A stretch of 64,000 bases of DNA from Leptonema illini DSM 21528 (GTDB lineage Bacteria > Spirochaetota > Leptospiria > Leptospirales > Leptonemataceae). The DNA lies in contig NZ_JH597773.1 in assembly GCF_000243335.1 (NCBI RefSeq), forward strand, positions 3,618,115 through 3,682,114. The letters are read 5' to 3'. Under the pieces are notes generated by a model. That model did no database searches. It saw only the letters and a program-made list of their open reading frames with translations, and was not told where the DNA came from. This document shows, in pieces, positions 1 to 64,000 of the stretch (the first letter of the stretch is position 1; the number at the start of each line of letters is the position of its first letter). A program made the translations under genes and the position numbers.

Positions 1-1298
1 AGAGAGAAGGAACCGTGTTTGGGAGTTCGGATGTATTGTTGATCCGACAGTGCAGGCTCTGCCATTCGTGTGGTTCAAAAACAATTTCTGCGGAGAGATC
101 TGGAAGTTCCCTGCCTATGAATGTCAGGAAAAGGATTCTCCATGCGATGATGCTATCGACTGTGATGCATGACATCAGTCGAGCTCCGGTCTTCATCTGT
201 CGGTTTTCAATCTTGCATCCAGATTTGAGGACCTTGAAGAAGGTCTCAATGATCCAGCGATCGGTGTACCATTCCACCTTCTCAACGGCTTCTTCGAAAG
301 TGAGAACCGGCATTGTGGTGAGCAGCATCCATGAAATCCCCTCTTCCTTTTGCGGTGGATTTTTTTTCGCATGTATATACTGCATAGAGATCGAAAGATG
401 GATTCTCTTTCACAGGATATCGGTGAAAAGGCCGTCGCATTGTTATCTTTGAGAAGCGTATTTGCAGCGTTGCTTCTCTTGCTTTCTTACCCACCTTTCT
501 TTGAACCTGAATATCATACTCACCGAATACATCTATGGACTCCATGAAATCCCACAAAAAGCCCGAATCCCCGGCCAATTTGCGGTCTTTTGCAGCTCGA
601 ACAAGCAAATCAGGCGGATTTTCTGTAGATAGTTTATGATGCTCAAGGAAGAGATCATACATATCTCCTTCGCGATCGCAGACGTTTACGAAGTGAACTT
701 TATCATTCATCTCCTTTTGAATCTCACAGACCTTGCGGTAGCTGTTTATCCATTTCATGCTCTCTTTGTCTTCGAGAGGAGTATTTCTTCTTTCCTCACG
801 TGTGAGTTCAGAAGACCATGTGTTGTCAGGTCTATTCCAGATTTGTAGATCCAGTATTCCGAGCGGTGTGCCTTCGGGAGTAACGGCAAGAGTGGGATGA
901 AGCATAAGTCCTCTTGTAAGGCGATTGCCGGCCGGTCCAATATCGTCGATAGCGTCACGAGTGCTATAGTCGATCGTCGATGTATCCTGAATCGCAAGAA
1001 CAAGCTCTCGACCCTCGATCCTTCGCTTCGTGGACTCTGTGTGCGGACTTAAAATATTCTGTGAGTTCACCTTGCCGTTGTCAAAGAACCGATACACTCC
1101 TTTCGCACCCGCCCAGCTTGCCGACGCCTTTGGAACAGACGCACCCGGCTTCTGCATGAAAGCCTCAGCGACAGCAATGAGTCTGGCGTTCAAACGCGCA
1201 TCACCGATATTTGCACTGGCGAATTCCTGCGCCCCCCAATTGGCTACTTCGCTATCCAGCTCCTGTGGTTCCTGAGCACTCTGCTGTCGTTTCTTCAT
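1..1298 (-). mobile_element. IS4-family (Tn5-like) transposase, frameshifted, C-terminus beyond left edge
   Basis: Cut-and-paste transposase. The first 338 codons (1298 down to 282) carry the N-terminal Tn5-type region ('RLNARL', 'GAKGVYRFF') and two catalytic aspartates in 'AIQDTSTIDYS' and 'VCDREGDMYD'. Reading then leaves frame at an A8 run (T8 at 360-367 on the plus strand). In the shifted frame the protein continues without a stop to base 1 and contains the IS4 YREK signature, Y-x2-R-x3-E-x6-K ('WYTDRWIIETFFKVLK', about 230-280), which supplies the third acidic residue. With one base fewer in the run, both halves join into a Tn5-like protein of more than 430 residues. No terminal inverted repeat or target duplication could be identified; the left end lies outside the window. 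It is either a decayed copy, a sequencing artefact, or less likely a slippage-expressed gene. Confidence 0.85.
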
Positions 1299-1384
1299 GC
1301 GACATATTGCGCGGGCTCAAAAACAGTACAAGGAGAAATACTTCTGGGTAAGGATATGGCGGGTGAGGGTGGGAGCGAGCCGGG

Positions 1385-3361
1385 TTACCAGATGAACTCG
1401 CCCGCTCCTCCGCGCTTATCTCGTCCGTCAAGGACGTGAAAGCGGCGCACGCGATTCAGCTGAACCGGATTTATGTTCGAAAGCGGAAAGTGCGCGATGC
1501 GCTGGCCGAAGCGCCCGGCGAGGTAATGCAGACGTTGCGACGGAGGATGCTCGGCGACGTGCACGACGACGTTCTTCTCGTTATACAGAATGGCGGCGGC
1601 AAGCAGACGATCGCGGGCCTTATCAAATTGATTGAAGAAGGGATCGGTCCAGATATCGCCGAGCCGCCCGGGAGGGTAGGTTAACAGAAAACCTCCATAG
1701 ACACAGCGACTGATTCCCGGGCCGACCATGTGCGTATGCATCGGAGTCGCATAAAAGGCCATGTCGGATTCCTGCGTATGCTCTCCCCACCAGACGACCT
1801 TCCACGGATGGGCCTCTTCGTCGTCGCTGTAGATGACGACGACGCTGCCGGCTTCGGCTCCTTTGCGTCGCACTTCTTTTACGAAAATGCGATCCTGATA
1901 TACGTTGCGGATCGTTTCGCGATAATCGATACCGTCAAGCAGCGACGACGAGAAAGGCAGCGTGCGGCTTTCGTTACTCTTTAGAAGAGAAACGGCTTTC
2001 GTCTGCAGATACTTCGCGAAGTCCTCGATAATGATATCTTCTGGCGGGTACGAGCACATGCCGCCTTCGCCGAACGACTCCTTCCATTCGCCTGGATATT
2101 TTTCGCGTTGCAGCCCTTTGCGTATGGCCGGCGGCGCCACCTTCGGCTTATGATTGAGCTTCATACGGAAGCGGATCATCCGGCTGTTGCGATAGAGATC
2201 GTCGAGCGTTACCCGGGCCTCGGGAAAGGGCGAGTCTTTTTTCTCGAAACGCAGAAGAGTATCGTAAAAGATGCGGGCGAAGTTATCGTTTACGAACGAT
2301 CGGGCGGCGACGACGAGTCGATACGGATCGGGCAATAACCGTTTGCCGAGAAGCGACCAGTTGCGGGCGAAGCGAAAGAAGAGCTTTTCGCGCTGCGGCG
2401 GAATAAACTCCGACGATTCCTCTTCGTAGATACGCCGTACTGTGCGATATACTTCGCGCTGCAGAAGGATGCGATCAAAGAGCGGGAATCTGCGCGGATC
2501 ATTGCGTATCTGCAGCCACTTCACGTTATAGTATGCGGGTTGTTCGAGCACCTCTCCGCTTTCGGTTGAAAGCGAAAGGATCTCGACCTCTCCAGGAATC
2601 GGCTTCTCGTAACGGCGTTCGCTTTCCTGCGATTGCACGATGAGATCGAGAGGCTCGTCTTCTGATTCCAGATGCGATTCCATCACGGCCTGCAGCTCGC
2701 CGCTCACAGAATCTTCGGCGGCATAGGGTGAAACAAGCGCCATGAGCTCGTCGCGGGCCTTTGCATATTCGTCGTCGCTGCTGGATAACCATTTTTGAAT
2801 GCGGGGCAGATGCCTGATGCCGCATAAAAAGAGGATGGGCCCGGGCAGGGCAGCTTCGATCTGACGCAGAGATTCGGCCATGCTGAATTCGCGCACGGCG
2901 TCGATAAGGTCGGTTTCCGGTGAGGCTGTCGCCAGTTCCTTGCGGTACTGCGTATACAGATCGTTCAGCGGATAATGCACAAGACTGTAGGTATCTGGAA
3001 AGGGCTCGCGAAAGATCGACGGCAGGTTGCTCAGCCGGTCGATGCAGAAGACGGGAACGCCGGCTTCAACCGCCGACCGCAATCCCTCAACAAGCGGTTC
3101 GAGAGGTTCAAGGATCAGATAAAACGGAAACTCGCCGTCGCGCTTGAGCACCGGAAAGCCGTCTGCATGAGCGATTGCTCTGTGCAGCTCATGACGCATA
3201 TCGGCAGGCAGTTCGAGAACGACGGCAGAAGGCGGCCGCTCGAAGAAGACCCGGCGTACAAGAACGGTTACCTCGGCCGAGCCGTGAATCACCGGCAGCG
3301 CCTGGATCTTCTCGCTCAGCGGAATTAAAGGAAGCGGTCCCTGTGTGACATGGTTAACCAT
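1385..3361 (-). CDS. TraB/DUF5682-like protein, partner of MoxR ATPase
   Basis: A 658-residue protein without signal peptide or membrane segments. The N-terminal ~200 residues read like the TraB/EreA/ChaN-type fold: 'LPVIHGSAEVTVLVRR' followed by 'AVVLELPADMRHELHRAI', then 'AGVPVFCIDR', and later 'MAESLRQIEA' with 'ILFLCGIRHL', which matches the 'MA..i ... vvvGagHl' end of such domains. A highly charged middle follows, then a C-terminal domain of ~200 residues I do not recognise, with a His-rich stretch 'MHTHMVGPG'. It starts 18 bp after the MoxR gene and is surely co-transcribed. A MoxR ATPase next to a DUF5682 protein (E. coli yehL-yehM type) is a known arrangement, so this is probably a distant version of that module. 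Function unknown. Confidence 0.6.
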   Translation of the reverse strand: MVNHVTQGPLPLIPLSEKIQALPVIHGSAEVTVLVRRVFFERPPSAVVLELPADMRHELHRAIAHADGFPVLKRDGEFPFYLILEPLEPLVEGLRSAVEAGVPVFCIDRLSNLPSIFREPFPDTYSLVHYPLNDLYTQYRKELATASPETDLIDAVREFSMAESLRQIEAALPGPILFLCGIRHLPRIQKWLSSSDDEYAKARDELMALVSPYAAEDSVSGELQAVMESHLESEDEPLDLIVQSQESERRYEKPIPGEVEILSLSTESGEVLEQPAYYNVKWLQIRNDPRRFPLFDRILLQREVYRTVRRIYEEESSEFIPPQREKLFFRFARNWSLLGKRLLPDPYRLVVAARSFVNDNFARIFYDTLLRFEKKDSPFPEARVTLDDLYRNSRMIRFRMKLNHKPKVAPPAIRKGLQREKYPGEWKESFGEGGMCSYPPEDIIIEDFAKYLQTKAVSLLKSNESRTLPFSSSLLDGIDYRETIRNVYQDRIFVKEVRRKGAEAGSVVVIYSDDEEAHPWKVVWWGEHTQESDMAFYATPMHTHMVGPGISRCVYGGFLLTYPPGRLGDIWTDPFFNQFDKARDRLLAAAILYNEKNVVVHVAEHPPSQRLHYLAGRFGQRIAHFPLSNINPVQLNRVRRFHVLDGRDKRGGAGEFIW

Positions 3362-3379
3362 ACGTAGGCCGATTCGAAA

Positions 3380-4234
3380 TCAGACGATGTAACGCAGAGC
3401 GTCGTCGCCGAGAATGCCCATGACGGCATCGTGCAGAAGCTCTCGCAGAAGACCCGGCGACACGGCGCCTGTTCCGTTGATGTTGATCTGCTTTCGCGAC
3501 GTACCGAGCTTGAGGATCATACGCGTGATATTGATGCCGTCCCGCACCGAGAACGGTTCGTCGTGCGAATGAGCGTTCTGTAAGAAGCTGACGACGTAGG
3601 CGATGATCTCGTCGGGAGCGAAGGGCATGTTCGCCTTGATGATTTCATGTTCTTCGTCGGCGTCGGCGAAGTCGATGTAGATCTGCGGTTGAAGCCGGCT
3701 CTGAATATACTCGGGGATTTCGAAGGTAGAGGCGTCTTCGTTCATCGTCGTACAGAACCGAAACTCCGGATGCGCCTTGATCTTTACGCCGGCGACGATG
3801 GATTCGACATAACGCCGGTGGTCAAGCAGCGGGGCGAGCGACGCCCAGGACTTCTCGCCCATTCGGTTGCCTTCGTCGAGGATGGCGACTCCGCCTTCGA
3901 TCATGGCCGTTACGATGCCCGATGCGACATATTTAATCTTTCCCTCGGCATTGATGACAGGCGAGATGAGCAGGTCTTCGGGACGCGTATCCATCGTGCC
4001 CTGAAAGATCCAGTAGGGTCGGTCAAGCGCCTTAGCGGCGGCGCAGGCAAGGGTGGTTTTACCGACGCCCGGTCGGCCGATCAGCCTCGGACTGAGCGGC
4101 AGGTCGGATTCATGCACCTTCATCCAGCAGGCGAGCAGCTGATCGAGCACCTCCATGTTTCCGACCCAGTTCTGGTCCTGAGAGTCGGGCGGGGTGAGTT
4201 CGAGGGCGACGCCGTCGAGCTGAATCGTTTTCAT
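3380..4234 (-). CDS. MoxR-family AAA+ ATPase
   Basis: A 284-residue soluble AAA+ ATPase of the MoxR/RavA group, chaperone-like remodelling enzymes that usually act on a protein encoded next door. Visible are Walker A 'GRPGVGKTT' (residues 53-61), Walker B 'GGVAILDEGNRM' (114-125), sensor 1 'TTMNED' and an arginine-finger region 'IQSRLQPQIYI'. The length is typical of the core domain alone. It is the first gene of a two-gene operon with the TraB-like protein downstream. The usual von Willebrand factor A partner is absent from the neighbourhood. Confidence 0.88.
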   Translation of the reverse strand: MKTIQLDGVALELTPPDSQDQNWVGNMEVLDQLLACWMKVHESDLPLSPRLIGRPGVGKTTLACAAAKALDRPYWIFQGTMDTRPEDLLISPVINAEGKIKYVASGIVTAMIEGGVAILDEGNRMGEKSWASLAPLLDHRRYVESIVAGVKIKAHPEFRFCTTMNEDASTFEIPEYIQSRLQPQIYIDFADADEEHEIIKANMPFAPDEIIAYVVSFLQNAHSHDEPFSVRDGINITRMILKLGTSRKQININGTGAVSPGLLRELLHDAVMGILGDDALRYIV

Positions 4235-4469
4235 GAACCCGTTTCGCTCCCTACGGGGCGATGTTCAAACATTTTTATTGTAGAGAACCCGAGCTTTCTT
4301 ATCATGGTAGAGCCGTATCGGAAATCGCAGGCGCTCCGAACGGAGATTGCCTGGCAGCTGGCGGAGGGCTGAAATGAGAATCCCGCAGTCGATTTAGAGG
4401 CCCGCGTTTTTCTGTTTCTCTGTTAATTTCAAGTCCGCGACGTTCGATACTGGATGAAGGAGATCCGTG

Positions 4470-5420
4470 ATGTTCAAGAAGCTCGGCCTGTTTGCCCTAC
4501 TTGTTACCTTCCTCTCGGGAGGAGTACTGTTCAGCCAGGCTCCCAATATTTCCGAGCAGCCGGCGCAGCCCGGCAATACGACGGCCGTTAACAATACGGC
4601 GATGATCGCCATCGAGAACTTCAATCCTCAGCCCATGAGCGATCCGCGTTTTGTCGTATCGAACTTCTCGCTCGATCGCCGTTATGCTCCGGACGGCAAA
4701 GGTGAAATCCTCGACGTTTACTTCGACATTTATAATAACACATCCGAGGCTATCGAACTGTATGCCTGGGTCATGGCCTATACAGAAACGAATGCCATCG
4801 ATAAAGACGAGCGACGGATCGTCCCTTACCCCACATGGCGGGTAGAGAATCCCGACAAGCGGCTCTTCCTGAACCGGTACATTACGATTACCCCGCAGAA
4901 CATCGCCGCCGACCAGATATGGACGAAAGAGGATCCTGATTACAAGAGGCATATGTACGCCATTGAGCGTATGCGTTCGACTGTCGGCTCCATCAAGCCG
5001 ATCGGTGACGTCTTTCCGCCGGCATGGAAGTATGTGGCCTATATCAACCGATTCCCGACGAAAGGTCTGCTTTTGAAGCTTTACGGAGATCAGGGTCCGG
5101 CGCAGAACGAGCTGGTGCAGACGAACTATGTGCCTCCGACACCCGAAGAAAAACGCACAAAGATCTTCAAGAATGTTCCCGCCCACACCTACACACTTGA
5201 ACACACTCGTCGCAAGCTGATCTTCCGATCGCATCATTACTCGGCGTATCGGGCGGACTTTGAGTTCTTCAATAACGTCGCCATCGTTCTCTTTGATGCA
5301 AAGAAGGCCGCCGAAGCAGAAGAGCAGTCCAAGCGTGAGCTGCGCGAAGGTGAGATGCCCGCTCAGCCGATGGTGTACTATCGAACGATTCGCGCCAACA
5401 AAAAGCTGCGCATCTATTGA
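4470..5420 (+). CDS. Secreted protein of unknown function
   Basis: Predicted exported protein of 316 residues. The start is the ATG at 4470, preceded at good distance by AAGGAG (4457-4462); an in-frame GTG lies immediately before it. Residues 1-23 form a signal peptide ('LGLFALLVTFLSGG', cleavage near 'LFSQA'). The mature part is rich in aromatic residues and predicted beta strands ('ILDVYFDIYNNTSEAIELYA'), with a charged Lys/Glu-rich stretch before the C-terminus. No known domain was recognised. It is divergent from the MoxR operon and followed by a terminator, so it is probably monocistronic. Confidence 0.75.
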   Translation: MFKKLGLFALLVTFLSGGVLFSQAPNISEQPAQPGNTTAVNNTAMIAIENFNPQPMSDPRFVVSNFSLDRRYAPDGKGEILDVYFDIYNNTSEAIELYAWVMAYTETNAIDKDERRIVPYPTWRVENPDKRLFLNRYITITPQNIAADQIWTKEDPDYKRHMYAIERMRSTVGSIKPIGDVFPPAWKYVAYINRFPTKGLLLKLYGDQGPAQNELVQTNYVPPTPEEKRTKIFKNVPAHTYTLEHTRRKLIFRSHHYSAYRADFEFFNNVAIVLFDAKKAAEAEEQSKRELREGEMPAQPMVYYRTIRANKKLRIY

Positions 5421-5450
5421 TCTTGCTTCTGCGGTTGGCGAAAAACGGCG

Positions 5451-5472
5451 AAACCCGCTCCGGCGGGTTTTT
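5451..5472 (+). terminator. Rho-independent terminator
   Basis: Perfect 8-bp stem AAACCCGC/GCGGGTTT with a TCCG loop, followed by further T residues, 30 bp after the stop of the secreted-protein gene. Confidence 0.85.
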
Positions 5473-5493
5473 GCATGTACGTGAAAAAAGGCG

Positions 5494-7014
5494 TTGACCG
5501 GCCGACGGAATACGGCAGCATTTTATTCCTTGTCGCATTCAGTAGATCAGAACGCTCTCACCGAGAGCCTGCTTTCGAATCGCTCCCTTGTATACGAGCT
5601 TCAGGGGAGCGATGACGCTTTTTTGCGTAACCTCAATTCGTTCACACACAGAGTTCTGTCCGAACTCGACCTTCTCTTTCTGAACGAGCCCATATTCATC
5701 ATTCAATCCGAGCTGATAACGAACTTCCTGAAGGCCTGCGCCAAGCGTGTCTTCTTTGAGCGGGAAGGCCTCAGTCTTTCCGAGGCGGCCGATTATCAGA
5801 AGGGAATGCAGAGCTTTCGTACCGAGGTGCTCGAAAAGTGGGATTCGCAGGCCATACGGCTGGCCGAACATGGCATGCGAATCGTGATTACGTACGCGCT
5901 TACCGACGGCGGCATGCTTCTCACGATCGAGAATAATGTGGAGATCTCGCCGTTTGAATATGAGCGCATTCAGAAGCGACTCTCGTTCGACGTTCACTCT
6001 GTCGGCATCGATCCCGACTTCACGGGCAATATCGACCTCTCGGAGGGCGGCGGCCTGGGATTGATTCTCATCACCATCCTGCTTCAGAATACGGGAATCG
6101 GACGCAAGAACCTTCAATTTCATGCCGACAAAAACGGAACGCGGATGAAGCTCTTTATTCCGCTGCACGTCAGTCGTCCCGTCATTGAGCGACATCTGAG
6201 TGAGCGCGTCATCGGCAAGGTGGAGGCGCTGCCCTCCTTTCCCGAACACATTCGTCGCCTCATGGATCTGTGCGATTCGCCGAGTTCCGGGCTTGACCTG
6301 ATCGCCTCGCATATCGGTCGAGACCCTTCGTTAACCGCTCAAATACTCAAACTGGCAGGGTCGGCGGGTTATATTACGCGAAACAAAAATCCGTCTCTTC
6401 TTGAAGCCGTACAGATCGTAGGACTCAATCAGGTGAAGTCTTTCTTGCTCGTCGCCGGCGTGCGCACCATTCTTACAGGTCTTGTTCCGTGCGAGCGCAT
6501 GGAAGAGATCTGGGAAAGCAGCAATCGCATTTCTTTTTTTGCAGGCCAGCTTGTCCGTGATAAGCGAGAGCTCAAGGAAACGGTCATCGTCTCCGGCCTT
6601 CTGAACGACCTCGGCCGGATCGTCATCTATTCGTTCAGCGAAGAGGATTTCGATCGTTTGCGAAAGCTGACGGGCAAAGAGAGCAGCGAGGTGCAGGTCG
6701 TGCTTGAAGAGACGACGCTTGGGATCAGCTTTCCCGAAATCGGCGCCATGCTGGCCCGTAAGTGGAACTTTCCCGAGAACATCCTTTATGCCATCCGCTA
6801 CCAGATGCGTCCGCTTCATGTAGATGAATCGAGAGAATCGCTCGTTTATCCCGTCTATCTCGCCCGTTGCATGGCCGAGGTTCTCAAAGGCTGCCAGCAG
6901 TTCGAGTACATCGAATACCGCGTGTTAAAGGCATACGGGCTTCTTGATAGAAACGTTTTCAACAAAACGTTAGCCGAGATGGAAGAGCGATTCGTAAAGC
7001 AGTATTCCGTGTAG
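5494..7014 (+). CDS. GHKL-ATPase-like / HDOD regulatory protein
   Basis: Cytoplasmic two-domain protein of 506 residues. The N-terminal ~225 residues look like a histidine-kinase-type ATPase fold: an N-box-like 'ELITNFLKACAKR' (about 73-85) and a G-box-like 'SEGGGLGLILITILL' (about 203-217), but with no phosphoacceptor histidine domain. Residues ~235-440 are an HDOD domain ('LPSFPEHIRRLMDL', 'HIGRDPSLTAQILKLAGSAG', 'EAVQIVGLNQVKSFLL', 'GLLNDLGRIVIY'), a signalling domain related to HD phosphohydrolases but usually lacking their catalytic residues. The reading frame begins with TTG at 5494, without a clear ribosome-binding site; another TTG lies about 11 codons later. It resembles regulatory proteins of spirochaetes that merge kinase-like sensing with HDOD output. 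Confidence 0.75.
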   Translation: MTGRRNTAAFYSLSHSVDQNALTESLLSNRSLVYELQGSDDAFLRNLNSFTHRVLSELDLLFLNEPIFIIQSELITNFLKACAKRVFFEREGLSLSEAADYQKGMQSFRTEVLEKWDSQAIRLAEHGMRIVITYALTDGGMLLTIENNVEISPFEYERIQKRLSFDVHSVGIDPDFTGNIDLSEGGGLGLILITILLQNTGIGRKNLQFHADKNGTRMKLFIPLHVSRPVIERHLSERVIGKVEALPSFPEHIRRLMDLCDSPSSGLDLIASHIGRDPSLTAQILKLAGSAGYITRNKNPSLLEAVQIVGLNQVKSFLLVAGVRTILTGLVPCERMEEIWESSNRISFFAGQLVRDKRELKETVIVSGLLNDLGRIVIYSFSEEDFDRLRKLTGKESSEVQVVLEETTLGISFPEIGAMLARKWNFPENILYAIRYQMRPLHVDESRESLVYPVYLARCMAEVLKGCQQFEYIEYRVLKAYGLLDRNVFNKTLAEMEERFVKQYSV

Positions 7015-7062
7015 CGGAAAGTAAAGCACTGATCGGCCATTCAGGCGGCCGGCTACATCAGG

Positions 7063-7698
7063 CTATCGTTTCAGTCCGCTCTGCACAAGCATCACAATTA
7101 ACAGAAGAGCCGTCACCGGTAGAAAATGCTCCTGAAAGACGTGCAGGGAGCTGTGATCCCTACAGAGGATGCCGGCGCAGGCCGATGCTGCCAGTGAAGA
7201 CGAGAGAAAAAGAGCGATGGCCGATGCCTCGCGGTTCAGGACGAAGCGATTCCGGACGATGATGGCGAGAAAGATGAAGGGCAGGATGCCGATGAGCATG
7301 ATGTCGAGGATACACATGCTGCCATGCCAGCGCATGATCTCTTCGGCTGCCTGCGGCATTAACGAGATGTCATAGAGAAGGTATGCTCCCCATAGAACGA
7401 AGAACACGACAGTGAGCAGTTGCCAGGGCTTCGTCCGGCGCCCAGGAAGAGAGAGCAGAATCGCCCAGATACCCGAGGGCACAGCGGGCAGAAGCGCGAG
7501 CAAAAAGGCCGGATTAATAAGATGAAATGCCCAGCTGCGTTCGGGCATAATCATCGAGGCGATCGTCAGCGACGAAAGCACAAGGATAAGAAAGGCGCCC
7601 GCCCAGGTAAGGAGCGGCGGCCACAGACGCGAGCGATCGGGCACGCAGGATAGCTCGTTTACGAGCGAATCGATAAGATCAGATCGGCGTTCGTTCAT
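7063..7698 (-). CDS. nrsF: NrsF-type anti-sigma factor (DUF1109)
   Basis: Inner-membrane protein of 211 residues with about six hydrophobic segments. Size, topology and paired cysteines ('WHGSMCILDIM' near residue 128 and 'ASACAGILCRD' near 175) match NrsF/DUF1109, which in Caulobacter holds ECF sigma factor SigF at the membrane and releases it under oxidative or metal stress through its cysteines. The start overlaps the end of the sigma-factor gene by 4 bp, as expected for a sigma/anti-sigma pair with coupled translation. Confidence 0.78.
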   Translation of the reverse strand: MNERRSDLIDSLVNELSCVPDRSRLWPPLLTWAGAFLILVLSSLTIASMIMPERSWAFHLINPAFLLALLPAVPSGIWAILLSLPGRRTKPWQLLTVVFFVLWGAYLLYDISLMPQAAEEIMRWHGSMCILDIMLIGILPFIFLAIIVRNRFVLNREASAIALFLSSSLAASACAGILCRDHSSLHVFQEHFLPVTALLLIVMLVQSGLKR

Positions 7699-8279
7699 GG
7701 CCGCTCTCCCTGAAGCGACGACTCCGCCTCACCACCGGGGAATCTTGCCCGGATCTTCTTATACGCCCTGTGGGCGGCTACCTTCAATGCCGTTTCGCTC
7801 ATATCAAGAATAGAGGCCGCTTCCTTCACCGAGAATCCGTCGATTTTCAGGAGACGCACGATCTCACGCTGACGCTCGGGCAGATCCTGAATGGCACGCA
7901 ATACGGCCTCTCGATCGACCAGGTCGTCGGGGTTTTCCTTTTCATGATTCGCTATTAAAGGCAGGATGGTTTCACCCGGAACCTCCATTCGATCGATACG
8001 GCTCTGTTTTCTTACATAGTCGATATAGCGACGGTAGGCGATCGAATACATCCAGTTCGAATAGGGCAGCGAAGGATTGTAGGTGGAGCGGGCCCGATGG
8101 AGCGAGAGCAGCGTTTCCTGTATCAGATCGTCCCGGTTATCCTGCCTGTAGATGCGGGAGCGAAAGTAGTCCGAGAGCATGCGGGCGCTCTCTTCAAGCA
8201 GCAGCCTGTAGGAGCGCTGGTCTCCTGCGAGAGACTCGGTCATCCACCGTTTCAGTTGCTGCTCTTTGCTGTGCGCCAT
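7695..8279 (-). CDS. ECF RNA polymerase sigma factor, SigF-like
   Basis: Sigma-70 family factor of 194 residues with only regions 2 and 4. Region 2 is seen in 'DDLIQETLLSLHRARSTYNP' and 'SNWMYSIAYRRYIDYVRKQS'; region 4 in 'LPERQREIVRLLKIDGFSVK' and 'EAASILDMSETALKVAAHRA'. It is co-transcribed with the NrsF-like anti-sigma factor, which supports the SigF/NrsF class. Only 18 bp separate its start codon from the divergent fliG start, so the two promoters must overlap or lie within the opposite reading frames. Confidence 0.9.
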   Translation of the reverse strand: MAHSKEQQLKRWMTESLAGDQRSYRLLLEESARMLSDYFRSRIYRQDNRDDLIQETLLSLHRARSTYNPSLPYSNWMYSIAYRRYIDYVRKQSRIDRMEVPGETILPLIANHEKENPDDLVDREAVLRAIQDLPERQREIVRLLKIDGFSVKEAASILDMSETALKVAAHRAYKKIRARFPGGEAESSLQGERP

Positions 8280-8297
8280 CGGAAATGTGTTTGAAAA

Positions 8298-9431
8298 ATG
8301 GAGCCCGAATGCGACTTAATCCATGTGAAAAAGCGGAAGAAGGATTCAGCGCTCGACTTTACGGTCGGTGATATGATTGAAGACAACCGGAGCAAGAAAA
8401 ATACTGCCGACCGGTCGGATCGGGGCCTGTTTCCGGAATTTCAGATTCAGGGCGGAGTTCAGAAGGCAGCCCGGCTGCTTCTTGCCCTCGGGGCCGACGA
8501 GGCGTCGCGCATTTTGCGAGAGATGCGGGATGACGAGATCCGCCTGCTCATCGAAGAGATGAGTCGCATCCGCTTTATTACTGCAGAAGAGAAGAATCGC
8601 ATTCTTGACGAGTTCCGCTCGGCCGTTCCTTCCGAGGCGCCGGTGGAGGGCGGCCCCGAGGCCGCTCGCAGCATGCTTGTGCGCAGCTTCGGCGAGGCGA
8701 AGGCCGACGAGATGCTCAGTCGCATGCAGCGGCAGGATGCACGGCGGCAGTTCGATTTTCTGACCGCCTATGAGCCTTCTCTCATCGCCTCGGTTCTGTC
8801 GCAGGAGCATCCGCAGATTGCCGCCGTCACGCTCTCGTATATGAAGCCCTCTCTGGCCGCCCAGGCCTTCAAATACATGCCCGATGAGTTGCGTATGGAT
8901 CTCTGTACGCGCATCGGCCGCTCGGCTAAGATCAGCCCCGAGGCCGTCGTGCGTGCGGCGAAGTCGCTTCAGGAGAAATTCGAGAAGCGCATCGACGAAA
9001 CCTTCAGCGACACAGGCGGAGCCGAGACGTTGGCCGGCATCCTCAACCATCTCGATCGTGGAACGGAAGAGCGCATCCTCGATCAGCTACAGAACGCCGA
9101 GCCCGAGCTGTTTGAGCGCGTGAAAGAGCGGCTTTATACGTTTGAAGAACTTGTGAGCCTCGATGCAAAGGAGCTGCGTCTGCTTCTCTCGCAGATCGAC
9201 ACCGATACGATAGCGACCGCATTGCGAGGAGCGCCCGAAGAGATGCGTCGCGCCTTTTTCAATTCGCTGTCGCAGAACCGCGCCGCCGACGTACTTGATG
9301 AGATGGACCATCGGGGCCCGATCTCGGTGCGTGAGATCAACGAAGGGCGCGGCTTCATTCTTCAGACGGCGCGACGACTCGATGAAGAAGGCCGCATCTT
9401 GATCAAGAAGGAGCGCGACGAGTACATTTAG
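8298..9431 (+). CDS. fliG: Flagellar motor switch protein FliG (possible paralogue)
   Basis: FliG sits in the rotor C-ring and transmits stator force. All three FliG domains are visible: N-terminal 'VQKAARLLLALGADEASRIL', the middle-domain EHPQ motif 'VLSQEHPQIAAVTLSYM', and the C-terminal 'FEELVSLDAKELRLLLSQID' ... 'RAADVLDEMDHRGPISVREI'. The frame gives 377 residues, about 40 longer than usual at the N-terminus. The ATG at 8373 ('MIEDNRSKK') would give a more typical 352. The charged torque-helix residues differ from E. coli (K for R in 'LDAKEL', 'DEMD' in the 'RDDL' position). It stands alone rather than in a flagellar operon. Spirochaetes often have more than one fliG. Confidence 0.88.
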   Translation: MEPECDLIHVKKRKKDSALDFTVGDMIEDNRSKKNTADRSDRGLFPEFQIQGGVQKAARLLLALGADEASRILREMRDDEIRLLIEEMSRIRFITAEEKNRILDEFRSAVPSEAPVEGGPEAARSMLVRSFGEAKADEMLSRMQRQDARRQFDFLTAYEPSLIASVLSQEHPQIAAVTLSYMKPSLAAQAFKYMPDELRMDLCTRIGRSAKISPEAVVRAAKSLQEKFEKRIDETFSDTGGAETLAGILNHLDRGTEERILDQLQNAEPELFERVKERLYTFEELVSLDAKELRLLLSQIDTDTIATALRGAPEEMRRAFFNSLSQNRAADVLDEMDHRGPISVREINEGRGFILQTARRLDEEGRILIKKERDEYI

Positions 9432-9473
9432 AGCCCTGCAAAGGGGCACGGAATTCCATGGTCGGTGCGACTT

Positions 9474-10346
9474 CTATCTGTGAAAGAGAGCGTCGAAGAA
9501 AAGGCGGGCGCTTCCTGTTGTGAAGAACAGGTCGACAAGCGGCAGAAAGAGGCGTCGTCGGCTAACCAGAAAGACCGGCCTCCATTGCGGATGAAACTTC
9601 GCTTTGAAGGCATATAGTCCGCGCGCATGATAAGCGTGTGACATCATACGTCCGTAAAAATGAATGCGAATATCGGGCGGATCGCCGACTACAAAAGGGC
9701 ATTCACCAAGGCTGAGTTCGTATGCTCCCTCCTGTTTGAGATCTGTAGCCGCCCGTATGATGAGCGCTTCCATCGTTCCTTTCGGAGCGTCCTGTGCTCG
9801 CATAAGGATTTCTGTGTGGTAGGCTCGTTCACCGCGACGACTGGCCGTCACCAGGCCGACGACCTGACCGCCGACGACGAAAGACCATGCCTTATGCCAT
9901 TGAGATGCGTCGGTGAGATAAAGCCCGCGTAACGCCGGCCTGTTTGCGTACGCGGAGCGGCTGCGTAGTTCACTCAGATCGGGGTAGGGCCGGTCGGTTT
10001 GTGATGTCGGGAAGTATTCGATATGGCCGTACCGCAAAGCACGCCTCGCAAGCTCTCGCAGCGACGATCTATGCCAGGCCGTATCATTGAGATCAAGGGC
10101 CGCTTCGATGCCGCTCTGGAAGACGTGGCTGCCTGTTTTACGAAATCGTAGCGCAATCTCTTCGCCCGCTCCGCGTAGAACGGCAGGGCGTGCAGATACA
10201 AGCAGAGCGGTGAGAAGTTCATCAAGGTCGGATGTTTGCTTGAGCGAGGCGCTCTGAATCCACTGTGAGCGCGAGAGCAGCAGCGAGCGAGATATAACGG
10301 TCGCCTTATCGTCGAGACGCCAGCTCAGCGGGAGCTTTTCAGTCGT
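9474..10346 (-). CDS. DUF2156 / lysylphosphatidylglycerol-synthase C-terminal-like protein, non-standard start
   Basis: Probable aminoacyl-lipid transferase-like GNAT-fold protein. The C-terminal half carries family features: 'SFVVGGQVVGLVTASRRG', 'GTMEALIIRAATDLKQEG', 'YELSLGECPF', 'YAFKAKFHPQWRPVFLVS'. The first ATG/GTG/TTG in frame is TTG at 10037 (187 residues), but the frame stays open for about 103 more codons and encodes clear family sequence there ('QSGIEAALDLNDTAWHRSSL', 'RELARRALRYG'). An ACG at 10346-10344 lies 7 nt after a strong GAGGAGG Shine-Dalgarno sequence; starting there gives 290 residues, normal for the family, and overlaps the upstream gene by 22 bp. I therefore place the start at that ACG. 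A later in-frame CTG is an alternative. Confidence 0.7.
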   Translation of the reverse strand, partial: TTEKLPLSWRLDDKATVISRSLLLSRSQWIQSASLKQTSDLDELLTALLVSARPAVLRGAGEEIALRFRKTGSHVFQSGIEAALDLNDTAWHRSSLRELARRALRYGHIEYFPTSQTDRPYPDLSELRSRSAYANRPALRGLYLTDASQWHKAWSFVVGGQVVGLVTASRRGERAYHTEILMRAQDAPKGTMEALIIRAATDLKQEGAYELSLGECPFVVGDPPDIRIHFYGRMMSHAYHARGLYAFKAKFHPQWRPVFLVSRRRLFLPLVDLFFTTGSARLFFDALFHR

Positions 10347-12058
10347 AGTAACTCCTCCTCGTTTTTATGTATGATCTTTACAAGGTTCTGAATCAGGCCC
10401 AGAACGAAGTCGGGGTTCGCCTGCATCAGAGCATCGAGATGGTCACGGTGTGCCACGGCAACGACACAGTCTGTCACGCATTCGGCAGTCGCCGATCGCG
10501 GCTTATCTGATACAAGAGCCATCTCGCCGAAGATACTTCCCGGGCCGAGTTCCGAGAGCTGCAGACGCTTGCCGTTATCAAGCTCCTTGAAGAATGCGAT
10601 CTGTCCCTTTTTTATCAGAAAGAATTGTCCTCCGCGATCGCCCTCTTTGAAAATAGACTCACCGGCGCAGTAGTCGCGCTCGTTCTGCATTACGGTGAGC
10701 GGACGGACGAAAAGCGCGCGCACGCTATGACTGCCCGGAAAATTCAGAAGAAGCATGAAGCCTTTGATCAAACGAAAGAAAAGATAACGCAGAAAGTAGC
10801 GCTTATAGGATTGCTGATCGGGCAGAAGATCGACGATCATTCCCGAGGGATAGTGGCCGGTGTTATTCTCGATCGTTTCGCGAACGACATAGGTTATCGT
10901 TGAGCTGGTTCTGTTATGATAGCTCATCCGGAGCTGAATGCGATCTCCTTCTCCGAAGAAATCTTCAGAATGGATAAACATCGATCGCGAAGAGATCTCA
11001 TAAGAGATCGCCGAGATGCGAGTGTTTCGGTGACCGGTCATCTCGATGTCGACGACGACGGGAATACGCAGCCGTTTGTTCTTAAAGTACTCGGAGTTCA
11101 CGCTACCGATAACAAAAAAGATCACGCCAAACGAGGCGGGCATGATGCCGAAAATGGCGAGGCGATAGCTTGTATCTACTTTAAGAAAGGGCGAGTACCA
11201 ATCCGCATCAATAAAATAAAGAGCGGCGAAGGCAAGCATGACCAGCGAAAGAAAGATACGCAGATAGTTCGGCTGAAAGCGAAAGAACGGAATATGCGGT
11301 AGATTGCGCGTCCCGGACGAATAAAGGATCCACTTGGCGTAACCGAGCTGCTTTTCAAGCGTGAACCAGTCCTCGAAGCGCCAGGCTCGGTCGGCGAGAT
11401 AAGAATGTTCGGGAAAGGTCTGCATGCGCGAATACAGGACTTCAAACAGCAGCACGGAAAGGACGATCATCGGCCCCGTATAGACCTCCCAACCCTGATC
11501 GGGCATGCAGGTCAGATCGTACAGTCCGTGCAGGGCGACAGGAACGGCAAACGCAAGGACAAGCGACCTGACTCTATTTCCAGAAAGGGCAAAGGATCGG
11601 CCCATGCCGATGTAATACGCCTGGATGCCGCACGTCGCCAGATGCATGGGCACGGAGCTGATAAAGCGAATATAGATGCTTTCGGGAGGAAGATTGAAGG
11701 CATAAACGAGGTTTTCGAGAAATGCGAAACCGGCCCCGAAGTGGATACCGGCCGAGACAAAACGCCGGATTCCTGCTTTTCGGTAGAACAGGTGAATGAG
11801 TGCCAGCAAAAAGAGATAGCTGATCGCTTTCTCGAGAGCGGCCGCCTTGATAAAGACGCTCCAGTCGCCCTTGAGCAGCAAAAAAAATCCGCTCAACACA
11901 GAGGATAAAATCAAGAGAATGAGGCCGGCAAGAATTCCCGTCAGGAAGGACTGGAAGAGAAAGATGTATGGACGCAGGTTGCCGTAGTAGCTCAGGTACG
12001 CATAAAGCACCAGAAGCTGCACGAAGAGAAAGCCCAGTGTACGCGCATCAAGAGCCAT
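10325..12058 (-). CDS. PrsW-like membrane protein fused to PilZ-like and cyclic-nucleotide-binding domains
   Basis: A 577-residue membrane protein. Residues ~1-215 are a PrsW-type intramembrane protease region: 'ALEKAISYL' (E76), 'GAGFAFLENLVYAF' (E115, N116), 'SVPMHLATCGIQAYYIGMG' (H139) and 'VALHGLYDLT' (H177) match the family's E..K, FLEN, H and H motifs, although the first glutamate pair is reduced to one. Two more membrane segments lie at ~268-285 and ~302-320. Residues ~328-412 resemble PilZ ('KRLRIPVVVDIEM', 'ISYEISSRSMFI'), with the D-x-S-x-x-G motif degenerate. Residues ~464-545 are a cyclic-nucleotide-binding domain ('GESIFKEGDRGGQFFLIKKG', 'GPGSIFGEMALVSDKPRSAT'). The phosphate-binding 'FGEMAL...RSAT' cassette is intact. 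The downstream DUF2156 gene overlaps its end. Confidence 0.78.
   Translation of the reverse strand: MALDARTLGFLFVQLLVLYAYLSYYGNLRPYIFLFQSFLTGILAGLILLILSSVLSGFFLLLKGDWSVFIKAAALEKAISYLFLLALIHLFYRKAGIRRFVSAGIHFGAGFAFLENLVYAFNLPPESIYIRFISSVPMHLATCGIQAYYIGMGRSFALSGNRVRSLVLAFAVPVALHGLYDLTCMPDQGWEVYTGPMIVLSVLLFEVLYSRMQTFPEHSYLADRAWRFEDWFTLEKQLGYAKWILYSSGTRNLPHIPFFRFQPNYLRIFLSLVMLAFAALYFIDADWYSPFLKVDTSYRLAIFGIMPASFGVIFFVIGSVNSEYFKNKRLRIPVVVDIEMTGHRNTRISAISYEISSRSMFIHSEDFFGEGDRIQLRMSYHNRTSSTITYVVRETIENNTGHYPSGMIVDLLPDQQSYKRYFLRYLFFRLIKGFMLLLNFPGSHSVRALFVRPLTVMQNERDYCAGESIFKEGDRGGQFFLIKKGQIAFFKELDNGKRLQLSELGPGSIFGEMALVSDKPRSATAECVTDCVVAVAHRDHLDALMQANPDFVLGLIQNLVKIIHKNEEELLRLKSSR
10344..10360 (-). promoter_or_regulatory. 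Strong Shine-Dalgarno GAGGAGG before an ACG start candidate
   Basis: On the minus strand GAGGAGG (10360-10354), then a 7-nt spacer, then ACG (10346-10344) in frame with the DUF2156 protein. The element lies inside the last codons of the PrsW-PilZ-cNMP gene, whose stop comes 21 bp later, so translation of the two genes is probably coupled. Confidence 0.6.
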
Positions 12059-12109
12059 AGATCCGTTTCTATTATCGGATCAGCGGTGGCGGTTTATTGC
12101 AAAGAGCAT

Positions 12110-12135
12110 AAAAAAGGCGAGCCACAGCCCGCCTT
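12110..12135 (-). terminator. Rho-independent terminator
   Basis: Read on the minus strand: 9-bp stem AAGGCGGGC/GCTCGCCTT (one G-T pair), 4-nt loop, then a run of six or more T. It lies 37 bp after the stop of the membrane-protein gene at 12172 and separates it from the PrsW-like gene. Confidence 0.8.
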
Positions 12136-12171
12136 CTTCATATTCAAAATGGTTTGGACCGCGGGCGTGAA

Positions 12172-12765
12172 TCACATATCCTTCGTCAGAGCCTTGTAGA
12201 TATAGGCATTTGCACCGAGCATAATGGGGAAGAATGCAAGTGCGCCTGCAAATGCGAACAGAGTACCGATGATCTGATGGATGAACCCACCGATCGCGCT
12301 GAGGATGGCAAGACCGACAAAGAGTGCAGCGGTGAGCGCCAGCGTTCCAAGGAAAATCGTCCACTTTTTGCCGTAAGTCAGTTCGTTGCTTTTACGAAGT
12401 GCTGCCATAGGGTCAAGGCCGCGATCCAGCAACAGGTAAAAGCTCTGGCCGAAGGCGATGCGCACAATGGGCATTACCAGAAGAGCCAGTGAAGCGAGCA
12501 GCATTCCAAACATAAGTCCGGAAAGAAGGAAGAATTCGCCCATCTGCTTACGATACTCAGGGTTGAAGATCTCAGTGGGGCTCAGACCTTCATCTTTTAC
12601 CATCTTCGGAACAAGATTCACGAGACCGATCGTAGTGCCGACGTTGATATAGGGAATCCACGCCGTCAGTACGTACAGGAAGGCGTTGATCAGAAGAGGA
12701 ACAAAGTTCCGGAGCCCGATCTGTATGCCGTTGGTGACGATGGCTCCTATCGTTAATTCGTTCAT
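12172..12765 (-). CDS. Multi-pass membrane protein of unknown function
   Basis: A 197-residue protein with about four to five hydrophobic segments ('FLLSGLMFGMLLASLALLVM', 'FLGTLALTAALFVGLAILSA', 'IIGTLFAFAGALAFFPIMLG'). The motif 'ALRKSNELTYGKKWTIFLG' between segments resembles DUF975/YIP-like small membrane proteins, in which '..A...S..l..g' precedes a transmembrane helix. No enzyme motif is present. It ends with its own terminator. Confidence 0.65.
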   Translation of the reverse strand: MNELTIGAIVTNGIQIGLRNFVPLLINAFLYVLTAWIPYINVGTTIGLVNLVPKMVKDEGLSPTEIFNPEYRKQMGEFFLLSGLMFGMLLASLALLVMPIVRIAFGQSFYLLLDRGLDPMAALRKSNELTYGKKWTIFLGTLALTAALFVGLAILSAIGGFIHQIIGTLFAFAGALAFFPIMLGANAYIYKALTKDM

Positions 12766-12872
12766 TGAATGAACCTCCGTTTTTTATGTTTCGGTAGCGT
12801 GAGCGCTTACCGCACGGAAGTCAATATGTTTTATTTTCAGAAATAGTTTTCGCCGTGTTTTTTCAGGTCGGT

Positions 12873-13184
12873 TTACAGCGGCTTATCGACAAAGACGATA
12901 TCGGTGTTCGCCATCAGTTGTGAAAGCTCTTCGTTGAGAGAGCGGCAACGAGCCGCGTTGCTTTCTTTCGCGGCGATCTCAATCTCGCGACCCAGTTCGG
13001 TAACGCGATCGAATCCGTAACCGCCGCCGGCCCCTTTCATACGATGACCGAGCGTTCGGACCGTTTCAAAATCTCCGGACTGAAGTGCATCATGGATAGA
13101 CGATATGTTTTTCGACACCGTATCAAGAAACAACGGCATGATATCTTCAAGCTCTTTTGAAACTTCGAGGCGAATGCGGGACAT
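12873..13184 (-). CDS. HPt (histidine phosphotransfer) domain protein
   Basis: Stand-alone HPt protein of 103 residues, a phosphorelay carrier between a hybrid kinase and a response regulator. The phosphoacceptor region is 'VRTLGHRMKGAGGGYGFDRV' (histidine at about 47), followed by 'ELGREIEIAAKE'. No kinase or regulator gene adjoins it, so its partners are encoded elsewhere. Confidence 0.85.
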   Translation of the reverse strand: MSRIRLEVSKELEDIMPLFLDTVSKNISSIHDALQSGDFETVRTLGHRMKGAGGGYGFDRVTELGREIEIAAKESNAARCRSLNEELSQLMANTDIVFVDKPL

Positions 13185-13333
13185 ACAGGCTCATTCTACC
13201 GGCGTCCGCGAACAGGCAAGCTTAAATCCCGCCTGCACCCACCTTCGGCCGTGCGGGTAAAGCACGGGCACACCTCATTCCTCACCCCGCGGGTGGTGCT
13301 TTGTTGTTTGGTTGAGCACCGGGCGGGGTTCGG

Positions 13334-13423
13334 ATGGGCGTGCCTGTGCTGGGATTGGTCGGATTGTTGGGCGCGGCGACGCTGTATCCGCTGCTGACAC
13401 AACTGATGCAAAGGTTGTTCTAA
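13334..13423 (+). CDS. Possible 29-residue hydrophobic peptide
   Basis: A short open frame (ATG 13334, TAA 13421-13423) encodes a single hydrophobic helix with one charge near the end ('GVPVLGLVGLLGAATLYPLL', then 'TQLMQRLF'). A purine-rich GGGCGGGG lies about 5 nt before the ATG. It lies in the otherwise empty 13185-13432 interval, which also holds a small hairpin (CCGTGC/GCACGG near 13249-13267). Chance is a real possibility. Confidence 0.25.
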   Translation: MGVPVLGLVGLLGAATLYPLLTQLMQRLF

Positions 13424-13432
13424 CGCGCTATT

Positions 13433-13975
13433 TCAGGGGGAAGGGCTTTGCTGCGGATATTCCTGGCTGATGCGATTGTAGATCTTGCGGCAAATGGACG
13501 AGTACAGTCGGCGTCGGGCTGTGACTTCGTCTTCGACGAGGCCTTCTTGAGTGGAGTATTGCGTGCGGGCGTCTTCTTCAAATGATGTGACCGTCAGCCC
13601 CGTCTGGCGCTCGATCAGGCGCACGCGCACGACCATGTTAAGGTCGTATCGCGTGGGATTGAGCTCGTTGTCGAACAGATGGCCTTCGCGGCGATAGAGG
13701 ATGACGTCTCCGAAGAGAATGAAGCGAGCAGCGTCACGATCTTCAACAAGAACGTATCCGCGGCGCATGTGGATGTATGTGCGCAGTGATTCCGTCAGCT
13801 CCATCTGCAAATCGCCTTCAAACGTCGAGTTGCCGAAGTTCTGTAAGAAAAGCGTGCGCTGCTCGACGGGAAGGCCCGATAGGCGCCTGTCTTCGGTGAT
13901 GCATGCGACGGAGAGCAAAAGCAGCATCAGCGGCAGAAATCGAGACGGACGGAAAAGGGCACAAACGGAATCCAC
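13433..13975 (-). CDS. LptE-like outer-membrane lipoprotein
   Basis: Lipoprotein of 180 residues: signal peptide with lipobox 'LLLSVACIT' (Cys ~26). The mature part follows the LptE pattern: 'TLFLQNFGNSTFEGDLQMEL', 'TESLRTYIHMRRGYVLVEDR', 'ARFILFGDVILYRREG', 'YDLNMVVRVRLIERQTG', and a C-terminal helix 'EDEVTARRRLYSSICRKI'. LptE plugs the LptD channel that inserts LPS into the outer membrane. It lies 41 bp after the DUF4340 gene and probably belongs to that operon; no lptD is nearby. Confidence 0.6.
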   Translation of the reverse strand: MDSVCALFRPSRFLPLMLLLLSVACITEDRRLSGLPVEQRTLFLQNFGNSTFEGDLQMELTESLRTYIHMRRGYVLVEDRDAARFILFGDVILYRREGHLFDNELNPTRYDLNMVVRVRLIERQTGLTVTSFEEDARTQYSTQEGLVEDEVTARRRLYSSICRKIYNRISQEYPQQSPSP

Positions 13976-14016
13976 AACTCCTGATACTGACGGGCACTCA
14001 AGACGGCAACCGAATC

Positions 14017-15009
14017 TCAGGGAGTCGGGATGGCACTGAGTCGATCGACAAAGCGGTCGAATCGTTCCTTCTTCACCGCATCGATGACGCCCTCCGAGTC
14101 CGCGCGGATCATCGTACCGTTCGGCCCTTCAAGCTCTCCATTATAGAGTGTGAGTCGCAGCGTGCGATCGCCAAACGTGCGCTGGAGAGCGCTGCCGGCT
14201 GCCGGCCCTTCAAGCACAAGATCAAGCTCTATCGTGTAAAGAGGCTGACCGGGCGTCTCTTTTTCTGTCAGCATCTCGTCTCGTTGCATATCATACAGCG
14301 TCGTGAGCAGGTTCATCACCGTCGGCTGTGCAATCTCTTTTTCCTCGCCGCCCTTCGCCTTTACAAACCAGTGAACAGCTTCGACCTTAGATCCGTCGGG
14401 CGCCTGGGCCGCCTGCTTTTTGCGAAAGAGTTCGACGCTGCGATCGGGGCCGACGATGCGCAGGCGATCGGGAACCGTGCCTGCCGGCATCACAATCAAC
14501 CGCTTCTCGATATAGTGCGCGGGATCGGTGGATAGCCGGCTGAAGATATGATCGGGCAGAAGATAGACGCGCTGCGGATCTTCGGGCATCCTTACGGGGC
14601 TGAGGGCGTTCTGCGTTCTTCCGGCGCAGAGCGTGTCGGTGGAGCTTCCGTGAAAGAGGCGGATGCATTGCGCGTCGGCAAAGCGTTTGCCGGCCTCGGC
14701 CTCATCGAGGATGTACTCCCCTTTGACGATCGGAGCTTCGAATTCGGCGAAGATTCCTTTTACGGCCGGCGATCCCGGTCGGCGGATAACCTTTCCGTTA
14801 ACCGAAGGCGTTATAAAGAAGCGGTCTTCAAACCAGCCCGATTCTTTTTCAAGACGCACCGGCCCGGTCGGGCCTTCATACTCGATGGCGTCGATGGATT
14901 TACGCCAGAGCCGTCCGAACTCTTCTTTCTTCGGAGTAAAGAAGATGAAGCCGAGCAGGGCGATCAGTCCGAGGGCTCCGAAGAGCAGCCACTTTTTTTC
15001 GGAGCTCAT
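14017..15009 (-). CDS. DUF4340 membrane-anchored protein of Gld-type ABC operon
   Basis: A 330-residue protein with an N-terminal membrane anchor ('WLLFGALGLIALLGFIFF') and a large periplasmic part with repeated beta-rich segments ('RLWRKSIDAIEYEGPTG', 'ERFDRFVDRLSAI'), as in DUF4340. DUF4340 proteins accompany GldFG-like ABC transporters. The start overlaps the end of the GldG-like gene by 4 bp. It is probably an accessory substrate-handling subunit; the substrate is unknown. Confidence 0.7.
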   Translation of the reverse strand: MSSEKKWLLFGALGLIALLGFIFFTPKKEEFGRLWRKSIDAIEYEGPTGPVRLEKESGWFEDRFFITPSVNGKVIRRPGSPAVKGIFAEFEAPIVKGEYILDEAEAGKRFADAQCIRLFHGSSTDTLCAGRTQNALSPVRMPEDPQRVYLLPDHIFSRLSTDPAHYIEKRLIVMPAGTVPDRLRIVGPDRSVELFRKKQAAQAPDGSKVEAVHWFVKAKGGEEKEIAQPTVMNLLTTLYDMQRDEMLTEKETPGQPLYTIELDLVLEGPAAGSALQRTFGDRTLRLTLYNGELEGPNGTMIRADSEGVIDAVKKERFDRFVDRLSAIPTP

Positions 15010-16988
15010 CGATTCTGCTCTCCGAACTTACGGCGGCGGCGATACAGATAGAGCGAAAGAGCAAGCAGCAAACCCGAGGCGACGGGAAATCCGAATACGC
15101 CGAGCACGATATTGCGCAGCTTCAGATCGTCGTTTACCTGAATGGCGCGGTCGGTGCGTTCTTTTACTACGATGCCGGGAATCTCGCTGCCGCCGACCAG
15201 CCAGAGCATGCTATCAAGGCCGAAGCGCACGTTCTCTTTATCGACGGGAAAGGCCAGCATGGCGTTGGAAAGCATATTTGCGTCCGAAAGCACGATTAGC
15301 TTGCCCGGCTGTGCGGTTAACGAAGCGTCACGCTGGGATTCGCCGGGCATGGGCGCTGTCGAGCCTTCTGAAGGGCGTTCTGTGGTATCTTCAAAGAGCA
15401 GACCGAGTACGAAGCGACCGGCCTCTTCGCCCGGCTCGATACGCCCGTTGCGATTGCGATCGCGAAAGGCGCGACCGTCGGAATGCAGTAGCAGATCTTC
15501 TTTATACGCGGTCTTCGTTCCCTCGGGCTGAGTTGCCGCAGGCTCAGTCGGCTTTCGCTTTTCGAAGAATCCCTGGCCGGAAAGCAGCACGGCTCCGCGC
15601 AGCACCGACTTCAGGCTCTGGACCATCTTATGATCGCTGAACGAACCCGTGTGCAGCAGGCCGGGATGATCGCGAAACATACTCAAAAAGCCCGACTGTA
15701 AGCGATATTGAGAGCCCACGTCTTCAAGAAGCCAGGCAAAATCCTCTTTGCCGGTCGGATTGGCAAGCGCAAGCACCGAGCCTCCTTTTCGCAGATAAGC
15801 AAGGATGGCATCACGGCTCTCTATCGAGTAGGGCACGGTCGGGCCCGCCAGTACTAACGCTTTTGCGTCGTCGGGAATGGTGATGGTCGGGCCGCTGTCC
15901 GTCTGAGTGATTGTGAAGTTATAGAAACGCAAGGCGGTGATCCATTCGTCGAGTCCGTCTGGAGCGGGGCGTCCGGCAGAGGGACCGAGCTCGCCGTTTG
16001 ACCGGGCGAAGTAGATCTTCGACGGCGGCAGCGATACGTGCACAAGCGCCTCGATCAGGCTCTTTTCAAACCGATCCAGATCCTTTTCGCCGTACACGTA
16101 GACCCTTCTTTCGGCGAATGGCGTTGTCGTCGATGCCTCATCGGAATACGAGCGAATCAGGATCGTGCCGTTTGTGATGCCGCGATACTCTTCGTTGCCG
16201 GGGTCGACTAAATCTGCGTTCACGATATCGACGGATAACTTCGGATTGATGAGCTTGAGCTGATCGATCATTACGCGCAGCTCTTCTGATATCGTCGTCA
16301 GTTCCGGAGGAGTGGTGCGCCGTCCCGTATCGCGGATCACCTGCTGCACGGGAAGAAAGGCGATGATACGCACGGGACGGTCGATGGCCTTGATGACGGC
16401 GCGGGCCGGTTCGCTATACGAGTACAGTCCGGGACTGAGATCAAGCGAGGCGTTGCGATAGGCCGAGATAACGTTCAGGCCTGCAAGCAGGGCGACGAGT
16501 CCGATGACCTGAAGGGCAGCCAGAGAGCCGAATCGACTGCGAATGCCCGGATCTCGTACCGTGTCTTCTGAGGCGGCCTCAAGACCGAGCCACAGGCGAT
16601 AGAGGAATCCGCCGAAGAGGCCGATCAAGAAAAGCGCAAGCAGCACCGAGCGCAGACGTCCAATCGGAGTATCTTCGACGGCGCCCGTCTTATCAAGGGG
16701 CAACGAAAGAAACGACCGCACGATAAAGAGCACGCTTGCAAGGGCGAACGTTGCCCAGGCGGCTAACAGGCGCGGTCGATAGTATGCAGCGGCCGACCGG
16801 AACGAAGGAGCGGGCGCAACAAAAAAGGCGATCGGATCAACAAGCAAGGCGACAAGGGAAAGCAGGGCGAAGGCCCATCCCATCCAGCCATCGAGAGAGT
16901 TAAGCGACAGGAGCAGGCCGACGGAGCCGACAAGAAGCAGCCATGCGCCGGCGGAGCTGAGCATGCGAGAGAAACGTGTATGATTCAT
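15006..16988 (-). CDS. GldG-like ABC transporter auxiliary protein
   Basis: Large membrane protein of the GldG/ABC-auxiliary family. An upstream in-frame ATG at 17036 would add 16 residues and overlap the permease gene, but the ATG at 16988 has a GAGGT ribosome-binding site 8 nt away and is preferred (660 residues). Hydrophobic helices lie near residues ~12-60, ~85-105, ~125-150 and at the extreme C-terminus ('GVFGFPVASGLLLALSLYLY'). Between them is a long periplasmic GldG domain ('PARAVIKAIDRPVRIIAFLP', 'ARSNGELGPSA', 'ALVLAGPTVPYS'). It follows the permease and ATPase genes and acts with them. Confidence 0.8.
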   Translation of the reverse strand: MNHTRFSRMLSSAGAWLLLVGSVGLLLSLNSLDGWMGWAFALLSLVALLVDPIAFFVAPAPSFRSAAAYYRPRLLAAWATFALASVLFIVRSFLSLPLDKTGAVEDTPIGRLRSVLLALFLIGLFGGFLYRLWLGLEAASEDTVRDPGIRSRFGSLAALQVIGLVALLAGLNVISAYRNASLDLSPGLYSYSEPARAVIKAIDRPVRIIAFLPVQQVIRDTGRRTTPPELTTISEELRVMIDQLKLINPKLSVDIVNADLVDPGNEEYRGITNGTILIRSYSDEASTTTPFAERRVYVYGEKDLDRFEKSLIEALVHVSLPPSKIYFARSNGELGPSAGRPAPDGLDEWITALRFYNFTITQTDSGPTITIPDDAKALVLAGPTVPYSIESRDAILAYLRKGGSVLALANPTGKEDFAWLLEDVGSQYRLQSGFLSMFRDHPGLLHTGSFSDHKMVQSLKSVLRGAVLLSGQGFFEKRKPTEPAATQPEGTKTAYKEDLLLHSDGRAFRDRNRNGRIEPGEEAGRFVLGLLFEDTTERPSEGSTAPMPGESQRDASLTAQPGKLIVLSDANMLSNAMLAFPVDKENVRFGLDSMLWLVGGSEIPGIVVKERTDRAIQVNDDLKLRNIVLGVFGFPVASGLLLALSLYLYRRRRKFGEQNR

Positions 16989-17026
16989 GATAGCAGACCT
17001 CGATACAGTGCGGTTAGTAACCTTGC

Positions 17027-17788
17027 TCAATTCCATCCGCGAAAGCGTCGGAACTCAAGCGCCTTCACGGCCAGGAAATGAAAGAGGACGCCGCCCGACA
17101 GGAAGAGCACCGTCCCTTTAAGCGGGATTACGCCTCTTGCAAAAGGCAGAAATTGATTGAAGGCGTGAAAGTGCGAGAAGATCTCACGGGCCGGCGAGGG
17201 AAATAGCCCCGAATAAAAACCGCCGATGTCGACGGCGATGATCACGCCGACAGCGATAAGAAGAGCCATAAACGGACTCTCGCTGACCGAGGAGGCAAAA
17301 ACGCCAAGAGCGACGGCATAGTAGGCGACAGTGAGCAATCCAACGAAGGCGGCAAAGGCCTGATAGAAAGGCGTCTCGGCGATGCCGACGATGTAGATGA
17401 CGTCGAGAAGAAGCAGCAATCCGGCGACGACAGAAAAGTTCATCAGTATCTTGCCCGTTACGAGCTCGAAATCTGTGACCGGAAGCGTATAGAGCAGATC
17501 AAGCGTGCCCTGACGCTTCTCGGCGACGAACGTGTTCATCGTTAAGAAAACGCTGGCGACTAACGTGAGAATGTAGAACATGCGAATCATCAGCGCTGTC
17601 ACCTGTTCGTAGGTCGCTCCCTGGCTGAGGCCGAGAACGACGCTGACGAGTCCGGCAAGAAAAACGACGACGGTCAGGCTGATAGCCGGCGATCCCGAGC
17701 CCGGAAAAGAAGCGAACTCTTTTAAGAGAATCCAGCGGATGCGAAGAAGCGACTGTCGCCCGCGATTCATCGATGATTCCGTATTCAT
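17027..17788 (-). CDS. ABC-2 type permease, GldF-like
   Basis: A 253-residue inner-membrane permease with six hydrophobic segments. The ABC-2 signature is visible in 'FVAEKRQGTLDLLYTLPVTD' and 'FELVTGKILMNFSVV'. It overlaps the ATPase gene upstream by 4 bp and the GldG-like reading frame downstream. It forms the membrane channel of the exporter. Confidence 0.87.
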   Translation of the reverse strand: MNTESSMNRGRQSLLRIRWILLKEFASFPGSGSPAISLTVVVFLAGLVSVVLGLSQGATYEQVTALMIRMFYILTLVASVFLTMNTFVAEKRQGTLDLLYTLPVTDFELVTGKILMNFSVVAGLLLLLDVIYIVGIAETPFYQAFAAFVGLLTVAYYAVALGVFASSVSESPFMALLIAVGVIIAVDIGGFYSGLFPSPAREIFSHFHAFNQFLPFARGVIPLKGTVLFLSGGVLFHFLAVKALEFRRFRGWN

Positions 17789-18516
17789 CGTCCTACCTCC
17801 ATCTCTCCGCCTGTAAGCGACAGGAAGCGCTCTTCAAGGTTATTCAGCTCGTCGCCCTGAAACTCGGCGACCTTCTCGCCGCGATGCAAAATGATGACGC
17901 GGTCGCAGGTGCGCGAGACCTCGGTTAAGATGTGGCTTGAAAGAAGGATCGTATGATCCTGCGCCAGCTCGCGCACAAGCTTGCGCATCTCGACGATCTG
18001 ATGCGGGTCCAGGCCCGAAACGGGCTCGTCGAATATGAGAAGCGGCGGATGCCCCATAAGCGTCTGTGCGATACCGACTCGCTTGCGATAGCCGAGCGAG
18101 AGGTGTTTGATTAAAGAATGCCGGGCCTTTTCAAGCCCGGTCTTTGACGTCACCTTTTCAAAGAGTGCATCAAACTCCGCCTCGGAAACGCCGCGCAGGC
18201 GTGCGATGAAGCGCAGGTACTGGAGTACGGTGAGCTCAGCGTAGACGGCGGGATTTTCGGGCAGATAACCGATGCGAGAACGAGCGGCCATGGGATCGGC
18301 GACGATGTCGTTCCCTTCAAGAAAGACCCTGCCCTCTGTGGGAAGCAGAAGGCCGGTGAGCACCTTGAGGCATGTCGTTTTGCCGGCGCCGTTGCGACCG
18401 AGCAATCCGACCACCTCTCCTCTGTTGATTTCAAACGATACCCGGCGAAGGGCCTGAAAATCGCCGTAGGATCGGCTCAGTCCTTCGACCTGGACCACGG
18501 GTTGCTTTGCCGACAT
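17785..18516 (-). CDS. ABC transporter ATP-binding protein, GldA-like
   Basis: Nucleotide-binding subunit of 243 residues, first gene of the operon running down to about 13.4 kb. Walker A 'GLLGRNGAGKTTCLKVL' (about 34-50), signature 'LSLGYRKRVGIAQTL' and Walker B 'LLIFDEPVSGLDP' are intact, with the switch histidine in 'LLSSHILTE'. In Bacteroidetes GldAFG homologues support gliding; in spirochaetes the exported substrate is unknown. Confidence 0.9.
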   Translation of the reverse strand: MSAKQPVVQVEGLSRSYGDFQALRRVSFEINRGEVVGLLGRNGAGKTTCLKVLTGLLLPTEGRVFLEGNDIVADPMAARSRIGYLPENPAVYAELTVLQYLRFIARLRGVSEAEFDALFEKVTSKTGLEKARHSLIKHLSLGYRKRVGIAQTLMGHPPLLIFDEPVSGLDPHQIVEMRKLVRELAQDHTILLSSHILTEVSRTCDRVIILHRGEKVAEFQGDELNNLEERFLSLTGGEMEVGR

Positions 18517-18672
18517 AGATGCTCAGATGCGGGATTTGCGGCCTGTATGTCAACGTCTTTCAGGGGCAATACGGAATGACAGCAATCTGCCGTCTGCTGT
18601 ACTGGATTTACTTCCCGACTGCTCAGGTGTAACTCTTTGAGTTCACTGTCGGGCTTCTCTCAGGTCACTGGT

Positions 18673-20268
18673 ATGAAAAAGTTCGCCTTCTCTTTTGCTT
18701 CTGTACTCCTCATTTTTCTGTCCGTTCAGGGTCTTCAGGCCCAGGATGCTCTGCGAGAAGGCAAGATCGCCTTTGCAAAGCGCAATTATTCGCAGGCCAT
18801 CACGCTCTTGCAGGCGGCAAAGAAGGCAAGGCCGTCCGATGGCGAGGCCTATTACTACACCGCCCTTGTGTATGAGCGCACCGGCAAGAAGGGCGCGGCC
18901 TTGAGCGAATACCGCCGGGCTACGGAATTGCAGCTCGCTCCGGAGCTGAAAGAGAAGGCCTTCTGGAAGCTTGTGCTGCACTATCGTCACGTACAGGATT
19001 GGGATAATCTCTATTCGGTATCGCAGCGCTTTTTAGCATTCCGGCCTAACAGAGAGGTCGAGAAGTTCCGGGATCAGGCCGAGGCCAATCTGAATCCCGC
19101 CCGCAAGCGCATACAGCGACTGATTGCCGAGGGCGAGGCCGACGAGAAGCGAGGGCAGCTCTCGCAGGCCGCCGCCCACTATGCCGAGGCGGCGCGTCTT
19201 GATCCCGAGAATATCAAGATCCTCTGGAAGGCCGGCGACGCCTATCGCAAGCTCGATCGTTGCCGCGACGCCCTGCCCTACTACAAAAAGGCCATCGCCG
19301 CCGATGATGATTCGTGGTACTCTCATTTTCAGGCGGGCGTCTGCCAGTACGGTCTGCGCGAATTCGACGATGCGCTTGTATCGTTTGCAAAGGCCGAGAA
19401 GCGCAACGATCGCCCCGATGAGACGTTTAAGTTCTATCTGAATACGGGGCGCGGCCTCGCTCATCTTGAGCTCGAGCAGATCGACGAGGCGGAACGAGCG
19501 CTCAGTATTCTAAAATCGAATCGCAAGCTTTTCGAGAAAAGTGCTCCGGCTTCGATTCTGGCGGCCATGCTTGCCCTTCTCAAGAATGACCGAGCGTCCA
19601 TCGATCCTTACCTGAATCGTATCGGCAAAACCGATCCCGACCGCCCGGCCGTACCTCTTCTGCGATCGATCCGCGCCGTGAACGTCGGCGACTATGCAGA
19701 GGCCGAGAAGCAGATGGATGAACTCTTCCTCGAGAACGAGAAGCGTGGGAACAGGTTTAACCACTATGTCGCCCAGGCCCTTGTATTGATCGCCCATCAT
19801 CATTATCTGAACGGACGTAACGAAAAGGCGCTACAGGCCCTTGCACGCTATAGATCTCTTGAAGTAGATGAAACGGCCTCTAAAGGCGTTCTCTACAGAT
19901 TATCCTCGGCCAACCCCGTCACTCCTTTCAAAGAAGGACAGTCGGCCCTTGCACAGAAATACTCGGCTGTGCTTCGTATCCTGGCCGCTCATCCGACACA
20001 GGCAGCGGCCATCGTCGAAGGCCGTATTCTCTTTGAAGAGGATGAACGAGAGCAGGCCTGGTCTGCTTTAAACAAGGCTCAGGGTGATCCTCTCTGCCGT
20101 TTCTATCTGGCCGAACTGCAACGCGAAAGAGGCGATGCAAAGCTTGCCCGCGAAACTTTAAAGTCGGCTCTACGCGAAGACGACACGCTTGTGCAACGGC
20201 TTCAAGAGTTCAAGGAGCTCGACGAGATCTGGCGAACGCCCGAACCCGTGCCCGAAGCGAAGCCATAA
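18673..20268 (+). CDS. Exported TPR-repeat protein
   Basis: Predicted periplasmic protein of 531 residues. The start ATG at 18673 gives a clean signal peptide ('FAFSFASVLLIFLSVQGLQA'); a TTG 12 codons earlier would bury it. The mature part has tandem tetratricopeptide repeats ('AIAFAKRNYSQAITLLQAAK'-type, 'GEAYYYTALVYERTGKKGAA', 'AAHYAEAARLDPENIKILWK', 'DALPYYKKAIAADDDSWYSH'). Such proteins act as scaffolds. It is 4 bp upstream of folP and may share its transcript. Confidence 0.82.
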   Translation: MKKFAFSFASVLLIFLSVQGLQAQDALREGKIAFAKRNYSQAITLLQAAKKARPSDGEAYYYTALVYERTGKKGAALSEYRRATELQLAPELKEKAFWKLVLHYRHVQDWDNLYSVSQRFLAFRPNREVEKFRDQAEANLNPARKRIQRLIAEGEADEKRGQLSQAAAHYAEAARLDPENIKILWKAGDAYRKLDRCRDALPYYKKAIAADDDSWYSHFQAGVCQYGLREFDDALVSFAKAEKRNDRPDETFKFYLNTGRGLAHLELEQIDEAERALSILKSNRKLFEKSAPASILAAMLALLKNDRASIDPYLNRIGKTDPDRPAVPLLRSIRAVNVGDYAEAEKQMDELFLENEKRGNRFNHYVAQALVLIAHHHYLNGRNEKALQALARYRSLEVDETASKGVLYRLSSANPVTPFKEGQSALAQKYSAVLRILAAHPTQAAAIVEGRILFEEDEREQAWSALNKAQGDPLCRFYLAELQRERGDAKLARETLKSALREDDTLVQRLQEFKELDEIWRTPEPVPEAKP

Positions 20269-20272
20269 GCCT

Positions 20273-21085
20273 ATGATTCCGCATATCGCAGGCATCCTCA
20301 ATATGACGACGGATTCTTTCTCGGACGGAGGGCTTTTCGTCGAGGGTGCAGCGGCTGAGCGACAGGCGCTGAGGTTGATCGAAGAGGGAGCAACAACAAT
20401 CGATATCGGCGCCGTCTCGTCTAACCCCACCGGAGCGGACGTCTCTGTACAGGATGAGATCGATCGCTTGAATCGCGTTGTGCCCGCATTGCTTGAGCGC
20501 GGACTTTCTATATCGATCGATAGTTTTCGTACTCCGGTGCAACGTCATTTTCTACGAAGCGGCATCAGGTTCCTCAACGACATCTCGGGCTTCGCAGATC
20601 GCTCGTTTTATTCGGAGCTCGCCGATAGCGAAGTCCGCCTGGTCATCATGCATAGCGTGCAGAGCGGACGGGCCCGGGTCGAAGAGATTGATCCGGCATC
20701 GATACCGTCACGATTGATCGCCTTTTTCGATGAAAGAATCGAGGCGCTTGAGAAGGCTGGCGTTGCGCGTGAGCGGATGATCCTTGATCCGGGCATGGGG
20801 CATTTTATCGGACGCAATCCTCAGTGCTCCGTGCAGGCCATCCGATTCTTGCCCGAATTAAAGGCCCGGTACGGTACTTCGCTGCTTGTGGGCGTTTCCC
20901 GTAAGTCGTTTCTTGGCGCCATAACGGGGCGAGACGTCACGGAGCGACAGTCGGCGACGCTGGCAGCCGAGCTGGCCTGCGTGTTGCGCGGCGCGGATTT
21001 TATTCGCACACATGAGCCGGCTCCGCTTCTTGACGCTTGCCGTGTGCTTGATCGAATCAATGCAGATAGTATGCCTGCCCTTTAG
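20273..21085 (+). CDS. folP: Dihydropteroate synthase
   Basis: Condenses p-aminobenzoate with the pterin diphosphate in folate synthesis. The start at ATG 20273 is just after the TPR gene, giving 270 residues, standard for FolP. Motifs: 'GILNMTTDSFSDGGLF' (substrate loop 1), 'IDIGAVSSNPTGADVS' (loop 2; canonical would be ESTRPG), 'ISIDSFRTPV', 'FLNDISGF', 'LDPGMGHFIGRNP' and 'LLVGVSRKSFLG'. Loop 2 lacks the usual Arg ('SSNPTG' for 'STRPG') and 'MHSVQSG' replaces 'MH..G.P', so a paralogue with altered specificity cannot be excluded. Confidence 0.83.
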   Translation: MIPHIAGILNMTTDSFSDGGLFVEGAAAERQALRLIEEGATTIDIGAVSSNPTGADVSVQDEIDRLNRVVPALLERGLSISIDSFRTPVQRHFLRSGIRFLNDISGFADRSFYSELADSEVRLVIMHSVQSGRARVEEIDPASIPSRLIAFFDERIEALEKAGVARERMILDPGMGHFIGRNPQCSVQAIRFLPELKARYGTSLLVGVSRKSFLGAITGRDVTERQSATLAAELACVLRGADFIRTHEPAPLLDACRVLDRINADSMPAL

Positions 21086-21167
21086 CAGGAAGAACCCGTC
21101 AATAAACCCACGGGGGATTATGAGACGTGTTCAAAGTGAATTTTAAAAGTCGTCTGGAGCATGAGTC

Positions 21168-21911
21168 ATGGGAAAGGTTTTAGGAGTGATACCGGCAAGG
21201 TACGGTTCGACCCGGTTTCCGGGAAAGGTTCTTGCGAAGATCGGAACGTATCCGATGATCCGATATGTATATGAGGCGGCGAAGCAGGCGAAGGGCCTTG
21301 ACCATCTTGTCATCGCCACCGACGACGAGCGCGTGCGCGAGGCCGTCGAGGCCTTTGGCGGCGAATGCCTCATGACATCCGAAGAGCATAAAAGCGGCAC
21401 CGATCGTCTGGCCGAGGTGGCCGAGTATTACAAGGATTACGATATTCTTGTGAATATCCAGGGCGACGAGCCCGGCATCGAGCCCGAGCTGATCGACGGC
21501 GTAGCGCGCATGAAGATCGAGAACCCGGACTGGGAGATGACGACGGCCGCTCGTCCGTTCAAGCCGGGTGAAGATCCGTTGCAACCGAATCGCGTGAAGG
21601 TTGTGATGACGCGCAGCGGAAGGGCGCTGTATTTCTCACGTTCGCTCATCCCCTTCCCTCGTAACAAGGTGGATCGTCCGGTCTATCTGCATCTGGGAAT
21701 CTACGCCTATCAGCGTGACTTCCTCATGCGTTTTCATACGCTGCCCGCCTCGGGCCTTGAAGATGCCGAGTCCCTCGAACAGCTGCGCGCCCTTGAAAAC
21801 GATCATTCTATCGGCGTTTTCATTACGGAAGCTTCGCTGCCCGGCGTGGATACGCCCGAGGATCTGGCGGCGATTACGGGAATCTTCAAAAGCAAGGGCC
21901 TTCTTCGTTGA
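21168..21911 (+). CDS. kdsB: 3-deoxy-manno-octulosonate cytidylyltransferase (CMP-KDO synthetase)
   Basis: Activates KDO with CTP for the LPS inner core. The 247-residue length and motifs are typical: 'VIPARYGSTRFPGKVLAKIG', 'HLVIATDDERV', 'SGTDRLAE', 'DILVNIQGDEPGIEPELID', 'ALYFSRSLIPFPR' and 'HLGIYAYQRDFLMRF'. GGAG lies 8 nt before the ATG. Its stop overlaps the start of the next gene by 4 bp. It supports an LPS-bearing outer membrane. Confidence 0.96.
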   Translation: MGKVLGVIPARYGSTRFPGKVLAKIGTYPMIRYVYEAAKQAKGLDHLVIATDDERVREAVEAFGGECLMTSEEHKSGTDRLAEVAEYYKDYDILVNIQGDEPGIEPELIDGVARMKIENPDWEMTTAARPFKPGEDPLQPNRVKVVMTRSGRALYFSRSLIPFPRNKVDRPVYLHLGIYAYQRDFLMRFHTLPASGLEDAESLEQLRALENDHSIGVFITEASLPGVDTPEDLAAITGIFKSKGLLR

Positions 21912-22870
21912 ATACGCTTGAGACACTTCTCGAAATCCTGAAGCGACTGGAGGAACTCAACCAGAAGCTTCAGGAGATCCCCATACCGACGTCCGAAGAC
22001 ATCTATCGGCGTCATATGAGCGATCTGCACGATTCCGAGGAGAGTCTCATGTATCAATTGCGCCTTTTACAGGAGGCGCATTTTATCTTCATGATCCATA
22101 TCGTCGAGCCCGACGATCGGTTGATGATTCCGGGCATCTACGGTTATGTCGTCGCGAAGAACGAGATTCTGCATCCGCTTGTGGCCGAGTATCACAGGCG
22201 ACTCGAGCAGGTGTATGAGGCGCAGCTTTTCAAGCGCAAGGCGGCCTCAACGATCATCCGCGAGTTGATGCCCGAGGTAAAGCAGTACAACAACACGCCG
22301 CTCGGGCAGATCCTCAATATCTCGATCATGCTCGAACAGTACGTTCGCCTGATCGCCGAGAAGCCCGAAGAATACGAGGATTACTGGAAGCAGGTAAAGC
22401 TACGTCAGCTGCTTCCCGATCTCGAAGGCGTTGAGAGTGTGGACATGCCGGGCTTCGGCGACCTCGCTTCAGATTCAGATCTGGGCGAGGAAGATTCGAA
22501 GGGGCCTGTCGAGAAGGTCGTGCGCCGAGCCGTCGATACTCCGGAGTATCAGGAATTGGCCCGCATGGATCTTTCCGGATCCTGGGGCAAGGCCGTGGAA
22601 AAGTACGGGGTCGTCTTTTTGATGCGCGTGCATCTTCGCAAGATGGAATTCGACACGCTGAAGCGCCTGATGTCGCGTCGTCGCATCACGCGCGAAGAAG
22701 ATCTGCGTTACCTGCGAGATTCGCTGCGTGTCATGGAAGAACGGTTCTCGCTCGATCGAAGCATGGCGCACATGATCGAGCCTGTGCGCGAATTAAAGCG
22801 CATTGCGCAGATCCGCCTGAATCAGTTCACGATCTTGCGCAAGAAGCTCGAAGACGAACTCGACGTTTAA
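21908..22870 (+). CDS. Conserved-looking cytoplasmic protein of unknown function
   Basis: A 320-residue, mostly alpha-helical, charged protein with no signal peptide or membrane helix. It starts with a TTG that overlaps the kdsB stop, so it is translationally coupled. The N-terminus is a short coiled coil ('LEILKRLEELNQKLQEIP'), the centre is acidic ('DLASDSDLGEEDSKGP') and the C-terminal third is helical and basic ('FDTLKRLMSRRRITREEDLR'). No known domain was recognised. Confidence 0.7.
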   Translation: MNTLETLLEILKRLEELNQKLQEIPIPTSEDIYRRHMSDLHDSEESLMYQLRLLQEAHFIFMIHIVEPDDRLMIPGIYGYVVAKNEILHPLVAEYHRRLEQVYEAQLFKRKAASTIIRELMPEVKQYNNTPLGQILNISIMLEQYVRLIAEKPEEYEDYWKQVKLRQLLPDLEGVESVDMPGFGDLASDSDLGEEDSKGPVEKVVRRAVDTPEYQELARMDLSGSWGKAVEKYGVVFLMRVHLRKMEFDTLKRLMSRRRITREEDLRYLRDSLRVMEERFSLDRSMAHMIEPVRELKRIAQIRLNQFTILRKKLEDELDV

Positions 22871-22930
22871 TGCGCGGACTCCGGTCTGCACAGCTAACGG
22901 TCCAGATGCCCTGAAAATCCTTCGCCGTCT

Positions 22931-23200
22931 TTAACGAGAGAAAAGCGTCCATACCCCGATGATGATAAATCCGGCCCCCGCCACCATCTTGATATAAGAC
23001 GGATCGATGCGGGTGCTCAACCAGTTACCGGCGACGACGCCGATGCCCGCAGCAAGAATTAGGGCGACGGCCGATCCGATAAAAACGATATAAGGATCTC
23101 GACCCTCTGCCGAGAACATCATGGTTGCAAGCTGCGTTTTGTCGCCTATCTCTGCGAGAAAGACCGACCAGAATACGATGATAAGGCTACGCCAATCCAT
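22931..23200 (-). CDS. UPF0016/GDT1-family cation transporter, single-repeat form
   Basis: An 89-residue membrane protein with three helices and the family motif E-x-G-D-K-T ('LAEIGDKTQLATMMF', residues ~16-30). UPF0016/TMEM165 proteins export Mn2+ or exchange Ca2+/H+ and usually contain two such repeats in about 190-220 residues. This is half-size, so it probably works as a dimer. No second half is adjacent. Confidence 0.85.
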   Translation of the reverse strand: MDWRSLIIVFWSVFLAEIGDKTQLATMMFSAEGRDPYIVFIGSAVALILAAGIGVVAGNWLSTRIDPSYIKMVAGAGFIIIGVWTLFSR

Positions 23201-23272
23201 GGGCCGTAATTGCGCTATGCTCTATAGAGGCAAATCGTTTGCACCGTTACCCTGTACTTATAGCGTCGCTCT

Positions 23273-24238
23273 ATGAATACCGGCACGCTGGAGAGGCAGC
23301 TTGAGAAGGCTCTGAACGACAGGCATTCGTCGCCGGGCCTGAGCGTTCTTCGCTCTACCATACAGTTCCATTCGAGCTCACTCTTTCCGCTGTTTCGCTG
23401 GCAGGTTCATCTGTCGGATGGCTCCGCCCCGGTGTATGCCCTGAAGCAGGTGAACGGACTGCAGATGACCCTGAGTGAGGCCGATGGTCTGGCCATGCTT
23501 GCCACGCACGGCGCGCGAACGCCGTCGGTGGTCGGTGTGTTGTCGGCCTCTGACGATGCGGCAGAAGGTCCTGCAAGCAAAAGAGAGATGGGTTCAGAGG
23601 GAGGCGCAGACAGGCAGGGCGTCTATTACCTTGCGATGCAGTTTATCGAACACCGCGCCGTCGATCGCCTTCTTGCTAAGGAAGATCTGCTCGGGTCGCT
23701 GCAGAGGCTCTATTCTTTTTCAGCGGAGGCCTTTGGTTATCAGCGTTTTAACTATGTCGGCTCACTTGAGCAGCGCAACGGTTTACATGTAACGTTTGAG
23801 GAATTCTGGTGGCAGGATCGCATTCAGCCGATGCTTGCGCTATGTCAGTCGATGGGCCGCTTGCGAGGGTTAGCCGAAGTCCGGATCGAGCAAACGATAC
23901 ATCGGTGTATTGAAAGGCTGGATTTAGCGTCTGAGCGCCCGACGCCCGTTCACGGCGATCTCTGGAGCGGCAACGTTCTCTTTTCGGGAAGCGAGGCCTA
24001 CCTGATCGATCCGTCGGTGGCGTATTCTCTTCCCGAGCAAGACTTCGCCATGCTGGAGCTCTTTGGAAGCCCGCTTACGATGGACGACTACCGGAGCCTG
24101 CGCGATATTCCCGTTGATCTACTGAAAAGGCGCATCGAGTTTTTTCAGCTGTACCCGCTGCTTGTGCATGTCGCCCTTTTTGGCGGATCGTATGAGAGGC
24201 AGGCGTTGCAGCTGCTCGAAAGGATCGCCTCCGCGTAA
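23273..24238 (+). CDS. Fructosamine/ketosamine-3-kinase family protein
   Basis: A 321-residue kinase of the aminoglycoside-phosphotransferase fold that repairs glycated amines. Family features: 'FNYVGSLEQRNGLHVTFEEF', catalytic loop 'PVHGDLWSGNVLF' (H-G-D-x-W-x-G-N) and 'LIDPSVAYSLPEQDFAMLEL' matching the 'IDP.v.yg..E.DlAm' metal site. Two details deviate: 'FWWQDRIQPML' for the usual 'FF.e.RL', and a Ser/Gly-rich insertion after residue ~95. Confidence 0.85.
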   Translation: MNTGTLERQLEKALNDRHSSPGLSVLRSTIQFHSSSLFPLFRWQVHLSDGSAPVYALKQVNGLQMTLSEADGLAMLATHGARTPSVVGVLSASDDAAEGPASKREMGSEGGADRQGVYYLAMQFIEHRAVDRLLAKEDLLGSLQRLYSFSAEAFGYQRFNYVGSLEQRNGLHVTFEEFWWQDRIQPMLALCQSMGRLRGLAEVRIEQTIHRCIERLDLASERPTPVHGDLWSGNVLFSGSEAYLIDPSVAYSLPEQDFAMLELFGSPLTMDDYRSLRDIPVDLLKRRIEFFQLYPLLVHVALFGGSYERQALQLLERIASA

Positions 24239-24243
24239 CGACG

Positions 24244-25911
24244 TTAGCGTCCGAGAATCTGTTTGATGATTCGATCATAATCCGGTTCTACAGCCGTCAT
24301 ATAGGGCTCCGAAAGATGAGCGACCCCTCTTTCTTGTGAGTAAAGACGAATGGCCTCGCTTGTCGTTTTGCCGATCGAACAGATACGCCAGCCCTTTGAC
24401 CAATCCCGTTTTACACGATCGAGCGAAGCTGCGAAGGCATGAAACGAGGACGGGCTTCCAAATACTAAAAAAGCATCGTCTTGAATAGAAGCAATCGTTG
24501 ATGCGGGGATTTCAATCGCTTCAGTTGCATAGGCCTCTACGCGTTCGGGCTGGAATCCACCGGCGCTGATGATATCGTAGAATTCTTCGCGACCGGCGGC
24601 GGCCGAGAGTCCGACAATGCGTCGGCCGACAAGTCTGCTCTCACGGGCAGCGAGCAGCGAGCGCGCAAGGCCGGCGCCCGTGCCGTCGTCGCCGATGACG
24701 ATCTGCTGCGAACGCACACCACGCTGTAGCAACATCTCGGCCGTCTTCTCGCCCGGCACTCCCCACACAAACGTGAGATTCTTGAACCAGCGTGCGTCAA
24801 GCTGCTCGATCAGGCGCACTGCATCGGCGCTGAAGCATCCGATGACGGTCTGGTCGGGTAGCTCGGGCAGTCTCTCCAGAAGGGGCCGCGTCTCGATAAC
24901 GCCGATGCAGCGGGCCTCTTTATACGAATCGGAGAGCGACTGCATGCGATCCTTCTTTCCGAACACATAGAGTGGAGTCGAAGCATCCTTCAACTCGGCG
25001 ATCAGGAATTCACGCAGCACCGCCGGCTCGGCATGCCGTCTCGTGAACTGCACGGTATACGGATAACGCGTCTTCAAGAACTCCTTTCCGAGATAGACGG
25101 ACGCTTCGACGAATCCATCCCGTGCATGGGCCTGGATTCCCAGAGGCAGATGGCATCCGCCTTCAAGTGCGGCCAGCACCCCACGCTCTACGGATAGGAT
25201 CTCTGCCAGTGAAGAGTCGTGCAGCTTTGCAAGCGCGTCCCGCGCCGCCGAATCGGCAACCCTGCATTGCACGGCGAGTGTTCCCTGTGCCGGCGCCGGA
25301 ACCAGCGTTTCGACGTCGACGGGCATGATGGCCAGCTGTTCGAGCAGATGCTCTTCCACGAAGCGCTTCTGTTCTATTAAGCGCTGCACTCCGGCCCCCG
25401 AAAGCAGAATGCCTTCAGGCCCGCCTTCTTCGAAGAGTCGTCGCACACGGGTCGGTACGTTACCGCGTAGCTCCATCACCTGTAGGGCCGGCAATAGATG
25501 AAGCAGCTGCGAGCGACGGCGCACCGAGGATGTTCCGATCCGCGCATCGGCTCTGATATAGGGGAACGTATCGCTGACCTGATCCTTCTTTTTGAAGATG
25601 AAATAGTCGCGGGAGTCGAGCCGTTGCGGAATAGCGGCGATCATCAATTCAGGAACGGAGACCGAAGGCAGATCCTTGTAAGAGTGCACGGCAATGTCAG
25701 CCTCGCCGGCAAGCAGGGCATCTTCGATCTCTTTCGTGAAAAGTCCTTTGCGCTCGTCTCCGGAGGCCAGGGCAAAAGGCGCAAGATTCACATCGCCCGT
25801 CGTTTTCACGATGAGCTGCTCTGTTTTATAGCCCAGCGATTCGAGCCTGGCCTGGATATACTCCGTCTGGGCGAGGGCAAGGTCAGATCCACGGGTTGCG
25901 ATGCGAAACAT
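24244..25911 (-). CDS. hemC: Fused porphobilinogen deaminase / uroporphyrinogen-III synthase
   Basis: Bifunctional tetrapyrrole enzyme of 555 residues. The N-terminal ~300 residues are HemC: 'RIATRGSDLALAQTEYIQ', 'IAVHSYKDLPS', 'RIGTSSVRRRSQLLHL', 'RGNVPTRVRRL', 'APAQGTLAVQCR' and the cofactor-binding cysteine in 'ALEGGCHLPLGIQAHA'. The C-terminal ~200 residues are HemD-like ('VIETRPLLERLPELPDQTVI', 'VGLSAAAGREEFYDII', 'FLVFGSPSSFHAFAAS', 'CSIGKTTSEAIRLYSQ'). A HemC-HemD fusion has been described for Leptospira, so this supports the lineage. It is convergent with the fructosamine-kinase gene, with 5 bp between the ends. Confidence 0.93.
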   Translation of the reverse strand: MFRIATRGSDLALAQTEYIQARLESLGYKTEQLIVKTTGDVNLAPFALASGDERKGLFTKEIEDALLAGEADIAVHSYKDLPSVSVPELMIAAIPQRLDSRDYFIFKKKDQVSDTFPYIRADARIGTSSVRRRSQLLHLLPALQVMELRGNVPTRVRRLFEEGGPEGILLSGAGVQRLIEQKRFVEEHLLEQLAIMPVDVETLVPAPAQGTLAVQCRVADSAARDALAKLHDSSLAEILSVERGVLAALEGGCHLPLGIQAHARDGFVEASVYLGKEFLKTRYPYTVQFTRRHAEPAVLREFLIAELKDASTPLYVFGKKDRMQSLSDSYKEARCIGVIETRPLLERLPELPDQTVIGCFSADAVRLIEQLDARWFKNLTFVWGVPGEKTAEMLLQRGVRSQQIVIGDDGTGAGLARSLLAARESRLVGRRIVGLSAAAGREEFYDIISAGGFQPERVEAYATEAIEIPASTIASIQDDAFLVFGSPSSFHAFAASLDRVKRDWSKGWRICSIGKTTSEAIRLYSQERGVAHLSEPYMTAVEPDYDRIIKQILGR

Positions 25912-26018
25912 AGTTTCTTTTTTTAGAAGGCATCCGTGCAGTCCACCGCTAAGAGGTGCGTAGGTGGTGTGATTATTTGTCCTTGCCTTTCTGTGTTCGT
26001 ACCTTTATAAAGAAATTG

Positions 26019-26813
26019 ATGCCTTCTCTCTTCTTTGACGCGCACTTACATATAATCGATCCGCGCTTTCCTATTTCGAAAAACCAGGGATTTCTGCCCG
26101 ATCCCTACACCGTCGACGATTACAGACAGGCGCTGGCCGATCTGGAAACGCTTGTTACTCCGGTCGGCGGTGCAATCGTATCGGGTAGCTTTCAAGGCTT
26201 CGATCAATCCTATCTGCTCGATGCGCTTGAGATTCTCAATGCCGTTGAGGTACAGGAAGCTCGCGGGTCGCAATATGTCGGCGTCACCCAGATCCCCTAT
26301 GATTATCCAGACACTGGCATTATGTCGCTTCATCGCCAGGGTGTGCGAGCCGTGCGCTTTAACCTGCGCCGTGGCGGATCAGAATCAGCCGATCATATTG
26401 AAGTCCTTTCCCGGCGCGTGTATGAACTGGCAGGGTGGCACGTGGAGTTTTATATCGATACAGCAGAGCTCGATGATGGGCTGATCGAGCGGCTGCTGGC
26501 GTTGCCGCAGATCGTCGTCGATCACCTTGGATTGTCTGAGGCCGGACTGCCGCCTCTTCTGCGCCTTGTTGAAGGAGGCGCCCGTGTGAAGGCGAGCGGA
26601 TTCCATCGCGGAGATTTGAACTGGCTGGCCGCAATGAGGCAGATTCATGCGGTGAATCCCGATGCACTGATGTTTGGGACCGACCTGCCGGGTACTCGAG
26701 CGCCGATGCCTTTTCAGAGAGCCGATCTGGAGCGCCTTCTGGATGCCTTCGCCGAGGATGTGTTGCAGCGCATTCTGTACGAGAATGCGCGGGCGCTCTA
26801 TCGGCTGGGTTGA
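26019..26813 (+). CDS. Amidohydrolase-2 family TIM-barrel hydrolase
   Basis: Soluble metal-dependent hydrolase of 264 residues (from ATG 26019; the frame is open 21 codons upstream without family similarity). The metal motif H-x-H is in 'FFDAHLHIIDPRFPI'; further ligands are suggested by 'IVVDHLGL' and 'LMFGTDLPGTRAPMP'. The pattern fits 2-pyrone-4,6-dicarboxylate lactonase and related amidohydrolases. The substrate cannot be read from the sequence, and no catabolic operon surrounds it. Confidence 0.8.
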   Translation: MPSLFFDAHLHIIDPRFPISKNQGFLPDPYTVDDYRQALADLETLVTPVGGAIVSGSFQGFDQSYLLDALEILNAVEVQEARGSQYVGVTQIPYDYPDTGIMSLHRQGVRAVRFNLRRGGSESADHIEVLSRRVYELAGWHVEFYIDTAELDDGLIERLLALPQIVVDHLGLSEAGLPPLLRLVEGGARVKASGFHRGDLNWLAAMRQIHAVNPDALMFGTDLPGTRAPMPFQRADLERLLDAFAEDVLQRILYENARALYRLG

Positions 26814-26882
26814 GTTCTGTGCTTGAAGAACGCAAAGCACATCTTCAGAGGCCAGCCTGGCATTGACCAGCCTGCTCAGTGA

Positions 26883-28781
26883 TCAGGCATTGCGGCCGCT
26901 CAGCTGAAGTAGCCTCATGTGAATGAGATCGATGTCGGGCGGATCGACGCCTGAGATGCGCGAGGCGGCGTCGAGGTCGACCGGGCGCAGACGCTTCAGC
27001 TTTTCACGCGCCTCCTTCTTCATAGCAGTCAGGCTATCATAGTCGAAGTCTGCGGGGATGACGATCTGGCGTGCCTTCTCCCGACGCTCGATGTTCTCCA
27101 TCTCGCGCTTCACGTAGCCTTCGTATTTCACTTCCATCTCTAATATGCGTCGGTGATCCTCGTCGAGCTGCATCACCTCGGGTACAAAGACCTGAACATC
27201 CTCAAGCTGCACCTCGGGACGGCGCAGAAACGAGTCGACGGTCTTACCGAACATCTGGTCCGTACGGGGGATGCCTTTCTCGGCCAGCAGCGCGTCGAAC
27301 TCGGGAAGCGGGCGCATGCCGGTCGCATAGATCTTTTTCCGAATGCCTTCGATGCGCGCGTAGCGATCGACCATGCGAGCAAAGTCGTCGTCGGTGATCA
27401 GGCCGAGCTCATGCCCGTATTTCATAAGCCGACGATCTGCGTTATCCTGTCGCAGCAGCAGCCGATGCTCGGCGCGGCTCGTGAACATACGGTAGGGATC
27501 TTCGACGCCCTTGTACACGAGGTCGTCGACAAGGACGCCGATGTAGGCCTCCCCTCGCGAAAGCACAAAGGGCGCCTCTCCGCGCAGCGAACGCAGCACA
27601 TTGATGCCGGCCATGAGGCCCTGGGCGGCGGCCTCTTCATAACCCGTCGTACCGTTGATCTGTCCGGCGAAGTAAAGATGGCGGATCTTCTTCGTCTGCA
27701 AATCGGGACCGAGCTCGCGCGGATCGACATAGTCGTATTCGACCGCATAGCCGGGCTTCATGATCTCAGCCTCTTCAAGACCGCGGCAGGAACGGATGAG
27801 CTTCCACTGGATCTCTTCGGGTAGCGACGTCGAGACGCCGTTTAGATAGACCTCTCCGGTACGGATGCCTTCGGGCTCGATAAAGATATGATGTCGCTCT
27901 CGGTCCGTGAAGCGCACGACCTTATCTTCGATGCTCGGGCAGTAGCGCGGTCCGGTACTCTGGATCTGTCCCGAGTACATGGGCGCCCGGTCCAGGTTAT
28001 CGAGGATGAGCCGGTGGGCCTCTGCGTTCGTATAGGTGATGTAGCAGTCGATCTGCTGTTGTCGGATCGCCTGTGTCGCATACGAGAAGGGCTGCGGAAT
28101 CTCGTCGGGAGGCTGCACCTCCGTCTTTGAAAAGTCAATGGATTTTTTGAGAACGCGTGGAGGCGTGCCGGTTTTCAGACGGCCGAGGGCGAAGCCGTAA
28201 TGAGCAAGGCAATCCGAGAGGCCGATGGCCGACGATTCAGAGATGCGACCCGATTTTGCCTGGTACTCGCCGATGTGAATCAGGCCGTTCAGGAAGGTGC
28301 CCGTCGTCAGAATGACGGCCCGGCCCGCGATCTCATGGCCGCGACCGGTGACGACGCCGACCACCGCATCGTTCTCGATGAGCAGAGAGTTAACCGTATC
28401 CTGGCGCAGGCTTAGATTCGGCGTTTCTTCAAGCGTCCACTTCACGACGTTCTGATAGGCCTTCTTTTCGGCCTGGGCTCTAGGCGCCCATACGGCCGGA
28501 CCCTTGCTGCGATTGAGCATCTTGAAGTGGATGCCCGTCTCGTCGATGACGCGACCCATGATGCCGCCGAGGGCGTCGATCTCACGTACCATGTGCCCTT
28601 TGGCAATACCGCCGATGGCCGGGTTGCACGACATCTGGCCGAGCGTATCGAGATTCATCGAGATGAGTACGGTTTGCAGTCCGCCTTTAGCGCAGGCATA
28701 AGCGGCCTCGGCGCCGGCATGACCACCGCCTACGACGACGACGTCGAAGCGTGACGGAATAACAGGATTTTGCTCGTTCAT
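26883..28781 (-). CDS. mnmG: tRNA uridine-5-carboxymethylaminomethyl synthase MnmG (GidA)
   Basis: FAD enzyme that, with MnmE, modifies wobble uridine-34. The start at 28781 ('[13 protein letters not shown]') gives 632 residues, the normal size; the frame is open upstream for 85 codons of unrelated sequence. Motifs: FAD site '[20 protein letters not shown]', '[20 protein letters not shown]', '[11 protein letters not shown]', '[16 protein letters not shown]', '[20 protein letters not shown]', '[20 protein letters not shown]' and '[20 protein letters not shown]'. As in many bacteria it lies near rsmG and parAB. Confidence 0.96.
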
Positions 28782-28875
28782 AAAAAGGGATGCTTGAAAA
28801 GGGGGAAGGCTCAGAACCAGATAAGTGGATTTTTCGCTCATGGCAATCAAACAAAGCAGAGATAATAGAAACGGT

Positions 28876-31173
28876 ATGAAGCGCTCTCTTATCATCATTG
28901 GCGGAGGCATGCTGCAGCTTCCGCTTATACGCACCGCCCGTCGCATGGGGCTTTCTGTCATCGTCTTCGACATGGACCCGGATGCCGTGGGTATGAAAGA
29001 GGCCGACATGGCCGTGCGCATGAGCACCCGCGACATCGACGGATGTGTGCGCGAGGCGAAAAAGCTGCGTCAGACGATTCAGGTGCACGGCGTCATCACG
29101 GCAGGCACCGATGCCAGCCGTGCCGTCGCCGCCATCGCCGGAGCGCTCGAATTACCGGGCATCCGCTACAGCGCCGCCGAGGCCGCTTCGAATAAAGTTC
29201 TCATGCGCAAGACATTGCGGCGGCACGGTGTGCCCATTCCCGATTTCTATTCCGTATGGTCGTTGAAAGAGGCGCGGGATGCCCTGGATGAACTGGGCTG
29301 TCCGGCCGTGCTCAAGCCGGCCGAGAATATGGGTGCTCGCGGCGTTATCAAGATTCGCAGCCGTGAAGAGCTGCAGCGCGCCTACAGACATACAAAGAAA
29401 TATGCGACGACGGGGGAACTGATCCTCGAAGAATACATGGAAGGCCCGGAGCTTTCGGTGGATGCTCTTGCATGGAATGGACAGATCCGCATGACGGGCA
29501 TCGCCGATCGAATCATCACCAATGAGCCCTATTTCATCGAGATCGGCCATAACATGCCGTCTGCCTTGAGTCCGGCTATTCTGGCCGAGGCCGAAGAGGT
29601 GATGAAGGCAGGCATGCGTGCGCTTGAGATTCACACAGGAGCGGGCAAGGGCGATTTAAAAGTCACACCGAAAGGCGTCATGGTCGGCGAGATTGCAGCC
29701 CGTCTTTCAGGCGGATGGATGAGTTCGCACACCTTCCCTCTGCATAGCGGTATCGATCTGTATCGCGCAGCCATCCGCATCGCACTTAGTGAAGAGCCGG
29801 GCGATCTTGATCCGGTGCATGACTTTGTCTGTATAGAGCGTGGTATGCTCTCTGCTCCGGGTAAGATCCTTTCCATCGAGGGCATTGAGGCGATGCGAGC
29901 CGTTCCAGGAGTCGAAGAGGTCATTATAACGAAGCCCGTCGGCTCGGTGATGCAGCCGATCACAAGCAACATCGATAAGGTCGGCCATGTGATTCTGCGA
30001 GGACGCACGCTTGCCGAGGCCGAGGCTTCTGCCGCTGCTGCCTTTGCGCATCTGCAGATCGCCGTCGACGATACCTTCAGCGTGGACTGGAAGCAGGTGG
30101 AGCAGAAGGCACGGGAACGCTTTGGCGAATCTGTATGCTGGGTCTGCAAGGCCTGTGATGGAACAAACTGCGCAAGCTCCGTTCCTGGCATGGGGGGCGT
30201 CGGTTCGCAGGCATCGTTCATCGACAACTCTGTTGCTCTTTCGGAGTATAAGATTCTTCCGCGCTACATTCGAGAGTTCGTCACTCCACAGACCGGGCTT
30301 GAGCTATTCGGACGTCACCTTGAACATCCGATTATGATCGCGCCCATGACGGGGGCGACGACGAATCTGGGGGATGCTATCTCAGAAGAAGAGCTTGCCC
30401 GACACCTCGTGCAGGGCACCCGCGAGACGGGATCGATCGGCTGGGTTGGCGACGGAGCGAGCATCAACAAGTATCATTCTATTTACGGTGTACTGAAAGA
30501 GCAGGACGGGTTTGGAATCGCCATCCTCAAGCCGCGGGCCGATACCGATGCGTTGTTACAGCGCATCGATGAGGCCACAGAGGGCGGCTTTGTTGCGGTG
30601 GGCATGGATATCGACGCCATTACCTTTCGCACGCTCGCACTGCGCGGACAGAAGGGCATGGCTCGCAGCTTTGCCGCTATTGAGGAACTGTGTCGGCGCA
30701 CTTCCCTGCCGTTCATATTGAAAGGCATTATGAATCCGGACGATGCACGGGCCGCTGTGGATGCGGGAGTGGCCGCTATCGTCGTTTCAAACCATGGCGG
30801 TCGGGTGCATGAAGAGCTTCCCGGAACGGCGCGCGTGCTGCCCGAGGTTGTGGCGGCGGTGGCAGGACGCATTCCTGTTCTTGTCGATGGAGGCATCCGC
30901 TCTGGTAGCGACGTTTTCAAGATGCTTTGCCTTGGGGCGAATGCGGTGCTTGTCGGTCGCCCCGCTGTGATTGCTGCGGTCGGGGGTGGCCTGCCCGCCG
31001 TGAAGGTGCTGCTGCAGCGCTATGCCGTTGAGCTCCGTCAGACGATGGAACTCTGCGGTGTATTGTCGCTTCGAGATGCCGGACCGTCCTATCTGAAGCG
31101 GATCAAAGAGCCGGGCGAAAGCTCATCGGGCGCTGCCGGATCTTCTTCGAAAGATCGGACTCAAGCAACCTGA
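28876..31173 (+). CDS. ATP-grasp / FMN-dependent alpha-hydroxyacid-dehydrogenase-type fusion
   Basis: A 765-residue two-domain enzyme (ATG 28876; the frame is open 17 codons upstream). Residues ~1-400 are an ATP-grasp ligase of the carbamoyl-phosphate-synthase/PurK type: nucleotide fold '[20 protein letters not shown]', '[20 protein letters not shown]', '[17 protein letters not shown]', '[16 protein letters not shown]'. Residues ~415-745 are an FMN-dependent dehydrogenase: an N-terminal Cys motif '[20 protein letters not shown]', '[13 protein letters not shown]', '[12 protein letters not shown]', catalytic '[16 protein letters not shown]' and '[20 protein letters not shown]'. The second domain is full length and matches a stand-alone oxidase family with the same Cys motif. 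It diverges from mnmG. Substrate and pathway are unknown. Confidence 0.85.
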
Positions 31174-31660
31174 CACTGACCTGACAGCCGTTCTCGTTAA
31201 AGTCCTGAAAGGCTACGAAGGAGCGGTTCAGCAGATCGGCGAAGTCGATGGAGCCGAGCAGGATCTCCCTGTCAGTAAAGACGTGCGGATAGTCCTGCTT
31301 GAAATCCCCTTTTTCCTGTTTAGCGCTTCCAGGGACTCCGAACCGCGTATGCAGCATCATCGAGACGAGGCGGTCATGCGCCATCTCGCCGGCCCGATTG
31401 AGGCAGGCCTGGCGCATCTGTTGCAGTTGTCCGTCACCGGCCCGCATGGTCGAAGAACCGGCTGCCTGTAAGAGATCGGGCGAAAGGAAGCCTTCTTCGA
31501 GAAAGTTATAAAGGGCGTCTCGCTTGTAGTAGATCTCGGATGGCTGAAGGGGCGAGCAGCTCATGGCAAGCGGCAGAGCGCCACACAGGATCAGGGCGGC
31601 AAAGGAGCGAAAGGGCAAGAGACGCATGGCCCAATCAACGAGACGCTGGCAGGAGAGCAT
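31103..31660 (-). CDS. Lipoprotein of unknown function
   Basis: A 185-residue lipoprotein: long signal sequence and lipobox 'LPLAMSCSP' (Cys ~35). AGGAAA lies 6 nt before the ATG at 31660. The mature part is mostly helical and has four cysteines including the lipobox one ('QQMRQACLNRAGEM', '[13 protein letters not shown]'). Its 3' end overlaps the end of the convergent ATP-grasp/FMN gene by 71 bp. No family was recognised. Confidence 0.68.
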   Translation of the reverse strand: MLSCQRLVDWAMRLLPFRSFAALILCGALPLAMSCSPLQPSEIYYKRDALYNFLEEGFLSPDLLQAAGSSTMRAGDGQLQQMRQACLNRAGEMAHDRLVSMMLHTRFGVPGSAKQEKGDFKQDYPHVFTDREILLGSIDFADLLNRSFVAFQDFNENGCQVSVRLLESDLSKKIRQRPMSFRPAL

Positions 31661-31715
31661 CTGAAATTTCCTGGTTATTGGATTTCAGGGAATGCTCCGA
31701 CAAAAAGAAGGTCAC

Positions 31716-32441
31716 ATGTCTTTTCTTGAAGATCTGAATCCGGCGGCCGACCGGACGATTCTCGAACTCTTTGATGGGCAGGCGATCGAATCGTTTTACT
31801 CCTTCTTGCGTGAGAAGAATGATATCGGCGGGTTCTTCTCAAAGGGCGATTTCGAGAGGATCGCCGATCGTCACCTGTATGAGAGCCTGGCCTATGTGGC
31901 CCGCATTATGTCCCTGAAAGGTGTTTCACGTGAAACAAAAATCCTCGATGCAGGCAGCGGGCCGGGGTTGCCAGGCTATCTGTTTACCTGCCTGAAAGAG
32001 CCTCCTTATGTCACGTTGCTCGACTCGTCCCGTCGGCGCCTATCACTGCTGGAGGAGTTCCACCGTTCGCTGCCCCCGGAGCGCCTGCAACGGCTGAAGG
32101 GACGAGTGCGCTTTCAGTATGCCCGCGCCGAGGAAAGCAAAGGCGACTATGATATCGTAACGGCCCGGGCGCTCATCCCCTTCCCTTTCAACGCCATTTT
32201 ACTGCGCCATCTTCTTAAAGGACAGATGGCGCTGGCCACCGGCCCCTCGCCTGTCACCCCGGAATCAGAAAAACTGCTGCAACAGTTCGGTTTGATGGTG
32301 GAAGAATCTTGCCCGCTGGCCGAACTGGATTTTATCGGTGAACGGCATCTGCTTCTGCTACGGAAGAAGAACCGCACATCGACGCTTCAGCCCGTTCCGT
32401 GGAAGACCATTCAGGGACTGCGGGCCGCTTCAGAGAAATGA
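31716..32441 (+). CDS. rsmG: 16S rRNA (guanine-527-N7) methyltransferase RsmG (GidB)
   Basis: SAM-dependent methyltransferase of 241 residues (ATG 31716, upstream AGAAGG). Motifs: 'RHLYESLAYVARI', SAM-binding 'ILDAGSGPGLPGYLFTCL', 'VTLLDSSRRRLSLLEEFHRS', 'FQYARAEESKGDYDIVTARA'. It heads the rsmG-parA-parB cluster typical of the region near the chromosome origin, and it contains a parS sequence in its coding region. Confidence 0.92.
   Translation: MSFLEDLNPAADRTILELFDGQAIESFYSFLREKNDIGGFFSKGDFERIADRHLYESLAYVARIMSLKGVSRETKILDAGSGPGLPGYLFTCLKEPPYVTLLDSSRRRLSLLEEFHRSLPPERLQRLKGRVRFQYARAEESKGDYDIVTARALIPFPFNAILLRHLLKGQMALATGPSPVTPESEKLLQQFGLMVEESCPLAELDFIGERHLLLLRKKNRTSTLQPVPWKTIQGLRAASEK
31922..31937. 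promoter_or_regulatory. parS centromere site inside rsmG
   Basis: TGTTTCACGTGAAACA, an exact match to the 16-bp palindromic ParB-binding consensus first defined in Bacillus subtilis. It encodes 'VSRET' in RsmG and lies about 1.4 kb upstream of parB. Confidence 0.93.
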
Positions 32442-32490
32442 CCGATTGCCGTGATAGCATGGCAGGACATCACACACAAAGGAAACATTC

Positions 32491-33252
32491 ATGGCGCAGA
32501 TAATCGCTATTGCCAACCAGAAAGGCGGAGTCGGGAAAACGACCTCCACGATCAACCTCGCCGCCGCTCTCGGCCGCCTCGGTAAGTCGGTGCTCATCGT
32601 CGATCTTGATCCGCAGGGCAACGCCTCCTCGGGACTTGGAATCGATATTCATAAGACGGAGCGCACGATCTACGAGATCCTGCTTGAAGAGTATTCGGTG
32701 GCCGAGTGCATCGTGGAGTCGGCAGAGAAAGGCGTGCAGATCGTTCCGTCAAACGTCAACCTCTCGGGTATTGAGGTGGACCTTCTGGAAAGCGAGAATC
32801 GCAATCATCGCCTCAAAGGGTATCTTGATCCGGTTCGCAATCGTTTCGACGTCATTCTTATTGATTGCCCGCCGAACCTCGGTATCCTCACGCTGAACGC
32901 CCTCTGCGCTGCGGATGGCGTCATCATCCCGCTTCAAACCGAGTACTATGCGCTCGAGGGGATCACACAGCTTGTTAAGGTGATTCAGATGGTGCAGAAG
33001 TCGTTGAACCCTGCCCTTGCGTTGACGGGCGTTCTGCTCACCATGTACGATCAGAGAACGAATCTGTCTCGCATGGTCGTCGACGATGTGCGCGGACACT
33101 TTCAGGATGCGGTCTTTCAAACGATCGTGCCGCGTAACGTGAAGCTCTCCGAGGCGCCGTCGTTCGGCCAGAGCATCCTGATCTATGCGCCCGACAGTCC
33201 GGGTGCAGCGGCCTATCAGGGCGTCGCCGAAGAGCTGGTGAAGCGCATCTGA
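32491..33252 (+). CDS. parA: Chromosome partitioning ATPase ParA (Soj)
   Basis: Deviant Walker A ATPase of 253 residues that drives origin segregation with ParB and parS. 'IIAIANQKGGVGKTTSTINL' (residues ~4-23) is the deviant Walker A; 'VLIVDLDPQGNASSGLGI' and 'DVILIDCPPNLGILTLNAL' are the other ATPase motifs. There is no N-terminal HTH extension, so it is chromosomal rather than plasmid type. AAAGGAAA precedes the ATG. Confidence 0.96.
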   Translation: MAQIIAIANQKGGVGKTTSTINLAAALGRLGKSVLIVDLDPQGNASSGLGIDIHKTERTIYEILLEEYSVAECIVESAEKGVQIVPSNVNLSGIEVDLLESENRNHRLKGYLDPVRNRFDVILIDCPPNLGILTLNALCAADGVIIPLQTEYYALEGITQLVKVIQMVQKSLNPALALTGVLLTMYDQRTNLSRMVVDDVRGHFQDAVFQTIVPRNVKLSEAPSFGQSILIYAPDSPGAAAYQGVAEELVKRI

Positions 33253-33320
33253 TACCGATGGATCTTCGTACTGCAAGAAAGGCAGTCGGATCGATGTAGA
33301 AGGATAAAGGAAGAACTACT

Positions 33321-34187
33321 ATGAGCTTGAAGAAAACAGGACTGGGCCGCGGCCTCTCGAATCTTATTCCCGATGCTCCGTCGGCGAGCGTCGCCTCTTC
33401 GTCGGAGTTTCAATACCTGAACCTCGACGAGATTGATCCGAATCCGGATCAGCCACGCCGCGTCTTTAAAGAGCAGGAGCTGAGCGAGCTCGCCGAGACG
33501 ATCCAGAACGTCGGCGTCATCGAGCCCATCGTCGTGCGCAAAAAAGGCAATCGTTATCTGATTATTTCGGGAGAGCGTCGCTGGCGAGCCTCGAAGCTGG
33601 TCGGATATAAAAAGATCCCCGCCGTCATTAAGGACTTCGACGACGTGCGTGCGGCTGAGGTCGCGTTGATTGAGAACATCCAGCGTGAAGACCTGAGCGC
33701 CATTGAAGAGGCGCGAGCCTACGAGAGCCTGATGGCGCTGACCGGCGATAAGCCCGGCGACCTGGCTAAGAAGGTAGGAAAGGACCGCACGACGATTACG
33801 AACCTGCTGCGTCTGTTGAAGTTGCCCGAAGAGATACTCAAGCTTGTTGAAGAGAAGATGATTACGGCAGGGCAGGCCCGGCCGCTTCTCAGTCTCGGAG
33901 ATCGGAAGATGATGACCCAGCTTGCCGGCCGGATCGCCAGAGAGGGATGGTCTGCTCGTCGTGTGGAAGACGAGGTGGCGAAGTTAACCGAAGTCGCCGG
34001 ACCGACGAAGGCGAAGTCGTCGGGCAAGGATGCGAATACGCGAAAGATGGAAGAGCGCATCAGGGCCCGTCTGACGGCAAAGGTTGATCTGGCGCATAAA
34101 GGCAGCGGAGGCGGAAAGCTGACGATCCAGTACAGCTCGCTCGATGACCTGGAGCGCATCCTCGATCTGATGGGCGTGAAGATGTGA
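33321..34187 (+). CDS. parB: Chromosome partitioning protein ParB (Spo0J)
   Basis: ParB CTPase clamp of 288 residues. N-terminal 'TGLGRGLSNLIPD' tail; ParB/Srx CTP-binding region 'EIDPNPDQPRR', 'GVIEPIVVRKKGNRYLIISG', 'GERRWRAS' and 'ALIENIQREDLSAIEEARAY'; HTH 'LAKKVGKDRTTITNLLRLLK'; C-terminal dimerisation segment 'IQYSSLDDLERILDLM'. A matching parS lies upstream in rsmG. Its stop overlaps a GTG of the next frame. Confidence 0.96.
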   Translation: MSLKKTGLGRGLSNLIPDAPSASVASSSEFQYLNLDEIDPNPDQPRRVFKEQELSELAETIQNVGVIEPIVVRKKGNRYLIISGERRWRASKLVGYKKIPAVIKDFDDVRAAEVALIENIQREDLSAIEEARAYESLMALTGDKPGDLAKKVGKDRTTITNLLRLLKLPEEILKLVEEKMITAGQARPLLSLGDRKMMTQLAGRIAREGWSARRVEDEVAKLTEVAGPTKAKSSGKDANTRKMEERIRARLTAKVDLAHKGSGGGKLTIQYSSLDDLERILDLMGVKM

Positions 34188-34192
34188 TCAGA

Positions 34193-35383
34193 ATGAAAGG
34201 GCTTCAGAGCAGCGTTCTTAAAATCATCCTCATGGGAGTCGCTCTCTTGCTTTTGAGCGGGTCATTGCTGAATGCAAGAGTAGCTCCCCCGAAGCTGCCG
34301 CTGAGCGAGAGTGCCGGTTTGCCTGGCAGTCCGGTCAATCTTTCCTTTGTTAGCCAGCCGGATGCCCTGTTCGCCGACTTTCAGTACAGAAGCAGCGATG
34401 ATCGATTCACCTGCCAGGAGAACGGCGGAAGCTGGCGCGACGGCCAATGCAATTACAGAGGATTGCCGATGCCCGTCGAGGTATGCTTCGCAGGAACGTG
34501 TTTGTTCAACAGTCGCTTCTACAAGGTCGCTCAATTGAATATACTGACCGGGCAGTCCTACAGATTCGTCCTGATCGAAGCTGGACTTACGAACACGGCT
34601 CAGGGAATTTCCGTTTTTCAATTCGGCGTTTTTGGCAATGAAGCGAAGACATCAGTATTGCAGGCTGCCGGTGGCGGAAATATGAATGAGAATGCAATCG
34701 GCGTGCAACTGGCGGGAATATTCAATAATAATAAAGATCGCAGTTACGGAATCTCTGCAGCCGGCCTGGTCAACTTTGGCGGCGATGTAAAGGGAATGCA
34801 GCTGACTGCCGGTTTGAACGTCGCAGGAAGAGTGCAGGGAGCACAGGTAGCACTTTTCGGAAATATGGCTGATGAAAGTGCATTCGGAATTCAAGCAGCT
34901 GGTCTGGTGAACAAAGTGAGAGGACGGTTAGATGGTGTGCAGGCAGCCGTACTTGTGAATTCAGTTGAAGGCGACGTGGCCGGTCTTCAGGTGTCGGGCC
35001 TGGTAAACGAGTCAGCGGGATCTTTGACCGGAGTTCAGCTTGCTGCTGGAGGAAACGGAGTAGATGCTCACCTCGTGGGATTGCAAGGCGCTGTACTGGC
35101 AAACTATGCAGGAGAAATGCAGGGAATCCAGGTGGGAATTGCGAACAAGGCACACTGGAGAATGGAAGGCGCTCAGATTGGCGTATTGAACGTGGCAAAC
35201 GATCAGGGGGCCGAAAAGGGTGCGCAGATCGGTCTCTGGAACAGTGCCGAAAAAAAGTGTCTGGTGCAGCTGGGTGTAATCAACTCATGCAATGGCAGGG
35301 CTCGTTTTCAGTTTGGTCTTCTGAATATGGCACAGGATAATTGGATTCCGATAACGATCCTGGTGAATTTTGATTTTAATTGA
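34193..35383 (+). CDS. Exported Gly-x-Gln repeat protein
   Basis: A 396-residue exported protein (ATG 34193; a GTG overlapping the parB stop is the alternative). Signal peptide 'ILMGVALLLLSGSLLNA'. A short Cys-containing N-terminal part ('FTCQENGGSWRDGQC', 'VEVCFAGTCLFN') is followed from residue ~135 by about ten degenerate repeats of 20-21 residues of the form G-x-Q-x-x-x-x-x-N-x(8-10), for example 'GIQAAGLVNKVRGRLD' and 'GVQAAVLVNSVEGDVA'. The regular Gly/Gln/Asn spacing suggests a beta-solenoid. It sits directly after parB with no gap but is unlikely to work in segregation. Confidence 0.75.
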   Translation: MKGLQSSVLKIILMGVALLLLSGSLLNARVAPPKLPLSESAGLPGSPVNLSFVSQPDALFADFQYRSSDDRFTCQENGGSWRDGQCNYRGLPMPVEVCFAGTCLFNSRFYKVAQLNILTGQSYRFVLIEAGLTNTAQGISVFQFGVFGNEAKTSVLQAAGGGNMNENAIGVQLAGIFNNNKDRSYGISAAGLVNFGGDVKGMQLTAGLNVAGRVQGAQVALFGNMADESAFGIQAAGLVNKVRGRLDGVQAAVLVNSVEGDVAGLQVSGLVNESAGSLTGVQLAAGGNGVDAHLVGLQGAVLANYAGEMQGIQVGIANKAHWRMEGAQIGVLNVANDQGAEKGAQIGLWNSAEKKCLVQLGVINSCNGRARFQFGLLNMAQDNWIPITILVNFDFN

Positions 35384-35541
35384 ATTACACAGTGATCGGG
35401 AGCATCTATCTGTCCCCGCTTCCCCGAACAAAAAACAACGCTAAAACTCCGGCTCGACAAAAATTTTCGAATCACTTACTTCTGAAGCGGCAACAAAGCA
35501 GTGTATCGCAAATATGCGAACCAAACTCAGGAGATAATGAA

Positions 35542-36123
35542 ATGAAAAAGCTCATGCTGGCAGCTATTGCCGCTCTGCTTGTAACACAGGCCGCCGTGGC
35601 CGCTGAATTCGAGGTGGATGCATCGCATTCTCAGGTAGGCTTTTCTGTAAAGCACCTCGTGATCTCGAATGTTAAGGGATCTTTCCAGAAGTTTACGGGC
35701 AAGTTTACTTTTGACGAAAAGAAGAAAGTCTTCACCGCCGGTGAGGCAGTCATTGAAGCAAAAACGATCTTCACAAACGACGAAAAGCGTGACGAACACC
35801 TTCGTTCGGGCGACTTCTTTGACGTCGATAAGCATCCGGAGATCAAGTTCGTTCTGAAAAGCGGCCGGGTGTCCGGGAACAATGTCCAGGTTGTCGGTGA
35901 TCTGACGATCCGCGGCATCACGAAGACGGTCGTTCTGAACGGTCAGTATCTGGGTGCGGCCAAGGATCCGTGGGGCAACGAACGAGTCGGTTTCACCGCT
36001 ACCGGCAAGATCAACCGTAAGGATTTCGGGCTGACCTGGCATAAGGCGCTTGAAACGGGCGGAGCCGTTGTAGGTGACGAGGTGATTCTGACGATTGAAC
36101 TCGAAGGGATCAAGAAGAAGTAA
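35542..36123 (+). CDS. YceI-family periplasmic protein
   Basis: A 193-residue lipocalin-like protein of the YceI family, which binds polyisoprenoid lipids. The start at 35542 is set by AGGAG 8 nt upstream and by the signal peptide ('LMLAAIAALLVTQAAVAA'). Family signatures: 'FEVDASHSQVGFSVKHLVIS', 'VKGSFQKFTGKFTFDEK', 'FFDVDKHPEIKF', 'GDLTIRGITKTVVL' and 'GFTATGKINRKDFGLTWHKA'. A terminator follows. Confidence 0.94.
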   Translation: MKKLMLAAIAALLVTQAAVAAEFEVDASHSQVGFSVKHLVISNVKGSFQKFTGKFTFDEKKKVFTAGEAVIEAKTIFTNDEKRDEHLRSGDFFDVDKHPEIKFVLKSGRVSGNNVQVVGDLTIRGITKTVVLNGQYLGAAKDPWGNERVGFTATGKINRKDFGLTWHKALETGGAVVGDEVILTIELEGIKKK

Positions 36124-36144
36124 TTATCTTCTTTTGCTTCGTTG

Positions 36145-36175
36145 AAACCCGTCAGCGAACCTGGCGGGTTTTTTT
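36145..36175 (+). terminator. Rho-independent terminator
   Basis: 11-bp stem AAACCCGTCAG/CTGGCGGGTTT (one G-T pair), 5-nt loop CGAAC, then a T run, 21 bp after the yceI stop. Confidence 0.88.
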
Positions 36176-36210
36176 GTATTCGGATCAGCTATTTTTCGAC
36201 CCACCCTTAC

Positions 36211-36693
36211 ATGAACGAACAGTTGCGAACGGAGCGAGAACCCTATTACCGGAGTCGATCTACCCTGCTGATTCCGGATGAGCACTTTAAGAGGTTCTTC
36301 TGGCGAAGCCCGTACATAAAAGTGGAGGATTGGGCGTTGGGGGCTTTTCTGAGCATCCTTATGGATGACCCGGCGCTGAAGTACAAACTCAGTTTCATAG
36401 AGAGGAGCGGTAAATGGAAGAAGCAATATCAGGAGGAGGGACAGGAATTGCATCGGGTGAATTTTTATCCCGATGACAGGGATTGGGGGAGGTTGTCGGC
36501 GATTTCGAATGCTACGGGTTATTCTCGATGTTATATATTTGTGTTTCTCATGTTGATCTTTATGGGGGTGATAGTCCTCGAGAATGGAGGAACTAATCCA
36601 ATTTTCGTGAAGGGACATTGGAACCCCGTAGTTTTTTGCTCAATTTCCATTGATGCGGCGACCAGAAACCTCACGAGAATACTACAAACATAG
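36211..36693 (+). CDS. DUF1564 protein
   Basis: A 160-residue protein (ATG 36211). 'STLLIPDEHFKRFFWRSP' at the N-terminus and 'YQEEGQELHRVNFYPDDRDW' with 'GRLSAISNATGYSRCYIFVF' match the DUF1564 pattern I know from paralogous Leptospira proteins. The C-terminal part after residue ~110 is hydrophobic and then diverges, so this copy may have an altered tail. Function unknown; useful as a lineage marker. Confidence 0.72.
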   Translation: MNEQLRTEREPYYRSRSTLLIPDEHFKRFFWRSPYIKVEDWALGAFLSILMDDPALKYKLSFIERSGKWKKQYQEEGQELHRVNFYPDDRDWGRLSAISNATGYSRCYIFVFLMLIFMGVIVLENGGTNPIFVKGHWNPVVFCSISIDAATRNLTRILQT

Positions 36694-36785
36694 CCAGTCT
36701 CCGCTGCCGCCCGTTTTCCACCCCGGCTCATTGGAACTCGAGGGCTCCCTTTTGCCTTCGGCCTGGTAAAACGCGCCCGCATGCG

Positions 36786-37550
36786 TCATGCGGAGCGAAT
36801 ATGCTCGTGCGCATGCAAATGCTTCGAACAGTACTCGTGATCGTCGCAGTCGACGCAAAAACGAAAGTCCATAGTCGGATCATCCGACTCGGTCATCCCG
36901 CAGACGGTGCAACGGTGGATGGCGTCCGTGCGGCGGGCCTTGCGTTTGAATGATGCTGTTCGCGAGACCCCTCCGACATGGAGCAGATATGGGATTGCGA
37001 AAAAGATGATGTAATTGGCGAAGCCGAGAACCGGACCGAGCAGATGAGAAACGCTCCCTGTAGAAATAGTGTTCCTTGCCGGAATAAAAAGCAGATAAAC
37101 GGCAACGCCTATGGCCAGCCATCGATACTTCATTGGGATGATAAAAAAAAGCAACAGCTGTCGTTCGGGATCGAGATGGGCGACGGCCAGGAAGACGGAG
37201 AGATAGATAAAGACTGCAGAGACGGGTGAGAAGTAAGAGCCCAGGATCGCAAAGACGATGCCTGTGAAGATATAGAGGCTGTAGCGCAGATCGCCGATGG
37301 CCGCCTCAAGGTTCTGTCCGATCATGAAGAACATATAGAGATAGACGACAAGGCTCAGCCAGGTCGGAGCGATGCGAAACGGAAAAAGAAGGACGGTCCA
37401 CCACTCCGGCGTGAAGAGTTTTTCGAAACTGAAATGCGGAAGATTGCCGGGCATCCAGAGATCAAGGCCGTTGACGATGGCGATGAGCAGGATCAGACCC
37501 ACCGTTAAATTCGGAATTGCAAAGACGGACGGGTCGAATTTCTTCTTCAT
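36786..37550 (-). CDS. Rhomboid-like membrane protein with C-terminal Cys/His zinc-ribbon
   Basis: A 254-residue membrane protein with about six helices in a rhomboid-like arrangement ('LLFPFRIAPTWLSLVVYLYM', 'YSLYIFTGIVFAILGSYFSP', 'SVSHLLGPVLGFANYIIFF'). The catalytic GxSG motif is not evident ('YFSPVSAVFIY' occupies its place), so protease activity is doubtful. The C-terminal ~45 residues hold a Cys/His cluster: 'CTVCGM', 'FCVDCDDHEYCSKHLHAHEH', suggesting a zinc-binding module. The start at 37550 ('MKKKFDPS') is chosen because longer frames run into the divergent ccmB region. Confidence 0.65.
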   Translation of the reverse strand: MKKKFDPSVFAIPNLTVGLILLIAIVNGLDLWMPGNLPHFSFEKLFTPEWWTVLLFPFRIAPTWLSLVVYLYMFFMIGQNLEAAIGDLRYSLYIFTGIVFAILGSYFSPVSAVFIYLSVFLAVAHLDPERQLLLFFIIPMKYRWLAIGVAVYLLFIPARNTISTGSVSHLLGPVLGFANYIIFFAIPYLLHVGGVSRTASFKRKARRTDAIHRCTVCGMTESDDPTMDFRFCVDCDDHEYCSKHLHAHEHIRSA

Positions 37551-37685
37551 TAATTCATCGGTGGCCTGCAGGGCCTGTCGGTCAACCGGATTCAGGAGCA
37601 CGCACTGGATACTTCCACGGCACGCGCAGAGCATCACAGTCGCGGAGGGCATGAGCCGCCGGGGCGACTTTCCTCTTTTTTGCGG

Positions 37686-38339
37686 ATGCTGCGATGGGAA
37701 CTGCGCCTTGAGCTGCGTAATATCGGAACGATGATCGTTCTGCTGCCGTATGCAGCGACGCTTGCCGTTCTCTTCCATTATTCGCTGCAGCCTGCCGTCT
37801 TTCATGAAGGAAAGAACCTGATGGGATTGCTTTTAATCTCTCTCTTCTTTATGGTTTCGATGATGACAGCCCGTGCGATGGGACGCGAAAAGGAATCCGG
37901 CGCTTTTCGTATTCTTCTCATGTCGGGTATGGATCGGACGGCCTATCTCTTCGCTCGCGTTGTCGTAAAGTCGAGCATGATTGGTATTCTGCTTCTCGTT
38001 TATTCGATTCTTTACAATGTTCTTCTTGTAGGAACTTCGCAGTTCTTCGAGTTAACGGGTCGCACCCTGCTCTTCCTTCTTCCGTGTACGGTAAACCTTG
38101 TGCTACTCGGCGAGATAGTCGCCATTCTTTCGGGTGCCAATCGAATACGTGAGATCGTGCTTCCGATTTTATTTTTCCCGCTCTCTCTTCCGATCTTTAT
38201 CGTCTATTCCGGAAGTTCTGCCGTCCTTGAAGGCAGAGCGGATGCGGCTCCGTATGCTGTCGTCCTGCTTTCCCTGCTCGCCGTCTATGCCGGCGCCGGA
38301 GCGTTATTCTTTCAATTTATGGCCACCGACGAGGCCTGA
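37686..38339 (+). CDS. ccmB: Heme exporter permease CcmB-like
   Basis: A 217-residue inner-membrane protein with six helices, resembling CcmB, the permease of the CcmAB transporter in cytochrome c maturation system I. 'MTARAMGREKESGAFRILLM' corresponds to the conserved 'R....E...G.l..L' cytoplasmic element. It lies 10 bp before ccmC. A TTG two codons before the ATG is also possible. No ccmA is adjacent. Confidence 0.75.
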   Translation: MLRWELRLELRNIGTMIVLLPYAATLAVLFHYSLQPAVFHEGKNLMGLLLISLFFMVSMMTARAMGREKESGAFRILLMSGMDRTAYLFARVVVKSSMIGILLLVYSILYNVLLVGTSQFFELTGRTLLFLLPCTVNLVLLGEIVAILSGANRIREIVLPILFFPLSLPIFIVYSGSSAVLEGRADAAPYAVVLLSLLAVYAGAGALFFQFMATDEA

Positions 38340-38349
38340 TGAGGTGAAG

Positions 38350-39018
38350 ATGCAGATCCGAAATTTCAATGCCGCGCAGACGACCCTGATGGTATTGGCC
38401 GCCGTGGCCATGCCGGCGGTCATCATGCTGGCCTTTTATTATCCTCCGGTGATAGCCGATCAGGGACAGGCTCATCGTATCTTCTATATACATGTGCCGG
38501 TAGCATGGGTGGCGCTTTATTCGCCGGCCATCGGCGCTCTTGCGGGGTTGGCGTATCTGTTGCGTCGAGAGGAGCGCTTCGACACCATTGTCGTCGTCTC
38601 GATGCGGCTGGCCTTGCTTTTTGCCCTGGGCGTCGTGATCAGCGGTCCGCTCTGGGCCTCTACGGAGTGGGGCGTCTTCTGGAATTGGAAGGACTCGCGG
38701 CTCATGAGCTTTTTTATCCTGGTTCTTACGATTGGTGGTTTTTTTGTTGTGCGTGAATTCACCGAAGATCCGCGGCGAAAAGGGTTATACAGCGCCGTCA
38801 TGGCTCTGCTCTGCACGTTTGCCGCACTGCTCACGTGGTTCGCGATCCGCGTAATAACGCCAGAAAGCCATCCGACATCGGTGCTGGGAGCGATGTCGCC
38901 GAAAATCAGACAGACCTTCTGGTTATCCGTTCTCGGATTCCATTTCTTTTACCTCTTTCTTTTCGTTTTGAGCTATCGTGCTGAGAAGCTTCAGAAGATT
39001 ACGGACGGAGTGCGCTGA
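38350..39018 (+). CDS. ccmC: Heme handling protein CcmC-like (cytochrome c biogenesis)
   Basis: A 222-residue protein with six membrane helices and the tryptophan-rich WWD-type motif 'STEWGVFWNWKDSRLMSFFI', plus heme-ligand histidines in 'FYIHVPVAW' and 'ITPESHPTSVLG'. CcmC delivers heme to the chaperone CcmE. The start at 38350 has GAGGTGAAG directly upstream; the longer open frame overlaps ccmB. Together with ccmB it shows a system I pathway. Confidence 0.9.
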   Translation: MQIRNFNAAQTTLMVLAAVAMPAVIMLAFYYPPVIADQGQAHRIFYIHVPVAWVALYSPAIGALAGLAYLLRREERFDTIVVVSMRLALLFALGVVISGPLWASTEWGVFWNWKDSRLMSFFILVLTIGGFFVVREFTEDPRRKGLYSAVMALLCTFAALLTWFAIRVITPESHPTSVLGAMSPKIRQTFWLSVLGFHFFYLFLFVLSYRAEKLQKITDGVR

Positions 39019-39080
39019 AAATGATTCGTATGGTAAACGTTTGCATGATAAATACTCGTCTGATGAACAAAGGAAACAAC

Positions 39081-39539
39081 ATGCTTCGACGATCGCTCTT
39101 TATACTGATACTGCTCTCGTTCGCAGGGCTTCTTCAGGCGCAGCCATCCTTGCAGGAAGAAGCAAAAAGGCTTGAAGAGCAGGCCGATGCCTTGCTGGCG
39201 TTGAGTCCGGCCGCCCAGAAAGAGCAGATTCTGAAGATGTCTGCTTCGGAGGCCGAAGCGCTGATGAGCACGCTCAGCCGTCGTGCTCTTGCGAAGAATC
39301 CCGAGGCAGCGCCTGTATTTTATCTTTACGAACATCTTGCCTCGCTTGATGCGATCGAGCTGGCACAGAAGCGTCTGGATCGACTGCTGGCCGTCTTTGT
39401 AGTCACTCTCTTGCTCTTTGTCGCGTATCTGCTCTTTCTGTTGATGCAGCAGAATAAGATTGTGAAGACGCTACGATCGCAGCATCCGATAGCAGAGGGA
39501 CGCCTTACAGAGCCCGTAAAGGTGTACCGTGGCGAATAG
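39081..39539 (+). CDS. Exported coiled protein with C-terminal membrane helix
   Basis: A 152-residue protein (ATG 39081, AAAGGAAA upstream). It has a signal peptide ('SLFILILLSFAGLLQA'), a helical Glu/Ala/Leu-rich region ('LQEEAKRLEEQADALLALSP'), and one membrane helix ('LLAVFVVTLLLFVAYLLFLL') followed by a short basic cytoplasmic tail. The place after ccmC and the small membrane-anchor tail suggest a CcmD-like or cytochrome-maturation helper, but no family motif is visible. Confidence 0.55.
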   Translation: MLRRSLFILILLSFAGLLQAQPSLQEEAKRLEEQADALLALSPAAQKEQILKMSASEAEALMSTLSRRALAKNPEAAPVFYLYEHLASLDAIELAQKRLDRLLAVFVVTLLLFVAYLLFLLMQQNKIVKTLRSQHPIAEGRLTEPVKVYRGE

Positions 39540-40374
39540 AATGCCTGCCTACTGCCTCGACAACTTCAAGCATCCTTACATTCGGTTTGAAGACCGTTTC
39601 GCCTGGCCATCCGTCCATCTCATTGATACGTCGGCCGAAGAGATTCTGCGAGTGCGGGCGCTTCTTGGCGAACGCTGGCCAGGTTTTGGTGACCATTTTG
39701 CATTATGGCAGAACGATATCTTTTCGGGGAATCAGAAGTACCTGAGTTTCGTCTGTCAGACCGATGCGCTGAAGCAGGCAGAGATGATGCTCGAGCTGCG
39801 CGTTCTTGTCGGCTACGCAGGCGGCGCTGAGATGACCGAGATCATTCGCCCGGCCGAACAGAATCGATCCCCTGAGTTTTACACCGATCGCATCTACTAT
39901 AAGGCCGGACTTCTTCCTATCGAGGAGTTCGTTGTAGACCAAGGCGTCGTCAAACATCTTGATATACTGACATTCTCTGAAATCCTTGAGGCCTCGCGTT
40001 ATTCACTCACGCGGGAACAGAAGGAGATCTGGACGACGGCTCTTTTTGACGCCATCGACTATTCCTATATTCAGGAGCGTCTGCTTGGCATCCTGTCGGG
40101 CCTTGAACCCTGGAAACCCGGCATGCTCTTTCCGCCTGTGATGATCGAGCGAATGACGTTCTGTCTGAACGTTCTGACACTTGAACAGGCCGAACAGATG
40201 GCGTCAGCATTTCGTGATCTGGTCAAGCACATTCAGGATGAGGATCTGCAACATCTCAACTCGCGGGATGAATGGAAGCGCTACAACTCTGCATGGAACA
40301 TGGAAAGGGCCATGTCGAGATCGGGGAACCCGCATTGGATTTTCACGGGTTATCCACGTACGCATGGATTCTAA
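39529..40374 (+). CDS. Cytoplasmic protein of unknown function
   Basis: A 281-residue protein starting with a GTG that overlaps the end of the preceding gene by 11 bp, so it is translationally coupled. It is acidic and aromatic-rich, with no signal peptide or membrane segment ('FEDRFAWPSVHLIDTSAEEI', 'YYKAGLLPIEEFVVDQGVVK', 'SYIQERLLGILSGLEPWKPG'). No family was recognised. Confidence 0.65.
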   Translation: MANRMPAYCLDNFKHPYIRFEDRFAWPSVHLIDTSAEEILRVRALLGERWPGFGDHFALWQNDIFSGNQKYLSFVCQTDALKQAEMMLELRVLVGYAGGAEMTEIIRPAEQNRSPEFYTDRIYYKAGLLPIEEFVVDQGVVKHLDILTFSEILEASRYSLTREQKEIWTTALFDAIDYSYIQERLLGILSGLEPWKPGMLFPPVMIERMTFCLNVLTLEQAEQMASAFRDLVKHIQDEDLQHLNSRDEWKRYNSAWNMERAMSRSGNPHWIFTGYPRTHGF

Positions 40375-40422
40375 CTCACGAAGGCCTGGGCCTGGCGTTT
40401 TGTTTTCAATCAGGTAATTTTC

Positions 40423-41373
40423 ATGTTTATCAATCTAACAGACCCATTGCACTCTATTTCTTCACTGCGGACCTTGACGCTTCTGCGTGCTTTGCTGATT
40501 CCCGCCGCGATGTCGCTGTGCGTCAGCTTCTGCGCAAAGCCACAGCTAAAGCAGATGAGCGGATGCAATCGTACCGTCGATCTGGAAGGCGTCGTCGACA
40601 TAGCGGATGCCGGATCCGGTCTTCTCTTTGTAGCCGTGCACGACCGACGGCCGGTCGATGCAAAAGGAGAATCCCTGAATAGCGGAAGAATCGTCACCGT
40701 GCATCGGCGCACACTTGAAGTGAAGGAGCTCATTGTTCAGGGTCGAGATGAGTATCCGTTCAAACCGCTGGGCATCGATGCCATGGTCGGGCGAAATGAG
40801 CCGATGCTTTTTGTCGTGAACGAGGCATATCATAATCAGAGAAGCATCGAGGTCTACCGACTGCAGCGCGGTAATCTTGTTTTTCAGAAGCGAATCCGCA
40901 CGGCGCGCATGCAGGGGATCAGAGATATCGCCCTTGTCTCGCCCGACGAGTATGTCATCGTACGAGAGAAGCGTTCGGGCCTATTTGGTGGCGATGGCGA
41001 TCTGATACTGCATCGCAGCCTGACTCTACGTTATCTACCTGTGAAAACGGGAGGAGCGCTTTATGCCGGCAAAGCGGGAGAGCGCACGGTGCTCATCCCG
41101 AACGGAAGCGCTCTTATGGAGCTTGACGTCGATCGCCTTACTCTTCGTGAGATTCCGCTGAGTGTCGGTGAATCGCCGTCTGTGGCGAATATCGCCGACG
41201 GGAAGCTCTTTGTTTTGCATGAATCCGAGCAGCCGCAGTTATCGATAGATGCCGCGCTTTTTGTGGCGCCCGTGAAAGATCCGTCGACGTTCTTCGTACT
41301 TTCTCCCGAAAAAAGCATCGTCTTCGGGCGCCGTAGCGGAGGGTTAACTGTCTGCGAATTGCCGGCACCGTGA
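40423..41373 (+). CDS. Paraoxonase-like beta-propeller lipoprotein
   Basis: A 316-residue putative lipoprotein (signal 'LLIPAAMSLCVSFCAKP'). The mature part has repeated beta-strand blocks like a six-bladed propeller of the paraoxonase/arylesterase or SMP-30 type: 'KPLGIDAMV', 'MLFVVNEAYHNQRSIEVYRL', 'GIRDIALVSPDEYVIVRE'. Its 3' end overlaps the convergent DUF115 gene by 30 bp. The metal-site residues could not be placed with confidence. Confidence 0.6.
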   Translation: MFINLTDPLHSISSLRTLTLLRALLIPAAMSLCVSFCAKPQLKQMSGCNRTVDLEGVVDIADAGSGLLFVAVHDRRPVDAKGESLNSGRIVTVHRRTLEVKELIVQGRDEYPFKPLGIDAMVGRNEPMLFVVNEAYHNQRSIEVYRLQRGNLVFQKRIRTARMQGIRDIALVSPDEYVIVREKRSGLFGGDGDLILHRSLTLRYLPVKTGGALYAGKAGERTVLIPNGSALMELDVDRLTLREIPLSVGESPSVANIADGKLFVLHESEQPQLSIDAALFVAPVKDPSTFFVLSPEKSIVFGRRSGGLTVCELPAP

Positions 41374-43080
41374 TATCAGCTTCTGATGCAATCGCAGCGA
41401 TGCTCTGAGGTCGTTAAAAAAGGCAGTGAGACTTTCGCCCGATGGACTTGCGCCTTCGTTTGAAAGAAGGCTGCTCTGCATGCCGCTGCTCAATAATCGT
41501 GTCACCGAAAAGCCATGCTCTTTATCGAGCTGAAGCAGCTGCCCTGCCAATTCGGCTGAGGGGGCACCTGCTAACATATCTTCCGCCGCCTTGAGCGCGT
41601 CATCGAGGCGTTCAAGCAAATCGCCGGCGAATGAGTGAAGTGATTCGAGTATTGCCTCTGTATCAATCGTCTCGGTACCATTTGTAAGGGCGGCAATGCT
41701 ACCGCCCGGTCGCATCTTATTCACTTCGGCTAACTTCGGATGAGCGGCGAGCGCCTCTGCGAGCTTCTCTGAACCAATACGGGGGACTCTCGAAAATGAA
41801 GCCCCTCCACCGTCGACATGCACAACATGCGGAGCCGGGAGTCGAGACCTGTACCATTCATAAAAGATCAGTAGCTTATCGTTAGTTGGAACGGCCCTGC
41901 TCTCTGAATTCTGAAGATAGCGTCGGTCGATGGCCGTGAGTTGAGCATGATTCTGTTGATGTGCCGTATGCAGTCTGTGCGTCTTTGCAAGGGCGGCCTC
42001 TTCGAGTGCCGAGCCGCGTGCATGGATGCGGTTTTCGGGAAAGGAAAGATCAAGCCCGCACAGATAGACCGGCGAGCAACCAAGTCGGAGCGCAAGATCA
42101 AACGCATTAGTCGAAACCGAGCCTCCGAACTGCAGCTCTCCGGCTCCGTCTGGAAAAAGCATCTGGAGCAGTATAGAGGCCGCCGGCAATGGATTCTGAA
42201 ATGTATAATAAGGACCTTTCAGATGACGCAAGGCCAGATAGCTTACGGTCGTATCGACGACAAGGGTGGCCTCTCCACTGTAGGATCGCAGATGCAGGAA
42301 GTTAGGCGCCTGGGCGTCCACGGAGAGCAGATAGTCCGGATCAAGACCGAAATGGCGCAGAGCGCTCACGGCCGTGTCTACGGCGATAAGAATAATGCGA
42401 GAGCGATGTTCGGCCAGAGCGGGCAGGCAACGATCAAGCGAAGGGCCGGCCGATACGACGACGGCGGGCATGTTCCTGTGACTCTCAAAGAGCGACGATA
42501 CAGGACGTAGTTGTGAAGCCGTTGCCAGATTGTAGTACAGGTTTTTCAACCATATTTTATCGAAGCGTTTGAGCGTGTTGCGGTTAACGGTTTCGCGAAA
42601 GCCGCGCTGCTCAAGATCGGCTACAAACGAAACATATTGAGGCCGGAAGGTTGCACGTAGCGAAAAGACATGCCATGTGTCGGGCGTTCCCGGAAGCAGG
42701 GAGCGAAGATGCGCAAAGTCTGGAAGAGAGTTGCGCAGTATAAGGCGATCCCCTGATTTACTCGAATAAATCGTCTGACCGTCGACGATGCGTCGCCGCA
42801 GGCCGGTCAACTTCGAGGCCAGCCTTCGCAGAGCAGCCTCTCGAATACGTTCGTCCGGCTCGATCCAGAGCAGCATCGCGTCGCTGCCTTCAAGCAGAAG
42901 GTCGAGCACGAAGCCTAACCCTGGAGAAAGCAGGATGACGCTGCGAGGCGACCGTGCCAGGATTTCAGCGGCCTGACGCTCCGCCTCACGCTGAGCATGG
43001 CGACTGTGCACGGCCCGGCCGTTCAGCATGAGCTGCTGCGCAGCATCGGCATCGGGCAAAAAGAGCACCTCATCCGTCAT
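41344..43080 (-). CDS. DUF115 / motility-associated factor glycosyltransferase-like protein
   Basis: A 578-residue cytoplasmic protein (start 43080, overlapping the ABC gene by 11 bp; an in-frame ATG at 43110 would overlap further). The DUF115/MptE-like core is at ~190-330: 'MPAVVVSAGPSLDRCLPALA', 'RIILIAVDTAVSALRHFGLD', 'PDYLLSVDAQAPN', 'GSVSTNAFDLALRLGC' and 'PVYLCGLDLSFPE'. In Campylobacter, Aeromonas and others, DUF115 Maf proteins transfer nonulosonic acids to flagellin. The C-terminal ~150 residues are helical. It stands in an operon with an ABC ATPase and a phosphohexomutase. Confidence 0.82.
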   Translation of the reverse strand: MTDEVLFLPDADAAQQLMLNGRAVHSRHAQREAERQAAEILARSPRSVILLSPGLGFVLDLLLEGSDAMLLWIEPDERIREAALRRLASKLTGLRRRIVDGQTIYSSKSGDRLILRNSLPDFAHLRSLLPGTPDTWHVFSLRATFRPQYVSFVADLEQRGFRETVNRNTLKRFDKIWLKNLYYNLATASQLRPVSSLFESHRNMPAVVVSAGPSLDRCLPALAEHRSRIILIAVDTAVSALRHFGLDPDYLLSVDAQAPNFLHLRSYSGEATLVVDTTVSYLALRHLKGPYYTFQNPLPAASILLQMLFPDGAGELQFGGSVSTNAFDLALRLGCSPVYLCGLDLSFPENRIHARGSALEEAALAKTHRLHTAHQQNHAQLTAIDRRYLQNSESRAVPTNDKLLIFYEWYRSRLPAPHVVHVDGGGASFSRVPRIGSEKLAEALAAHPKLAEVNKMRPGGSIAALTNGTETIDTEAILESLHSFAGDLLERLDDALKAAEDMLAGAPSAELAGQLLQLDKEHGFSVTRLLSSGMQSSLLSNEGASPSGESLTAFFNDLRASLRLHQKLISRCRQFADS

Positions 43081-43849
43081 GCAGGACGTAGTACCGGCCG
43101 TTATGCTCACGGCAAATCAGTTTCATGTCATACAGGTCGCTTAGATTCTGGGATGTGAGTACATCCGCCTTTACTCCCGATGCGAGGATCTGGCCTTCTT
43201 TAAGCAGGATGATGTCGGTGACGAATTCAGGCACCTCTTCGATACGGTGAAGCACCGATAACGAGAGCCTTGCATGTTCTTCTAATGTGGAGGCGATCAG
43301 GCGTTCAAAGGCGGCCCGGGCGGGAAGATCAAGCCCGTCGAAGGGCTCATCAAGAATGAGCACCGCCGGATGCGTCACAAGCGAACGCAGAAGCAACATA
43401 CGAAATCGTTCACCGGTGGACATCGTGCTGAAGGCCCGGTTCTCTTCGGTGGACTGCACGTACTTACGAAAGAACGTGCGAGCCGCCTGCCATTCCTCGG
43501 GGCTCGCTTCATGATAGTAGGCGAGCGCCTGCCGGAATCCCGTGCTGATCAATTCAAGGGCCGTGATATCGGGATGATAGGCCTCGATATGGGCCGCATA
43601 TCGCGGAAAGAAATGTCCGAACATCGCCTTCACATGCGCCGGATGCTCGATGCCGTCGTCTGTATGCACCAAGACCTTTCCCGTCGTAGGCCAGTCCATG
43701 CCACAGATCAGCGATAGAAGCGTCGTCTTTCCCGCTCCGTTCGGTCCGATCAGACAGTAGTGACGGCCTTCGTCAAGGCGCAGGTCGATGCCTTTGAGTA
43801 TGGCGTTACCAGATCTATAGAAGGTCGCTTTTTCGAGCGAGAGGTGCAT
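43070..43849 (-). CDS. ABC-type ATP-binding protein without permease
   Basis: A 259-residue ATPase with Walker A 'IGPNGAGKTTLLSLICGMDW', signature 'FSTMSTGERFRMLLLRSLVT' and Walker B 'VLILDEPFDGLDLPARAAFE'. The H-loop is 'LSVLHRIEEVPEF'. It resembles the ModF/YlmA type of stand-alone ABC ATPases, and no permease gene is near. It lies between the phosphohexomutase (1-bp gap) and the DUF115 gene (overlap). Confidence 0.87.
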   Translation of the reverse strand: MHLSLEKATFYRSGNAILKGIDLRLDEGRHYCLIGPNGAGKTTLLSLICGMDWPTTGKVLVHTDDGIEHPAHVKAMFGHFFPRYAAHIEAYHPDITALELISTGFRQALAYYHEASPEEWQAARTFFRKYVQSTEENRAFSTMSTGERFRMLLLRSLVTHPAVLILDEPFDGLDLPARAAFERLIASTLEEHARLSLSVLHRIEEVPEFVTDIILLKEGQILASGVKADVLTSQNLSDLYDMKLICREHNGRYYVLHDG

Positions 43850-43850
43850 G

Positions 43851-45245
43851 TTAGCGAAACAGCTCCAGTAATTCCTGAAGGCCTTTTTTATCGGGAGCCT
43901 GTGCGATCAGGCGCAGGATGGGCTCGGTGTTCGAGGCGCGCAGATGTACCCAGGACCGGTCGTTAAAGAGCAGATGCAACCCGTCACGGTGATCGACGTA
44001 TTGCAGCTTGCCTGTTCGCAGGGCAATGGATTCGAAGCGGCCAAAGGCCTCGTTGAGATCGCCGTTTCGTTCAAGCTTCTGCTTGCTCATAAAAAGCGGG
44101 GGGATCTGTTGTAACAGGTCGTCTACGCCTTTTACGTTCTGCGCCGCCATCGCCGAAAGAATCCACGCGGCGCCGGCCAGCGAATCTCTTCCAAAAGAAG
44201 GCAGAGCCGGATCAATCACGCCTCCGTTCCCCTCACCTCCAAACAGCGCCTTGCGCGAAAGCATCTGCCCGACGACGTTCGCCTCACCGACGGCGGAGCG
44301 CTCCACCCGATGTGGGCCGGCGACGGCATCAAGCAGCGTCGATGTCGACAGGTTCACGACCAGGATGCCGGGCTTTTTAAGCGTCTCGCGTTTACCGAGA
44401 AAAGCCAGCGGAAGCGTGTATTCTTCGTGAACCGCTCCGAGGTTAACCGATCCCGTTACCAGGCGATCGGCGTCGGGATCGAGGGCGAATCCGACGGCGG
44501 CTTTTTCTTTTTTAACGAGAGCGCCGAATTGCTTTAAGGCGGCCGGCGTGGGCTCGGGCGGACGCGGAAAGCGGTCGCTTGCTTCACAATAAAGCGGAAC
44601 GACCTTGCAACCGAGCTCGGCAAGAAGACGCGGCAGCGCTTCTCGTCCGGCTCCGCCGACAGCGTCGACGACGACGCGAAACTTGTGTTTGCGGATGGCG
44701 CTTATATTCGGCAGCGATTTCAGGATGGCCTTGATATGCAGGTCGATGCCGTCTTCATGCGTCGTTCTGCCGAGCTTCAGGCTGCGTCCGGGTGTGGCGG
44801 CAACAGTCGGTCGGTGTGCGGGCGAGGCGATCTCGGCAAGCAAGGCGTCGACCGATGTCTGGTCGTAGAAGAATCCGCCTTTACCGAGGAACTTCAGGCC
44901 GTTCCATTCTTCGGGGTTGTGAGATGCAGTGACGATGAGACCTCCGCTTGCCTTTCGCGCGGCGACGACGGCCTTCACCGTCGGCGTCGGAGCGATCCCC
45001 GTATCGATCACCGTCTTGCCGCGCATCTCAAGGATCGCACGAAAAAGGCTGATAATCGGTTCTCCTGTGGGCCGTGAGTCACGACCGAGAACGATGGTGT
45101 TTCCCGTCGTGTCGGCGAAGGCCGTGGCGATGGTGCAGAGCTCGTTCGGATCAAGTCCGTCGGGCAGAACGGCGCGAATCCCCGAGACCGAGATCATCAG
45201 CTTTTTCTCGGCGACGGCCTTTTGAAAGATGGATGGCAGCTTCAT
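43851..45245 (-). CDS. Phosphohexomutase (phosphomannomutase/phosphoglucosamine mutase family)
   Basis: A 464-residue alpha-D-phosphohexomutase. All four signature loops are present: phosphoserine loop 'LIVTASHNPEEWNGLKFLG' (Ser ~107), metal loop 'FALDPDADRLVTGS', sugar loop 'LFGGEGNGGVI' and phosphate loop 'HLRASNTEPILRLIAQA'. The GEGNGG form of the sugar loop leaves the choice between glucose, mannose and glucosamine phosphates open. It heads the three-gene operon with the ABC ATPase and DUF115 protein, which hints at sugar-nucleotide supply for surface glycans or flagellin. Confidence 0.9.
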   Translation of the reverse strand: MKLPSIFQKAVAEKKLMISVSGIRAVLPDGLDPNELCTIATAFADTTGNTIVLGRDSRPTGEPIISLFRAILEMRGKTVIDTGIAPTPTVKAVVAARKASGGLIVTASHNPEEWNGLKFLGKGGFFYDQTSVDALLAEIASPAHRPTVAATPGRSLKLGRTTHEDGIDLHIKAILKSLPNISAIRKHKFRVVVDAVGGAGREALPRLLAELGCKVVPLYCEASDRFPRPPEPTPAALKQFGALVKKEKAAVGFALDPDADRLVTGSVNLGAVHEEYTLPLAFLGKRETLKKPGILVVNLSTSTLLDAVAGPHRVERSAVGEANVVGQMLSRKALFGGEGNGGVIDPALPSFGRDSLAGAAWILSAMAAQNVKGVDDLLQQIPPLFMSKQKLERNGDLNEAFGRFESIALRTGKLQYVDHRDGLHLLFNDRSWVHLRASNTEPILRLIAQAPDKKGLQELLELFR

Positions 45246-45329
45246 TGGTTCCAGCTCTGATCGTCAGACGGAGCAGTCGAATTTATTTTTTGCTCGACCG
45301 GCGAAGAAGCCGGCGAAACGTTGCATCAA

Positions 45330-45411
45330 GCTCAGGTGGTGGAATGGTAGACACGCTACTTTGAGGTGGTAGTGCCTTCGTGGTGTGGGGGTTCAAGTCC
45401 CCCCCTGAGCA
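45330..45411 (+). tRNA. tRNA-Leu (anticodon GAG)
   Basis: 82 nt with acceptor arms GCTCAGG/CCTGAGC and discriminator A, anticodon stem CTACT/GGTAG with loop TTGAGGT (anticodon GAG, decodes CUU/CUC), a long class II variable arm, and T arm GGGGG-TTCAAGT-CCCCC. CCA is not encoded. Confidence 0.95.
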
Positions 45412-45639
45412 GTTTCTTCTTCCTGTTGCTTGCGACAGAACCTCCCCAACTTCCACCGCTTATCAGGACGCTCTTACGGGCTCGTAGCGCATTTCAATAC
45501 CTGCAAGATCGACCGCTGTGCAATGTCCTTCCTTCTGCTGCCCTGTTGTCAGCGCGAGGGCGTTCGGTTCTGGTATTTTCATGTCGGCCGGTTCCTGCGC
45601 GCTTGTTTTTATGGCCATGAAATCCGAAAGACATTAGGA

Positions 45640-46140
45640 ATGGACCCGCTTTTAGATGAAAAGATCGTGCTGACCGTATCTCGCTCCTTTGTCGAGTATA
45701 TGGAGGAACAGCTGCATATTCAGGCATGGCGCGAGGCATATGGCCCGTCGGTGAACGAAGGCCTCTGTTACGAGAGCACGACCGCACTACCTTTTTCGGG
45801 CGATTTCTCGGGCAGCCTCTACTTCTGCATGGACGGTTATACCCGTCTCAAGCTGCTTCCGCTTATAGCCGAAACCTTCCAGATCGATAGCGTGGCAAAG
45901 GGCATGGCCGATTCCATTCTGGCCGAGTTCGCCAACCAGATCAGCTTTCGCATTCTGCACGAATTCGACGATGCCGGTTATCAGCTTCATCTGCAACCGC
46001 CCGAATCGCTCAACCATAAACTTGTGAGTATCAATCTGCAGAACCAGAGGCAGTATATCGTGATCTTCTTTATCGAGGATCGACAGAAGAAACAATACCT
46101 CGGTCGCTGTCACGTCGTGCTGGTGCTCGATAAGTTCTGA
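45640..46140 (+). CDS. CheX-like chemotaxis phosphatase
   Basis: A 166-residue cytoplasmic protein starting at ATG 45640 (TTAGGA upstream); the frame is open well beyond this but without family similarity. CheX-type features: N-terminal helix 'IVLTVSRSFVEYMEEQL', strand block 'ALPFSGDFSGSLYFCMDG', and helix 'SVAKGMADSILAEFANQISF' holding the E-x-x-N motif of CheX/CheC phosphatases (E and N in 'LAEFANQI'). CheX dephosphorylates CheY-P, the main such enzyme in spirochaetes. The 228 bp before it, after the tRNA, show no other feature. Confidence 0.7.
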   Translation: MDPLLDEKIVLTVSRSFVEYMEEQLHIQAWREAYGPSVNEGLCYESTTALPFSGDFSGSLYFCMDGYTRLKLLPLIAETFQIDSVAKGMADSILAEFANQISFRILHEFDDAGYQLHLQPPESLNHKLVSINLQNQRQYIVIFFIEDRQKKQYLGRCHVVLVLDKF

Positions 46141-46217
46141 TCTGTACCCGGGTGTGCGTCGTTATCGCGGGCAGCTTTTCATTTCAGATGCAGCCCGTTT
46201 CGTTCGAAGATGGAATA

Positions 46218-46844
46218 ATGGCTCGCCTCGCCTCTCTTTTCCGGGTTGCTTTTCTGCCGATGACGCTTCTCTGCGTACTGCCGCTGCGTTCCGAGACGAT
46301 CGTTCTCAAAGAGGATCGACCCATCCCCGCATCTCTTGGCTTCGGGGAGGAGCTGGATGCCGAGGAAATCGTGACATGGTACGAACTCGAAAAGATAGCC
46401 GCCGCCGAAAATCGTATCGTTCTATCGGATTGCGGCACGGCCGGACTTCAGGATAACATCGCCCGCTGGATTCCTGAGACGGGGCTTGAGTTCACTCTGA
46501 GGCCGCAGAGCAATCGCCGTGTTTTCTTATATCTGGATTTTGTCGGCATGATCGACCAGGACATGGAGGCCATCGCCGACGAGCAGCGCTGTCGGCCGGC
46601 TCGCCGCGAGACCATTCTTCCCTCCGCGAAACCGGGCCCGTACGAGTGGGTTGAGGTATTCGTAAACGGCAAGCGCAAGCTCATCACCTATCAGGGTCAC
46701 GACGTCGGCTTTACAGGGCCGATCGCCGTTCCGGTATCGCGCGATGAGTTTCGCGCCGGCCTGATACACGTGCGTATCGTGCCATCAGGCCGATTGCTGG
46801 CGCTGTGGGATGTCTTTTTAAGCCACAGCCCGCCCGAAGAATAG
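46218..46844 (+). CDS. Secreted protein of unknown function
   Basis: A 208-residue exported protein; ATG 46218 gives a signal peptide ('LFRVAFLPMTLLCVLPLRS'). The mature part has two cysteines in the first half ('VLSDCGTAGLQDN', 'DEQRCRPARRE') and is beta-rich later ('FLYLDFVGMI', 'WVEVFVNGKRKLITYQGHDV'). No domain was recognised. It follows CheX by 77 bp. Confidence 0.65.
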   Translation: MARLASLFRVAFLPMTLLCVLPLRSETIVLKEDRPIPASLGFGEELDAEEIVTWYELEKIAAAENRIVLSDCGTAGLQDNIARWIPETGLEFTLRPQSNRRVFLYLDFVGMIDQDMEAIADEQRCRPARRETILPSAKPGPYEWVEVFVNGKRKLITYQGHDVGFTGPIAVPVSRDEFRAGLIHVRIVPSGRLLALWDVFLSHSPPEE

Positions 46845-46872
46845 GCGGAGCTGCGATAAGGAATAGGCGAAA

Positions 46873-47211
46873 TCAGAATCCGCTGTAACGAGTTTGAAAA
46901 TCGTCGGTGGAGAGGATTTCAAAATAGGTGGTGAGACCGCTTACTTTGAAGACCTTCTCGATGGCGGGCTTGAGGTTGGCCACACACATATTTCCGTTCA
47001 GGCTCTGCACATAATTCAGAGATTTTATGAGAATTCCGATCCCGCTTGAGTCTATATACGTCAGACGGTCAAGGTTGATGCAGACGTCGGAGTTCTGAGC
47101 CTTGATGCTATCCTCAAGCGCGCTTTTCAGATCGAGCGAAGTATAGATGTCGAGAGACCCTTCAAGGTCGAAGACATATTTATTTTCTTTGTTGCGGACG
47201 GTGATTTCCAT
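46873..47211 (-). CDS. STAS-domain anti-sigma-factor antagonist
   Basis: A 112-residue SpoIIAA-type protein: 'FDLEGSLDIYTSLDLKSALE' and the phosphoserine motif 'LTYIDSSGIGILIKSL' (Ser ~58-59). Such proteins are phosphorylated by an anti-sigma kinase and release a sigma factor or signalling partner. No kinase gene is adjacent. Confidence 0.92.
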   Translation of the reverse strand: MEITVRNKENKYVFDLEGSLDIYTSLDLKSALEDSIKAQNSDVCINLDRLTYIDSSGIGILIKSLNYVQSLNGNMCVANLKPAIEKVFKVSGLTTYFEILSTDDFQTRYSGF

Positions 47212-47286
47212 AGAGAATTACCAGTAAAAGAGCTGCCAGGGGACTGAATCGTGCCGGCTTTGATAAGAGCCGTCCTTGCCGAACAC

Positions 47287-48333
47287 ATGAAAAAAGATGG
47301 AAATTTCTTTTCAATGACTTTTCGAAACTTTGCAATTAAAAAAACCTGCGTGTTACTGCTGATTCTTCTGGTCACATTCGTCCAGGGTCTGCATGCAAAC
47401 GGCCGCGCCCTTTTTGAAGAGGCCTACCGAATTGAGAAAACCCGGCCGGAACGTGCCGCCGTCCTTTATCGGCAGGCGCTGGATGCCGGTCTGACGGCCG
47501 ATCTGAATAAAGCGGCTCGCTGGAGGCTGTATTTCCTCTGCCGCTCGCAGGGCTGGTATCTGGAGGCCTATGAAACGCTGAAAACCGTCTCGCATAAGGC
47601 TTCGATCGAAGACTCGTTGATGGACGACATCAAGAGCCAGTGGGGGCTTCGCCGGCAGAGCTTCCTCAACTACGCGAAAATCGCCCGAAGCTTTAAAAAG
47701 GGCCGAAGCCCCAGCGAATCCGATCTATCCGCCTTGCGTGCGATCTATGGAGAGGGCTCGAACCGCTTTCGTGCCGACCTCGATCGGTGGCTGAAGGAGC
47801 AGGGTCAGGAGGCCGTCAGTGTTCAGCTTGCGTCAGGCGATAAGAATCTCTCGGATGCAGAAGCGGCGATCCGAACGGCATCGTATTTCGTCGATCGTAA
47901 CGATCCAGGAAAGGCCCGGGAAGCTCTTGAGTCGGTTCTCACATCGGATCGTCTGAGCCGCGACGAGCGTATGCGCATCCTGTATTTGCTCGGCCGTCTG
48001 GAGCGCCTGACCGACGACGGGGAGTCGGCCGTTTACTTTCGCATGGCGGCTAACTATGGCTCGGGCAACGAAAGGCAGCGGCAGATGGCGCTCGCCGCCT
48101 TTTCGCTCTATCGGGATGGGTTATCTGAACAGGCCTCTCAGCTGACGGTTCATATCGATGCGACCGTCATCGACGATGCAGGCATGAAGCTCTTTCTGGA
48201 CGTCGTCGCCGCCGACGTGCGCGAAGATGCCGACGCTCTTGCCCGACTGCGCGCACGAGAAAAGGATCTGCGCAAACAACGCAACAGCTTCCTGGCCGAA
48301 AGAGCTCTGATGATACTGGAGCGAAGGCGATGA
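47287..48333 (+). CDS. Exported TPR-like protein
   Basis: A protein of 348 residues with a signal peptide ('KTCVLLLILLVTFVQGLHA') and helical repeats of TPR type ('ALFEEAYRIEKTRPERAAVL', 'ILYLLGRLERLTDDGESAVY'). The start is ambiguous between ATG 47287 and ATG 47314, since neither has a good ribosome-binding site. It overlaps the next gene by 4 bp, forming an envelope-protein operon. Confidence 0.7.
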   Translation: MKKDGNFFSMTFRNFAIKKTCVLLLILLVTFVQGLHANGRALFEEAYRIEKTRPERAAVLYRQALDAGLTADLNKAARWRLYFLCRSQGWYLEAYETLKTVSHKASIEDSLMDDIKSQWGLRRQSFLNYAKIARSFKKGRSPSESDLSALRAIYGEGSNRFRADLDRWLKEQGQEAVSVQLASGDKNLSDAEAAIRTASYFVDRNDPGKAREALESVLTSDRLSRDERMRILYLLGRLERLTDDGESAVYFRMAANYGSGNERQRQMALAAFSLYRDGLSEQASQLTVHIDATVIDDAGMKLFLDVVAADVREDADALARLRAREKDLRKQRNSFLAERALMILERRR

Positions 48334-49349
48334 AAACTTTGAAAGCATGGCTGCTATTGCTGCTCATCGTCTCCTGTGCGTCTCCGCAGAGGAAAGACGA
48401 GATCGATAGCGGCAAGGATTCTCGATCTAAACCCGAAGCAGAAAGGAAGACCGATGAGTCCACTGCCCTCACTGCAGAAGAATCTCGCCGCCGCGCAGAA
48501 AAGGCCTATGAAGAGATGCTGCGTCGTGAGCGAGAACAGAAGAATAGCGACATCAGTATTGAGCAGGATCAGACCGGAAAAGAAGAAGCTAAAAAAGAAA
48601 CAGTCTCAGATGTGGCGCAGAAGGACGAAGGGCGTGACAGCCATGAAGATTCCGATCGACAGAATCGCCTTGAAGAGCAAATGCTGGCCGACGAGGCAAA
48701 GAAGGAGCGAGAGCGAACGGAGGCCGTCGCGCTATTGAGCAAAGATAGAGAGGAAGAGCAGCAGGCGCGCAAGGCGCAGGATGTCTACAGTAAGAACCGC
48801 CCGCTGATGCAAGAAGAGGCCCGTCGCCTCAGCGTTGCCGATGCATCGGAGCAGAAGCTCTTTGATCAGGATTACGAACACTTCCTTGCCGCAAAGAAGC
48901 GTGACGAAGAATACCGAAGCAGCCGCATCGCTAAAGTCGACACAGGACGCGATCTCTTCTATCGCCTTGACGCCCTGAAGATGTTTCCGTCGCGCCTCGA
49001 GATCGGCGATGTGCGCAGCCGATCGATTCAGCTGATGCGAAACCGTAACCGTCAGCAGTTCATGGGCTTTGTAAAAGACATGAAGTATGTTCCGCTTGTG
49101 CAGGCGGTTCCGCTGCCCGGCGGTCCGCCCTCTCGACTGAGGCTATACGAATTCTTTAAAGGCCGTCCCGGTAACTATGTGCTTCTGGAAGACGGACAGC
49201 CCGTGACGATTCGCGTAAAAAATCAGAACTACCGCATCATCAACATCCGAAGCGACGGCGATGTGCTGATTATCCTGGATCTTGAACGCGATGACTTCAA
49301 GGAGTATTACAGACTGTCGGTCGATGATATCGTGCTTGTGCTGGAGTGA
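48330..49349 (+). CDS. Charged lipoprotein with SH3-like C-terminal end
   Basis: A 339-residue lipoprotein with lipobox 'LLIVSCASP' (Cys ~16). Residues ~20-200 are extremely charged Glu/Lys/Arg/Asp sequence predicted as extended helix or coiled coil ('EKAYEEMLRREREQKNSDIS', 'MLADEAKKERERTEAVALLS'). The last ~110 residues form a compact beta domain ('YVLLEDGQPVTIRVKNQNYR', 'DGDVLIILDLERDDFKEYYR'). A rod-like spacer with a terminal domain would suit bridging the periplasm, but the function is unknown. Confidence 0.7.
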   Translation: MKTLKAWLLLLLIVSCASPQRKDEIDSGKDSRSKPEAERKTDESTALTAEESRRRAEKAYEEMLRREREQKNSDISIEQDQTGKEEAKKETVSDVAQKDEGRDSHEDSDRQNRLEEQMLADEAKKERERTEAVALLSKDREEEQQARKAQDVYSKNRPLMQEEARRLSVADASEQKLFDQDYEHFLAAKKRDEEYRSSRIAKVDTGRDLFYRLDALKMFPSRLEIGDVRSRSIQLMRNRNRQQFMGFVKDMKYVPLVQAVPLPGGPPSRLRLYEFFKGRPGNYVLLEDGQPVTIRVKNQNYRIINIRSDGDVLIILDLERDDFKEYYRLSVDDIVLVLE

Positions 49350-49395
49350 GCCGAAGCGGGCCTTCAGAAGAGAATTGAATAAATGTAGGATCACT

Positions 49396-49965
49396 ATGCA
49401 CCCATTGGAAGTAGAATACGGATTAACATGTGAGCGATTGTTGGATAGTCTTGCGAAACGGTTTCGAGCGAGAGTCACCCTTGAGGGGGCCGTTGCAGAG
49501 GAGCAAATGGCTGAGCACTTGAGAAAAGCGAAGCAGAAAGGCGTGATTGAGAGGTTTGAAGAGCACGACCTGGATGGACACGCAGATTTTTCGATATGGA
49601 TTCGCGGCCGTAACGAGCCACTTCTGGCCGAGTGCAAGAATGTTCGCAACCACGAAGAGGCTTACAGAAAAGGTGGTGAGGTTATCGCCTATAAAGTGGA
49701 GACGCAAAAGACCCGGACATCGAATAGTGATGCATCGAGTCGTTACTACGATACAACCCAGTTTGATATCTTGGGCGTCTGCCTTGGCAAAAAAACGAAA
49801 GATTGGCGCAATTTTGTCTTTGTAGCTACACATCGACTTGCTCGACATAAAGCTTATCCCGGGAAACTCGCCGTTATGCAGCCCGTACCTTTGCCCTATC
49901 TCGTCGAAGTCCCTTGGTACGACGATATTGGGGATTTGATCGAAGCCGAATTCGGGAAAAAATAG
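49396..49965 (+). CDS. Putative type II restriction endonuclease (PD-(D/E)xK fold)
   Basis: A 189-residue protein (ATG 49396). The catalytic motif is D-x(n)-E-x-K in 'HADFSIWIRGRNEPLLAECK'; 'GEVIAYKVETQKTRTSNSDA' follows. It lies 34 bp upstream of a DNA methyltransferase in the same direction, the standard layout of a type II restriction-modification pair. The pair looks AT-richer than its neighbours. The recognition sequence cannot be read from the protein. Confidence 0.72.
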   Translation: MHPLEVEYGLTCERLLDSLAKRFRARVTLEGAVAEEQMAEHLRKAKQKGVIERFEEHDLDGHADFSIWIRGRNEPLLAECKNVRNHEEAYRKGGEVIAYKVETQKTRTSNSDASSRYYDTTQFDILGVCLGKKTKDWRNFVFVATHRLARHKAYPGKLAVMQPVPLPYLVEVPWYDDIGDLIEAEFGKK

Positions 49966-49999
49966 TTGCCTGGACCAAACATGCGTTTAGCGTGGGATT

Positions 50000-50920
50000 A
50001 TGAAGCCATACTATAAGACAAAATCTGGCCGTGCTTATTTGGGTGATTGCCTAGAGGTTCTGAAGCAGGTGCAGACAGAGTCTGTAGATTTGGTTGTTAC
50101 TTCACCTCCCTACGCGCTACATTTTAAGAAAGAATATGGCAATGCCAGCCAATCTGAATATGTCGATTGGTTTTTGCCGATTGCGTTAGAAATAAAGCGA
50201 ATCATGAAGCCGACTGCCAGCTTCGTTCTAAATATTGGCGGAACCTGGACTCCCAAAATCCCTACCCGCTCTTTGTATGTTTACAAGCTCGTTTTAGCCT
50301 TATGTGAAACCGCTTCATTTCATCTGTTGCAGGAATTCTTCTGGTTCAACCCGGCTCGAATGCCGGCACCGGCTGAGTGGGTGAATGTACGTAGAATTCG
50401 AGTCAAAGATTCCGTTGAGTATATTTTTTGGTTCGGAAAAGATCCTTTTGTTAAAGCTGACAACAGGCGAATTCTTCGGGAATACAGCAAAGATATGCAG
50501 CGTTTGATAAAGAAAGGCGTGAAGAATACGGTGCGCCCCTCCGGTCACGTTATCAATGAGTCCTTTTCAGCCGACAAGGGTGGCAGTATTCCACCTAATA
50601 TTATCATCGCTGGCAATAATGAAAGCAATAGCAATTATATTCAAGGAACAAAAGCCAAAGGGCAAAAGGTGCATCCTGCTAGATTTCCAGGCGATATTCC
50701 GCGTCTGTTTATCGAATTTCTAACCAATCCGGGTGACGTTGTCCTAGATCCATTTGCAGGCTCGAATACAACGGGCTTTATTGCTGAACAGCTGGGAAGG
50801 CAGTGGATCGCAGTCGAGCTGTCTGAGGAGTACCTCTCTAATTCGCAGCTTCGGTTTAAGGCGGGTAAGCAGAAGCAGGATTCAGATGAGAACGATCTTT
50901 TTGCAGCGGTTGGGTCGTAA
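50000..50920 (+). CDS. Type II DNA methyltransferase, beta class, probably N4-cytosine
   Basis: A 306-residue SAM-dependent methyltransferase. The catalytic motif 'VDLVVTSPPYALHFKKEYGN' (SPPY, residues ~35-38) comes before the SAM motif 'GDVVLDPFAGSNTTGFIAEQ' (~244-263), which defines the beta class; SPPY is typical of N4-methylcytosine enzymes. The central 'NPARMPAPAEWVNVRRIRVK' and 'GGSIPPNIIIAGNNESNSNY' resemble, from memory, PvuII-type methyltransferases. It protects the host against the adjacent endonuclease. No controller gene is visible. The base composition is visibly AT-richer than its surroundings, consistent with recent transfer. Confidence 0.88.
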   Translation: MKPYYKTKSGRAYLGDCLEVLKQVQTESVDLVVTSPPYALHFKKEYGNASQSEYVDWFLPIALEIKRIMKPTASFVLNIGGTWTPKIPTRSLYVYKLVLALCETASFHLLQEFFWFNPARMPAPAEWVNVRRIRVKDSVEYIFWFGKDPFVKADNRRILREYSKDMQRLIKKGVKNTVRPSGHVINESFSADKGGSIPPNIIIAGNNESNSNYIQGTKAKGQKVHPARFPGDIPRLFIEFLTNPGDVVLDPFAGSNTTGFIAEQLGRQWIAVELSEEYLSNSQLRFKAGKQKQDSDENDLFAAVGS

Positions 50921-51072
50921 AATCTTCAGGCTTCTTTGAAGATTGCCTACGCTCAATTTGTCCAAGAGTATCCTTGGATTATTGAGGGAAGAGCCAAATC
51001 TCTGCGTTGCGTTTTACAGTGTATCAATACAGAGGCAGTAACTGCGCAGTTCTTGGAACAGCATGATCAATG

Positions 51073-51315
51073 TCATTGGTATCCTGCCGATCGAAGTTCA
51101 CGCGCTTTCTGAATATCTTCATCGACCGAACCGATTTCAGCGTCGAAATATCCGTGGAACTTGAGAAAGGGTTTTTCGGCAGGCTCAAGCCGAATTCCAT
51201 CCTTATCAATATTCCACTCGATCACGTCTGAGACGCCGAGTTTCATTCTGTCTCGAATCTCACGAGGGATAGTGATCTGGAATTTTGATGTCACTCTGGA
51301 GCGAATCTTTTTCAC
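51073..51315 (-). CDS. AbrB/MazE-type swapped-hairpin DNA-binding protein
   Basis: An 80-residue protein with an N-terminal SpoVT-AbrB domain ('RVTSKFQITIPREIRDRMKL', 'GVSDVIEWNIDKDGIRLEPA') and a C-terminal tail like VapB/MazE antitoxins. The toxin gene expected downstream is not found: 50921-51072 has only short frames. It may be an orphan antitoxin, a solitary regulator, or the remnant of a toxin-antitoxin pair beside the restriction cassette. Confidence 0.82.
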   Translation of the reverse strand: MKKIRSRVTSKFQITIPREIRDRMKLGVSDVIEWNIDKDGIRLEPAEKPFLKFHGYFDAEIGSVDEDIQKARELRSAGYQ

Positions 51316-51446
51316 TCCCTTACCAAAGGGGAAATTGTAAGGGGAGTCAAGTTGTTTCTGCGAGTGTGCAAAAAAACGGTCGGAGGCTATGAGCGATTAG
51401 CATTGAGCGGAAGCGGGCCCAGGCCCGCCTCATTCAAGCTCTTGTA

Positions 51447-53117
51447 TCAATCTTTCTTTTTGAAAAGTCCGATGATACGTTGCAGCAGAGAAGGCTTCTT
51501 CACCGGCTCTCTCTGTTCGCGACGTGAATCACGACGCTGGTCCCTGCGCTGATCGCCCCGACCACGATTGTCGCGATCCTGGCGACCGCGTCCCTGCGAG
51601 CCCCGGCCCGAATCACGACGGGAGTCGTTGCGACCGCCTCGTCTCGATTCGCCCTGTCGGGAATCGCCCGGCCTGGAGTCGCCCGGACGAGCCGGTCCTC
51701 TCTGCCCGTCACGAGCCTGGCCCGCAACGCCCTCAATCGTCGCCTCGCGTCCCTGATTGTTCTTTTTACGACGACGCTTCTTCTTACCCGTTTGCTCGCC
51801 TGACTCGCCGGCAACGGCGGCCTCGGGCCTTGCAGGCCGCTCACCGCTGCGGCGATCGGAACCCTGACCACGTCCACCGCGGGTATCGCGTCCGCCGCGA
51901 CGGTTTCCGTCTGACAGGCGATCTCCGCGCGGACGGCGATCGCTTTCGTTCAGGCGCTCCTCTTCGGGAACGCTGATCGGCGACGGCGCCGGAAAGATAA
52001 ACATCTCGGGATCGATGGCATCGACGGGAATCTTATGTTCGAGAAGGATCTCGATGCGCGGAAGGCATTCATAGTCCATCTCGGAGCAGAACGAAATCGC
52101 CGTGCCTTCTTTGCCCGCTCGCGCCGTTCGTCCGATACGATGCACGTAGGATTCGGCGTCTTGCGGAAGGTCATAGTTAAAAACGTGTGTGATGTCGTCG
52201 ATGTCGAGGCCGCGGCTGGCGACGTCGGTGGCGACAAGAACGTTATACTTTCCGAGCTTGAACGACTTGAGCAGATGGATGCGCTTCTTCTGATCGAGAA
52301 GCGAACTGATGCCCGTCGCATGCACTCCGTATTTGCCGAGTACACGCACGATGTCCTGCACGCGATGACGTGAGTTTGTGAAAACGATGCCTTTGATATC
52401 GGGAATGCTGCGGATCAGATTCACAAGATAGGGCATCTTTTCATCGATGCTCAGATGATAGAGGCTCTGCTTGATCTTCTCGACTTCGACCTGATCGGTA
52501 TCGATCTTGATATGCTCGGGCTCTTCCATGAAGTCGGTGATGAGGCGCATCACATAATACGACATGGTGGCCGTGAAAAGCATGATCTGCGAGTTCTCGG
52601 GGATGGCGCGCATCACGTATCGGATGTCGCGTATAAATCCCATGTCGAACATGCGGTCGGCTTCGTCGAGAACGAGCACCTTCATCGTCTCGACGGGGAT
52701 CTTCTTCTGTTTCATGAAGTCGATCAGTCGGCCCGGCGTGGCGACGATAAAGTGCGGCATGGCCGCAAGCTCTTTCTCCTGCCTGTTGTAGCCTTCGCCG
52801 CCGTAGACGGTGGCCACACGAAGCGGATGAGCGGCCGTAAGCCGTACGAGCTCTTCTGAGATTTGAACGCAGAGCTCACGCGTGGGGGCGAGGATAATGC
52901 ATGTGGGAGTGTCGATTTTCTCGCTGTAGATTCGATTCAGAATGGGCAGAAGGAAGGCAAGGGTCTTACCGGTTCCTGTCTGCGATATGCCTACGATATT
53001 TTTACCGGCTGAGCCGGGGGCAAAACACTGTATCTGAATGGGGGTGGGAGTCTCGAAGCCAAGTCTGTCAATGGAATTGAGGAGTTCGGGCTCCAGACCG
53101 AGGTCCCGGAATGTCAT
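51447..53117 (-). CDS. DEAD-box RNA helicase with Arg/Gly-rich tail
   Basis: A 556-residue ATP-dependent RNA helicase. The core is complete: Q motif 'GFETPTPIQIQCF', Walker A 'GISQTGTGKTLAF', 'PTRELCVQ', 'VLDEADRM' (DEAD), 'LFTATMS' (SAT), 'VATDVASRGLDID' and 'HRIGRTARAGKEG'. The core ends near residue 370. The C-terminal ~180 residues are low-complexity Arg/Gly/Asp/Ser ('RRGGRDTRGGRGQGSDRRSG', 'RGGRNDSRRDSGRGSQGRGR') and end in a short amphipathic 'LLQRIIGLFKKKD'. RhlE-like in type. It probably acts on rRNA or in cold adaptation. Confidence 0.93.
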   Translation of the reverse strand: MTFRDLGLEPELLNSIDRLGFETPTPIQIQCFAPGSAGKNIVGISQTGTGKTLAFLLPILNRIYSEKIDTPTCIILAPTRELCVQISEELVRLTAAHPLRVATVYGGEGYNRQEKELAAMPHFIVATPGRLIDFMKQKKIPVETMKVLVLDEADRMFDMGFIRDIRYVMRAIPENSQIMLFTATMSYYVMRLITDFMEEPEHIKIDTDQVEVEKIKQSLYHLSIDEKMPYLVNLIRSIPDIKGIVFTNSRHRVQDIVRVLGKYGVHATGISSLLDQKKRIHLLKSFKLGKYNVLVATDVASRGLDIDDITHVFNYDLPQDAESYVHRIGRTARAGKEGTAISFCSEMDYECLPRIEILLEHKIPVDAIDPEMFIFPAPSPISVPEEERLNESDRRPRGDRLSDGNRRGGRDTRGGRGQGSDRRSGERPARPEAAVAGESGEQTGKKKRRRKKNNQGREATIEGVAGQARDGQRGPARPGDSRPGDSRQGESRRGGRNDSRRDSGRGSQGRGRQDRDNRGRGDQRRDQRRDSRREQREPVKKPSLLQRIIGLFKKKD

Positions 53118-53163
53118 ACTGACACATCGTGTTTGAACGGCATCCTGTCAATGTCGATTCCGG

Positions 53164-53192
53164 TTGACGTACCGGTCTCAATACCTTACCAT
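53164..53192 (+). promoter_or_regulatory. Candidate sigma-70-type promoter
   Basis: TTGACG (53164-53169), 17-bp spacer, TACCAT (53187-53192). The predicted transcription start (~53199) nearly coincides with the ATG at 53200, which would make the mRNA leaderless; no strong ribosome-binding site precedes that ATG. Confidence 0.35.
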
Positions 53193-53199
53193 AACAGAG

Positions 53200-54048
53200 A
53201 TGTTACGTCACTCTTTCTTGATTTCTGCCGTATTCTTCGGTGTTTTTAGCTCTTCTCAGCTCTTATCGGCCCCTGAGCCCGGTTCATCTCTGCGATTGAA
53301 ACGCATCGTTCAGACCGGAGTCATCAAGATCGGCCTGCAGAAGATTCAACCGCTCTATCTCGAAGAAGAGAGCCGTCCGGGCATCGACGTCGAGCTGGCG
53401 CATCGCATCGCCGCCGATCTTGGAGTGAAGGCCGAGATCGTCATAGGCACGCCGGAAGAGCTGATCGAGCGCGTAACTAAAGGCACGATCGATCTCAGCC
53501 TCGGCGGGTTATCGTCGACGGTGAATCGTGGATTGCAGGTGCGCTTTACAGGTCCGTACATCCTCGTCACGCCGGCCGGTCTGCTGAACCGACTGAAGAT
53601 TCCCGAAGAGTCCGCATCGATCGACTTCCCGAAACGTCAGATCAATTCGCTGCGTGATATTCAGATTCCAGGAAAACTCGTCGTCGGAGTAAGAGCGGGA
53701 AGCACAAACGAACAGATCCTGAAGGCCGATGCGAAGTTCTCGACTTTTCATATCGAAACCTTCGCGACTAACCTTGACATCCTGACGGCGCTTGATAAGA
53801 ACCAGATCGATCTGCTTGTCGCCGACGACATATGGATTCGATCCGCCCTGAAGAATCGGCCCGATATCGTCTCTCGTTTTCAACCCATCCTTGGCCCTTA
53901 CAGCGAAGAGCATCTGAGCATCGCCGTGCCTCCAGGCGACGCCGAATACTGGATGCTCATCGACTTCATGGTCAAAGAGTATCGTCGCACCGGCGTGATC
54001 ACGCAGATCCTCGAACGATATATCGACGTCACGCGCGACGTACGTTGA
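53200..54048 (+). CDS. Periplasmic solute-binding protein, family 3
   Basis: A 282-residue amino-acid-type binding protein: signal peptide 'FLISAVFFGVFSSSQLLS', then the family-3 two-lobed domain ('IVQTGVIKIGLQKIQPLYLE', 'GIDVELAHRIAADLGVKAEI', 'TKGTIDLSLGGLSSTVNRGL', 'FTGPYILVTPAGLLNR', 'LVVGVRAGSTNEQIL', 'LTALDKNQIDLLVADDIWIR'). The first ATG is at 53200. No ABC permease or ATPase adjoins it. It is followed after 9 bp by a porin gene, so the two may act together in uptake. Confidence 0.86.
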   Translation: MLRHSFLISAVFFGVFSSSQLLSAPEPGSSLRLKRIVQTGVIKIGLQKIQPLYLEEESRPGIDVELAHRIAADLGVKAEIVIGTPEELIERVTKGTIDLSLGGLSSTVNRGLQVRFTGPYILVTPAGLLNRLKIPEESASIDFPKRQINSLRDIQIPGKLVVGVRAGSTNEQILKADAKFSTFHIETFATNLDILTALDKNQIDLLVADDIWIRSALKNRPDIVSRFQPILGPYSEEHLSIAVPPGDAEYWMLIDFMVKEYRRTGVITQILERYIDVTRDVR

Positions 54049-54057
54049 GGGGGATGA

Positions 54058-55638
54058 ATGCGTCGGATTCTGTTTTTCAGTATTGCCATCAGTCTTTCCG
54101 TTCCCGTTTCTGTTTTCGCTCAATCCGCCGAAAAGCGCTTTAACTATAACGGCGACATGCTTGTGCGCGGGTTTTATACTTCGCGGGATCTTCCGCTTGA
54201 GCGTGTGACGAAGGAGCCGTGTCCGAATCCGGCAGAGGCAGGCAAGGCAGAAGCGGTGCAGTCGCCGTGCCAGGAGGCGAAGGATTTCTATACGGCACGC
54301 TTTCGGTTAAACATGATCTTTACGCCGAACGCCTATGCCGACATCTATTATGGGCTTGAGGTCGGCGACATCACCTTCGGACAGGACAGATCCAGTAAGA
54401 CGGGACCGGGCTCGGGCGGCAAAGGAGCTGACGCGGTGAATCTGGAAACGCGTGAGATGCGACTGCGCTTTCATAACGAGGACCGCACGATTCATTTCGA
54501 TTCGGGGCTCTTTCCAGTCGGCTCGCCGGCCGGTCTTGTTCTGGCCACAAGCGGAGCGGGCTTTCGTCTTGAAAGCGAGGCGAAGTCTCTCTATTCGAGC
54601 TTTCAGCTCGTTTATCTGCGGCAATCCGACGATTCGATCAAAGACGGCGACCAGAACGGATACAACGACGATACCTTCAAGGACGTTAACCTTCTCTACG
54701 GCAACTGGCGCTTCTTCGGTTTTCAGGATTGGAACTTCGATAGCTACGCCATCTACAGGCGTGATCCGACCGAGTACGATGATAGCGGTAATCTGCGCGA
54801 TACGTCGCAGCTCTACTGGACCGGATCGCAGGTGCGTTATACGAAGGGCGATTTTTCGCTTATGTTGCACGGCGTCGCCAATGCTGGCATCGTATTGTCG
54901 ACGACGGACCGTGAGACGAGCGGATCGAACAATAAGTTCTATCAACCCTCAATTACGAACGACGGCAACATTCTCTGGACGGCGACCGATAGCGTCGATC
55001 TGCGAAAGGCGTCGTCGATCTACGAGAGCGAACGTCTCACGCTGATCGAGGAGGCCCGCAATGCCTTCCCGGCGAGCCGACGACGTTATCCTGTGCGTTC
55101 GGGGGCGGCGCAGTTCGAGATGTCTTATCGGGTGGCCGACGGTACGACGGTTTCTCTGTCGGGGGCCGGCGCAAGCGGTCGTTTGAACGCCGAGACCGAC
55201 GGAACGTCACAGGCCTACCGTACCGACCGATTTTTCACGGCCGGATCGGCCTTTCAATTCACCGAGATCGCCCTCGACACATCCGGAGGTTATACAATCT
55301 TCCGTAACGGAGAGCTGACAGGCTTGCGAGCCTACAAGCTCGAATGGAAACAGAAATTCACGACGACCATTGAAGGCAGGACTTCTTACACGCATATCCG
55401 CTCCGCACACGGGCTGGACGGGCAATATAACCAGTTCTACGGCTGGTGGAAGGGTCCGCCGTCCAGCGATATCGGTAACGAATGGAATGTCGTCGTTGAC
55501 TGGCGTCCGTTTGCTCAATTCGTGCTTACCGCAAAGGCGGCCATCTTTCTGCCGGGGCGTGGCTATCGTTTTTTACAAGATGCCGAGCATGGCAGCGCGA
55601 TCCGGGAGTATTCGATCTATTTATTGCAGCGGTTTTGA
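54058..55638 (+). CDS. Outer-membrane beta-barrel porin-like protein
   Basis: A 526-residue exported protein (GAGGGGGA before ATG 54058; signal peptide 'LFFSIAISLSVPVSVFA'). Alternating aromatic/polar strands run throughout ('FNYNGDMLVRGFYTS', 'ARFRLNMIFTPNAYADIYYG', 'FQDWNFDSYAIYRRD'). It ends in 'YSIYLLQRF', a terminal aromatic residue typical of outer-membrane barrels. Two cysteines in a loop near residues ~55-70 may form a disulphide. It resembles alginate-export-type 16-18-strand barrels, but the family assignment is tentative. Confidence 0.8.
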   Translation: MRRILFFSIAISLSVPVSVFAQSAEKRFNYNGDMLVRGFYTSRDLPLERVTKEPCPNPAEAGKAEAVQSPCQEAKDFYTARFRLNMIFTPNAYADIYYGLEVGDITFGQDRSSKTGPGSGGKGADAVNLETREMRLRFHNEDRTIHFDSGLFPVGSPAGLVLATSGAGFRLESEAKSLYSSFQLVYLRQSDDSIKDGDQNGYNDDTFKDVNLLYGNWRFFGFQDWNFDSYAIYRRDPTEYDDSGNLRDTSQLYWTGSQVRYTKGDFSLMLHGVANAGIVLSTTDRETSGSNNKFYQPSITNDGNILWTATDSVDLRKASSIYESERLTLIEEARNAFPASRRRYPVRSGAAQFEMSYRVADGTTVSLSGAGASGRLNAETDGTSQAYRTDRFFTAGSAFQFTEIALDTSGGYTIFRNGELTGLRAYKLEWKQKFTTTIEGRTSYTHIRSAHGLDGQYNQFYGWWKGPPSSDIGNEWNVVVDWRPFAQFVLTAKAAIFLPGRGYRFLQDAEHGSAIREYSIYLLQRF

Positions 55639-55640
55639 GT

Positions 55641-56192
55641 ATGGACGATAGTAAGAGCGCACTTGTTGTCATTGACGCTCAAAGAGATTTTCTCGATGAA
55701 GAAGGGCCCTATGCGCGACGTCATAAGGGAATAGCTTCCATGCGACATACTGCCATGCGTATTGCGATGCTCTTAAAGCAGCCTCCCGTCCCTGTCGTTG
55801 CCGTCATCGCTCATTACCGACCGGATCAGTTCGCAGAGGGTCTTTCTCTTTGCATTCGAGACACATCCGGCGTTGAGCCCGCACTGGAATTACCGAAAGA
55901 TCTGCCGACCTTTGTGAAACATGAGCACAGCGCCTTCAGTTCGGCTCCGTTTTTACAGTATCTGGCCGATCAACAGATCAAGCGCCTCTTTCTCGCTGGA
56001 TTCTTGATAGAATACTGTGTTCGGGCCACGGCACTTGATGCATTAGCGGCCGGATTTGCTGTTGTCATCGTTGAGGATCTGGTCGATACTGCCGATGACG
56101 TTCAGCAAAGAAAAGAGAAGACAATCACTGAGTTGCGAGGGGCGGGAATAGCGAGCTGTATATCGATCGATGTACCGGTGGCCAGCTTATGA
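55641..56192 (+). CDS. Isochorismatase-family cysteine hydrolase
   Basis: A 183-residue cytoplasmic hydrolase. The D-K-C catalytic triad is visible: 'LVVIDAQRDFLDEEGP' (Asp ~10), 'FVKHEHSAFSSAPF' (Lys) and 'LIEYCVRATALDALAAGF' (Cys). Nicotinamidase-like members share this layout. The ATG at 55641 lies just after the porin stop; a TTG overlapping that stop is possible. It overlaps the next gene by 4 bp. Confidence 0.87.
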   Translation: MDDSKSALVVIDAQRDFLDEEGPYARRHKGIASMRHTAMRIAMLLKQPPVPVVAVIAHYRPDQFAEGLSLCIRDTSGVEPALELPKDLPTFVKHEHSAFSSAPFLQYLADQQIKRLFLAGFLIEYCVRATALDALAAGFAVVIVEDLVDTADDVQQRKEKTITELRGAGIASCISIDVPVASL

Positions 56193-56890
56193 ACATATCA
56201 ATCCGACCGATGGTTTCCATTCTACTATATGTATTGCTCTCTCCTTTTCTCGCATCATGCATGTCAGGCCTTGAAAGAGATGTGAGGGTCCGCTTCAAGC
56301 AGTACTCGCCGGGCATGACCTCCCTGATTGAAGAAGCTCAGAGAAGAGTTCAGGCCGAGCCCAGCCGAATTAAACTGCAAACAGTGCGCAACAGATTCCT
56401 CTCAATCACGGCTGAAGATCATGGCCGACAGATCTGCGCCGTAGTGTCGTATTATCTACTGTTGAAGTACAGCGATGCCGATCTACCGGACTTCCCCGAC
56501 TTCTATTTGCGTGCCATTGATGAGGGCATTATTTCAGAGACGAAATCAAAAGATTTTCCGCCCGGTTTTGCTCTCCTGGCTGGTCCCGATGCAGCAGCAA
56601 GGCTTGTAGAGCGTTACAGGGTGAAGGGCCATCCTGTTAACCTGCAACGGTCAGAAGAACCTGACCGATTTGATGCCTTGCTCTCAAGCCGAAGCAAGTA
56701 TGCCGTGTTCGGTCGCGTCGATGAGAACTATGACGGGCACTATTTTCTCGTTTACGTTGACGACGAAGGAATGCTTCGCTATGCCGATGCCTTGAATACC
56801 CACAAATTCGGAACTGTCGTGGAAGAGCGGCCAAGAACCGTAGCATTCCTCGATATCAATGAGCCCTCGCCCGAAGACGAAGGCCCTTGA
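56189..56890 (+). CDS. Lipoprotein with papain-like (C39-type) cysteine-peptidase features
   Basis: A 233-residue lipoprotein with lipobox 'LSPFLASCMS' (Cys ~24). 'GRQICAVVSYYLLLKY' (Cys ~83 at a helix start), 'YDGHYFLVYVDDEGMLRYAD' (His ~190) and 'ADALNTHK' are placed as the Cys, His and Asp/Asn of papain-fold peptidases of the C39/BtrH kind. This is a structural inference. It may be a protease or a catalytically silent relative. Confidence 0.55.
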   Translation: MNISIRPMVSILLYVLLSPFLASCMSGLERDVRVRFKQYSPGMTSLIEEAQRRVQAEPSRIKLQTVRNRFLSITAEDHGRQICAVVSYYLLLKYSDADLPDFPDFYLRAIDEGIISETKSKDFPPGFALLAGPDAAARLVERYRVKGHPVNLQRSEEPDRFDALLSSRSKYAVFGRVDENYDGHYFLVYVDDEGMLRYADALNTHKFGTVVEERPRTVAFLDINEPSPEDEGP

Positions 56891-56905
56891 TGATAACGAT
56901 GCAGA

Positions 56906-57523
56906 TTATCGCGAATACTTCGCCGTGATCGAGCCTTCGGCAAGCTTCATCTGATTGATCATAAATCCGACAAGGGCCGGAGAGGCATTGCCGTCCAGTG
57001 GCAGTTTATCGCTTAATGCGAAGACTCTGAGGATGTAGCGGTGCTCTCCATGACCGACAGGAGGGCAGGCTCCGGCAAACGCTGCGGCGCCTCCGTCATT
57101 CCGGGCCATGGTAGCGCCGGGTGGCAGCGTGCTCGCATTCTTGCCTGCGTCGGCCTTGAGAGACGTCACCGAAGCGGGAATATTGAAGACGACCCAGTGC
57201 CAGAAGCCGCTGCCTGTCGGAGCATCGGGATCGTAGATGGAGACGGCATAGAACTTCGTATCGGCCGGCGCTCCGTTCCATTGCACGTCGGGCGAGATGT
57301 TCTTGCCCGTGCATCCGAAGGTATTCGCAACCTGATCGTCGGCGAGTCGCTGGCCTTGTTTGAAGGCCTGGCTGCTTACGGTTAACGCCGGAACGGATCG
57401 CTCGGCCGGAGCGGAGGCACAGGCTTGCAGAATAAAAGCGGCGGCCGTTACGGCAAGCCAGGTCGCTACGGTATGAGACCTCTTTGCTGATCGCAAGAGG
57501 CGCAGTGTGTTCAGGGATTGCAT
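56906..57523 (-). CDS. PEBP (YbhB/YbcL) family lipoprotein
   Basis: A 205-residue phosphatidylethanolamine-binding-like protein (start 57523; a TTG at 57604 overlapping the upstream stop is the alternative). Lipobox 'FILQACASA'. Family motifs: 'NTFGCTGKNISPDVQWNGAP', 'YDPDAPTGSGFWHWVVFNIP' and 'ACPPVGHGEHRYILRVFALS'. Bacterial members are envelope proteins with unclear ligands. It lies downstream of the aldo/keto reductase gene in the same direction. Confidence 0.9.
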   Translation of the reverse strand: MQSLNTLRLLRSAKRSHTVATWLAVTAAAFILQACASAPAERSVPALTVSSQAFKQGQRLADDQVANTFGCTGKNISPDVQWNGAPADTKFYAVSIYDPDAPTGSGFWHWVVFNIPASVTSLKADAGKNASTLPPGATMARNDGGAAAFAGACPPVGHGEHRYILRVFALSDKLPLDGNASPALVGFMINQMKLAEGSITAKYSR

Positions 57524-57600
57524 GACAGGAAAGAAGCGACGGAGCCCGAAACGGCAAGGGTTTTTCGAGCTCTCTCGTTTGTTGAGTCGATCACTGCATA

Positions 57601-58539
57601 TCAATAGGCGCTTGCGGCATCGAGCAGCTTCAACGCCTCTGCATCGAGCTTTACGTCCAGAGCGGCGATAAGAGCGTCGAGTTGCTCCGTCGTCGTCGCA
57701 CTGACGATAGGCGCCGTTACGGCCGGGCGACTGAGCAGCCAGGCGAGTGCGATCTGCGCCGGAGTCGCATGAACGTTAGCCGCCACCGTATCAAGCGCAC
57801 CCAGAATGCGAAGCCCGCGATCGTTCATGTACTTTTTCATGCCTCCGCCACGGGCGCTTTTCGAGAAATCCGCCTCGGAGCGATACTTGCCCGTAAGAAA
57901 TCCCGCCGCCAGAGAGAAATAGGGGATGACTGCCAGCCCCTGCTCTTTGCTGACTGCGGCAAGGTCGGTCTCGAAGTCCTGCCGTTCATAGAGATTATAA
58001 TGCGGCTGTAACGTCTGGAATACGGCGTAGTTCTTAGATTTCGCAATTCCCTGAGCCTCACGCAGGCGGGCGCCTGAATAGTTCGAAGCACCGATGGCCT
58101 TTACCTTGCCCGCCTTCACAAGCGAATCAAATGCTTCGAGCGATTCCTCAAGAGGCGTCGCCGGATCATCCTGATGCGCCTGATAGAGATCGATACAGTC
58201 GATCTGAAGTCGCTGCAATGATTCATCGACCGATGCAAGGATGTGTTTCTTCGAGAGGCCTTTGCGATCGGGAGCCATTTCCATGCCGACCTTCGTTGCG
58301 ATGACGAGCTTCTCGCGCTTTCCTGATTGCTTGAGCCAGCGACCGATGATCGACTCAGAGATACCGGGCTTACCGATCCATCGAGCATACGTGTCGGCCG
58401 TATCGATGCAGTTCAGACCGCGATCGACAAGATGGTCGAGCATCCGGAACGATTGCGCTTCGTCGATGGTCCAGCCGAAGACGTTGCATCCGAAAACGAT
58501 GGGTGTGATGTTCGTATTTTCAAAAAGGGGGCGTTGCAT
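57601..58539 (-). CDS. Aldo/keto reductase
   Basis: A 312-residue NADPH-dependent TIM-barrel oxidoreductase. The catalytic tetrad is visible: Asp and Tyr in 'NCIDTADTYARWIGKPGISE', Lys in 'LVIATKVGMEMAP' and His in 'DLYQAHQDDPATPLEESLEA'. The cofactor-binding C-terminal part 'PAVTAPIVSATTTEQLDALI' is present. It resembles the general stress-type AKR group; the substrate is unknown. Confidence 0.93.
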   Translation of the reverse strand: MQRPLFENTNITPIVFGCNVFGWTIDEAQSFRMLDHLVDRGLNCIDTADTYARWIGKPGISESIIGRWLKQSGKREKLVIATKVGMEMAPDRKGLSKKHILASVDESLQRLQIDCIDLYQAHQDDPATPLEESLEAFDSLVKAGKVKAIGASNYSGARLREAQGIAKSKNYAVFQTLQPHYNLYERQDFETDLAAVSKEQGLAVIPYFSLAAGFLTGKYRSEADFSKSARGGGMKKYMNDRGLRILGALDTVAANVHATPAQIALAWLLSRPAVTAPIVSATTTEQLDALIAALDVKLDAEALKLLDAASAY

Positions 58540-58714
58540 GTTAACCTCTATGGACAGTATAAATAGAATGGGGTGCAGCGGGGAGGATTATTTCGAGGAT
58601 CGCAACGGAGACGGACGGTATGAGATCATGATTGAATACCGAAACGGCCGCCAGATCCGATACCTCGACAGAAATCTCGATAACTTCTATGATGCCCACG
58701 AAGTCGTTCCATGA
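58538..58714 (+). CDS. Small protein with two EF-hand/dockerin-like calcium loops
   Basis: A 58-residue frame beginning at ATG 58538 with AAGGGGG 6-7 nt upstream. Two Asp-rich loops are visible: 'EDRNGDGRYEIMIEYRNG' and 'YLDRNLDNFYDAHEVVP', the D-x-N-x-D pattern of bacterial EF-hand-like calcium-binding repeats. Its start overlaps the aldo/keto reductase start on the other strand by 2 bp. It may be a fragment of a larger repeat protein or a genuine small protein. Confidence 0.5.
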   Translation: MLTSMDSINRMGCSGEDYFEDRNGDGRYEIMIEYRNGRQIRYLDRNLDNFYDAHEVVP

Positions 58715-58777
58715 GTTCATTGTGCCGGCTGATCAATTAAGCATTGACGCCGGCGCTGAGCGTGCAATTCATAGAGT

Positions 58778-59116
58778 ATGCGTCGATTCCTGATCCTGAC
58801 GACAATCCTGCTTATTTCGTTGAATTCCTGTCTTTCTCTCGGAAATGCCGTGAACGGTACGCGCGGAGGCGAAAAGATTGCCGGTTCTGTCGTAACGGGT
58901 GGCTTCGACGGCTGGGCTGCCTCTGCGATGCTCAGATCTCCGGTGGGATGGGTTAGTACGGCCGGGGCTGTTTACGGAGGACTTACCGTAGTCGTTCTGT
59001 TACTGAACCTGAGTGGCGGCGTATCTGATCTGGTCGAATTGCGGGCCGATGTTCCGGCAGGCGGCACTGCAATGAAGCCGTCCGGTGAAAGCGGCCCGAT
59101 TGAAAGCAAGCAATAA
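58778..59116 (+). CDS. Small glycine-rich lipoprotein
   Basis: A 112-residue lipoprotein with lipobox 'LISLNSCLSL' (Cys ~18). The mature part is Gly/Ala-rich and weakly hydrophobic ('GSVVTGGFDGWAASAMLRSP', 'GWVSTAGAVYGGLTVVVLLL') and ends in a Pro/Ser/Lys tail. The stop lies 8 bp before the 3' end of the opposing tRNA gene. No family was recognised. Confidence 0.6.
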   Translation: MRRFLILTTILLISLNSCLSLGNAVNGTRGGEKIAGSVVTGGFDGWAASAMLRSPVGWVSTAGAVYGGLTVVVLLLNLSGGVSDLVELRADVPAGGTAMKPSGESGPIESKQ

Positions 59117-59124
59117 GAAGAACC

Positions 59125-59198
59125 TGCTCCGAGCAGGATTCGAACCTGCGACACCTGGATTCGAAGTCCAGTACTCTATCCAGCTGAGCTATCGGAGC
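59125..59198 (-). tRNA. tRNA-Arg (anticodon TCG)
   Basis: 74 nt on the minus strand: acceptor arms GCTCCGA/TCGGAGC with discriminator A, D arm with AGCTCAGCTGGATAGAG, anticodon stem CTGGA/TCCAG around loop CTTCGAA (anticodon TCG, decodes CGA and relatives), and T arm GCAGG-TTCGAAT-CCTGC. CCA is not encoded. Confidence 0.96.
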
Positions 59199-59408
59199 GG
59201 TACGTCAGAACGCCCTGCCTCAGCTCTCTGACAACCGCTTTTTAGATATTAGCCTGATTCCGGACGAACTTCTTTTCATTCTCAAAATCAAAAGCCTCAT
59301 TTTTCTAAAAGCAGCGGATTTTTCTTCTTGCTCGATTCCTGAATTCGTGTCGGTCTGGCGGCTCTAAAAATATACCCCTACCCGCTAAAGGTAGTAAGGA
59401 GGAAGAGT

Positions 59409-60353
59409 ATGCCACTTCAATCGCCCGGACTGATGTTTCGTAAGGCTTTAAATTTCCGCTACGCCGTCGGAGCCTTCAACGTGAATAATATGGAGATGCT
59501 GCAGGGTATCGTCGAGGCGGCGCGGGCTCTGCGTTCGCCCGTGATCTTGCAGGTTTCGGCCGGTGCGCGCAAATACGCCGGCCATGACTATCTGGTGAAG
59601 ATGGTGGAGGCGGCCGCGACGACCGACGTGCCCATCGCCCTGCATCTTGATCATGGCGCCGATTTCGAGATATGCAAGGCTGCCATCGACGGAGGCTTTA
59701 ATTCGGTGATGATCGACGGATCGCATCATGGTTTCGAAGAGAACATCCGGCTAACGCGACGCGTCGTTGATTATGCCGATGAGCGCGGCGTGTTTGTAGA
59801 GGCGGAGCTCGGCCAGCTTGCCGGCGTCGAGGACGACGTATCGGCCGAGCACAGCGTCTTTACAGATCCTGATCAGGCCGTGGAGTTTGTTCATCGAACC
59901 GGATGTCATTCGCTTGCCGTCGCCATCGGAACGAGTCACGGCGCATATAAGTTCAAAGGAGCGGCTCGTCTGGATTTCGAACGGTTGAGCCGGATTCATA
60001 CGCTCATGCCGGGTTATCCGCTTGTGCTGCACGGCGCTTCGTCGGTACCGGCTGCCCTCATCGAAGAAGCGAACCGATACGGAGCGAAAATCGAAGACGC
60101 ACAGGGCATTCCCGAAGAGATGCTGCGAGAAGCGACGACGATGGGAGTGGCGAAGATCAACATCGACACCGACCTGCGTCTTGCAGCCGTGATGGCGCTG
60201 CGTCGTGCGATGGCGGGTAACCCGGCGGAGTTTGATCCGCGCAAGTTTTTCGGTCCGGTGCGCGACGCCATCCGCGAGATCGTGCAGCATAAGATGAAGA
60301 ACGTACTCGGAAGCGCCGGTCGCGCCGATGACGTTATCGGAGCGGCGTCATGA
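59409..60353 (+). CDS. fba: Class II fructose-bisphosphate aldolase
   Basis: Zn-dependent aldolase of 314 residues, strong AAGGAGGAA upstream. Metal and catalytic motifs: 'IALHLDHGADFEICKAAIDG', 'FNSVMIDGSHHGFEENI', 'VEAELGQLAGVEDD', 'AVAIGTSHGAYKF', 'PLVLHGASSVPAALI' and 'VAKINIDTDLRLA'. It acts on fructose-1,6-bisphosphate in glycolysis and on FBP and sedoheptulose-bisphosphate in the Calvin cycle. It heads the operon with rpe, glpX and prk, which points to the second role. The 210 bp upstream (59199-59408) must hold the operon promoter; no clear -35/-10 pair stands out. Confidence 0.94.
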   Translation: MPLQSPGLMFRKALNFRYAVGAFNVNNMEMLQGIVEAARALRSPVILQVSAGARKYAGHDYLVKMVEAAATTDVPIALHLDHGADFEICKAAIDGGFNSVMIDGSHHGFEENIRLTRRVVDYADERGVFVEAELGQLAGVEDDVSAEHSVFTDPDQAVEFVHRTGCHSLAVAIGTSHGAYKFKGAARLDFERLSRIHTLMPGYPLVLHGASSVPAALIEEANRYGAKIEDAQGIPEEMLREATTMGVAKINIDTDLRLAAVMALRRAMAGNPAEFDPRKFFGPVRDAIREIVQHKMKNVLGSAGRADDVIGAAS

Positions 60354-61045
60354 ACGCGGCAATGCTTGCGCCTTCCATCCTGTCGGCCGATCTAACGCGG
60401 CTTCGCGATCAGATCATCGCCGTCGAGAAAGGCGGCGCCGATCTGCTTCATGTCGACATCATGGACGGACATTTTGTGCCGAACATGACGTTCGGGCCCA
60501 ATATCGTGCGTGCCCTGAAGTCCATCAGTAATCTGCCGCTTGATGTTCATCTTATGATCGAAAGACCCGAGAACTATGTGGACGAGTTTATCGAAGCGGG
60601 AGCGTCGATCGTGAGCGTTCACTATGAGGCGACCGTGCATCTGCATCGTCTGGTGCAGCGCATCCGCTCAAAGGGAGCGAAGGCAGGCGTCGCTCTGAAT
60701 CCGGCGACTCCGGTCAGCGTGCTCGAAGAGATTTTACCCGATCTCGATATGGTTCTTCTTATGTCTGTGAATCCGGGATTCGGCGGTCAGAAGTTTATCC
60801 CGGCATCTGCGGCTAAAGTCGAGAAGCTTCGTGCGATGTGTGATCGACTCGGCGTGAATCCGCTGATCGAGATGGACGGCGGCATCGGTGTGGATAACGC
60901 AAAAGACCTGCGCCGGGCCGGAGTGGACGTCTTCGTCGCGGGGAACGCCGTTTTTGGCGCTCCGCAGATTGCGGCGACGGTCGATCTGTTGCGCACGTTG
61001 ATTCAGGCCAATCAACCCGTCCAGCAGCCGGTGGAGGTGCGATGA
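60350..61045 (+). CDS. rpe: Ribulose-phosphate 3-epimerase
   Basis: Interconverts ribulose-5-P and xylulose-5-P. A 231-residue TIM-barrel with motifs 'LAPSILSADLTRLRDQI', 'LLHVDIMDGHFVPNMTFGPN', 'PLDVHLMIERPENYVDEFIE', 'LLMSVNPGFGGQKFIP' and 'LIEMDGGIGVDNAKDL'. The start overlaps the fba stop (ATGA), showing tight coupling; here it would supply ribulose-5-P to phosphoribulokinase. Confidence 0.96.
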   Translation: MNAAMLAPSILSADLTRLRDQIIAVEKGGADLLHVDIMDGHFVPNMTFGPNIVRALKSISNLPLDVHLMIERPENYVDEFIEAGASIVSVHYEATVHLHRLVQRIRSKGAKAGVALNPATPVSVLEEILPDLDMVLLMSVNPGFGGQKFIPASAAKVEKLRAMCDRLGVNPLIEMDGGIGVDNAKDLRRAGVDVFVAGNAVFGAPQIAATVDLLRTLIQANQPVQQPVEVR

Positions 61046-62028
61046 TGGAGCGTCCTACACGTAACCTGGGTTTTGATCTTCTGCGCGTAACCGAGTCGGC
61101 GGCCATGATGGCGGCGCGCTGGATGGGGCGGGGTGATAAAAACGAAGGAGACCGCGCTGCCGTCGATGCGATGCGGTTGATGTTTGGCACGGTCGACTTT
61201 CGCGGGCGTGTCGTGATCGGCGAGGGCGAAAAAGACGAGGCTCCGATGCTGTATACGGGCGAAGAGCTCGGTACAGGCAACGGGCCCGAGATGGATATCG
61301 CCGTCGATCCCGTCGAAGGCACGACGCTTCTTGCGAACGGGCGTCCGAACGCGATCGCCGTCGTCGGTCTTGCTCCGCGCGGATCGATGATGGATCCCGG
61401 TCGCTCGTATTATATGCAGAAGCTCGTTGTTCCGCCCGGCGCTCGAAATGCCGTCGATCTCGACGCTCCCGTTTCGGATAACCTTGCAAGCATAGCTAAG
61501 GCTCTTGGAAAGCAGGTCGACGATCTCGTCGTCTTCGTCCTTGATAAGCCGCGTCATCGCACGCTTGTCGATGAAATTCGTCGTGCCGGGGCGCGTATTC
61601 AGTTTCATACCGATGGCGATGTGAACGGAGCGCTGATGGCCGCCCAGGGAAATTGCGGTATCGATTTGATGATTGGAACGGGAGGAACGCCCGAAGGCAT
61701 CCTGGCCGCTGTTGCCATCAAGGTGATCGGAGGTCAGATCCTTGGCAGGCTTGATCCACAGAGCGAGGACGAGCGTCGTCACCTTGAGGAGGCGGGCTTT
61801 GATCTGAGGAAGGTGTACAGCGTCGACGATATGGTGCGTTCGAACGACGTCTATTTTGCCGCGACGGGGATCACCGACGGTCCTTTTCTCAAGGGCGTGC
61901 GTTATGAATCGCATTTCGTCGTCACACATTCGATGGTGATGCGCGGATCTACGGGATCGCTGCGGTACATCGAATCACACACCGATCTTGATAAGCTGAT
62001 GCAGATCAGCGCCCTGTCGTATCACTGA
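61042..62028 (+). CDS. glpX: GlpX-type class II fructose-1,6-/sedoheptulose-1,7-bisphosphatase
   Basis: Li+-sensitive bisphosphatase of 328 residues. Motifs: 'FDLLRVTESAAMMAARWMGR', 'VVIGEGEKDEAPMLYTGEEL', 'DIAVDPVEGTTLLANGRPNA', 'NCGIDLMIGTGGTPEG' and 'FAATGITDGPFLKGVRY'. Cyanobacterial-type GlpX acts on both FBP and SBP, the Calvin-cycle role. The start overlaps the rpe stop. Confidence 0.93.
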   Translation: MMERPTRNLGFDLLRVTESAAMMAARWMGRGDKNEGDRAAVDAMRLMFGTVDFRGRVVIGEGEKDEAPMLYTGEELGTGNGPEMDIAVDPVEGTTLLANGRPNAIAVVGLAPRGSMMDPGRSYYMQKLVVPPGARNAVDLDAPVSDNLASIAKALGKQVDDLVVFVLDKPRHRTLVDEIRRAGARIQFHTDGDVNGALMAAQGNCGIDLMIGTGGTPEGILAAVAIKVIGGQILGRLDPQSEDERRHLEEAGFDLRKVYSVDDMVRSNDVYFAATGITDGPFLKGVRYESHFVVTHSMVMRGSTGSLRYIESHTDLDKLMQISALSYH

Positions 62029-62073
62029 ACGACCACGAATTCTGCAACTCTCACTTTTTTATAGGAGTATCGT

Positions 62074-62961
62074 ATGTCTGTTAAATATCCGGTTATTGCG
62101 GTCACAGGCTCATCAGGAGCGGGAACGAGTACCGTTCGCGTCGCCTTCGAGCATATGTTTCGTCGGTTAAAGATCAATGCCATTACTGTGGAAGGCGATA
62201 GCTTTCATCGGTATGATCGCAAAGAGTTCAAGAGCGTCGTCGCCGAATCCTATGATAACGGGCAATGCAGGCCGCCAAGTCACTTCGGTCCGGAAGGCAA
62301 TCACTTCGATAAGATCGCCTCTCTGTTTCAGGAGTTCGGGCAGAGCGGACAAGGGCATGTGCGGCATTATATTCACAGCGAAGAAGAGGCCGAGCAGTAC
62401 GGAACGGCGCCTGGAACGTTCACCGAGTTTGAGCCCATTCCAGAAGGCACTGAGGTTCTGTTTTACGAAGGACTGCATGGCGGCGTCGTGCATGGCGACG
62501 TCGATGCCGCATCACATGTCGATCTTCTTGTCGGAGTCGTGCCGATCGTTAACCTTGAATGGATTCAGAAGATTCATCGAGACGTCGGCCAGCGAGGCTA
62601 CACGGCTGAGGCGGCCACCGAAACGATTCTGCGTCGTATGTACGACTATGTGCACTATATCACCCCGCAGTTTTCGCTTACGAACGTCAACTTTCAGCGA
62701 GTGCCCACGGTCGACACTTCCAATCCGTTTATTGCACGGGACATCCCCACACCCGATGAAAGCTTTGTCGTTATCCGATTTCGCTATCCCAAGAGGATCG
62801 ATTTTCCATATCTCTTGCAGATGATTCAAGGAGCGTTCATGTCCCGGCCGAATACGATTTGCGTGCCGGGTGGAAAATTCGGAATGGCGCTTGAAATCAT
62901 TTTGCAGCCAAAAATCGAGCGTATTTACGAAGCGAGCTTGCAGGCGCGCGGAGTTAAATGA
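62074..62961 (+). CDS. prk: Phosphoribulokinase
   Basis: ATP-dependent kinase of ribulose-5-P, the enzyme specific to the Calvin-Benson-Bassham cycle. 295 residues, AGGAG before the ATG. P-loop 'VIAVTGSSGAGTSTVRVAFE', 'AITVEGDSFHRYDRKEFKS', 'LFYEGLHGGVV', 'VDLLVGVVPIVNLEWIQKIH' and 'DIPTPDESFVVIRF' match the proteobacterial PrkB type. It is the last gene of the operon and converges on cbbY. Its product is the RuBisCO substrate; without RuBisCO this gene would make little sense. Confidence 0.94.
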   Translation: MSVKYPVIAVTGSSGAGTSTVRVAFEHMFRRLKINAITVEGDSFHRYDRKEFKSVVAESYDNGQCRPPSHFGPEGNHFDKIASLFQEFGQSGQGHVRHYIHSEEEAEQYGTAPGTFTEFEPIPEGTEVLFYEGLHGGVVHGDVDAASHVDLLVGVVPIVNLEWIQKIHRDVGQRGYTAEAATETILRRMYDYVHYITPQFSLTNVNFQRVPTVDTSNPFIARDIPTPDESFVVIRFRYPKRIDFPYLLQMIQGAFMSRPNTICVPGGKFGMALEIILQPKIERIYEASLQARGVK

Positions 62962-62964
62962 AGA

Positions 62965-63007
62965 CCGGCTTACAGGCTCGCGGAGTCGACGAGAGCCTGT
63001 AAGCCGG
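62965..63007. terminator. Long perfect inverted repeat between convergent operons
   Basis: A 15-bp perfect stem CCGGCTTACAGGCTC/GAGCCTGTAAGCCGG with a 13-nt loop, located between the prk stop and the cbbY stop. It is a plausible bidirectional terminator, but neither side has a convincing T tract. It partly repeats the 3' end of prk. Confidence 0.5.
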
Positions 63008-63029
63008 CGGAATTGAATGAGCCTGCCTC

Positions 63030-63773
63030 TCAGACGGTGAGGGAATCAAGGTACGCAAGGTCGACGTAGCCATCATGAAGCGCGGGCCCATTTATCAGAC
63101 GGGCCGGCGTTTTAGGATCTCCGAGATCGCTGAGCACGGCGGCGGCTCCCGAGAAGTCGTGATGATCGGTGAATTCATTCTGCGTGATGAGCACGGGCAA
63201 TCCTGCAGATCGAGCTGCCACAAGGCCGATGTGGCTGTCTTCGATGACGATGATATTCTTGCGGTTCTGTTCAAGAAGCATCTGCTTTGCCGTTACATAG
63301 ATAGCCGGATCGGGCTTTTTATGGCGGATCTCCGTTCCGGTGAGCAAGAAGGCGAAGTATTTCGAATAGTCCTCGGCGAGAGAATAGCGAAGCAACGGAT
63401 CAACGTTCACGCGAGATGTCGTCGTCGTCAGACCGCACGTGATGTCGCAAGCGAGGGCGTCTTCGAGCAGCCTGCGCACACCGGGACGGATCTGAAACCC
63501 GGCCTCCATGCGCTCGACGTATAACTCATTCTTCAGCTTGTGAAGTCCGGCGGCAAGATCGCGCAGATGGTCGGGAGGGTTGTCGAGTTTTTCAAAAAAA
63601 TGACGGATGCGCTCTCGACCGCCGGCGATTTCAAGCAGGGTTCGATATTCTTCAAAAGACCACTGATATGGAAGCCCGAAGTGCTGGAAGGCCTCGTTGA
63701 AGCATTGCAGATGAACGGTTTCGGTCTCGGCTATGGTACCGTCGAGATCAAAGAGCACGGCCTGAAGACGCAT
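63030..63773 (-). CDS. cbbY: CbbY-type HAD phosphatase
   Basis: A 247-residue HAD hydrolase (start 63773; the longer open frame overlaps the upstream gene). 'AVLFDLDGTIAETETVHLQC' holds the two catalytic aspartates; 'YRTLLEIAGGRERIRHFFEK' matches the CbbY hallmark (GG-[KR]-ERI); 'KKPDPAIYVTAKQMLLEQNR' and 'VIEDSHIGLVAARSAGLPVL' complete the fold. CbbY removes the RuBisCO inhibitor xylulose-1,5-bisphosphate. It lies just downstream of the CbbR-like gene. Confidence 0.88.
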   Translation of the reverse strand: MRLQAVLFDLDGTIAETETVHLQCFNEAFQHFGLPYQWSFEEYRTLLEIAGGRERIRHFFEKLDNPPDHLRDLAAGLHKLKNELYVERMEAGFQIRPGVRRLLEDALACDITCGLTTTTSRVNVDPLLRYSLAEDYSKYFAFLLTGTEIRHKKPDPAIYVTAKQMLLEQNRKNIIVIEDSHIGLVAARSAGLPVLITQNEFTDHHDFSGAAAVLSDLGDPKTPARLINGPALHDGYVDLAYLDSLTV

Positions 63774-63817
63774 GACGTAGTGATACAGGTCCGATGATTC
63801 TGGCGAGCATAAATTGG

Positions 63818-64000
63818 CTAACGCCGCACGTCCGCAGCACGGTGTTTCAGAAAGGCCAGGAATTCTCGTGCGGCTCGCGGAAGCTGTTTGCCGCGTCTTG
63901 AAACGGCGAACCACTGCTTCTGTAGCGGGAATTTCTCGGTCTTGATTACCACCATCCTTTTCGAAGCGGTTTCCAGTTCGATGCTGGAAAGCGAGAGCAC
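63818..64000 (-). CDS. LysR-type regulator, CbbR-like, C-terminal end (partial)
   Basis: The last 60 residues of a protein whose start lies beyond the right edge. 'MVVIKTEKFPLQKQWFAVSR' and 'RGKQLPRAAREFLAFLKHRA' match the C-terminal strand-helix pair of CbbR ('..v.gFP..r.Wy.V.r..K.LS..A..F..FL'), the LysR-type activator of Calvin-cycle operons. The 44-bp gap to cbbY suggests a cbbR-cbbY transcript. CbbR genes often lie divergent to the operon they control, which would then start beyond 64 kb. Confidence 0.7.
   Translation of the reverse strand: MLSLSSIELETASKRMVVIKTEKFPLQKQWFAVSRRGKQLPRAAREFLAFLKHRAADVRR

Follow-up and report, generated by a model that had tools for sequence, protein, structure and literature searches.

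In Bacillus subtilis, PrsW is the site-1 protease of the anti-sigma factor RsiW and has a membrane-embedded active site of the glutamic type. Ordinary PrsW proteins share four motifs, EExxK, FxxxE, H and HxxxD/N, and a Bacillus E75A/E76A double mutant is quoted as having lost its function (PMC12943098). In other protease families, myxosortase (MrtX) and rhombosortase, an intramembrane protease is paired with a C-terminal motif, a transmembrane (TM) helix and a basic tail, known as MYXO-CTERM and GlyGly-CTERM, respectively. Myxosortase is a CPBP protease distantly related to PrsW that processes the C-termini of MYXO-CTERM proteins (PMC11980579). In it as well as in Rce1 the first glutamate activates water, while the last His/Asn form the oxyanion hole.

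PrsW fused to PilZ, cyclic-nucleotide-binding (CNB), FHA or Zn-ribbon domains was described by Zhang et al. in 2012 under the term signalling peptidases (PMC3482391); the architectures are the same as those treated here, and the text consulted does not go into the motif, the distribution or the substrate. PrsW-PilZ proteins of Leptospira were described in 2025-26, and an anti-sigma substrate was suggested for one of them, LIC_20173 (PMC12943098; PMC11800159). The idea of PrsW-PilZ and PrsW-CNB fusions as signalling peptidases is already in print (PMC3482391; PMC12943098). In the open-access literature we found no link of an EK motif and a lipoprotein substrate to PrsW, which is weak evidence of novelty, no text naming PrsW together with LruC, and no text with PrsW and "cyclic nucleotide-binding" as adjacent terms, the 2012 paper using the unhyphenated wording.

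We analyzed a stretch of 64,000 nucleotides of the Leptonema illini DSM 21528 genome (the window), which encodes a PrsW-PilZ-CNB protein. It resembles B. subtilis PrsW in its four motifs and the membrane-embedded glutamic-type active site, whereas the latter has no cytoplasmic sensor domains, carries EExxK and cleaves an anti-sigma factor. With LIC_20173, this family has in common the PrsW region, nine TM helices, a non-canonical cytoplasmic PilZ domain and a tailed lipoprotein as neighbour. However, LIC_20173 lacks the CNB domain, keeps EExxK and belongs to a short PrsW-PilZ type on the other side of the tree. From sequence comparison we propose, with a probability of roughly 0.6, that the family processes the C-termini of lipoproteins and that a cyclic nucleotide (cNMP) gates this activity in the CNB-bearing clade. 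In contrast to the myxosortase and rhombosortase systems, the motif is LxAYL without cysteine or GlyGly, the proposed clients are lipoproteins, and the enzyme itself bears a putative cNMP sensor.

Domains and fold of the Leptonema protein

10325..12058, (-): PrsW-PilZ-CNB protein, 577 aa, ATG start (open reading frame; full-length orthologues of 27-48% identity)
11423..12058, (-): PrsW intramembrane protease region, residues 1-212, seven predicted TM helices (PF13367; helices of the AF2 model)
11093..11422, (-): amphipathic helix and TM helices 8-9, residues 213-322, linking PrsW to the cytoplasmic domains (AF2 model; charge pattern)
10784..11092, (-): degenerate PilZ domain, residues 323-425 (TIGR02266; PF07238 in relatives; fold)
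10352..10696, (-): CNB domain, residues 455-569 (PF00027; CRP fold)

In a Pfam search of the 577-aa protein, PF13367 (PrsW) matched residues 30-200 with 55.7 bits against a cut-off of 23.5 (E 6.2e-15), and PF00027 (cNMP_binding) matched residues 461-548 above its cut-off (E 9.7e-24). The NCBIfam PrsW equivalog NF033739 reached 50 bits, below its cut-off of 225. PF07238 (PilZ) gave no match in the query but was recovered in 11 of 30 relatives, the best of them at 1.1e-7; TIGR02266 covered residues 331-420 of the query below cut-off (E 4e-4, improving to 1.6e-5 on the excised piece). In the full-length AF2 model (pLDDT 79), nine helices cross the membrane, residues 336-411 form a beta barrel and residues 459-576 adopt a CRP-like CNB fold; structure comparison of the CNB region with CRP gave a Z of 17.5. 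When residues 318-432 were modelled alone (pLDDT 86) and compared with structures (VIA), some 30 PilZ entries scored a Z of about 9-12 before values dropped below 8. Among PDB sequences, the PilZ profile retrieved no match. We regard the PilZ domain as weak in sequence and clear in its modelled fold. Loop charges are consistent with an N-terminus in the periplasm and with PilZ and CNB domains in the cytoplasm, and in the model the catalytic residues are located in the periplasmic half of their helices.

The recurrence of the complete architecture in numerous species rules out chance as well as an artefact of assembly, and the three-domain observation is confirmed. The earlier note, made from the letters of the window alone, had named these domains, and their order and limits were upheld by the PF13367 and PF00027 profiles and, for PilZ, by relatives and by fold, the top structural matches of the PilZ-like part being PilZ domains.

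Several neighbouring genes were also recorded. A reading frame with the C-terminal domain of phosphatidylglycerol lysyltransferase (PF09924; 9474-10325(-)) abuts the end of the PrsW gene. A FliG-like protein with all three FliG domains is encoded at 8298-9431(+) and is found beside the PrsW gene in a neighbouring genus too (L039-L042). A stand-alone Hpt protein lies two genes upstream (12873-13184(-)), and an Hpt gene directly precedes the PrsW-CNB gene in the same four related genomes.

Distribution of the family and its active-site motifs

The Spirochaetota comparison set comprised 54 three-domain sequences from many families of the phylum, 13 PrsW-PilZ proteins without CNB (the short type) and 32 other PrsW proteins. 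Full-length homologues occur in most genomes of the window's family, in part of its order and in several further Spirochaetota families. An alignment-based search of genome contigs gave at least five full-length matches among the matches listed, with titles of Spirochaetota, Leptospiraceae or "uncultured bacterium", the remaining listed matches being mostly to CNB only; a single-protein query against genome contigs found no match. The CNB-bearing proteins form one side of a branch in the PrsW-PilZ tree (support 100/99), and this side was recovered again in a PrsW-only tree with motif 1 removed (SH-aLRT 96). The CNB type and the short type coexist in several genomes, and by Pfam profile the window's genome holds only one PrsW. 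Most three-domain proteins outside the window's order (L199-L240) additionally carry a C-terminal tail of 85-110 aa after the CNB domain, which is absent from the window protein.

11819..11833, (-): motif 1, residues 76-80, EKAIS instead of the ordinary EExxK (contrast of 54/54 with 45/45)
11714..11728, (-): motif 2, FxxxE, F111-E115 (both residues conserved without exception in the 54 fused and 13 short proteins)
11642..11644, (-): motif 3, histidine H139 (invariant in 54/54 and 13/13)
11516..11530, (-): motif 4, HxxxD, H177-D181 (the histidine is invariant; the last position is D in all 54 fused proteins and D or N in the short ones)

Motifs were read from alignment to the profile, a leftmost-match regular expression having been dropped as unreliable. 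Motif 1 is EKxx followed by a neutral residue in all 54 CNB-fused proteins and EExx(K/R) in all 45 Spirochaetota PrsW proteins without CNB, a contrast that represents one evolutionary event and not 99, since the fused proteins form a single clade. Two more EK sequences without CNB are fragments, truncated at a contig boundary or by a stop codon in frame. Outside the Spirochaetota, no EK was found among about 36 readable PrsW proteins, mostly from other phyla, all of which have EE. The window protein carries EKxxS in place of EExxK and retains FxxxE, the histidine of the third motif and HxxxD/N. K77 has been invariant since the EK change and position 80 varies freely; apart from K77/S80, the active-site residues E76, E115, H139, H177 and D181 are invariant in 54/54. 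By profile, the EK clade is a diverged PrsW clade and not canonical PrsW. The degenerate first glutamate pair that had been noticed at the outset is therefore real (E76-K77) and no quirk of a single gene.

The exchange of glutamate for lysine could have abolished catalysis, leaving a membrane cNMP receptor that binds its partners, perhaps the lipoprotein tails described below, without cutting them. This would agree with the fixation of EK and the loss of K/R at position 80 in all 54 proteins, and with the Bacillus double mutant quoted above. However, the counterpart of the water-activating glutamate of Rce1 and myxosortase, E76, is conserved together with the other four residues, whereas dead enzymes usually relax their catalytic residues, and the lipoprotein partners are of the same kind as those of EE-type relatives. 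Since the chemistry residues of Rce1 and myxosortase have counterparts here, the residues expected to carry out catalysis remain in EK proteins, and we consider a loss of proteolysis unlikely. The change from EExxK to EKxx, fixed in one clade, constitutes a natural experiment on the second glutamate of glutamic intramembrane proteases.

Lipoproteins with a shared C-terminal signal

At many loci, a gene adjoining PrsW-PilZ(-CNB) codes for a protein whose C-terminus consists of L-x-(A/G)-(Y/F)-L followed by a TM helix and a basic tail, an arrangement resembling MYXO-CTERM signals; a lipobox can be recognised in most of these proteins. An earlier rule (TM helix and basic tail only) was too loose and was replaced by an explicit one including the motif, which was written after part of the cases were known and then tested on other genomes. 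The rule picks out 24 of the 182 genes that lie at most two places from PrsW-PilZ(-CNB), compared to 1 of 340 further off; the 24 leave out one near match judged spurious, a membrane protein of 197 aa that is encoded in the window and has no lipobox.

We then examined the signal across 393 Spirochaetota genomes with a profile built from 19 tails. At E <= 1e-4, tails were found in 41 of the 53 genomes that encode PrsW-PilZ, compared to 1 of the 340 that do not; once the 18 genomes that had supplied the profile were set aside, the figures were 23/35 and 1/340. Kinship among genomes causes the Fisher values to overstate the independence of this co-occurrence. The 12 holders without a match at 1e-4 include several with weaker, correctly placed tails and some incomplete genomes, and the lone exception among the 340 is a 78% complete genome of the window's family (G004), in which the signal is present and PrsW-PilZ was not found. 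The matches inspected in holders are positioned at the exact C-terminus and nearly all belong to lipoproteins, whereas the weak matches inspected in non-holders do not fit. Sorting signals sit on unrelated protein bodies, and this one occurs on bodies as different as the LruC domain and CBM-like repeats. The co-occurrence with the protease and the extreme C-terminal position on differing exported proteins, as judged from lipoboxes and exact C-ends, both agree with a C-terminal sorting system that works like MYXO-CTERM/myxosortase. In L302 and L303, the gene preceding PrsW encodes a very large protein of about 1430 aa with the same C-terminal signal, outside the profile set.

In L. interrogans, the LruC-domain gene (LruC, LIC20172) lies 45 bp upstream of the PrsW-PilZ gene (LIC_20173). 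LruC was not among the cases defining the signal, and its C-terminus, SELMGFLLRS-TM-KRRTLSQA, conforms to it. The protein is reported to be an outer-membrane lipoprotein of the inner leaflet (PMC5406399), a location hardly compatible with a C-terminal inner-membrane helix, so that the helix is presumably removed, in keeping with the function proposed here. If this is true, LruC, an antigenic Leptospira protein, would gain a predicted route to losing a membrane anchor. The only good tail match in the window's genome (E 1.8e-5) is a 347-aa lipoprotein without known domain (G000:C1 near 1706770; L318 1498-2541(-)), with the lipobox AVSC and the C-terminal end TMAAYLLQ-TM-ARKRREV; like LruC, it had no part in defining the signal. 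Its gene is about 1.9 Mb away from the protease gene, and to judge from its tail it is the likely substrate in this genome.

A rival reading is a cAMP/cGMP-switched site-1 protease with a membrane anti-sigma factor as its substrate, on the model of RsiW cleavage by PrsW in Bacillus, the precedent cited by the earlier note. Apart from the family precedent, a gene pair in the window would suit this function, an ECF sigma factor gene overlapping one for an NrsF-like membrane anti-sigma factor (7063-8279(-), 2 kb away). NrsF, however, is a multi-pass protein, unlike RsiW. Orthologues do not have the pair as a neighbour, and the two small genes present at this place in L040/L041 differ in kind; we therefore rejected the pair as conserved context. 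The window's genome also encodes one zf-HC2 protein, and an anti-sigma substrate has been proposed for LIC_20173 in the 2026 Leptospira paper (PMC12943098). Beside the family, it is nevertheless lipoproteins with a C-terminal TM helix and no sigma or anti-sigma gene that are conserved, which makes an anti-sigma substrate improbable.

The lipoproteins might also be merely co-inherited neighbours, their tails being handled by another enzyme, given that both PrsW-PilZ and the signal are lineage markers. Yet the association persists in trans, across many families and within the order, where four of five PrsW-PilZ non-holders also lack the signal (G009, G010, G022 and G025), and we give this explanation very little weight. 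Processing of lipoprotein tails by PrsW-PilZ(-CNB) would provide the poorly understood PrsW family with a testable substrate class beyond anti-sigma factors.

Putative nucleotide sensing and proposed mechanism

10484..10534, (-): phosphate-binding cassette IFGEMALVSDKPRSATA, residues 509-525, with E512 and R521 (both invariant, 54/54)

The ribose-binding glutamate E512 and the phosphate-binding arginine R521 of the CNB cassette are conserved in 54/54 proteins, and the window's genome contains 27 class III cyclase-domain places. For the PilZ domain, the c-di-GMP motif RxxxR is absent in 54/54 orthologues and D/NxSxxG is absent at the aligned place in the fused proteins, its glycine being present in 13/13 short paralogues and lost in most fused proteins. 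The PilZ motif is thus as degenerate as had been suspected. The intact CNB pocket together with the lost PilZ motifs points to cAMP or cGMP as the likely signal, and binding of c-di-GMP by the PilZ domain appears unlikely. A protease under two messengers, c-di-GMP via PilZ and cAMP/cGMP via CNB, as the earlier note had envisaged, is scarcely credible, for although the PilZ fold is confirmed and both domains occur in 54/54, these motifs are gone whereas the CNB pocket is kept.

For the favoured reading, a protease of lipoprotein tails, we envisage that the lipoprotein is exported, lipidated and retained through its C-terminal helix. PrsW, with its site in the membrane's periplasmic half, would cut at or near LxAYL, so that the C-terminal TM anchor would be removed or the protein trimmed beside this anchor; the catalytic residues are periplasmic in the model, where the substrate motif should lie, which fits the tail as substrate. 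This would free the lipoprotein to move from the inner membrane to the outer membrane or the surface. In the CNB clade, cNMP made by the many class III cyclases would be bound in the cytoplasm, and the signal would be relayed to the active site via the PilZ barrel and then TM helices 8-9, the barrel probably having lost c-di-GMP binding and serving as a structural transmitter. If this holds, an intramembrane protease would be switchable directly by a cyclic nucleotide.

More tentatively, and at slightly less than even odds, the data may reflect a system spanning the phylum, in which EK-type PrsW proteases opened or closed by cAMP/cGMP release LxAYL-tailed lipoproteins, with LruC as a client of the ungated EE branch without CNB. 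Additionally, we observed that PilZ residue S385 (10904-10906) is serine in 53/54 CNB-fused proteins and free to vary in the short paralogues; it may mark a contact between the PilZ and CNB domains.
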